Shown here piece by piece: positions 1 to 37,555 of a stretch of 37,555 nt of DNA. The notes beneath the pieces are model-generated. The model ran no database searches. It was given only the letters and a program-made list of their open reading frames with translations, and was not told where the DNA came from. The position numbers and the translations under genes were made by a program. Numbering within the stretch: position 1 is the first letter of the stretch; every line of letters begins with the position of its first letter. Location: positions 1 to 37,555 of the forward strand of contig JAJCYF010000186.1 in the NCBI GenBank assembly GCA_029263035.1, given 5' to 3'. This DNA comes from Actinomycetes bacterium. Lineage in GTDB: Bacteria; Actinomycetota; CADDZG01; JAHWKV01.

Positions 1-1
1 C

Positions 2-49
2 TCCCGGTACCTGTTCGAGCAGTTTCTCAACATGATGGAAGGGAGGTGA
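2..49 (+). CDS. carA: Carbamoyl-phosphate synthase small subunit, C-terminal end only (partial)
   Basis: Frame 2 reads SRYLFEQFLNMMEGR*, similar to CarA C-termini, directly upstream of carB. Confidence 0.75.
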   Translation, partial: SRYLFEQFLNMMEGR

Positions 50-52
50 CAC

Positions 53-166
53 ATGGGTAGAGGCGACCGTCCCAAGGTCAGGTGGAAGAAGAAGCGCCAG
101 GACAAAAAGAAGATCCGCGACAAGGCCAAGTCCGTAGCAAAGGGACTGGAAAGAAAGAAGGCTTAG
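53..166 (+). CDS. Small, highly basic 37-aa protein ([37 protein letters not shown]), unknown function
   Basis: ATG preceded by strong SD GGGAGGTGA; ends TAG 2 nt before the carB GTG; 18 of 37 residues are K/R; absent from the supplied ORF track. Confidence 0.75.
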
Positions 167-168
167 CA

Positions 169-3483
<3,315 letters not shown>

Positions 3484-3655
3484 GCACCGATTTTCGACCG
3501 GTCTCTTATTGGATGGAGATGGTGAACTTGTCTCAACTCGAAAAATCGGTCCTCACGGGTGCTGGGGGCCTGTCTACTACGCAGCCGTTTTACGGATCAG
3601 CTCATGGGTCCCGCCAGGGACTGAGCGAAGCTCATGGGTTGGGCGGAGCCCAACT

Positions 3656-4501
3656 GTGATTCAACAGCAAGCTCAGATCCTGTCGTACAAGAAGCTGCGG
3701 GACGACTATTTCCTGCTCACTATCGTGGCCCCCGAGATCGCCGAGACCGCCAAGCCCGGCCAGTTCGTGAACATCCGGCCCCCGGCGGATCGCCAGTTCA
3801 TCCTGCGCCGCCCGTTCTCTATCTACAAGGTCAACCGCCGGGGCGAGTGGGCTGCCACCATCGAGGTGGTCTTCGACATCCGCGGAGGCGGTACGGCGGC
3901 CCTGGCCTCGCTCAGGGCCCACGACATGATCGACATCGTCGGCCCCATCGGCCGGCCGTTCGCCATCCCGAAGAACCGCAACTCCTGTCTGCTGGTGGGA
4001 GGAGGCATCGGGGCGGTCCCCCTGTTCTACCTGGCCGAGGAGCTAAAGGGCGCAGGCAAGCGGGTGGACGTGCTCTGGGGGGCCCAGACCGCCAGCAAGC
4101 TTTTGAACCCCATCGATGCCAAGCGCTTCGGTGCCCAGGCAGTCTTCACCACCGAGGACGGCAGTGAGGGGGTCAAAGGACGGGTGACCGACGTGATGGA
4201 CGACCTGCTGGAGAAGTGCGGCACAGAGGTGATCTACGCCTGCGGTCCCAACGGGATGCTGGAGGCGGTCACCCGGATCGGCCAGAAGCACCGGATCCCG
4301 GTCCAGGTGGCCATGGAGGCGCTGATGGGGTGCGGCTACGGCATCTGCATGACCTGCGTTCAACCGGTATGGAACAAAAGCCACGACCAGATCGTCCACG
4401 TGCGCACCTGCGTCGACGGTCCGGTGTTCAACGGCGCACGAATCGCCTGGGATGCCTTTGCCTCGGACCCGGGCGTCCGCGTGGCCCCGGCCGGCAACTG
4501 A
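3656..4501 (+). CDS. pyrK: Dihydroorotate dehydrogenase electron transfer subunit
   Basis: FAD/NAD-binding reductase motifs (RPFSIYKV, LLVGGGIGAVPLFYLAEEL), C-terminal Cys cluster GCGYGICMTCVQPV...; GTG 3656 preceded by GGAG. Confidence 0.92.
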   Translation: MIQQQAQILSYKKLRDDYFLLTIVAPEIAETAKPGQFVNIRPPADRQFILRRPFSIYKVNRRGEWAATIEVVFDIRGGGTAALASLRAHDMIDIVGPIGRPFAIPKNRNSCLLVGGGIGAVPLFYLAEELKGAGKRVDVLWGAQTASKLLNPIDAKRFGAQAVFTTEDGSEGVKGRVTDVMDDLLEKCGTEVIYACGPNGMLEAVTRIGQKHRIPVQVAMEALMGCGYGICMTCVQPVWNKSHDQIVHVRTCVDGPVFNGARIAWDAFASDPGVRVAPAGN

Positions 4502-4505
4502 CCCA

Positions 4506-5435
4506 ATGGCCAAATCGCCCGATCTTTCCATCGACCTCGCGGGGATCCGCCTGCGCTCCCCGGTGGTCACCGCGTCGGGCTGCTTTGCCTCGGGCAAGGA
4601 AGCCTCCGAGTTCGTCGACCTGAAGAAGATCGGCGCAGTGGTGGTCAAGTCGATGACCATGGAGCCGTGGCCCGGCAAGCCCACGCCCCGCATGGCCGAG
4701 ACCCCATCGGGGATGCTGAACGCCATTGGCCTGCAGAACTACGGGGTGGAGCACTTTCTCACCGTCGACCTGCCGTGGCTGAACCGGGTGGGCGTGCCGG
4801 TGATCGCGAGCATCGCCGGCAATACGGTCCAGGAGTACATCTACGTGGCGGAGATGCTTCGAGGCGCACCGGGTGTAGTTGCGGTCGAGGTCAACATCTC
4901 CTGCCCCAACCTGGAAGACCGCAACAACATGTTTGCCCACGACGCCAAGGCCACCTCGTCGGTGATAGCCGCGGTTCGACGAGCCCTCGAGGTGCCGTTG
5001 TTCGCCAAGCTCTCGCCCAACGTCACCAGCCTGCCCGAGATCGCCGGCGCAGCCCTGGACAATGGCGCTCAGGGCATAAGCCTGATCAACACGGTGATGG
5101 GGATGGCCATCGACATCCAAACCGGCCAGCCGAAGCTGGCGGGGGTGGTGGGAGGTTTGTCCGGTCCGGCCATCCGGCCAATTGCCGTGCGCAGTGTGTT
5201 CGATGTCTTCCGCGCCTTTCCCCACGTGCCGATCATCGGGATGGGCGGGATCATGAATAGCAACGACGCCCTGGAGTTCATCCTGGCCGGGGCGACCGCG
5301 GTGGCTATCGGGACCGCCAACTTCATCGACCCCAACACCACCACCAAGGTGAACGACGGAATCCTGCAGTACATGAAGGAAAAGGGCGTAAACAACCTTG
5401 CTTCGATGCGGGGGCGGGTGAAGGTAGAGGGTTGA
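4506..5435 (+). CDS. pyrD: Dihydroorotate dehydrogenase (type 1B)
   Basis: MAKSPDLSIDLAGIRLRSPVVTASGCF..., VNISCPN, AVAIGTANF; adjacent to pyrK. Confidence 0.95.
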   Translation: MAKSPDLSIDLAGIRLRSPVVTASGCFASGKEASEFVDLKKIGAVVVKSMTMEPWPGKPTPRMAETPSGMLNAIGLQNYGVEHFLTVDLPWLNRVGVPVIASIAGNTVQEYIYVAEMLRGAPGVVAVEVNISCPNLEDRNNMFAHDAKATSSVIAAVRRALEVPLFAKLSPNVTSLPEIAGAALDNGAQGISLINTVMGMAIDIQTGQPKLAGVVGGLSGPAIRPIAVRSVFDVFRAFPHVPIIGMGGIMNSNDALEFILAGATAVAIGTANFIDPNTTTKVNDGILQYMKEKGVNNLASMRGRVKVEG

Positions 5436-6124
5436 CCGGGTTGATCGTTGCGCTGGACAGCCCGGACCTGAGTGAGGCGGAGGGACTGGCCCGGCGGCTG
5501 TCCGGCAAGGTTGCCGCGTTCAAAGTGGGCCTCACACTGTTCACCCGTCACGGCCCGGAGGCGGTGATGCGCATCGGAGAGCACGGCCCGGTGTTTTGCG
5601 ATCTCAAGCTCCACGACATTCCCCACCAGGTGGGCCTGGCAGGCGCCCAGCTGACCGGCCTGGGGGTCTGGATGTTCACCATTCACGCCTCGGGTGGTTC
5701 GGCCATGGTCGAGGCCGCGGCGAAGGCTGCCCTGGCCGGCGAGACGGTCCCCCTGGTCGCCGCGGTGACCGTCCTCACCAGCCTGGACGGAGACGATCTG
5801 GCCCGGATGGGCATCTCGGCCCAACCTCACGAGCAGGTGCTGAGGCTGGCGAAATCCGCCGTAGCCGCCGGAGCCACCGCGCTGGTCTGCTCGGCCAACG
5901 AGGTCGCCATGCTGCGCCGCGAACTGGGCGACGAGGTGGTTCTGGTGACCCCCGGCATCCGGCCGGACGGGTCCGCCGCAGGCGACCAGGCACGTGTGAT
6001 GACGCCCGCCGGCGCCGCGGCTGCAGGATCCAGCTACATCGTGGTGGGCAGACCGATCACGGATGCGCCCGATCCGGTAAAGGCGGCAGAGGGGATCCTG
6101 GCGGAACTTCAGGGACTCTCCTGA
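5432..6124 (+). CDS. pyrF: Orotidine 5'-phosphate decarboxylase
   Basis: LIVALDSPDLSEA, FCDLKLHDIPHQV, VTPGIRPDG, IVVGRPIT; TTG start overlapping the pyrD stop. Confidence 0.95.
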   Translation: MTGLIVALDSPDLSEAEGLARRLSGKVAAFKVGLTLFTRHGPEAVMRIGEHGPVFCDLKLHDIPHQVGLAGAQLTGLGVWMFTIHASGGSAMVEAAAKAALAGETVPLVAAVTVLTSLDGDDLARMGISAQPHEQVLRLAKSAVAAGATALVCSANEVAMLRRELGDEVVLVTPGIRPDGSAAGDQARVMTPAGAAAAGSSYIVVGRPITDAPDPVKAAEGILAELQGLS

Positions 6125-6142
6125 GCCCGCCTGCAGGAAGGG

Positions 6143-7195
6143 CTACTCCTTGACGGTGATGGTTACCGGCCGGGTCAGGGTCTTTCCGGACGGCGCGGTG
6201 CCGGTCACGTCGAAGACGTAGTCCACGCCCTGTTCAAGCCGTTCGGCGGTGAGGTTGCGGACTGCGGTGCTCAACTCGAAGTTCAGGTCGAACTGATTTT
6301 TCGATTGCAGCTGGTCCAGTAGGAATGACACCGTGCTCGGCCTGGCCAGGTCCTCATCCTGGAAGAACTCGAAGGTAACCGGCTCATCGAACCCGTTGAG
6401 CGGGCTCAAAAAGCAGTTGATCTTCACAATGGGCCCGTCGTCGGCGACGGACCACAACAACTTGTTGCCGTCGCTCAGCGATCCGCAGGTGAAAGAAAAC
6501 GTCGGTTCGGCGGGCGGCGGGGTAGAGGTGGGGGCCTGGGGTGTAGTCCGGGGAGCGCCCGGGGCGGGAGGCGGAGCCGGTGGGGGAGACTGGGCGACCG
6601 CGATTGAGGGCGGAGCAACGCCCCAGGGATAAAGAATCCGGCTGACCCGGCTCCCGCTGCGGCCGACAACCTCAAAGTTGTAGCTTCCCGGAGGCACGTT
6701 GCCGGCGGAAAGCTCAATCCGGAAGGGGGTGGAACCGTTTGCCCTGGGCACCACGGACGCGGGGACGAAGATGCAGGTCAGGTTAGCCGGCAGGTCGGCG
6801 CAGGAAAGGTTCACCCGTTCGGAGAAACCCCCGAACGACTCAACGTGGCACGTGTTCTGGGTGCGGCGAGGGTTTCCGGTCAGGCAGGAGATCCTGAAGT
6901 CCGAGTTGTTCTCCAGCACCGGCAGGCGGTTCTCGGTTGAGGTCTGGGGACCTGTGGTTCCGGGGGCTTCCGGGCCGGTGGCGTCCTCCTCAACGGGTAG
7001 GTCCTCGCCGACGTCGCCGGACTGGGAGGTTTCGGCCGCCGGGGCCTGAGAACCCTCGTCCTGGGAAAGTCCCGCCTGGACCACGACCGCGCCGAGGCCC
7101 AGTGAAAGGATCGTCACCAGGCTGCCTAATACCAGCATGAGCCGGAAGTTGGACCATGCTTTGAAGGCGGAGAGGAGCGTGCCCAGTTTCACCAT
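6143..7195 (-). CDS. Membrane-anchored protein with Pro/Thr-rich linker and two Ig-like (GF-S/D-E-x-V) domains
   Basis: N-terminal TM segment (LMLVLGSLVTILSLGLGAVVV), acidic/Pro-rich spacer, domain 'GGFSERVNLSCADLPANLTCIFVPASVVPRANGS...GSYNFEVVGRSGS', then a diverged second copy. Confidence 0.75.
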   Translation of the reverse strand: MVKLGTLLSAFKAWSNFRLMLVLGSLVTILSLGLGAVVVQAGLSQDEGSQAPAAETSQSGDVGEDLPVEEDATGPEAPGTTGPQTSTENRLPVLENNSDFRISCLTGNPRRTQNTCHVESFGGFSERVNLSCADLPANLTCIFVPASVVPRANGSTPFRIELSAGNVPPGSYNFEVVGRSGSRVSRILYPWGVAPPSIAVAQSPPPAPPPAPGAPRTTPQAPTSTPPPAEPTFSFTCGSLSDGNKLLWSVADDGPIVKINCFLSPLNGFDEPVTFEFFQDEDLARPSTVSFLLDQLQSKNQFDLNFELSTAVRNLTAERLEQGVDYVFDVTGTAPSGKTLTRPVTITVKE

Positions 7196-7251
7196 CTTAG
7201 GTTACCGCGAGACGCTTAGGATTATGTGGCTTGGCCGCCACGCTAGGTGAA

Positions 7252-7304
7252 ATTATAGGCCTTTCAGGCGTGGTAAGCCAGGGGAAAGTTTCCCGACCTA
7301 TAAT
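7252..7304. promoter_or_regulatory. Divergent promoter region: mirror-image TATAAT boxes (7252-7257 minus, 7299-7304 plus) flanking palindrome GGGAAAGTTTCCC
   Basis: ATTATAGG (7252-7259) is the exact inverse of CCTATAAT (7297-7304); located between divergent genes. Confidence 0.6.
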
Positions 7305-7368
7305 CCGACGGTGCTTCGGCACTTTTGTCCATCCCGGGCGGTAGTCTTGAGTCCTTAGTGCTTCCGCC

Positions 7369-7944
7369 GTGATTGAAGGAGTTACTTCAATAGCAGATTC
7401 ACGCCTCTACATAATTTCGGGCCCTTCGGGCGCGGGCAAGGGAACCATCGTCCAGCGACTTTTGGAGGAGCGCCCAAACGCCAAACTCTCCGTCTCCTGT
7501 ACCACCCGGCCTGCGCGGCCCATGGAAAAGGAGGGCGTCCACTACTTTTTCATCCCTGAGCGCGAGTTCATCGAGCGCCGGGATCGCGGGGAGTTCCTGG
7601 AGTGGGCCCAGGTCCACGGCAACCTGTACGGGACGCCGCGCAAGATCGTCGACGGACTCCTGGCCGAGGGCAAGGACGTCATCCTGGAAATCGACGTCCA
7701 GGGGGCCGCGGAGGTCAAGAGCGTCATGCCGGACGCGCGGTTGATCTTCATCGAGGCTCCGTCCATGCAGATCCTGGAGCAGAGGCTGCGTAAGCGGAGC
7801 ACCGAGCGGGAGGATGTTCAGGCCCGCCGGATCTCCGACGCGTACGACGAGCTGCGCAAGAAGGGCTCGTTCGACGGGGTGGTAGTCAACGTCGAGGTAG
7901 AACAAGCCGTCAAAGAAGTGTTAGCTTTGATGGACAGCCGTTAG
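7369..7944 (+). CDS. gmk: Guanylate kinase
   Basis: LYIISGPSGAGKGTIVQRLLE P-loop, SVSCTTRPARPMEKEGVHYFF; start ambiguous (GTG 7369 without SD, or ATA 7390 with SD). Confidence 0.95.
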   Translation: MIEGVTSIADSRLYIISGPSGAGKGTIVQRLLEERPNAKLSVSCTTRPARPMEKEGVHYFFIPEREFIERRDRGEFLEWAQVHGNLYGTPRKIVDGLLAEGKDVILEIDVQGAAEVKSVMPDARLIFIEAPSMQILEQRLRKRSTEREDVQARRISDAYDELRKKGSFDGVVVNVEVEQAVKEVLALMDSR

Positions 7945-7980
7945 TCTTTCTGGCCCTCTTTTCCCAAGTTAGGAACCCCT

Positions 7981-8235
7981 TTGATATATCCCCGAATCGA
8001 AAAGCTCGCGGACAAGGTGGACAGCCGCTACACGCTGGTTATCCTCGCCGCCAAGCGAGCACGGCAGATCAACTCCTACTACTACCAGCTGGGTGAAGGC
8101 ATCCGGGACTTCGTGCCGCCGCAGGTTTCCGGCCTGGGCGACAACGCCAAGGCGCTCTCGGTAGCTCTGGAAGAGATCGCCCAGGACAAGTTCGGCTGGG
8201 AGCGCCCGCCGGAGGTTGAGTCCCGCATCAAGTAG
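7981..8235 (+). CDS. rpoZ: DNA-directed RNA polymerase omega subunit
   Basis: [26 protein letters not shown]; follows gmk as in actinobacteria. Confidence 0.93.
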
Positions 8236-8238
8236 AAA

Positions 8239-8403
8239 GGGGACGCTCCGCCGAGCCAATGAGGCATTCGAACGCCCAGCCATCCCCGATTACTGCGTTC
8301 CTCGTCGGACGGTTACGGCGAGCGGTAGCCATCCTCCTCGCGCCTTGTACTCGGGGCGTCTGGACGTCCTCGGTGCTCGCATGTGGCTCAGCGGAGCGAC
8401 CCT
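8239..8403. repeat. ~165-bp spacer bounded by 19-bp imperfect terminal inverted repeats
   Basis: GGGGACGCTCCGCCGAGCC (8239-8257) versus reverse complement of GGCTCAGCGGAGCGACCCT (8385-8403): 16/19 match. Confidence 0.5.
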
Positions 8404-8407
8404 CCTG

Positions 8408-9640
8408 ATGGACCTCAAAAATCTAGCCGGCAGCAAGATTGCCCTCGGAGTATGCGGGGGCATCGCCGCGTACAAGGTTGCCGGGCTCGCCCGGGAGCTG
8501 ACCCAGGCGGGGGCCGACGTTCACGTGGTCATGACCCCTTCGGCGATGAACTTCGTAGGCCCCATCACGTTCTCTACCCTGACCGGGAACCCGGTTCGCT
8601 CCGAGCTTTTCCCGGCAACCGCCCCGACCGAGATCCCCCATACCGACCTCGGACGGACCTCGGACCTGGTGATCATCGCCCCGGCGACCGCCAAGACCAT
8701 CGCCAAGTCGGCCCAGGGAATCTCGGATGACCTGATCTCGGCCCTGCTTCTCTCCGCTGCCTGCCCCGTAGTCATGGCACCCGCCATGCACACGGAGATG
8801 TGGCAGAACGAGGCGACTCGCCAGAACGTCACGACGCTGGCCGCCCGGGGGATCCGCATGGTCGGGCCGGCCGTGGGAGCCCTTGCCGGGCCCGACGTGG
8901 GTGTCGGCCGAATGGCGGATGCCTCCGAAATCCTGCAGGCCGCCGACGAGGAGCTCGCCCGCCGGGTGGAGCTGACCGGCATCCCGGTGGTAATCACTGC
9001 AGGAGGCACCCGGGAGCCCATTGATGCCATGCGGTTCATCGGCAATGCGTCGTCGGGGATGATGGGCTACGAGCTGGCGTTCGAGGCGGTCCGGCGCAAC
9101 GCACAGGTGACTTTGATCACCGGTCCGACACATCTGACCCCGCCTGATGCCTCCACCGTGGTCCGGGTGACGACCGCGGCCGAGATGCGGGATGCGGTCC
9201 TCAAAGCCGCAGCCACAGCTTCGGTTCTCATAATGGCGGCCGCGGTGTCGGACTGGCGGCCGGCGTCGGTAGCCGCTACCAAGCTCAAGAAGTCGGAGGG
9301 GCCGCCCGATCTGGCACTGGAGCCGACGCCCGACATCCTCGCCCAGGTGGGACAGACCCGCCGTACCGGCGGACTGCCGGAGCTGCGGGTGCTGGTCGGC
9401 TACTGTGCCGAAACTGAAAATCTCCACGAGGCCGCAGCGCAAAAGCTCAAGGCGAAGTCGCTGGATCTGGCGGTAGCCAACCTGGTGGGGACGGTGGACT
9501 CCGGCGTGGGCCTGGCGACTCTGCGGGCGCTGATGCTCGATAGCCGGGGCAAGCTGGACGATCTGGGCCTGGTCACCAAAAGGGTGCTGGCCCGCCGGGT
9601 CATCGATGCCTCGGCGCAGTTGCTAGCTTCGCAGAAGTGA
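8408..9640 (+). CDS. coaBC: Bifunctional phosphopantothenoylcysteine decarboxylase / phosphopantothenate-cysteine ligase
   Basis: [46 protein letters not shown]..., [30 protein letters not shown]. Confidence 0.95.
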
Positions 9641-9645
9641 CCTCC

Positions 9646-9696
9646 GGGGTCCGCGCCCTGCAGTCGCCGGGCGTCGCGACCCGTTGCACGGACCCC
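9646..9696 (+). other. Hairpin-forming sequence at the coaBC-metK junction (8-bp outer stem GGGGTCCG/CGGACCCC, inner stem CGCCC/GGGCG)
   Basis: Direct inspection of inverted repeats; no U-tract. Confidence 0.4.
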
Positions 9697-9806
9697 GATT
9701 CAGCGGTAGCGTAAGGCGTCCCTTTGCTTTGTTAGCGGCTCGCGCCCGGGGTTGGGGGCGCCGGTTCGTCTCTGATTATTTGTATTCGCCCAAAAAAGGA
9801 GCCTCG

Positions 9807-11012
9807 ATGGCACGCAGCTACCTGTTTACGTCCGAGTCCGTAACGGAGGGCCACCCAGACAAGCTGGCCGACCGCATCTCGGACGCAATTCTGGACGCAA
9901 TCATGGCCGAGGACCCCCAAGGACGGGTGGCGTGCGAGACCCTCGTGACCACCGGCCAGGTAATCGTCGCCGGTGAGATCACCACCGACACCTACATCGA
10001 GGCCCGCGACATCGTCCGCAGCACCGTGAACGAGGTGGGCTACACCGACGCCAAGTACGGTCTGGACGGTTCCACCTGCGGCGTCCTGCTGGCCATCCAG
10101 GGACAGTCGCCCGACATCGCGCTCGGGGTTGATACCGCCTACGAAGCCAAGGGCGGGGCGGAGGACGACCTGGACACCCTGGGTGCCGGAGACCAGGGCA
10201 TGATGTTCGGCTTTGCCGCCAGGGAGCGGCCCGACCTGGACACCGAACTTATGCCGACACCCATCTGGCTGGCCCACCGGCTGGCCCACCGTCTGGCACA
10301 GGAGCGTAAGAGCGGGCGAATGCCCTACCTCCGGCCGGACGGCAAGACCCAGGTTTCCATCAAGTACGAGGACGGGGTGCCCGTAGGGATCGAGAACATC
10401 CTGATCTCCGCCCAGCACGAGCCGGAGGTGGACATCGAGACCCTCCTCAAGCCGGACCTCCTGGAGTACGTGGTCAAGCCGATCATCCCGGATTCGTTGT
10501 GGTCCGAGGACATCGAGTTCCTGGTCAACCCCACCGGCCGGTTTGAGATCGGCGGCCCCATGGGCGACACCGGTCTGACCGGCCGCAAGATCATCGTCGA
10601 CACCTACGGCGGCTTCTGCAGCCACGGCGGCGGCGCATTCAGCGGCAAGGACCCGACCAAGGTAGATCGGACGGCCGCTTACTTTGCCCGCTACGTCGCC
10701 AAGAACCTGGTGGCCTCCGAGGTCATGGACGCCTGCGAGATCCGGGTCGCCTACGCCATCGGCGTTGCGCATCCGGTTTCGATCAGCCTGGACGACCGCG
10801 GGACCTCAAAGGTCGACCCCGACAAGCTGGAGAAGCTGGTAGGGGAGTTCTTCGACTTCCGTCCGGCCGCTATCATCCGGGACCTGGACCTGCGCAAGCC
10901 GATCTTCAAGGAAAGCAGCTCCTACGGGCACTTCGGCCGCACGGAAAAGCACTTTTCCTGGGAGCGGACCGACCGCGCGGAGGAGTTCGCAAAAGCCGCA
11001 GCCGGCCTGTAA
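9807..11012 (+). CDS. metK: S-adenosylmethionine synthetase
   Basis: [30 protein letters not shown]..., [36 protein letters not shown]. Confidence 0.97.
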
Positions 11013-11039
11013 AGGGCACCGGCAGGCCCGGCCGGCGCC

Positions 11040-12716
11040 ATGCTGGTTGGAGTAATCGTTGACCTGTCGGTCTGGGGTCTCAACAAGCAACTGACCTATT
11101 CCGTACCGCCGGATCTGGTGGAGCGCGTCCGGGTCGGGTCGATCGTCAGAGTCCCCCTGCGGAACCGCCGGATCCGGGGGTGGGTGGTTTCCGTCGATCC
11201 CGCAGCGGAGCCGGCCGAAGGCATCTCACCGATAGCTGCAGTCAGCGGGCGGGGACCGGTGTTCGACGAAGCTCTGCTCCAGATGTCCAGGGTCCTGGCC
11301 CGGCGCTACGTCTGCCCGCTCAGCTCGTTCCTTTCGCTGTTCACCCCGATGCGGCTGGGCCGGCGCGGGGTATTGTGGCCCCAGGGTCCGGCATCAGCCG
11401 GCGAAGACCCGGGCGGGCGGGTGCTTTGGCGCCTGAAGCCGGGTGAGGACCCGCTGCCGCGCTACGCGGGGCTGGTCGCGGCGGAGCTGTCCGCCGGCCG
11501 GGGGGTGATCCTGGCGGTCCCGGAGGTGCGTGAGGGCTCCCGCATTCTCGGTGAGCTGGCACAGCGGTTCCCCGCCGATGCCGCCGTGGTTCACAGCGGT
11601 ATCGACCCGGCCGACCGGTCGAAGGCCCTCTGGGAGGTGGCCGCAGGCAAGCGCCGGCTGGTGCTCGGCGGCCGGGCCGCTCTGTTCGCCCCCGCCCTTG
11701 ACCTGGGAACGGTGGTCCTGCACCAGGAGCACGACCCGTCGTTCAAGGAGCAGCAGTCGCCCTACTACGACGCCCGGGTTGTCGCCGAGGCCCGGGCCGC
11801 CGTAACCGGGGCCGGGCTGGTAGCAGCCAGCGCCACCCCGTCGCTGAACCCGTCGTTCTGGCCCGACGTTGACTCAGGCCTGCCGGTTGCGGCGTGGCAG
11901 GTGGAAGGGACCGACCGGCGTGACGAGCGGGCCGGCTGGCCCGCGACCGAGGTGGTGCAGCCGCCCAACCGGGGGCTGCCCCAGCGGGCGATCGCCTGCA
12001 TCCTGGACGCCCGCAAGAGGGGAGAGCGGTCGATCATCCTGCTGCCCCGGGTTCAGGCCACCGCCTCCGGGCCCGGACCCGAGGAGCTGATTGCGTTTCT
12101 TGCCCGGGTGGTCCCCGGCGCCCGGGTCGCCCGCGCCGACCGCCCGGGCCTGGGGAACGATCCCGGGGCCCTGCGGGAGGCCCTGACCGCCGACGTGGTG
12201 ATCGCCACCGAGGCCGGCCTCGCCGATGTGCCCCGGCCGGCGGTTTCCGTTGCCATCGCGCTAGGGGTGGACGGCTACTTCTCCAAGCCCAAGGGCCGCG
12301 CGGCCGAGGATGCGATGGCCGCCCTGTGGTCTCTGGCCGGCCTGGTCGCCGGGCGCCGGCCGAAGGGACGCCTGATCCTGGAGGTACACACCGGGGACCA
12401 CCACGGCATCGAGGCTCTGGTCCGCGGCGACTACCGGTTCTTCGTTCGCAAGGAGCTCGAGGTCCGGCAGGAATCCGATGCCCCTCCCTACCGGTCGATG
12501 ATCCGGCTGCAGACCGCCGGCGCGCCCCCGGAGTTCGTCGAGCAGCTTCGCTCGCTGCCGGCCACCAGGGTGCTCGGACCGGTGGCCGGGGGCAATCTGG
12601 GGTACGAGATCCTGCTCAAGACCTCGGCCCTGGAGACTATCCTCGATCCTTTGGGTACGATTGTTTCCACAGCACCTCAACGGGTTCTTGTTGAGGTGGA
12701 CCTCAAGGACTGGTGA
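11040..12716 (+). CDS. priA: PriA-like primosomal protein, helicase motifs degenerate
   Basis: N-terminal 3'BD-like domain (VIVDLSVWGLNKQLTYSVP...VRVGSIVRVPLRNRRIRGWVV), LGGRAALFAPALDLGTVVLHQEHDPSFKEQQSPYYDARVVAEARA, ASATPSL; no GxxxxGKT motif found. Confidence 0.85.
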   Translation: MLVGVIVDLSVWGLNKQLTYSVPPDLVERVRVGSIVRVPLRNRRIRGWVVSVDPAAEPAEGISPIAAVSGRGPVFDEALLQMSRVLARRYVCPLSSFLSLFTPMRLGRRGVLWPQGPASAGEDPGGRVLWRLKPGEDPLPRYAGLVAAELSAGRGVILAVPEVREGSRILGELAQRFPADAAVVHSGIDPADRSKALWEVAAGKRRLVLGGRAALFAPALDLGTVVLHQEHDPSFKEQQSPYYDARVVAEARAAVTGAGLVAASATPSLNPSFWPDVDSGLPVAAWQVEGTDRRDERAGWPATEVVQPPNRGLPQRAIACILDARKRGERSIILLPRVQATASGPGPEELIAFLARVVPGARVARADRPGLGNDPGALREALTADVVIATEAGLADVPRPAVSVAIALGVDGYFSKPKGRAAEDAMAALWSLAGLVAGRRPKGRLILEVHTGDHHGIEALVRGDYRFFVRKELEVRQESDAPPYRSMIRLQTAGAPPEFVEQLRSLPATRVLGPVAGGNLGYEILLKTSALETILDPLGTIVSTAPQRVLVEVDLKDW

Positions 12717-12718
12717 CC

Positions 12719-13231
12719 ATGTCGATACTCCCGATTCGGCTTTACGGCGACCCTGTGCTGCGCACCCGGGCGGCGGAACTGGACGAGGTGGACCGGCGCG
12801 CCCGCCGCCTGATGAACAACATGACCGACACCATGAAGGAAGCCCCCGGCATCGGGCTGGCGGCACCCCAGGTCGGAATCCTGAAGCGAATTATCGTCTG
12901 GGAGAACGACCAGGACCGGGGCGCCCTGGCGAACCCGGTCATCCTGGAGCGGGAAGGCTCGGTGGAGGGTGAGGAGGGATGTCTTTCGATGCCCGGCATC
13001 ACCTACCCGGTCGTCCGCTCGGAGTGGGTCCTGGTACAGGGGGTCGACGACTCCGGCGATACCGTCAAGTTCGAGACCCGGGATCTGACCGCCCGCATCA
13101 TCCAGCATGAGATTGACCACCTCGACGGAATCCTGTTCATCGACCACCTGCCGCCGGAGCTGCGAAGCGAGGCTCTGGGTGTGCTGAGGGAGCTTGCAGA
13201 GACCTGGGAACAGCAGGAGGTCGCACGGTAG
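12719..13231 (+). CDS. def: Peptide deformylase
   Basis: GIGLAAPQVG, EEGCLSMPG, IIQHEIDHLDGILFID motifs. Confidence 0.96.
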   Translation: MSILPIRLYGDPVLRTRAAELDEVDRRARRLMNNMTDTMKEAPGIGLAAPQVGILKRIIVWENDQDRGALANPVILEREGSVEGEEGCLSMPGITYPVVRSEWVLVQGVDDSGDTVKFETRDLTARIIQHEIDHLDGILFIDHLPPELRSEALGVLRELAETWEQQEVAR

Positions 13232-14154
13232 CCAGGCGGGTCGCCCTTTTCGGTACCCCCGGCATAGCCGTACCCGCGCTGCAGGCCCTTATCGACTCCG
13301 AGCACGAGGTCGCCGGGGTCGTTACCGCCCCCGACCGCCCGAGGGGCCGGGGCATGAACCTGCAGCCGTCCGAGGTCAAGGCTCTCGCCCTGGAACACGA
13401 CCTGGAGGTCCTGCAGCCGCCGACCCTGCGCAAGGACGAGGCGCAGGCCGGCCTGCGGGAACTCAATGCAGAAGTCTTTGTGGTGGTCGCCTACGGGCTG
13501 ATCCTGCCCGCGCCGGTGCTTGAGATCCCGCCGCTGGGGTGCGTCAACGTCCACTTCTCCCTGCTGCCCCGCTGGCGGGGGGCCGCTCCCGTGCAGTGGG
13601 CGGTGCTGGAGGGGGATCCGAAGTCCGGGGTGGCCATCATGCAGATGGACCCCGGCCTGGACACCGGTCCGGTTCTTGAGATGGTAGAGGAGCCGGTGCT
13701 GCCCGACGACACCTCCGGCTCCCTGGCCGGCCGCCTGGCGATTCTCGGGGCCGGCCTGCTGCCGGGAATAGTGGCCCGGCTGGACGAGATCTACCCGGTC
13801 CCCCAGCCGGAGGAGGGCGTCACCTACGCCTCCAAGCTGACCCCCGAAGATGCCCGCATCGACTGGTCGATGCCGGCGGAGGCGGTCCGCAACCGGATCC
13901 GGGCGTTCAACCCCCGCCCCGGCGCCTGGAGCCTATTGAACGGCAGGCGGCTGAAGGTGTGGCAGGCAACAGTATTGGAGGGATCTGCGGATGGCCCCGC
14001 CGGAACCCTGAGCGAGCGGGATGGGGAACTCATGGCCGCCACCGGATCCCAGTCGCTGAAGCTGGAGGTGGTGCAGCCCGAGGGCAAAGGCCGGATGAGC
14101 GGGCCCGAGTTCGTGCGGGGCTACGGCCGGGACCTTCCGGCGTCGTTCGGCTAG
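13228..14154 (+). CDS. fmt: Methionyl-tRNA formyltransferase
   Basis: VARRVALFGTPGIAVPALQALI...VVTAPDRPRGRG...VVVAYGLILP...GCVNVHFSLLPRWRGAAPVQWAV; the N-terminal 42 codons lie upstream of the tracked ATG; no ATG/GTG/TTG is available in frame; AGGAGG 7 nt before GTA 13228. Confidence 0.92.
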   Translation, partial: VARRVALFGTPGIAVPALQALIDSEHEVAGVVTAPDRPRGRGMNLQPSEVKALALEHDLEVLQPPTLRKDEAQAGLRELNAEVFVVVAYGLILPAPVLEIPPLGCVNVHFSLLPRWRGAAPVQWAVLEGDPKSGVAIMQMDPGLDTGPVLEMVEEPVLPDDTSGSLAGRLAILGAGLLPGIVARLDEIYPVPQPEEGVTYASKLTPEDARIDWSMPAEAVRNRIRAFNPRPGAWSLLNGRRLKVWQATVLEGSADGPAGTLSERDGELMAATGSQSLKLEVVQPEGKGRMSGPEFVRGYGRDLPASFG

Positions 14155-15137
14155 GGCTGCTGGGGGATAGGTACCCCGGCCTCCAGGAGGACATCGCGGT
14201 CCGGCAGGCGGTAGTAGACCTGCCAGTGGTAGTAGCCGTTGAACGCCTTCTCGTCCTCGAGCATCTGCTCGGCGTAGAGGGTGATCGCATCGACGTAGCG
14301 CTGGCTGCGGTTGTAGGCGAACAGGGCCTTGCCCATGTTGCCCGGCGCTCCGGAGGCCTTCAGGTATCGACCGGCGCCGAAGATTGCGTCCCGGGTGTTG
14401 TTGATGTCGCCCTCGCCGTAGGCGGCCCAGGTGGCGGGCATGAACTGCATCGGCCCCTGGGCGCCGGCTGAGCTGTTGCCCCGGATCCGGCCCATTCGGG
14501 TCTCGATCAGGTGAATTGAAGCCAGGTAGGCCCAGGGAATACCGAACTCCGCCTCCGCCTCGCCGTAGTAGCGGCGCAGCTCGTCGGCCGGAGCCGGCTC
14601 CACGATCGTCCAGTCGGGCAGCTTGGTCCCCGGCTTGGTGAGTTGTCGAAGCTCCTCGCCGGCCCGGATGTTGGCCTCCAGGTTGTCCCGCAGGTCGGCC
14701 GGTGCGGCCGCCAGGACCGCCTGCTTGAACGCCGGGTCCGCCACTGCCGCCCGGTAGGCGGCCTGCTGGATCCTGCCGAGGCGGGGCAGCAGGGCGGGAT
14801 CGGTCTGCGGTGATCGGATGGCCTGCTCGGCTGCTATCAGCTCGGTGGCCACCGCCTCTGCGGTGTCCAGAGCCGGTGTGGTCGTCGGGATCGGCGAAGG
14901 TGAAGGAGACGGGGTGGGGGAGGGCGAGGCCGAAACCGAGGGGGTGGGGGATGGGTCGTCCTCGGCGGATGGTGAGTCGCCGCAGGCGCCGAGCACCATC
15001 ATCAGGGCAAGCGGCAGGGCGACAAGACGTCGCCCGAAAAGTATTTGGAAAAAGTCCTTAAGATTTCTTAAAACGTGCCGATAAGGACCCGGTCGTCTGT
15101 GTCTTGAAGTTTCTCCGGCGTCCTTCCTCCCACTCAC
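14151..15137 (-). CDS. Lipoprotein lytic transglycosylase (SLT-like domain)
   Basis: Signal/lipobox LFGRRLVALPLALMMVLGAC, Ser/Pro linker, IPWAYLASIHLIETRMGRIRGNSSAGAQGPMQFMPATW; start uncertain (GTG 15137 or ATA 15044). Confidence 0.85.
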   Translation of the reverse strand: MSGRKDAGETSRHRRPGPYRHVLRNLKDFFQILFGRRLVALPLALMMVLGACGDSPSAEDDPSPTPSVSASPSPTPSPSPSPIPTTTPALDTAEAVATELIAAEQAIRSPQTDPALLPRLGRIQQAAYRAAVADPAFKQAVLAAAPADLRDNLEANIRAGEELRQLTKPGTKLPDWTIVEPAPADELRRYYGEAEAEFGIPWAYLASIHLIETRMGRIRGNSSAGAQGPMQFMPATWAAYGEGDINNTRDAIFGAGRYLKASGAPGNMGKALFAYNRSQRYVDAITLYAEQMLEDEKAFNGYYHWQVYYRLPDRDVLLEAGVPIPQQP

Positions 15138-15216
15138 ACCGTACCCGCCGCCGCCCCATCGGTCATCCGCTACGCTTGGTAGAAGGTTTATCCGCCCGTA
15201 GATTGAGGGGTGCCCG

Positions 15217-15444
15217 ATGGCGAACTGGAACTGTGAAGACTGCGGCGTGATGATGGACGCAGACGACGAGGGCGAGCCGGAGCCCTGTCCCCGCTGCGGC
15301 AAGGACATGGTGAACTTCGCCGGAGCAGCACTCAAGAACCTGTGCGGAGGAGGAGTCTCGGGGATGACCGAGGGCAGCGCCCAGCCGGCCTCCCAGGGCT
15401 CCCGGCTTCCGAGCCTTTCCCAGACCCCGGTCCCTGATGCCTGA
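15217..15444 (+). CDS. Small zinc-ribbon protein (CxxC...CxxC)
   Basis: MANWNCEDCGVMMDADDEGEPEPCPRCGKDMVNF; SD GAGGGG. Confidence 0.65.
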   Translation: MANWNCEDCGVMMDADDEGEPEPCPRCGKDMVNFAGAALKNLCGGGVSGMTEGSAQPASQGSRLPSLSQTPVPDA

Positions 15445-15898
15445 GATGGATCCCAAGGTCCGGTCGTTCCTGGAGAAGACGGGCTCGGCGGCGATGGTGA
15501 CCCTGAAGAAGGACGGCACTCCTCACGCAGTGCGGGTGGGGTTGGCACTGGTCGACGGCAAGCTGCGGAGCTCGGGCACCCGGGACCGGGTGAGAACCAA
15601 ACACCTGCGCCGCGACCCGCGGGCAACGCTGTTCGTCTTCGACTCCAAGAATCCGGCCAACAGCTACAACTACCTGGGACTGGAGACGACGGTGACCATC
15701 CTCGAAGGCCCGGAAATCCCCGAGTTGAGCATTCGAATGTTCCGGGCGATGCAGGGGATCGATGTCGAGAACCCTGGCGGCCGCAAGCTCAGCTGGTTCG
15801 GCCGGGAGTTGGACGACGAGGCTTTCGCCGCCAAGATGGTCGAAGAGGGCCGGCTGATCTACGAGTTCGAAGTGAACAAATCCTACGGGACGTTGTAG
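15437..15898 (+). CDS. Pyridoxamine 5'-phosphate oxidase-like / F420-dependent PPOX-class protein
   Basis: AAMVTLKKDGTPHAVRVGLALVDGKLRSSGTRDRVRTKHLRRDPRATLFVFD. Confidence 0.8.
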   Translation: MPEMDPKVRSFLEKTGSAAMVTLKKDGTPHAVRVGLALVDGKLRSSGTRDRVRTKHLRRDPRATLFVFDSKNPANSYNYLGLETTVTILEGPEIPELSIRMFRAMQGIDVENPGGRKLSWFGRELDDEAFAAKMVEEGRLIYEFEVNKSYGTL

Positions 15899-15901
15899 AA
15901 C

Positions 15902-16234
15902 CTAGCCCGTAGTTAGCCCGAACGGGCTGCCCTCGGAGTCCCGGCAGATAGCCCACTTTTCGCCGGGATGGATGACGGTGCCGCCGAGCTCGGGCACCCG
16001 GGCCAGAGCCGCCGGAAGGTCGGGAACGGCGAAGTAAGGAATGGAGACGGTGTCTCCCGGACCCCGGCCCCGCTCGTGCAGGCCGAACTCAGCCCCACCC
16101 TCGTGGGTCTGCCAGCCCTCGCCTTCGCCGGCCTTGCGGTCCTCCAGCTTGATATCCAGAACTCCGGTCCAAAAGCGCTTTGCACGCCCGGCGTCGTCGG
16201 CGGGGAATTCGATGAGTGATACGGGTGAGGTCAT
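15902..16234 (-). CDS. VOC (glyoxalase/bleomycin resistance-like) family protein
   Basis: MTSPVSLIEFPADDAGRAKRFWTGVLDIKLEDR...TVSIPYFAVPDLPAALARVPELGGTVIHPGEKWAICRDSEGSPFGLTTG. Confidence 0.85.
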   Translation of the reverse strand: MTSPVSLIEFPADDAGRAKRFWTGVLDIKLEDRKAGEGEGWQTHEGGAEFGLHERGRGPGDTVSIPYFAVPDLPAALARVPELGGTVIHPGEKWAICRDSEGSPFGLTTG

Positions 16235-16320
16235 GAAGCCAGGATAGCCGCGATGTAGACACACGCCCGTAGGCACCGCTTGCGCGCATGGTTCATACTC
16301 TTTTCGAACAATAAAAAGAC

Positions 16321-16441
16321 CCGTCTTCGGGGCACGGTGAAATTCCGGACCGGCGGTAAAGCCCGTGACCCTCTTCGCAAGAGGAGGTGGACCTGGTTGA
16401 TTTCCAGGGCCGACAGTCAAAGTCTGGATGGGAGAAGACGG
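16321..16441 (+). ncRNA. FMN riboswitch (RFN element)
   Basis: P1 CCGTCTTC/GAAGACGG; conserved blocks GGGGCACGGTGAAATTCCGGACCGGCGGTAAAGCCCG and GGTTGATTTCCAGGGCCGACAGTCAAAGTCTGGATGGGAGAAG; directly upstream of rib genes. Confidence 0.96.
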
Positions 16442-16526
16442 CCTGGTAAGGCGCGCGGCCACTCGCATGCGTCTTATTCGTGCCTCCCTTCCGCGCCCGG
16501 AGCGAGTCCCGTCACGAGGACTGGCA

Positions 16527-17627
16527 GTGCCCGAGACCGACGATGTATGGATGCGGAGAGCCTTGCGTCTTGCCGCCCGGGGACGGGGCAAGACCAGCCC
16601 AAACCCCATGGTCGGCTGCGTCCTGGTCAAAGACGGGGCCCTGGTGGGCTCCGGCTGGCACCGCCGGGCCGGCGAGCCCCACGCCGAGGTCCTCGCTCTG
16701 CGCAGCGCCGGCGATGCCGCCCGCGGCTCAACGGCCTATGTGACGCTGGAACCCTGCGCCCACCACGGACGCACCCCTCCGTGCGCCACCGCACTGATCG
16801 AAGCGGGCGTAAGCCGGGTCGTCGCCGCCATGGAGGACCCCGATCCCCGGACCGCCGGGAGGGGAATGGCTGCGCTGGAAGCTGCCGGCATATCGACCCG
16901 TGTGGGCGTGCTGGAGCCGGAGGCCCGCAGGCTCAACGAGCAGTACATTTTGCACCGGACCACCGGGCGGCCCTTCGTCACCTACAAGGCCGGGATGTCG
17001 CTGGACGGCAGAACCGCAGCCGCCGACGGCTCCTCGCAGTGGATCACCTCGCCTGAGGCGCGCCGGGACGCCCACCGGCTGCGGGCGCAGTCCGACGCGA
17101 TCTGCGCCGGAGTGGGGACGGTCCTGGCCGACGACCCGAGGCTGACGGTGCGCGGAGTCGCAGGCTCCAGGCCGCCGCTGCGGGTGGTGGTCGATTCAAC
17201 GGCCCGGACGCCGGTTGCCGCACAGGTCCTCTCCGACGGGGCCCCCACGGCAATCTTCACGGCTGCCGGCGACTCGGAGCCGGCGGTGGCGGCGCTGAAG
17301 GAGGCCGGGATTGAGGTGGTCTGCATGCCCGGGGAGCCCGGCACGGTGGACCTGAAGGAGATGTTGCGGATCCTGGGCGACCGGGGCCTCGTCTCGCTGC
17401 TCCTGGAGGGGGGCGCCACGCTGGCCGGCTCGTTTGCCCGAAATGGCCTGATCGACCGTTACGTCTTCTACCTCGCTCCCAAGCTGCTGGGCGCCTCCGG
17501 GGCCGGGGCGTTGAACGGGTGGACGGCGGAGTCGTTGGCCGGCGCCGCCGGCCTGGTCATCTCAGAGGTCAAGCGCATCGGGCCCGACCTCAGGGTCACC
17601 GCCTACCCGGTTCGGGAGGCAAGCTGA
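16527..17627 (+). CDS. ribD: Bifunctional riboflavin deaminase/reductase
   Basis: MRRALRLAARGRGKTSPNPMVGCVLVKDG, HAEVLAL, TLEPCAHHGRTPPC; GTG start. Confidence 0.95.
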   Translation: MPETDDVWMRRALRLAARGRGKTSPNPMVGCVLVKDGALVGSGWHRRAGEPHAEVLALRSAGDAARGSTAYVTLEPCAHHGRTPPCATALIEAGVSRVVAAMEDPDPRTAGRGMAALEAAGISTRVGVLEPEARRLNEQYILHRTTGRPFVTYKAGMSLDGRTAAADGSSQWITSPEARRDAHRLRAQSDAICAGVGTVLADDPRLTVRGVAGSRPPLRVVVDSTARTPVAAQVLSDGAPTAIFTAAGDSEPAVAALKEAGIEVVCMPGEPGTVDLKEMLRILGDRGLVSLLLEGGATLAGSFARNGLIDRYVFYLAPKLLGASGAGALNGWTAESLAGAAGLVISEVKRIGPDLRVTAYPVREAS

Positions 17628-18220
17628 TGTTCACCGGCATCGTGGAGACGGTGGGAACCGCGGCGACGGTCTCGGATTCACGTATCCGGGTTATTTCCGA
17701 ACTGAAGGACCTCGTGGTGGGGGAGTCGATCTCGGTCAACGGCGTCTGCCTGACAGTTACCGAGCCGGAGGCCGGGGCCTTCACCGCCGACATCTCCGAG
17801 GAGACCGCGCGCCGCACCAGCCTGGGAGCGCTGATGCCGGGAACCAAGGTCAATCTCGAACGGGCGATGCGTGCCGACGGCCGCTTCGGGGGCCACATCG
17901 TCCAGGGCCACGTCGACGGGGTCGGCAATGTCGCCGAGCTCGAGCAGCTGGAGGGATCGGCCGAGATGTGGTTCCGGGTTCCCGGCGAGCTCGAGCGATA
18001 TCTGGTCTCCAAAGGTTCGGTCACGGTGGAGGGTGTGAGCCTGACCGTTGCGAGCCTGGAATCCGGCAGGTTCTCGGTCGCCCTCATACCCCACACCCTG
18101 GTCAATACCAACTTCGGCGCCAAGTTGCCCGGAGATCCTGTGAACATAGAAGTAGATGTCCTGGCGAAATACGTCGAGCGGTTGCTCGGCTATGCGCCCG
18201 AGGAAGAGCAGCGGAGGTAA
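17627..18220 (+). CDS. ribE: Riboflavin synthase alpha subunit
   Basis: MFTGIVETVG, SVNGVCLTV, GGHIVQGHVDG; duplicated lumazine-binding repeats; ATG overlaps the ribD stop. Confidence 0.95.
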   Translation: MFTGIVETVGTAATVSDSRIRVISELKDLVVGESISVNGVCLTVTEPEAGAFTADISEETARRTSLGALMPGTKVNLERAMRADGRFGGHIVQGHVDGVGNVAELEQLEGSAEMWFRVPGELERYLVSKGSVTVEGVSLTVASLESGRFSVALIPHTLVNTNFGAKLPGDPVNIEVDVLAKYVERLLGYAPEEEQRR

Positions 18221-18224
18221 CAAA

Positions 18225-19463
18225 GTGGAATTCGCAACGGTAGAAGAGGCTCTTGCCGAGCTCAAAGAGGGCCGGATGATCATCGTCGTCGACGACGAGG
18301 AGCGGGAGAACGAGGGAGACTTCGTCATGCCCGGGGAGCGGATCAGCCCGGACGACCTCAACTTCATGGCCACCGAAGGCCGGGGGCTCATCTGTACCTC
18401 GGTCACGGCGGAGCGCCTGGAGGAGCTGCACATCCCGATGATGGTGTCCGACAACACCGCGCCCCACGGGACCGCGTTCACCGTGTCCGTGGACCTCAAG
18501 ATCCCCGGCCACACCGGTTCCAGCGCCTACGACCGGGCGGTCACCATCCGGTCGATCGCCGACCCGGCGACCGTTCCCAACGACCTGGCCCGCCCCGGCC
18601 ACGTGTTCCCCCTGCGGGCGTCGTCGGGCGGAGTGCTAAAGCGCGCCGGGCACACCGAGGCGGCCTCCGACCTGGCCCGCCTGGCCGGCTTCGCCCCGGT
18701 CGGCGTGCTGGCCGAGATCATGGACCCGGACGGCACGATGGCCCGCCTCCCGCACCTTCAGCAGCTGGCGGCAAAGTTCAACCTGAAGATCCTGACCATC
18801 AAGGACCTCATCGCCTACCGTAGCCAGCGCGAGAAATTGGTCGAGAGCATGGGGATCGCCAAGATGCCCACCGCATACGGCGAGTTCGAGTGCCACGCCT
18901 ACCAGTCGACCATCGACCACCAGGAGTACGTAGCGTTCGTCAAAGGCGACATCGCGGGCAAGAAGGACGTGCTGGTGCGGGTCCACTCGCAGTGCCTGAC
19001 CGGCGACGTCTTCCTGTCGGCCCGCTGCGACTGCGGCCCGCAGCTTCGCCAAGCCATGGAGAAGATCCAGGAAGCCGGCGAGGGCGTGGTCCTGTACATC
19101 ATGGCCCACGAGGGCCGGGGAATCGGCCTCACCCACAAGATTCGCGCCTACAAGCTGCAGGACCAGGGCCGGGACACGGTCGACGCCAACAAGGAGCTGG
19201 GCTTTCCGCCCGACCTTCGTGACTACGGCATCGGCGCCCAGGTGCTGTCCGACCTCGGCATCACGAGCATGCGCCTGATGACCAACAGCCCGCAGAAGTT
19301 CGCCGGGATCGAGGGGTACGGTCTGTCGATTACCGACCGGGTCCCGCTGGAGACCAGCCCCACCGAGCAGAACATCGCCTACCTGAGGACGAAGCGGGAC
19401 CGGCTCGGTCACCTGCTGGAGGGACTGGGGGTCAAGGACCCATCCGGAGAGAGCTCGGTTTGA
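18225..19463 (+). CDS. ribBA: DHBP synthase / GTP cyclohydrolase II
   Basis: MIIVVDDEERENEGDFVMPGE...; HSQCLTGDVFLSARCDCGPQL, HEGRGIGL. Confidence 0.96.
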   Translation: MEFATVEEALAELKEGRMIIVVDDEERENEGDFVMPGERISPDDLNFMATEGRGLICTSVTAERLEELHIPMMVSDNTAPHGTAFTVSVDLKIPGHTGSSAYDRAVTIRSIADPATVPNDLARPGHVFPLRASSGGVLKRAGHTEAASDLARLAGFAPVGVLAEIMDPDGTMARLPHLQQLAAKFNLKILTIKDLIAYRSQREKLVESMGIAKMPTAYGEFECHAYQSTIDHQEYVAFVKGDIAGKKDVLVRVHSQCLTGDVFLSARCDCGPQLRQAMEKIQEAGEGVVLYIMAHEGRGIGLTHKIRAYKLQDQGRDTVDANKELGFPPDLRDYGIGAQVLSDLGITSMRLMTNSPQKFAGIEGYGLSITDRVPLETSPTEQNIAYLRTKRDRLGHLLEGLGVKDPSGESSV

Positions 19464-19936
19464 GAACCATCCAGGGCTCCGCCGACGGCAGGGGCCTCAA
19501 GATAGGCGTGGTGATCAGCCGGTTTAACGAAAAGATCACCGACCGGCTGCTGGAAGGGGCGCTGCGGGCGCTGGACGACTGCGGCGTGGAGTCCGACGAC
19601 ATCACGGTCGTATCTGTGCCCGGGGCGATCGAGATTCCCGGCGTGGCCAAGAAGCTGGTCAGCCAGGTCGACGCAATCGTGACGTTGGGGGCCGTCGTCA
19701 GGGGCGAGACCGAACACTTCACCTACGTCTGCAAAGCGGCCCAGGAGGGCATGATCCAGGTCGCCCTGGAGTCCGGCGTGCCGATGACCTTCGGCGTGCT
19801 GACCACCGAGAACTCGGCGCAGGCGCTGGATCGCACCGGCGGCGCCCACGGCCACAAGGGTTACGAGGTGGCCAAGGACGCCGTCGAGCTGGCGAACACC
19901 TACAAGCTGATCGGGAGCCCTCAGCTAGGGGACTGA
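19460..19936 (+). CDS. ribH: 6,7-dimethyl-8-ribityllumazine synthase
   Basis: IGVVISRFNEKITDRLLEGA, VPGAIEIPGVAKKL, GAVVRGETEHFTYVC; TTG start overlapping the ribBA stop. Confidence 0.95.
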   Translation: MRTIQGSADGRGLKIGVVISRFNEKITDRLLEGALRALDDCGVESDDITVVSVPGAIEIPGVAKKLVSQVDAIVTLGAVVRGETEHFTYVCKAAQEGMIQVALESGVPMTFGVLTTENSAQALDRTGGAHGHKGYEVAKDAVELANTYKLIGSPQLGD

Positions 19937-19942
19937 GAGCGC

Positions 19943-20674
19943 TTACGCCGCCTGCGTCTTCACCGGCAGGTCCCTTGCCACCAGCCAGGTGATGACCCAC
20001 CCGACTACTGAGCATCCGCCTCCCACGGCAATCGCACGACCGACGGTTCCGCTCTGGGGGACGGCGGGGAGGACCTCCACCAGGGGGAGCGCCGAAATCG
20101 TGGCGTTGCCGCCCAACGACCCCTCGACCAGGGCCACCATCACCAGGGCTACCGGGATCATCAGAAATCCGAGGGCCGGGTTGCGGTAGAAGCTCGCCCC
20201 GAGGAAGGTTCCGGCAACCATCCACGCCGCGTACGCCAGCCAGAACTCCACAAAGACCAGGCCGAACTCGGTCGGCGACTCGAACAGGTGGCTGGAAGAC
20301 AGCGTCTGCGGCCAGTCCGCCAACCGGTAGACGACGTATTCGATGGCGAACCCGGCGGTCATCAACGCAGCCAGAATCGTTGTGACTATCGCAATCGCCG
20401 GCGGTGCCTGCCTCAGGAACTCGGTGCGGGTCCGTCCGTGCGCGAGGTAGACGGGCAGGTAAAGCGCGGTCATGTGGATGCCGATGGCTCCCGCATACCA
20501 TCGGGGGATCTGGCTGGCCGTCTCCCAACCGCTGATGCTGATCTCCCCGAACCAGGCCACGATCCCGACGACCAGTCCCACAATGACCACGAACGGGACC
20601 CACAGAAACGCAATTCCCGCGCCGTCCATCTTGATCCGGTGGCGGGTGATGCTGATCGGTTGGGGGCTGGTCAT
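19943..20674 (-). CDS. Integral membrane protein, putative ABC transporter permease
   Basis: Multiple hydrophobic segments; 4-bp overlap with the ABC ATPase gene. Confidence 0.65.
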   Translation of the reverse strand: MTSPQPISITRHRIKMDGAGIAFLWVPFVVIVGLVVGIVAWFGEISISGWETASQIPRWYAGAIGIHMTALYLPVYLAHGRTRTEFLRQAPPAIAIVTTILAALMTAGFAIEYVVYRLADWPQTLSSSHLFESPTEFGLVFVEFWLAYAAWMVAGTFLGASFYRNPALGFLMIPVALVMVALVEGSLGGNATISALPLVEVLPAVPQSGTVGRAIAVGGGCSVVGWVITWLVARDLPVKTQAA

Positions 20675-21564
20675 ACCGGGAGCCTTTCTGTGTCGGTCAG
20701 GTGGACGAACAGGTCCTGCAGGGTGATCGGGCCTATCTCGAGACCCGCCGCCCTGGCCTGCCGGAGGCGGTCATCGCCGAGCTCGCCGTAGGTGGTCACA
20801 GACCTGGTGGAGCCGAGCTGCCGGGAGGACAGGACCGACAAACCTTCCGCAAACCGGTCCACCGCGTCTGCCGGGCCAGTTACGGATGCCCCCCGGGAAC
20901 GCAGGTCCTCGACCTTGTCCTGAAGCAGCAGCCGGCCCCGGTCGATGATCACAACCTCCTCGAACAGCCTGGAAACCTCCTCGATCAGGTGGGTCGACAA
21001 CACGACCGTGCGGGGATGGGCCAGGTAGTCCGCCAGCAGCTCTTCATAGAAGACGTAGCGAGACGGTGCATCCATGCCCAGGTAGGACTCGTCGAAGATG
21101 GTCACCGGGCACCTGCCGGCCAGGCCCAGGATCACGCCGACAGCGGATCGCTGGCCCTGAGAGAGTTTGCCGATATGCGCCTTGGGGTCGAGCCCGAACC
21201 GGTCGATCAGCTTGGCGGCGTATTCGGGGTCCCAATCCGGCCGGTGGTCGGAAGCGAACTCGAGGGCATCCGAAATCTTGTCCGAGGGCCAGTCACCGGC
21301 GACGGTGTCGCCGGGGCCCCGGATGAAGCAGACCTTGCGGGTGGCCCGGGGATTCTCCCAGACCGGCTCCCCGTCGATTCGCACCTCTCCCGAGGTCGCC
21401 TTGCGGAAGGCGGAAACCACCGAGAGGAGGCTGGTCTTGCCTGAGCCGTTCCGTCCCAGCAGGCCGTGAATTTTGCCCGCCTCCAGGTTGAACGACAGGC
21501 CGTCCACCGCAGTCACCGGCCCGTACCGCAACGTTAGATCCCTGACCTCGATGCTGGCGCTCAA
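20671..21564 (-). CDS. ABC transporter ATP-binding protein (YtrB-like)
   Basis: LLGRNGSGKTSLLSVVSAF Walker A, LSQGQRSAVGVILGLAGRCPVTIFDES signature and Walker B region. Confidence 0.92.
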   Translation of the reverse strand: MSASIEVRDLTLRYGPVTAVDGLSFNLEAGKIHGLLGRNGSGKTSLLSVVSAFRKATSGEVRIDGEPVWENPRATRKVCFIRGPGDTVAGDWPSDKISDALEFASDHRPDWDPEYAAKLIDRFGLDPKAHIGKLSQGQRSAVGVILGLAGRCPVTIFDESYLGMDAPSRYVFYEELLADYLAHPRTVVLSTHLIEEVSRLFEEVVIIDRGRLLLQDKVEDLRSRGASVTGPADAVDRFAEGLSVLSSRQLGSTRSVTTYGELGDDRLRQARAAGLEIGPITLQDLFVHLTDTERLPV

Positions 21565-21959
21565 CGGTTGTCCTCCTTGGTGGTTTCGGGGCTGCCGTTG
21601 TCGCGGGCAGCCAACTCTGAAATTCGGGCGATGACGTCTGAGATGGGGATGCCGATGTTGCGGGCCCCGGTTACCACCGGGTCGACCACGTCGGTGAAAA
21701 AGCGCTTCCGGAACTCGGCCTGCAGAAGGTCCCGGGCGTTGGGGCTGACGAACATCCCGACGCCCCGGCGTTTGTAGATCACCTTTTCGTCGACCAGCTG
21801 CTGGAAGGCCTTGGCCGCGGTGGCGGGATTGATCCGGTAGAACTCGGCGTACTGGGTGGTCGACATCACCTGGTCTTCAGGCTTGAGCGCACCGGTGAGG
21901 ATCTGGGTCCGGATCTGGTCGGCTATCTGCCGGTAGATGGGGCTTCGATCGTCGAACAT
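21561..21959 (-). CDS. GntR-family transcriptional regulator (YtrA-type, short C-terminus)
   Basis: SPIYRQIADQIRTQILTGALKPEDQVMSTTQYAEFYRINPATAAKAFQQLVDEKVIYKRRGVGMFVS. Confidence 0.93.
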   Translation of the reverse strand: MFDDRSPIYRQIADQIRTQILTGALKPEDQVMSTTQYAEFYRINPATAAKAFQQLVDEKVIYKRRGVGMFVSPNARDLLQAEFRKRFFTDVVDPVVTGARNIGIPISDVIARISELAARDNGSPETTKEDNR

Positions 21960-21977
21960 TGCACCTTCCGGTTCATT

Positions 21978-22027
21978 GGTTCATTACTTATGTAATAAAC
22001 CATAGAGCCTAGAGGGGTATCGGTCAA
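21978..22027 (-). promoter_or_regulatory. Promoter (TTGACC-17 bp-TATGGT, minus strand) with 24-bp palindromic operator (21978-22001) for the GntR-ABC operon
   Basis: GGTTCATTAC-TTAT-GTAATAAACC with one mismatched pair; -35 at 22022-22027, -10 at 21999-22004, spacer exactly 17 nt. Confidence 0.75.
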
Positions 22028-22103
22028 GCAGGGAATCAGGAATGGGCAGACGGGGGGTTCAGTCCGGCGGGGGCGGGTTGAGGCTTTGGAGCTCAGGCCC
22101 GGG

Positions 22104-23078
22104 CTAGGGAATCCACAGGTAGGAGGCGCCGGGCTTGCGGGAAATCCCGAGCTCCTCTTTGATCTCCTCGGCGGGGCTGGTGAAGCCCAGGAAGGGCAGT
22201 GTGTCGAACAACCCGGGGATGGGTTGATAGACCACCAGCGATGCGTCCTCGTCGTCCGCCAGCCGCTTCGCCCGGTCGAACGCGGTCTCGCGGTCTCCCA
22301 GGCGGTCGACCAGATCCAGCTCTTCGGCCTGCAGCCCGGAGTAGATGCGCCCGTCGGCCAGTTCCCTGACCTGGGCCTCGGGAAGGTCGCGGCCCTCGGC
22401 GACGATTTCGACGAAGCCGTTGTACGCCTCGTCGATCAGTGCCTGGAATAACGCACGTTCTTCCTCGGTCATGTCCCGAAACGGCGAGCCCAGATCCTTG
22501 AGAGCACCGCTTTTGACGACAGTCATGCCGATGCCCAGCTTGCCGGCGGCCTCGGTGAAGTTCGGGATGGTGGCGATGACGCCGATGCTGCCGGTCCAGG
22601 TGAACCGGTGGGCGATGATCTCGGTGGCTCCGGCGGAAATGTAGTAGCCGCCCGACGCCGCCGTCTCGCCCATGAGGGCCACCACCGGAAGATCCTCGGC
22701 GATCTCGGTGACCTTGTTGTAGATCGCGTCGCTGGCCAGCACGCCTCCGCCCGGGGAGTCGACGTTCAGGATGATCCCGACGACATCCGGGTCCTCCTCC
22801 GCCTGCTCGAGCTGGTTGATGATGTTGTGGTCGCTGGCGCCCATGGCGCCGCCCTCGGGATCCGAGAAGATCTCACCGATGACGTTGACCATGGCGATCT
22901 TGTTGGTGGAGTCGCCCTCTTCGAGCAGGACCTCCTCAAACTCGCCGCCGCCGGCCGCGTAGCCGCCGGAGAATCCCTCCGAGAACGCACTGATGGCCAG
23001 GGCGGTGACCCAGAGGCCCCCGACCACCACCAGAATGCCGATTACGAGCCAGGTTCGTTTGGCCTTGGTTGACGCCAT
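22104..23078 (-). CDS. sppA: Signal peptide peptidase SppA-type serine protease
   Basis: N-terminal TM, IILNVDSPGGGVLASDAIY, ASGGYYISAGATEIIA, TGSIGVI. Confidence 0.92.
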   Translation of the reverse strand: MASTKAKRTWLVIGILVVVGGLWVTALAISAFSEGFSGGYAAGGGEFEEVLLEEGDSTNKIAMVNVIGEIFSDPEGGAMGASDHNIINQLEQAEEDPDVVGIILNVDSPGGGVLASDAIYNKVTEIAEDLPVVALMGETAASGGYYISAGATEIIAHRFTWTGSIGVIATIPNFTEAAGKLGIGMTVVKSGALKDLGSPFRDMTEEERALFQALIDEAYNGFVEIVAEGRDLPEAQVRELADGRIYSGLQAEELDLVDRLGDRETAFDRAKRLADDEDASLVVYQPIPGLFDTLPFLGFTSPAEEIKEELGISRKPGASYLWIP

Positions 23079-23109
23079 GAATCCACTGTACACGGTAGGA
23101 TCTGGCCTC

Positions 23110-23994
23110 ATGCTCCGATTGGTCATTCCCAAGGGGAGCCTCGAAAACCAGACCCTGGCCCTGTTCGAGGCTGCCGACATCCGCCTGTTGCGAGGCTCCG
23201 ACCGTGACTACCACGGCACGGTGGACGACCCGCGGCTGGACCGTTTCTCTCTGATGCGGCCGCAGGAGATCCCCCGGTACATAGAGGAGGGGTTCTTCGA
23301 CGTGGGTCTGACCGGCCTGGACTGGGTCCGGGAAACCGGCTCCGACGTCCAGATCATCGCCGAGCTCGCCTACAGCAAGGGCAATGTGGGCAAGCGGGGG
23401 ATAGTCAAGATCGTTCTCGCGGTCTCAGACAGCACCGACATCACCAGCGTGGAGCAGATGCCCCCCGGGAGCCGGATCTCAACCGAGTACCCGAACCTGA
23501 CCCGCAAGCTGTTCGAGGACCTGGGAATCCCGGTGAAGATATTCATGTCCTACGGCGCCACCGAAGCCAAGGTCCCCGAGATTGTCGATGCAATCGTCGA
23601 CGTCACGGAGACCGGCAGCACCCTGCGCAAGAACCGGCTGAGGATCATCCACACCATGCTTCACTCGCCGACCCTGCTGATCGCCAACAAGCAGTCCTGG
23701 GCGGACCCGGAAAAGCGCCAGGCGCTCGAGGAGCTGAAGATCCTGATCTTCGGTGCTGTGGATGCCCGGGGCAAGGTACTGGTGAAGCTGAACGTAGGCA
23801 AGGACGACCTGGAGCGGGTACTCGAGGTCATCCCGGCTCTGGGCTCTCCGACCGTCTCCCAGCTGGCCCACGGAGAGGGCTACGCGGTCGAAAGCGTGGT
23901 GCAGAAGACGGACATCAACGTCCTGATCCCAACCCTGAAGTCCCGCGGGGCAACCGGCATACTCGAGCTGCCGATCACCAAGATCGTCGACTAG
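23110..23994 (+). CDS. hisG: ATP phosphoribosyltransferase (long form)
   Basis: MLRLVIPKGSLENQTLALFEAADI..., DVGLTGLDWV, VDVTETGSTLRKNRL. Confidence 0.95.
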   Translation: MLRLVIPKGSLENQTLALFEAADIRLLRGSDRDYHGTVDDPRLDRFSLMRPQEIPRYIEEGFFDVGLTGLDWVRETGSDVQIIAELAYSKGNVGKRGIVKIVLAVSDSTDITSVEQMPPGSRISTEYPNLTRKLFEDLGIPVKIFMSYGATEAKVPEIVDAIVDVTETGSTLRKNRLRIIHTMLHSPTLLIANKQSWADPEKRQALEELKILIFGAVDARGKVLVKLNVGKDDLERVLEVIPALGSPTVSQLAHGEGYAVESVVQKTDINVLIPTLKSRGATGILELPITKIVD

Positions 23995-24080
23995 CCCTGG
24001 CGACCGCGCCTGTCTTGGTGATTGCACGCAGGCCGACTCCGTTCAGCTTCGCAAGAGCGTCGAGGTCATAGGATGGATTG

Positions 24081-24347
24081 ATGGGGGAATGGGTTGGTGA
24101 CCTGCTGTTTAGTCCCGAGGTCATTGCCAAGCTGGCGACAAAGCACAACTTGTCACCGGAGCAGGTAAAGCAGGCAATTACCTGCGACGCCCAGGATCGA
24201 GACTACTGGGAGGATCATCCCGTCTACGGACGCAGACTGATAGTGCTGGGCACTGATGCGGACGGGACACAGATAATCGCGTACCTCAGACCCATAGATG
24301 CGAACGACGGCTTGTGGAGATGTCTAACGGCGATCAGAATGGGATGA
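24081..24347 (+). CDS. BrnT/DUF4258-like putative toxin
   Basis: LLFSPEVIAKLATKHNLSPEQVKQAITC...YGRRLIVLGTDADGTQIIAYLRPI...GLWRCLTAIRM; small, followed by an overlapping small ORF. Confidence 0.55.
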   Translation: MGEWVGDLLFSPEVIAKLATKHNLSPEQVKQAITCDAQDRDYWEDHPVYGRRLIVLGTDADGTQIIAYLRPIDANDGLWRCLTAIRMG

Positions 24348-24571
24348 ATATGGATCAGGAAGAGATTGAAGCTCTCGAACTAACCAAAGAGGATCTCCTG
24401 GCGAAAATGAAGGCTGGTCGACGCGATAACCTGCCTCGTAAGGTCGCCGGTGCAAGCCAGTACGTCGCCGGGTCCGCGGTGATCGTGGGCACAGTTGCTC
24501 ACTTGAGGTTGGAGTCTGCCTTTCTTTCTTTGCCCAGCGCGATCGCACCTAAGGATGTCAATCTCTCATAG
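24344..24571 (+). CDS. Putative cognate antitoxin
   Basis: ATGA overlap with the upstream ORF; MNMDQEEIEALELTKEDLLAKMKAGRR... Confidence 0.45.
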   Translation: MNMDQEEIEALELTKEDLLAKMKAGRRDNLPRKVAGASQYVAGSAVIVGTVAHLRLESAFLSLPSAIAPKDVNLS

Positions 24572-24597
24572 GTTCCGATGAGGAAATGACTCCGGCT

Positions 24598-24948
24598 CTA
24601 GTCTCCTGAGCGAAGGCCTTTCTCCATCATGTCCTTCAATTCTGGTGGACCAGCTAAGCCGATTTGAGAGAAGGCGCAGTTAGAGAACGTACAGTCGACT
24701 ATCGCTATAGCGCCTACAACGAGAGGTCTATCAGCTCTGATGTCCCAAAAGATCGCGTCGAGATCCCCTTCCCAACCGCATTCGATGATGCTCGTGCGGC
24801 CCTGAGGAATCAATATTGCGGGGCCGAGGATCTTGCAGTTGGAGAACTCATAACCGTCCAGGACGAAGGTATTCACCGTCAGGTCAGCCAAGCGAACGAC
24901 GTCGTTCCGAAATCGCTTCTCACCGGTCAGTGGTGGCTGTTTCGACAT
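24598..24948 (-). CDS. Hypothetical protein (possible beta-helix, pentapeptide-like)
   Basis: GYEFSNCKILGPAILIP...AIAIVDCTFSNCAFSQIGLAG; SD GGAG before ATG. Confidence 0.55.
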   Translation of the reverse strand: MSKQPPLTGEKRFRNDVVRLADLTVNTFVLDGYEFSNCKILGPAILIPQGRTSIIECGWEGDLDAIFWDIRADRPLVVGAIAIVDCTFSNCAFSQIGLAGPPELKDMMEKGLRSGD

Positions 24949-25063
24949 GCAACTCCGCTTCTGCTCGACCGTTCTCGTGTTTCCACTCTACCGGGGGTGG
25001 CGCCCGAGACAAGGCTCTTAAAGTTGCCGGCGGAATTACTAAAGTTGCGGGCGGGGCCTTCGA

Positions 25064-25654
25064 CTAGCTGTCCCGCACCACCAGGGTGCCGGCAACCTTG
25101 TCGGCCAGGGACTGATTCTTGTCGTCCCACAGCGGCCAGAGCCCGTTCAGTAGGAACAGCAGCCCTCCTGCCAGGGGAATGACCTGCGCCGCCGGGTTGA
25201 TTACGGCCCTTTTGACGGCATCCAGCCAGGTCGGTCTCCCGCCGTCGGTGCGGACCAGCTTGATTCCCACCGCCATCTTCCCCAGGCTCTGCGACAACGT
25301 TGCGTGGCAGACCACGTAGTAGACGGCGGCGAGTGCGGAGAACACCAGTGTCAGTTTGAGGTTCATGGCGATCAGGTCCGAGAAGTACCCCTGCATGGCG
25401 GCCTGGTCCACCTGCCCGGTCACCGGGTCCACGGCTGCGCCGCCCCGGGCCGACTCCATGATCGGCATAATCTGCTCCCACAGGTAGATCCCCATAGGAA
25501 CGCTCAGCAGGATGCTGTCGATGAGATAGGCCCCGAAGCGGGACCCCCAACCGGCCAGCTCGACCGGTTGCGTCTTGACCGCCACCGGCTCGGCCGCCAG
25601 AGTTTCGCGGTATGCGCTCCAATCCTCGTACATCTTGAAATCTTCGATGGACAA
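25064..25654 (-). CDS. RDD family membrane protein
   Basis: AGWGSRFGAYLIDSILLSVPMGIY...SLGKMAVGIKLVRTDGGRPTWLDAVKRAVI; SD AAGGAGGGGG before TTG. Confidence 0.88.
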   Translation of the reverse strand: MSIEDFKMYEDWSAYRETLAAEPVAVKTQPVELAGWGSRFGAYLIDSILLSVPMGIYLWEQIMPIMESARGGAAVDPVTGQVDQAAMQGYFSDLIAMNLKLTLVFSALAAVYYVVCHATLSQSLGKMAVGIKLVRTDGGRPTWLDAVKRAVINPAAQVIPLAGGLLFLLNGLWPLWDDKNQSLADKVAGTLVVRDS

Positions 25655-25686
25655 AATGCCCCCTCCTTATGTGCTGCGCCCTTGGA

Positions 25687-25719
25687 TTGGCCGCTACATG
25701 CTCTATCGGCAGCGGCCAA
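25687..25719. repeat. Perfect 9-bp inverted repeat TTGGCCGCT-n15-AGCGGCCAA in the RDD/infC intergenic region
   Basis: Direct inspection. Confidence 0.6.
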
Positions 25720-25907
25720 GCTGAATTAAGGGGCAATAAGGTAGAAGTTGGGGCCGAACGGGCGCCGGCGGCCGGGACGACCGGCAGGTACGTGGTAGTG
25801 TAGAAAACCTTGAACGAGGTCTTCCGCGCGCTTGGCAACCTGCCTTTCGGCGAATGTGATTCTCGTGAGGAGGTTGATCTGCAGCGTAAGACGAGGAGTG
25901 GTAGCCG

Positions 25908-26462
<555 letters not shown>

Positions 26463-26488
26463 CCCTAGAGAAGTTAAGAGGTTTTGAA

Positions 26489-26683
26489 ATGCCAAAGCAG
26501 AAGACTCACCGTGGCGCCGCGAAGAGATTCCGCGTCACCGGATCGGGCAAAATTGTGCGCGAGCAGGCTCACATCAAGCACTACCTCGAGCACAAGCCGG
26601 GCTCGTTGAGAAGGCGCCTTCAGCACCCCTCCCTGGTCTCCAAAGCGGACACCAAAAGGGTGAAGCGGATGTTGGGGATATAG
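26489..26683 (+). CDS. rpmI: 50S ribosomal protein L35
   Basis: [22 protein letters not shown]...[14 protein letters not shown]. Confidence 0.96.
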
Positions 26684-26687
26684 GACC

Positions 26688-27047
26688 GTGGCCAGAGTAA
26701 AACGATCAGTTCACAGCCGTAAGCACCGGCGCGCGACGTTAAAGGCCGCCAAGGGCTATCGCGGCGCACGCAGCCGCCACTACAAGGTCGCCAACGAGCA
26801 GCTTTTGCACTCGATGACCTACGCCTACCGGGACCGCAAGGACCGCAAAGGGCAGTTCCGCCGGCTGTGGATCGCCCGCATCAACGCAGCGGCCCGCAGT
26901 AACGGAATCTCCTACAGTCGGTTTATCGAGGGGCTCTCCAAAGCAGGGGTCGAGGTCGACCGCAAGGTCCTGGCCGAGATTGCAGTCAGCGACGCGGCAA
27001 CCTTTGCCGCCCTCGCCGGCACCGCCAAAGCTGCGCTGGGAGACTAG
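26688..27047 (+). CDS. rplT: 50S ribosomal protein L20
   Basis: [69 protein letters not shown]. Confidence 0.97.
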
Positions 27048-27089
27048 TAGCCCGCCGTAAGGCGCTAGTCGAAAGGTTCCAGGTCAGCC

Positions 27090-27878
27090 TTGATCACCAG
27101 CCTGCGCAACCCCCACATCCAGGCCGCTCGCAAGCTCGTCAAGCGAGCGGTTAGGGACGGCCGCAGGGAGTTCCTGGTGGAGGGTCCCAACGGCGTCGGT
27201 CAGGCCCTGGAGTCGGGGGCCCCGATCACCATCGTGTTCACGGTCGGGCCCGGCGACACGTTCCCCGAGCACAGCCTGCGGGCCAGGGCCCACGGGGTTC
27301 CGGTTCTGGCGGTATCGGAAGACGTGATGCGGGCAATATCATCAACCACCTCCCCGGCGGGCATCGTCGCCGTCAGTCGCTTTGTCGACCGTGATCCTGT
27401 TGTCCTGCTGAAGGAATCGCCCGGCCTGGCCGTTGTCCTCGCAGGCGTGCGGGACCCCGGAAACGCCGGCACCATCATCCGCAGCTGTGCTGCCGCCGGT
27501 GCCGATGCCGTTTTCCTCGGGGAGGCCACCGTGGACATCTACAATCCAAAGTTCGTCAGGGCGACCGCAGGGGCGATGTTCAATCTCCCGTTTGCCCGGA
27601 ATGTTGAGATACGCTGGCTTTTGGATGAGTTGGGTAGTCTCGGCCTGCAGCGTGTGGCCGCCGACCCGGTTGGCGAGGCGGTGTACGACCAGGTGGACTT
27701 CAGGCGGCGCACCGCCTTCGTTTTGGGAAATGAGGCTTGGGGCGTCACTGAGGAGCTCGCCTCCGCAGTCGACGCGAGGGTGAGTATCCCGATGAGCAAG
27801 AGCGTGGAGTCGTTGAACGTAGGCATGGCTGCTACGGTGCTTCTCTTCGAGGCGGCCCGGCAACGGAGGGTTCGCTGA
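27090..27878 (+). CDS. TrmH/SpoU-family RNA 2'-O-methyltransferase
   Basis: ITSLRNPHIQAARKLVKR..., VLAGVRDPGNAGTIIRSCAAAGADAVFL, FVLGNEAWGV, SIPMSKSVESLNVGMAATVLLFEAARQR. Confidence 0.93.
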   Translation: MITSLRNPHIQAARKLVKRAVRDGRREFLVEGPNGVGQALESGAPITIVFTVGPGDTFPEHSLRARAHGVPVLAVSEDVMRAISSTTSPAGIVAVSRFVDRDPVVLLKESPGLAVVLAGVRDPGNAGTIIRSCAAAGADAVFLGEATVDIYNPKFVRATAGAMFNLPFARNVEIRWLLDELGSLGLQRVAADPVGEAVYDQVDFRRRTAFVLGNEAWGVTEELASAVDARVSIPMSKSVESLNVGMAATVLLFEAARQRRVR

Positions 27879-28948
27879 TGGGCGGGTCCGATCTTGCCGG
27901 GGTCATAGCCAATATCCGCGAGGCGATTGTCGTGGTGGATTCCTCGGGCGCCGTCATTGAGTGGCTCGGAGGTGCCCAGCGCATGTTCGGGTGGTCGGCC
28001 GGGGAGATGGCGGGCCGCAATTTGGACGAGGTGCTGCAGCCCAAGGACGTGAACGGCAACCGCACCTGCATCGGACGCATAGCGAAGGACAAAGAGTTGG
28101 TCATTACCAAGGGAACACCCGAACGAGAGGTGCTCACGGTTACCAGGACGGGCGCGCCGTTGTGGATCGGGGTGACCTCCAGTTTCGAGCGAGCCCCGGG
28201 CCAGGGGGTGGTGCGGACGACCGCGGTGATGCGCGATATCGGGCGCCGCAAACGGGTGGACATGGCCAAGTCGGAGGTCATCTCGGCGGTGGCCCACGAG
28301 CTTCGGTCGCCGCTCACGTCGGTCAAGGGCTTCACCTCGACGCTCCTGCGCCGGTGGGATCGCTTCGACGACGACCACAAAAAACACCTGCTGGCCACCA
28401 TCAATGCCGATGCCGACCGGGTGACCCGCCTGATCGGAGAGCTGTTGGACCTCAGCCGCCTGGAAGCCGGCCGGCTTCCTCTGTCCCGGCAGATGATCAG
28501 TCTGGGCGACATCACATCCCGGGTGGTGGAGCGGATCAGGCCGAGGGCGGAAAAACACGAGATCGGGTTCGAGTTTCCTGACGGGTTCCCCCAGGTCTTC
28601 GCCGACTCGGACAAAATCGAGCAGGTGCTGACCAACCTTTTGGAGAACGCGGTCAAGTACACCACCGGGGGCCGGGTTACGGTTGCCGGCTCGCTGCAGG
28701 ATGCGATGGTGCTGGTGTCGGTGACCGACGAGGGCAGGGGCATTGCGGTTGAGCACCAGTTCAAGGTATTCAACAAGTTCTTCCGGGAGCGGGCCCAGGC
28801 CCAGAACCCGGGCACCGGCCTGGGGCTGTACATCTCCAAGGGCCTCGTGGAGGCACACGGCGGCCGGATCTGGGTGGAGAACGGCGCCGACAAGGGTGCC
28901 ATCTTCTGCTTCACCCTGCCCCGAAGTGCCGACGGGGAGACGCCTTGA
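27878..28948 (+). CDS. PAS-domain sensor histidine kinase (orphan)
   Basis: PAS region, H-box AVAHELRSPLTSVKGF, N-box LTNLLENAVKYT, G boxes DEGRGI and GTGLGLYIS. Confidence 0.93.
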   Translation: MGGSDLAGVIANIREAIVVVDSSGAVIEWLGGAQRMFGWSAGEMAGRNLDEVLQPKDVNGNRTCIGRIAKDKELVITKGTPEREVLTVTRTGAPLWIGVTSSFERAPGQGVVRTTAVMRDIGRRKRVDMAKSEVISAVAHELRSPLTSVKGFTSTLLRRWDRFDDDHKKHLLATINADADRVTRLIGELLDLSRLEAGRLPLSRQMISLGDITSRVVERIRPRAEKHEIGFEFPDGFPQVFADSDKIEQVLTNLLENAVKYTTGGRVTVAGSLQDAMVLVSVTDEGRGIAVEHQFKVFNKFFRERAQAQNPGTGLGLYISKGLVEAHGGRIWVENGADKGAIFCFTLPRSADGETP

Positions 28949-29979
28949 GCGCGGTCGACGAGCTTCAGAGCATCGAGAGAACCGCCCTGGACGAGCTGGG
29001 CGGAGCCGATTCGTCCGAGCGGGTCCAGGAGCTGCAGATCACCTATCTTGGGCGTAAGGGCCCCCTGGCGCGGGTCGGAAAGTCTCTGGGCGGGCTCCCG
29101 GTGGAGGAGCGCAAGCTGGTCGGGCAGACGGCCAACCGGGTCCGGGGCCTCATCGAAGCCGCCATCGCCGAAAAGCTCGCCGAGCTGGACAAGCTGGAGC
29201 GCGCCGGCCGGCTGGAGGCCGAACGCCTGGACATCACCCTGCCCGGCCGTATGCCCCCCACCGGGAGGCTTCACCCGCTGACCGAGGTGTTAGAGGAGAT
29301 CGTCGACATCTTCGTCGGCCTGGGCTTCTCGGTGGCCGAGGGCCCCCTGGTGGAGACCGACTACTACAGCTTCCAGGCGCTCAACATTCCTCAGGATCAC
29401 GCCGCACGCAGCATGCAGGACACGTTCTACGTCGACACCGGCGCCCCGCAGCCCTACGTCCTGCGCCCCCACACCTCGCCCATGCAGGTGCGGCTGATGG
29501 AGTCCGCCCCGCCGCCCCACTACGTGGTGGTGCCGGGTGTGGTGGCCCGCCGGGACGAGATCGACGCCAACCACCTGGCCCAGTTCATGCAGATCGAAGG
29601 GCTGGCGGTCGACGAGAACATCAGCTTCGCCGACCTGAAGGGCGTCCTGGAGGTGTTCGCCCGGCAGATGTTCGGGTCCAACCTGACCGTGCGCATGCAC
29701 CCCAGCTACTTCCCGTTCACCGAGCCGTCGGCCGAGGTCTACGTCTCCTGTTTCGCTTGCGACGGCAGCGGCTGCGCCACCTGCCGCGGGGAGGGCTGGA
29801 TCGAGATCATGGGGGCCGGAATGGTCCACCCCAACGTCTTCCGTTCCGTCGGCTACCCGGCATCGACCACCGGCTTCGCCTTCGGCATGGGAGTCGAGCG
29901 GATCGCCAAGCTCAAATATTCGGTCAACGACCTGCGCACGTTCTACGAGAACGACCTGCGCTTCCTGGGCTCCCGATGA
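28945..29979 (+). CDS. pheS: Phenylalanyl-tRNA synthetase alpha subunit
   Basis: FYVDTGAPQPYVLRPHTSPMQVR, FMQIEGLAVDENISFADLKG, GFAFGMGVERIAKLKY; TTG start overlapping the kinase stop. Confidence 0.96.
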   Translation: MSAVDELQSIERTALDELGGADSSERVQELQITYLGRKGPLARVGKSLGGLPVEERKLVGQTANRVRGLIEAAIAEKLAELDKLERAGRLEAERLDITLPGRMPPTGRLHPLTEVLEEIVDIFVGLGFSVAEGPLVETDYYSFQALNIPQDHAARSMQDTFYVDTGAPQPYVLRPHTSPMQVRLMESAPPPHYVVVPGVVARRDEIDANHLAQFMQIEGLAVDENISFADLKGVLEVFARQMFGSNLTVRMHPSYFPFTEPSAEVYVSCFACDGSGCATCRGEGWIEIMGAGMVHPNVFRSVGYPASTTGFAFGMGVERIAKLKYSVNDLRTFYENDLRFLGSR

Positions 29980-32369
29980 AGGTCCCCCTGAACTGGCTGG
30001 CCGAGTTCGTTGAGATCAACGCGGCGCCCGAGGAGATCGCAGCCAATCTGACGTCGGCCGGCATGAAGGTCGAGAAGATCTATCGCACCGGCGAGGGCGT
30101 CGAGGGCATCATCGTCGGCGAGGTGGATGCAGTTGGGGAGCACCCGAACGCCGACAAGCTTTCCGTCGTCCGGGTCCGCACCGGCTGCGATTACATCAGC
30201 GTGGTGTGCGGCGCCAGCAACTTCAAGGTGGGGGACCGGGTCCCCGTGGCACAGCCGGGCTCCAAGGTGCCCAAGGTAGGAGAGATCGGCCGGCGCAAGT
30301 TCCGCGGGGTCCCCTCCGAGGGGATGCTCTGCAGCGCCTCCGAGCTGGGCCTGGGCGACGACCATTCCGGCATCCTGGTGCTGGATCCCAAAACCATCGT
30401 CGGCACCGATCTGAAGCAGGCGCTCGGTCTGGGCGAGGCGGTCCTGGAGCTGGAGATCAACCCGAACCGGCCCGACGCCATGGGGTTGATCGGGATCGCC
30501 CGGGAGGTGGCAGCGTGCACCGGCGCCGGTCTCAAGGACTTCAGCGCAACGATCGACTTCAAGGTCTCCGAGGCCCGGGCCTCGGACTTCGTCCGGGTTG
30601 AGATTCAGGACGAAGCTGGATGCCCTCGCTACATGGCCCGGGTCATTGAGGGCGCCGGCTCAGGGCCTTCCCCCGCCTGGGCGCAGCAGCGGCTGATCCT
30701 GAGCGGGGTGCGTCCGATCTCGGCGATCGTCGACGCCACCAACTACGCCATGCTGGTGACCGGCCAGCCCCAGCACGCCTTCGACATGGACAGGGTCGGC
30801 GGCGGCAAAATCGTCGTCCGGCGGGCGGCCCCCGGCGAGACCCTGATCTCCATCGACGGCATCGATCGCAAGCTGGACCCCGAGGACCTGGTTATCGCCG
30901 ATGAGTCCAGGCCGGTGGCCCTGGCCGGTGTGATGGGCGGGCAGGACAGCGAGGTCACCGATTCGACCAACCGGGTGATCCTGGAGACCGCCAACTTTGA
31001 GACCCGCTCCATCTTCCGGACCTCCCGCCGCCACGCCCTGCGCTCCGAAGCGTCGGCCCGGTTCGAGAGGGGAGTCGACCCCAACGGTGTCGACCTGGCC
31101 TCGCGGCTGGCTACCGCGCTCATCGTCGACTGGGCCGGCGGGAATGCGGCCGCCGGGTCGGTCGACGTCTACCCCAACCCCGTCGAGCGCGAGACCATCA
31201 CCATGCGCCCCGACCGGGCGCGGGCGTTGCTGGGCGCGGATTTCAGCACCGAGCAGATGACCGACGCCCTCGGGCGCCTGGGGCTGAAGCCGGAGAACGA
31301 TGACGGGGCCATCCGCACGACGGTCCCCACCTTCCGGGTGGACCTGAAGGTGGAGGAGGACCTGATCGAGGAGGTCGCCCGGGTGATCGGTTACGACAAG
31401 ATCCCCACCACGCTGCCCTCCGGGTCCAACCGGGCCGGCCGGCTTCCCGACACCGAGAAGGCTCTTCGCAAGCTGCGCCGGGCGCTGATCGGCGCCGGTT
31501 TGTACGAAGCGAAGACCTCGAGCCTGGTGAGCCCGGCGGATCTGGAGAAGATCGGTCTGGGCTCGAATGCCGCCACCCCGCTGGCCAACCCGATCAGCCG
31601 CGACGAGTCGCTGCTCAGGCCCTCACTTTTGCCCGGCCTGCTGCGCTCTGCCGCCCTCAACTTCTCCCGCCGCCCCGGCGCGGTGAGGCTGTTCGAGGTC
31701 GGACGCACGTTTCACCCGAACGGCACCGAGCCGCCCGTGGAAAAACTCAGGCTGGCGATTGCACTGGGGGGCGTGAGCCCGCAGGAGTGGCACTCTCCGG
31801 AACGGGAGATGGACTTCTTCGACCTCAAGGGCATGGTGGAGGTCGTGCTGCAGACCCTGAGTGTGAGGGATGCGGAGTTCGAGGAGCGCCAGGAGGTCTT
31901 GTTTCACCCGACCCGTGCAGCGGGCCTGTTTGCCGGCGACGGCACCCGGCTGGGGGTTTTCGGAGAGCTGGCGCCGGAGTCGGCGGACCGGGCCGGTGTA
32001 CCCGCCCGCTTCAGCGTGGGTGAGTTCGACCTGGATGCCCTTATTGCGCTGGTCGGGGCACCGCTGCCCCCGCCGGAGCCCAGCCGCTTCCCGGCCGTCC
32101 TGCTGGACCTGGCGGTGGTCGTCGCCGAGAAGGTGGATACCCGCAGCCTGCTGAACACCGCCCGGAGCGCGGGCGGGCCGCTGCTGGAGAGCGTCCGCCT
32201 GATCGACGTCTACCGGGGGGAGCAGGTGGGGGCCGGCAACAAGAGCATGGCGATCTCCATGACCTTCCGCAGTCCGGAGAGGACCCTGGCCGACGGTGAG
32301 GCGCTCCAGGCCCGCAACGCCATCGCGAAAGCGATCGAGCAGAACCATGGAGGCAAGGTCCGGGCTTAA
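29976..32369 (+). CDS. pheT: Phenylalanyl-tRNA synthetase beta subunit
   Basis: MKVPLNWLAEFVEI, EMBD domain GEVDAVGEHPNADKLSVVRV, ELEINPNRPD; FDX-ACB C-terminus. Confidence 0.96.
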   Translation: MKVPLNWLAEFVEINAAPEEIAANLTSAGMKVEKIYRTGEGVEGIIVGEVDAVGEHPNADKLSVVRVRTGCDYISVVCGASNFKVGDRVPVAQPGSKVPKVGEIGRRKFRGVPSEGMLCSASELGLGDDHSGILVLDPKTIVGTDLKQALGLGEAVLELEINPNRPDAMGLIGIAREVAACTGAGLKDFSATIDFKVSEARASDFVRVEIQDEAGCPRYMARVIEGAGSGPSPAWAQQRLILSGVRPISAIVDATNYAMLVTGQPQHAFDMDRVGGGKIVVRRAAPGETLISIDGIDRKLDPEDLVIADESRPVALAGVMGGQDSEVTDSTNRVILETANFETRSIFRTSRRHALRSEASARFERGVDPNGVDLASRLATALIVDWAGGNAAAGSVDVYPNPVERETITMRPDRARALLGADFSTEQMTDALGRLGLKPENDDGAIRTTVPTFRVDLKVEEDLIEEVARVIGYDKIPTTLPSGSNRAGRLPDTEKALRKLRRALIGAGLYEAKTSSLVSPADLEKIGLGSNAATPLANPISRDESLLRPSLLPGLLRSAALNFSRRPGAVRLFEVGRTFHPNGTEPPVEKLRLAIALGGVSPQEWHSPEREMDFFDLKGMVEVVLQTLSVRDAEFEERQEVLFHPTRAAGLFAGDGTRLGVFGELAPESADRAGVPARFSVGEFDLDALIALVGAPLPPPEPSRFPAVLLDLAVVVAEKVDTRSLLNTARSAGGPLLESVRLIDVYRGEQVGAGNKSMAISMTFRSPERTLADGEALQARNAIAKAIEQNHGGKVRA

Positions 32370-32962
32370 GGAGCCAGCCGCTCCACGATCCAGGTCCCGC
32401 CCTCCAACCGGAACCGCAACCGGTCGTGCATGCGGTTGATACCGGCCTGCCAGAACTCGACGGCCGTCGGGGCCACCCGGAAGCCGCCCCAGTGCGGGGG
32501 CCGGGGCACCGGGTCCTCGCCGTACTCTTCGAGGAGCCTCGCCCGGCGGCCTTCCAGCTCGTCCCGGGACCCGATCACCCGGGACTGCGGGCTTGCCAGC
32601 GCACTGAGCTGTGACGGCCGGGGGCGGGTGGCCCAATAGGTGTCGGACTGCGCGGAGCTCAGGCGTTCGGCACTTCCGTCGACCACTACCTGCCGGCCGA
32701 GGTCGTACCAGGGCATGAGCAGGCTGACCGCCGGATTGGCCGCGAGCTCCCGGCCCTTCCGGGAGTCGTAGTTGGTGTGGAAGTCAAAGCCGGCTTGAGA
32801 CACCCCGCGCAGCAGGACCGACCTGGAGCCGGGCCTGCCATCCGGCGACGCGGTCGAGACGACCATGCCGTAGGGCTCTGCTATTCCGGCATTGAGTGCC
32901 TCATCCATCCACCGCTCGAACTGCTCGAGCCAGCTGGAGGCGAGAGTGCTCTCCGAAAGCAC
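32366..32962 (-). CDS. pdxH: Pyridoxamine/pyridoxine 5'-phosphate oxidase
   Basis: RSVLLRGVSQAGFDFHTNYDSRKGRELAANPAVSLLMPW, RPPHWGGFRVAPTAVEFWQAGINRMHDR. Confidence 0.94.
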   Translation of the reverse strand: MLSESTLASSWLEQFERWMDEALNAGIAEPYGMVVSTASPDGRPGSRSVLLRGVSQAGFDFHTNYDSRKGRELAANPAVSLLMPWYDLGRQVVVDGSAERLSSAQSDTYWATRPRPSQLSALASPQSRVIGSRDELEGRRARLLEEYGEDPVPRPPHWGGFRVAPTAVEFWQAGINRMHDRLRFRLEGGTWIVERLAP

Positions 32963-32973
32963 CGGCGGTGTGG

Positions 32974-33840
32974 CTACTTGCGTCCGCTCGGCTTGGCCGG
33001 AGGCTTTTTGGCCGGAGGCTTGCGGGCAGCCGGCTTTGGCTTGCCGGCCGTCTTGCCCGAAGCCTTCGGTCCCGGCCTCTTGCGCGAGTACCGGGATCGA
33101 AGTTCGACCGGCTCATCCTTCAGTGCCGCCGCCTTCTCCGCCCGCTTGCGGCCCGCCCGCAGGTTGATCGCTTCGACGAACAGCGAGAAGCCCATGGCGA
33201 AGTAGATGTAGCCCTTCGGGATGTGCCGGTGCAGACCCTCCAGGATCAGGCTCAGCCCGATGAGGAGCAGGAAGCTCAAGGCCAGGATCTTGACCGTGGG
33301 GTGCCGGTCGACGAACGCACTGACTGCTTCAGCGGCTATGAGCATCACCCCTATGGCGACGACGACCGCGGCAATCATCACGCTGATCTCGTCCACCATT
33401 CCGACGGCGGTGATGACCGAGTCCAGCGAGAAGACGATGTCCAGAAGGCCGATCTGGATGATCACGCTGACGAAGGACGCTGCCGCCTTGGCCGAAGCGT
33501 GTCCTTCGTGGCCTTCGAGCTTGTCGTGGATCTCGAAGGTGCTCTTGGCGATCAGAAACAGTCCGCCGACTATCAGGATCAGATCCCGGCCGGAGACCTC
33601 CTGGGAAAAGACCGTGAATAACGGGTCTACCAACCCGATGATCACGGAGAGGGTGAGTAGAAGGGCGACCCGCATCAGCAGCGCCAGCCCGAGGCCGATC
33701 TGCCGGGCCTTCTTTTGCTGCTCGGCCGGAAGCTTCCCGGCAAGGATGGACAGAAAAACAATGTTGTCGATGCCCAGGACGATCTCCAGGGCAAGCAACG
33801 TCAAGAAGCCGACGATGACGTCCGCCGTCAAGAAATCCAT
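32974..33840 (-). CDS. TerC-family membrane protein with Lys/Ala/Pro-rich C-terminal tail
   Basis: LEIVLGIDNIVFLSILAGKLP, LLDIVFSLDSVITAVGM, FAMGFSLFVEAIN; tail RKRPGPKASGKTAGKPKPAARKPPAKKPPAKPSGRK. Confidence 0.93.
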   Translation of the reverse strand: MDFLTADVIVGFLTLLALEIVLGIDNIVFLSILAGKLPAEQQKKARQIGLGLALLMRVALLLTLSVIIGLVDPLFTVFSQEVSGRDLILIVGGLFLIAKSTFEIHDKLEGHEGHASAKAAASFVSVIIQIGLLDIVFSLDSVITAVGMVDEISVMIAAVVVAIGVMLIAAEAVSAFVDRHPTVKILALSFLLLIGLSLILEGLHRHIPKGYIYFAMGFSLFVEAINLRAGRKRAEKAAALKDEPVELRSRYSRKRPGPKASGKTAGKPKPAARKPPAKKPPAKPSGRK

Positions 33841-33937
33841 TCTTCTTACTCACCTTTCGCCGGAAAACCTGCCGCAACTCTATCCGTCTTGGGTCCGGCG
33901 GAAACAGCCGGCACCTCAGGCATAGAATTGCGCGCAG

Positions 33938-34678
33938 ATGAATCTCCCGGAACCCGCCGACCCGCTTTTCGAGATTGCTCCCGAAGAGTTCACGGCCGAA
34001 CGGGATCGCATCGCCAAACGGCTCAAGGAACAGGGTGACGACGGGGCGGCGGCGGCGATAAAGGCGCTGAAGCGCCCCAGCGTCACGGCCTACGCCCTCA
34101 ACCTCGTAGCCCGGCGGGACTCCGACCTGATCGGGTCCCTGCTGGAGGCCGAAGAGCGGCTGAGGACGGCGAAGTCCCGGGCCGACATGGATGGAGCCAA
34201 GGCCGACCGCCAGAAGGCCATCTCGGCGATATCCGGCAAGGCGATCTCCGTTCTGACCGGGCAGGGGCGGTCCGTCACCCCCCAGGTAAAGGAGCGGCTT
34301 ACCGAGACCCTGCTGGCGGTGGCGACCGACGATCAAACCCGTGAACTGCTTGAGCACGGACGGCTGCTGAAGGAGGCGAAGGCGGGCGGCTTCGGCGGGC
34401 CGGTGGCGGTTTTCGAGGCGGTTGAGCCCGACGACGAGCTCCGCAAGCTCAACCAGCGGATATCCCGGCTGAGGGCGGAGGGGGAGGCCAAGCTGATGGA
34501 AGCCAAGAAGGCCGGGACGGACTCCGACCGGGCCCGGCACGAGGCCGACGAGCTGGCGGAAGCGTCGGCCGCGGCCGCAGAGCGTGCCGGCAAGCTGGCC
34601 AACCTCGCCCGCAAGGCGGAGGAGGTCGGCCGGTCAAAGCTGGCGGAAGCTGAGGAGCTGGAGAGCCGTCCCCGTTAG
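33938..34678 (+). CDS. Hypothetical coiled-coil protein
   Basis: Ala/Glu/Lys/Arg-rich heptad-like sequence; KRPSVTAYALNLVARR motif. Confidence 0.75.
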   Translation: MNLPEPADPLFEIAPEEFTAERDRIAKRLKEQGDDGAAAAIKALKRPSVTAYALNLVARRDSDLIGSLLEAEERLRTAKSRADMDGAKADRQKAISAISGKAISVLTGQGRSVTPQVKERLTETLLAVATDDQTRELLEHGRLLKEAKAGGFGGPVAVFEAVEPDDELRKLNQRISRLRAEGEAKLMEAKKAGTDSDRARHEADELAEASAAAAERAGKLANLARKAEEVGRSKLAEAEELESRPR

Positions 34679-35709
34679 GGGCTGTGCTCGAAGGCCACGA
34701 CCCCGCTGGTGCTGCCGACGATCTCAACCAGCTCGTCCGCCGGTGCCGGCGGTACCTCCGCAGCGACCATGTGGATGACGGTCCTTTCGATGGTTTCGTA
34801 GGTGCCCGGAGGCAAAAGTCCTTCAGATCCGGTGGTCAGGTTGAGCGTCCGGCCGCCCGGGGCGGCGGCGTAGCTGGTCACGACGTCGACGCTGAAAACT
34901 GCCAGCGCCCCGCCGTCTGTGGTTTCGAACGCTTCGACCTCCCGCTCGCCGGGCGTGACCCCGATCGAGGTTGTGATCTGGGCCTGGGCGTCCTCGTCCA
35001 CCGAAGCCTTGTAGGACTGGGAGAGCTCGCTGGTGAACCGGCCGGGGGCGAAGATCGTCGACTCCGTGCCCTCGGCGTAGCCCGACAGGTAGTTGCTGAA
35101 CTCCTCAGGCACGCGGGCCGGGTCCAGCTTGAGGTCGCCTTCCCGCTCATCGGTCACCTGCTCGGCGAACCCGTCGGCGTCCAGCCGGATGTCCGGCGCC
35201 GGGTACTCCGGGGGCACCGTGACGTACATGGCAAGCTTCCACGGCTCGTCCGCCGCCGCCTTTTCATACAGGCGCAAGCGGCTGATGGGACCGGCGTCGG
35301 GGTTGTCCACCGGGACCAATCTGACGTAGGCCATAAACCGGGCCGGGTAGGTGGTCTGCCTCGGCACGTACGCTGTGACCTGCTCGATGTCCCGGTCGAC
35401 GCCGGACGCGGTGGTGCGACCCAGGGCTCTGAAGCGCTTGTAGAAAGCATCGTCAATGTCGCGCGCCGGGGAGGTCTCGATCGAGTTCTGAAGGTTTTCA
35501 TCCATGGTGGCGTTGGCTGTTTCGGAGCCGGTGTTCAGCTCCTCCACTATTGCCCGGGCGTCACCCGGCAGCAGGACGGGATCCTGCGAAACCTCCACCG
35601 ACCCGGTGGTCTCATCCTCCTGCTCCGGGGAGTCCTGCGCGCAGGCACCCAAGGCAATCAGAAAGGTCATAAGCAGGACTATCAGCCGGGTGGTTCGCAA
35701 AGATGCCAT
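34675..35709 (-). CDS. Putative lipoprotein
   Basis: MASLRTTRLIVLLMTFLIALGACAQDS lipobox; SD AGAGGAGG. Confidence 0.8.
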   Translation of the reverse strand: MASLRTTRLIVLLMTFLIALGACAQDSPEQEDETTGSVEVSQDPVLLPGDARAIVEELNTGSETANATMDENLQNSIETSPARDIDDAFYKRFRALGRTTASGVDRDIEQVTAYVPRQTTYPARFMAYVRLVPVDNPDAGPISRLRLYEKAAADEPWKLAMYVTVPPEYPAPDIRLDADGFAEQVTDEREGDLKLDPARVPEEFSNYLSGYAEGTESTIFAPGRFTSELSQSYKASVDEDAQAQITTSIGVTPGEREVEAFETTDGGALAVFSVDVVTSYAAAPGGRTLNLTTGSEGLLPPGTYETIERTVIHMVAAEVPPAPADELVEIVGSTSGVVAFEHSP

Positions 35710-35790
35710 TGATCCTCCTCTGCAATCTCCCTCACGATACTTCACGGTGCCCGCTGGGAACCAGCATCGTTAGGTCGTGCCCGGCAGCGA

Positions 35791-36519
35791 TCAGTCCGGC
35801 AGCAAGTCCTGAAGTTCCTCGGCCTGCCGCAGCAGCGGCGCCGCCGCCTGCGCCTCCGTCTCGGGCACCTCGTCGTTTTGAATCTCGCTGATGAGGTCCG
35901 CCGCCCGGTCGTATTCAAGGTGGCGTACCAGTAGCTCTGCGAGGTAGATCCGGGCCTCCAGGGTCTCCAGCCACGAGGCCCGGGGTTCGTTCCGGCGGAG
36001 CGCTCGCTCGAGTATTTCGATTGCTTTCTGAACGTCTCCCTTGGAGTCGGCGAACACCACGGCGTTGTCCAGGTCCACCGAGATCCGGCTTCTCGCAGGC
36101 TGGTGGTCACTGTTTTCCGGCGCACCGCCCGGCCCGGTTGTCACCCGGATCCAGTTGCCCGCAGGGTCGATCAGGCTGAATCCGCTGAGATCCCCGGCGT
36201 TCTTACGGCGCCGCGGCCGGGTGATACGGGGGAAACCGCTGAGCGGCAGCTTGCCGAACTGGGTTCTCAACCCGGCGGCGAAGGCCTCGTAGAGCGGCTG
36301 GGTGTCCTGCACCACAATCAGGCAGGATCCGTAGGAGTCCTCGGGCCGGAAGCCGTCCATGCCGAAGTAGTGCAGGTCGATGCCCTCCCGCTTCAGCGCC
36401 ACGTATGGGTTCGGCCTGAGCTGCCGGTAGGTGACCTCAAAGCCCAGTGGAAGGAAGAAGTCCCTGATCTCGTCGACGGAGGCACAGGGCAGCAGGGGAA
36501 CCATCCATTCGTTGACCAC
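35791..36519 (-). CDS. VOC-family (bleomycin-resistance-like) protein with extra C-terminal helical (TPR-like) region
   Basis: VPLLPCASVDEIRDFFLPLGFEVTYRQLRPNPYVALKREGIDLHYFGM...FSLIDPAGNWIRV; then AIEILERALRRNEPRASWLETLEARIYLAELLVRH. Confidence 0.8.
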   Translation of the reverse strand: MVNEWMVPLLPCASVDEIRDFFLPLGFEVTYRQLRPNPYVALKREGIDLHYFGMDGFRPEDSYGSCLIVVQDTQPLYEAFAAGLRTQFGKLPLSGFPRITRPRRRKNAGDLSGFSLIDPAGNWIRVTTGPGGAPENSDHQPARSRISVDLDNAVVFADSKGDVQKAIEILERALRRNEPRASWLETLEARIYLAELLVRHLEYDRAADLISEIQNDEVPETEAQAAAPLLRQAEELQDLLPD

Positions 36520-36561
36520 GGATTCATCCTAGGGTGTTCCGGACGCGGGAGAATGAAAGGC

Positions 36562-37251
36562 ATGACCACCGCAAAGCGCGCCGAGCAATTCAGGGACCAA
36601 TCCACCGCGTCTTTGGTCGACCTGTTCCGCCGCATGCTGCCTGGGGACGGCGTGGACGAGGATGAAGCGGCCGCTCAGGCCCGCGCTCGTGGTGAAGCGT
36701 CCCACCTGGATGTGCTGGCCGCCCTGCACGACCGCGCGACGAGGGAGGTATTTGATGCGGCGGCCCTCCTCTGCAGGCAATCGCTGCCCGGCGACCGCAT
36801 CATCGGCCTGCGAATTCTGGGCGAGCTGGGTCAGGCCGGGCAGCGGCCGCTCTTCGACGAAACCTGGGATCTGCTGAACGGGATGGTGGAAGCCGAAAAG
36901 GATTCCGCCGTCCTTTACTGGGTCCTGGCGTGTCTCAGGTTCACCGACGATCCCCGGATTCTCGACACCCTGGTGAGGTTTTCCACGCACCCCGATGCCG
37001 ACATCCGCAGGGGCATCGCCTTCAGCGTTGCGGGCTGCGGCCCTGAAGACCCGCGGGTGATCGGGGTGCAGCTGCGGCTGGCGGAAGATCCCGCACCGGA
37101 CGTAAGGGCACTTGCCGTCTACGACCTGGTGAACGAGATCACGGCGGATACCCCACAGATCCGAGGGGTGCTCACCCGGCTGCTGAACGACCCCGACCCG
37201 GCGATTCGCCTCGACGCCAAAGCAGCTCTGCGAGTGCGGGACTACCGTTAA
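36562..37251 (+). CDS. HEAT-repeat-like protein
   Basis: Repeated units such as RILDTLVRFSTHPDADIRRGIAFSVAG, RVIGVQLRLAEDPAPDVRALAVYDLV, RGVLTRLLNDPDPAIRLDAKAAL. Confidence 0.78.
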   Translation: MTTAKRAEQFRDQSTASLVDLFRRMLPGDGVDEDEAAAQARARGEASHLDVLAALHDRATREVFDAAALLCRQSLPGDRIIGLRILGELGQAGQRPLFDETWDLLNGMVEAEKDSAVLYWVLACLRFTDDPRILDTLVRFSTHPDADIRRGIAFSVAGCGPEDPRVIGVQLRLAEDPAPDVRALAVYDLVNEITADTPQIRGVLTRLLNDPDPAIRLDAKAALRVRDYR

Positions 37252-37258
37252 TACACGT

Positions 37259-37319
37259 TTGCCTGAGCGTGGATCCGTGGTAATCTCGAATCATTATTCA
37301 AAATGCTGAATACAATTCA
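37259..37319 (+). promoter_or_regulatory. argC promoter region with tandem ARG-box-like sites (CGAATCATTATTCA 37287-37300; TGAATACAATTCA 37307-37319)
   Basis: TTGCCT-16 nt-TAATCT followed by two ArgR-like palindromes in an AT-rich patch. Confidence 0.6.
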
Positions 37320-37358
37320 ATTCATTATGCATTCGCAAACTAAAGAGGGAGCAGTTGA

Positions 37359-37555
37359 GTGACGATTTCGGCTGCGGTGCTGGTGGCGTCGGGTTTTGCG
37401 GGGGCGGAGCTGCTCCGGATTCTCGAATCCCACCCGGATATCCAGGTTACTGCCGCCGCGGCTTCCAGTCAGGTCGGAAAGCCCGTGGCGGCCGCCTATC
37501 CTTCGCTGGAGTCGGTGGCCCACCTGTCGTTCGTCTCGGTCGCCGAGGCGCTCGC
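37359..37555 (+). CDS. argC: N-acetyl-gamma-glutamyl-phosphate reductase, N-terminal part (truncated by window end)
   Basis: (V)TISAAVLVASGFAGAELLRILESHPDIQVTAAAASSQVGKPVAAAYPSL; SD AGAGGGAG. Confidence 0.88.
   Translation, partial: MTISAAVLVASGFAGAELLRILESHPDIQVTAAAASSQVGKPVAAAYPSLESVAHLSFVSVAEAL

Follow-up and report, generated by a model that had tools for sequence, protein, structure and literature searches.

A conserved, highly basic small protein gene between carA and carB of an actinomycete: a candidate accessory ribosomal protein

The window, by which we mean the whole 37,555-nucleotide stretch of DNA that we analysed, starts inside carA and runs through carB into further genes of the pyrimidine operon (Table 1). 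Between carA and carB, and missing from the ORF track, lies a small ORF whose ATG stands 3 nt past carA, preceded by a strong Shine-Dalgarno, and whose TAG stop is followed after 2 nt by the GTG start of carB. The first-pass annotation had described this arrangement of start codon, Shine-Dalgarno, 37 codons and stop, and each element of it is confirmed from the sequence; a recount likewise agrees with the 18 K/R and 4 D/E residues that it gave for the product. Among the 165 ORFs of 25–60 aa in the window, the small ORF is the sole case in which K and R make up at least 40% of the residues. The motif SRYLF..F..L/M at the C-terminus of CarA also precedes the small ORF in relatives.

It had also been claimed that the small ORF was masked by a carB reading frame wrongly extended upstream to position 82, and this is borne out. 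Translation from GTG 169 gives a normal CarB N-terminus, it is from this position that the carB models of NCBIfam and Pfam match, and the frame upstream of the true start closes within 3–18 codons in 6 of the 11 carB-adjacent loci that we checked, so we take the carB ORF from 82 to be spurious. A gene caller can hide a small gene of this kind by extending the next gene upstream.

Table 1. Features at the carA–carB junction and in the downstream pyrimidine genes (positions in the window)
Feature	Positions	Strand	Remarks
carA, 3′ end	1–49	+	Ends in SRYLFEQFLNMMEGR, stop TGA 47–49; contig starts inside carA
Shine-Dalgarno of the small ORF, GGGAGGTGA	41–49	+	Overlaps the carA stop; 8-base match to AAGGAGGTGA
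Small basic protein gene, 37 aa	53–166	+	ATG 53, stop TAG 164–166; conserved family, purifying selection
Spurious 5′ extension of the carB ORF	82–168	+	Other frame; hides the small gene
carB, carbamoyl-phosphate synthase large subunit	169–3483	+	NF003671/TIGR01369 over cut-off; true start GTG 169
pyrK-like gene	3473–4501	+	NCBIfam match, below its curated cut-off
pyrD	4452–5435	+	NCBIfam match over cut-off
pyrF	5432–6124	+	NCBIfam match over cut-off

The small ORF has homologues of similar length and with the same sequence pattern in relatives, which a family profile built from 25 rows matches with E-values mostly between 1e-12 and 1e-16. The pattern can be written MG[RK]GDRxxxRWxKDRQRxKKxRexRKAeAKGxxRK, where G4, R6, R10, R15 and R22 are invariant and G2, D5, W11, K19 and R34 nearly so. 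Although K or R accounts for about half of all residues in the family, more than charge is conserved, because G2, G4, D5 and W11 are among these positions. Nucleotide changes are concentrated at the third codon position, and pN/pS, by which we ran the selection test that the first-pass annotation had suggested, is 0.03–0.34 in 9 of 11 compared pairs; the other two give 0.44 and 0.98, the latter from two nearly identical copies that differ by just four changes. Shine-Dalgarno matches of at least 5 bases are present at 22 of 28 homologues, compared with 11% of control sites. Two weak matches from the first search (L028 and L029) had no start codon and a short frame and were dropped as chance.

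On these comparative grounds the small ORF is a real, conserved protein gene with a K/R-rich product of 30–42 residues. It is short and wedged between two operon genes, as a chance ORF without a product might be, and the annotation had named lack of conservation in relatives, or broken frames, as grounds for giving it up. What we find is conservation of the protein in several classes and in different gene contexts, third-position divergence and pN/pS mostly well below 1, which together refute a chance ORF; an Rfam search of window positions 1–600, which matched no RNA element, also speaks against it, and we attach next to no weight to that explanation.

The suggested search in relatives, carried out with the profile, finds the small gene in 21 of the 24 genomes of the window's class, in 22 of 27, 5 of 5 and 2 of 3 genomes of three further classes, and in 12 of 199 genomes of a larger class, ten of these in one family, with one match per genome. 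In a sample of the phylum that includes the window's own relatives, 33 of 397 genomes carry it, and in most Actinomycetota of this sample the profile does not find it. Of the three negatives of the window's class, G001 and G022 are represented by assemblies that contain carB only in part. In the third, the 99%-complete genome G008, the carA-VOC-carB locus is intact and the small ORF is missing from it; this is a clean loss, and the small protein is dispensable in at least one genome. In the class scoring 22 of 27, proC is the neighbour gene, and four of the five negatives gave no proC either, so these assemblies may just lack the locus.

A phylum-blind scan of GTDB contigs with a strict DNA pattern, which diverged copies would escape, returned 21 records. 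Twenty carry titles that name Actinobacteria, Actinomycetota or one of its classes; the remaining record (L037), whose title says only "bacterium", is apparently contig C114 of G099, a genome of the same phylum. A tblastn search against plasmids gave no match to the small ORF. Judged from these sequences, the carriers are several mostly uncultured lineages of Actinomycetota. Pfam, NCBIfam and PDB, searched with single sequences and with the profile, return no entry that covers the family, which is therefore new to those libraries, and the literature yielded nothing relevant on a small ORF linked to car genes or on a protein that matches; the family may already be recorded in catalogues of small proteins or under the name "hypothetical protein".

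The genes around the small ORF differ between lineages. The window's family has the order carA-ORF-carB and the sister family f2 the order carA-HAD hydrolase-ORF-carB, the HAD-family hydrolase gene being seen at L005 and L025. In f3, the third family of the window's class, some genera have the ORF immediately in front of carB, whereas most members have a conserved gene of the glyoxalase/VOC fold (PF00903) between the two (L007, L008, L011, L013, L016, L017, L020, L021, L022 and L024). At L113, in another class, the small ORF is likewise followed by a VOC gene. Another class has the order ORF-carA-carB, and elsewhere the small gene is found behind proC, leuS or mgtC, before a VOC gene, or alone, with its sequence kept. 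It shows no linkage to genes for ribosomal proteins.

The signals for its expression differ as well. In the window's family, the position of the Shine-Dalgarno on the carA stop, with an ORF stop that touches or overlaps the carB start, suggests coupling of carA, the small ORF and carB, and translation of the small ORF there is probably also coupled to that of carB. In several relatives the small-ORF stop and the next start overlap or lie at most 12 nt apart. In family f43, TAGAGT starts 12–15 bases before the start codon in 6 of the 7 copies read, and in the seventh its place is taken by a looser TANNNT; the short distance between this −10-like element and the start codon suggests that the small gene there has its own leaderless transcript. 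At L153, L154, L157, L158, L159 and L160 of this family, the TAGAGT is not accompanied by a clear Shine-Dalgarno.

The first-pass annotation had proposed that the function of the small protein is coupled to pyrimidine/arginine precursor synthesis. It could then regulate or assist carbamoyl-phosphate synthesis or the pyrimidine operon by acting on CarA/CarB or their mRNA, and the f12 class and each of the three families in the window's class do have the gene next to carA/carB. Beyond the window's class and a single further class, however, the contexts are proC, leuS, mgtC or none, with the sequence kept, and in G008 carA-VOC-carB persists without the small ORF. That the protein is conserved while the operon varies argues against a dedicated pyrimidine role; the proposed coupling is not supported, and we consider such a regulator improbable. 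Still further down our scale is a leader-peptide-like element, of which only the act of translation would matter in coupling or tuning the translation of carB. The overlapping or closely spaced stops and starts of several relatives would suit it, but it is the amino-acid sequence that is conserved and not merely an open frame, and this is so even where no gene lies closely downstream. A leader peptide or attenuator of the pyrimidine operon was rejected on the differing contexts, the conserved peptide and the Rfam result.

AlphaFold2 predicts one helix, residues 5–36, with a mean pLDDT of 89. The composition, the single predicted helix and the conservation pattern are consistent with a ribosomal or ribosome-associated protein, and three known proteins invite comparison. 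Like bTHX (Thx, S31; TIGR04560; PDB 1fjg chain V), the central helix of which is embedded in 16S rRNA (PMC3353972), the small protein has an MG[KR]GDR N-terminus and is very small, highly basic and helical; unlike bTHX, its family has a conserved RW..DRQ..K..R helix and a length of 30–42 aa, and some members have GRGSR at the head. Thermus thermophilus bTHX scores 19.3 bits against the new profile, a value reached by 2 of 2000 full shuffles and by 639 of 2000 tail shuffles, in which the sequence was shuffled after MGKGDR, and we therefore reject homology to bTHX past the first six residues. The earlier observation that only the MGRGDR start resembles bTHX was thus correct. None of 25 small-family members exceeds the TIGR04560 cut-off, two matching weakly (best E 0.033), and no bTHX over this cut-off was found in 39 genomes of the phylum.

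Actinobacterial bS22 (PF08213, COX24_C/AURKAIP1-like) is, like the small protein, short, about half or more basic, helical and lineage-restricted (PMC10085706). It differs in that the 25 small-family members have no match to PF08213, whereas the bS22 of the window's own genome scores 35 bits. The bL37 of Mycobacterium and Cutibacterium, described from cryo-EM density, is also a small accessory ribosomal protein of Actinobacteria (PMC10085706); it appears distinct, in that no PDB sequence matched the new profile. Both are precedents for small basic helical actinobacterial proteins with a ribosomal function (PMC10085706).

The single basic helix, the conserved non-basic positions and the existence of known ribosomal proteins of the same build lead us to infer, as the most likely reading, an rRNA-binding accessory protein of the ribosome. 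From sequence, model and analogy, we judge it rather probable that the small protein, of about 30–42 residues, is an accessory component of the ribosome, or tightly associated with it, in a restricted set of lineages. Against this reading count the lack of linkage to ribosomal protein genes, the clean loss in G008 and the absence from most of the Actinomycetota sampled. The main rival is a general nucleic-acid chaperone, or a nucleoid-associated microprotein, which would act outside the ribosome with its helix binding DNA, mRNA or small RNAs generally. Composition and a single helix fit this equally well, and a PDB profile search found no sequence relative in any solved ribosome. Against it, the conserved non-basic residues G2, G4, D5 and W11 point to a defined site, and, as is established, proteins of known structure with such size and build are mostly ribosomal (PMC10085706); we regard it as unlikely, if distinctly less so than a pyrimidine regulator. 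Of the annotation's idea of a ribosome-associated or nucleic-acid-binding microprotein coupled to pyrimidine/arginine synthesis, the first part fits the basic helical character, and the coupling is not supported.

If the small protein is an accessory ribosomal protein, its initiator Met would be removed, the GRGDR N-terminus would insert into rRNA, and the basic helix of residues 5–36, with the conserved R10, W11, R15, K19, R22 and R34, would lie along an rRNA groove in the manner of bTHX, bS22/eL41 and bL37, each at its own site. In the window's family, carA, the small ORF and carB would, probably secondarily, be read in tandem by translational coupling. That the proteins form an undescribed ribosomal protein family of a few mostly uncultured Actinomycetota with its own rRNA site, perhaps the bTHX pocket entered through a convergent GKGDR head, is a more tentative proposition, on which we are almost evenly divided. 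Small lineage-specific ribosomal proteins escape annotation, and it was cryo-EM density that revealed bS22 and bL37; if ribosomal, the present family would be one predicted purely from its sequence, and as its consensus is defined and its carriers are listed, the claim is directly testable.

That the small protein replaces bS22 is rejected on co-occurrence: of 30 genomes tested, 24 have a separate bS22 gene over cut-off, and the window's own genome is among them. In that genome, at a locus outside the window (L161, G000:C232:5000-9000), proC is followed in turn by a small helix-turn-helix protein (PF12728), one more gene and then bS22 (PF08213), which thus shares a contig with proC at a distance of about 1.5 kb. 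Another class has the small gene directly behind proC.
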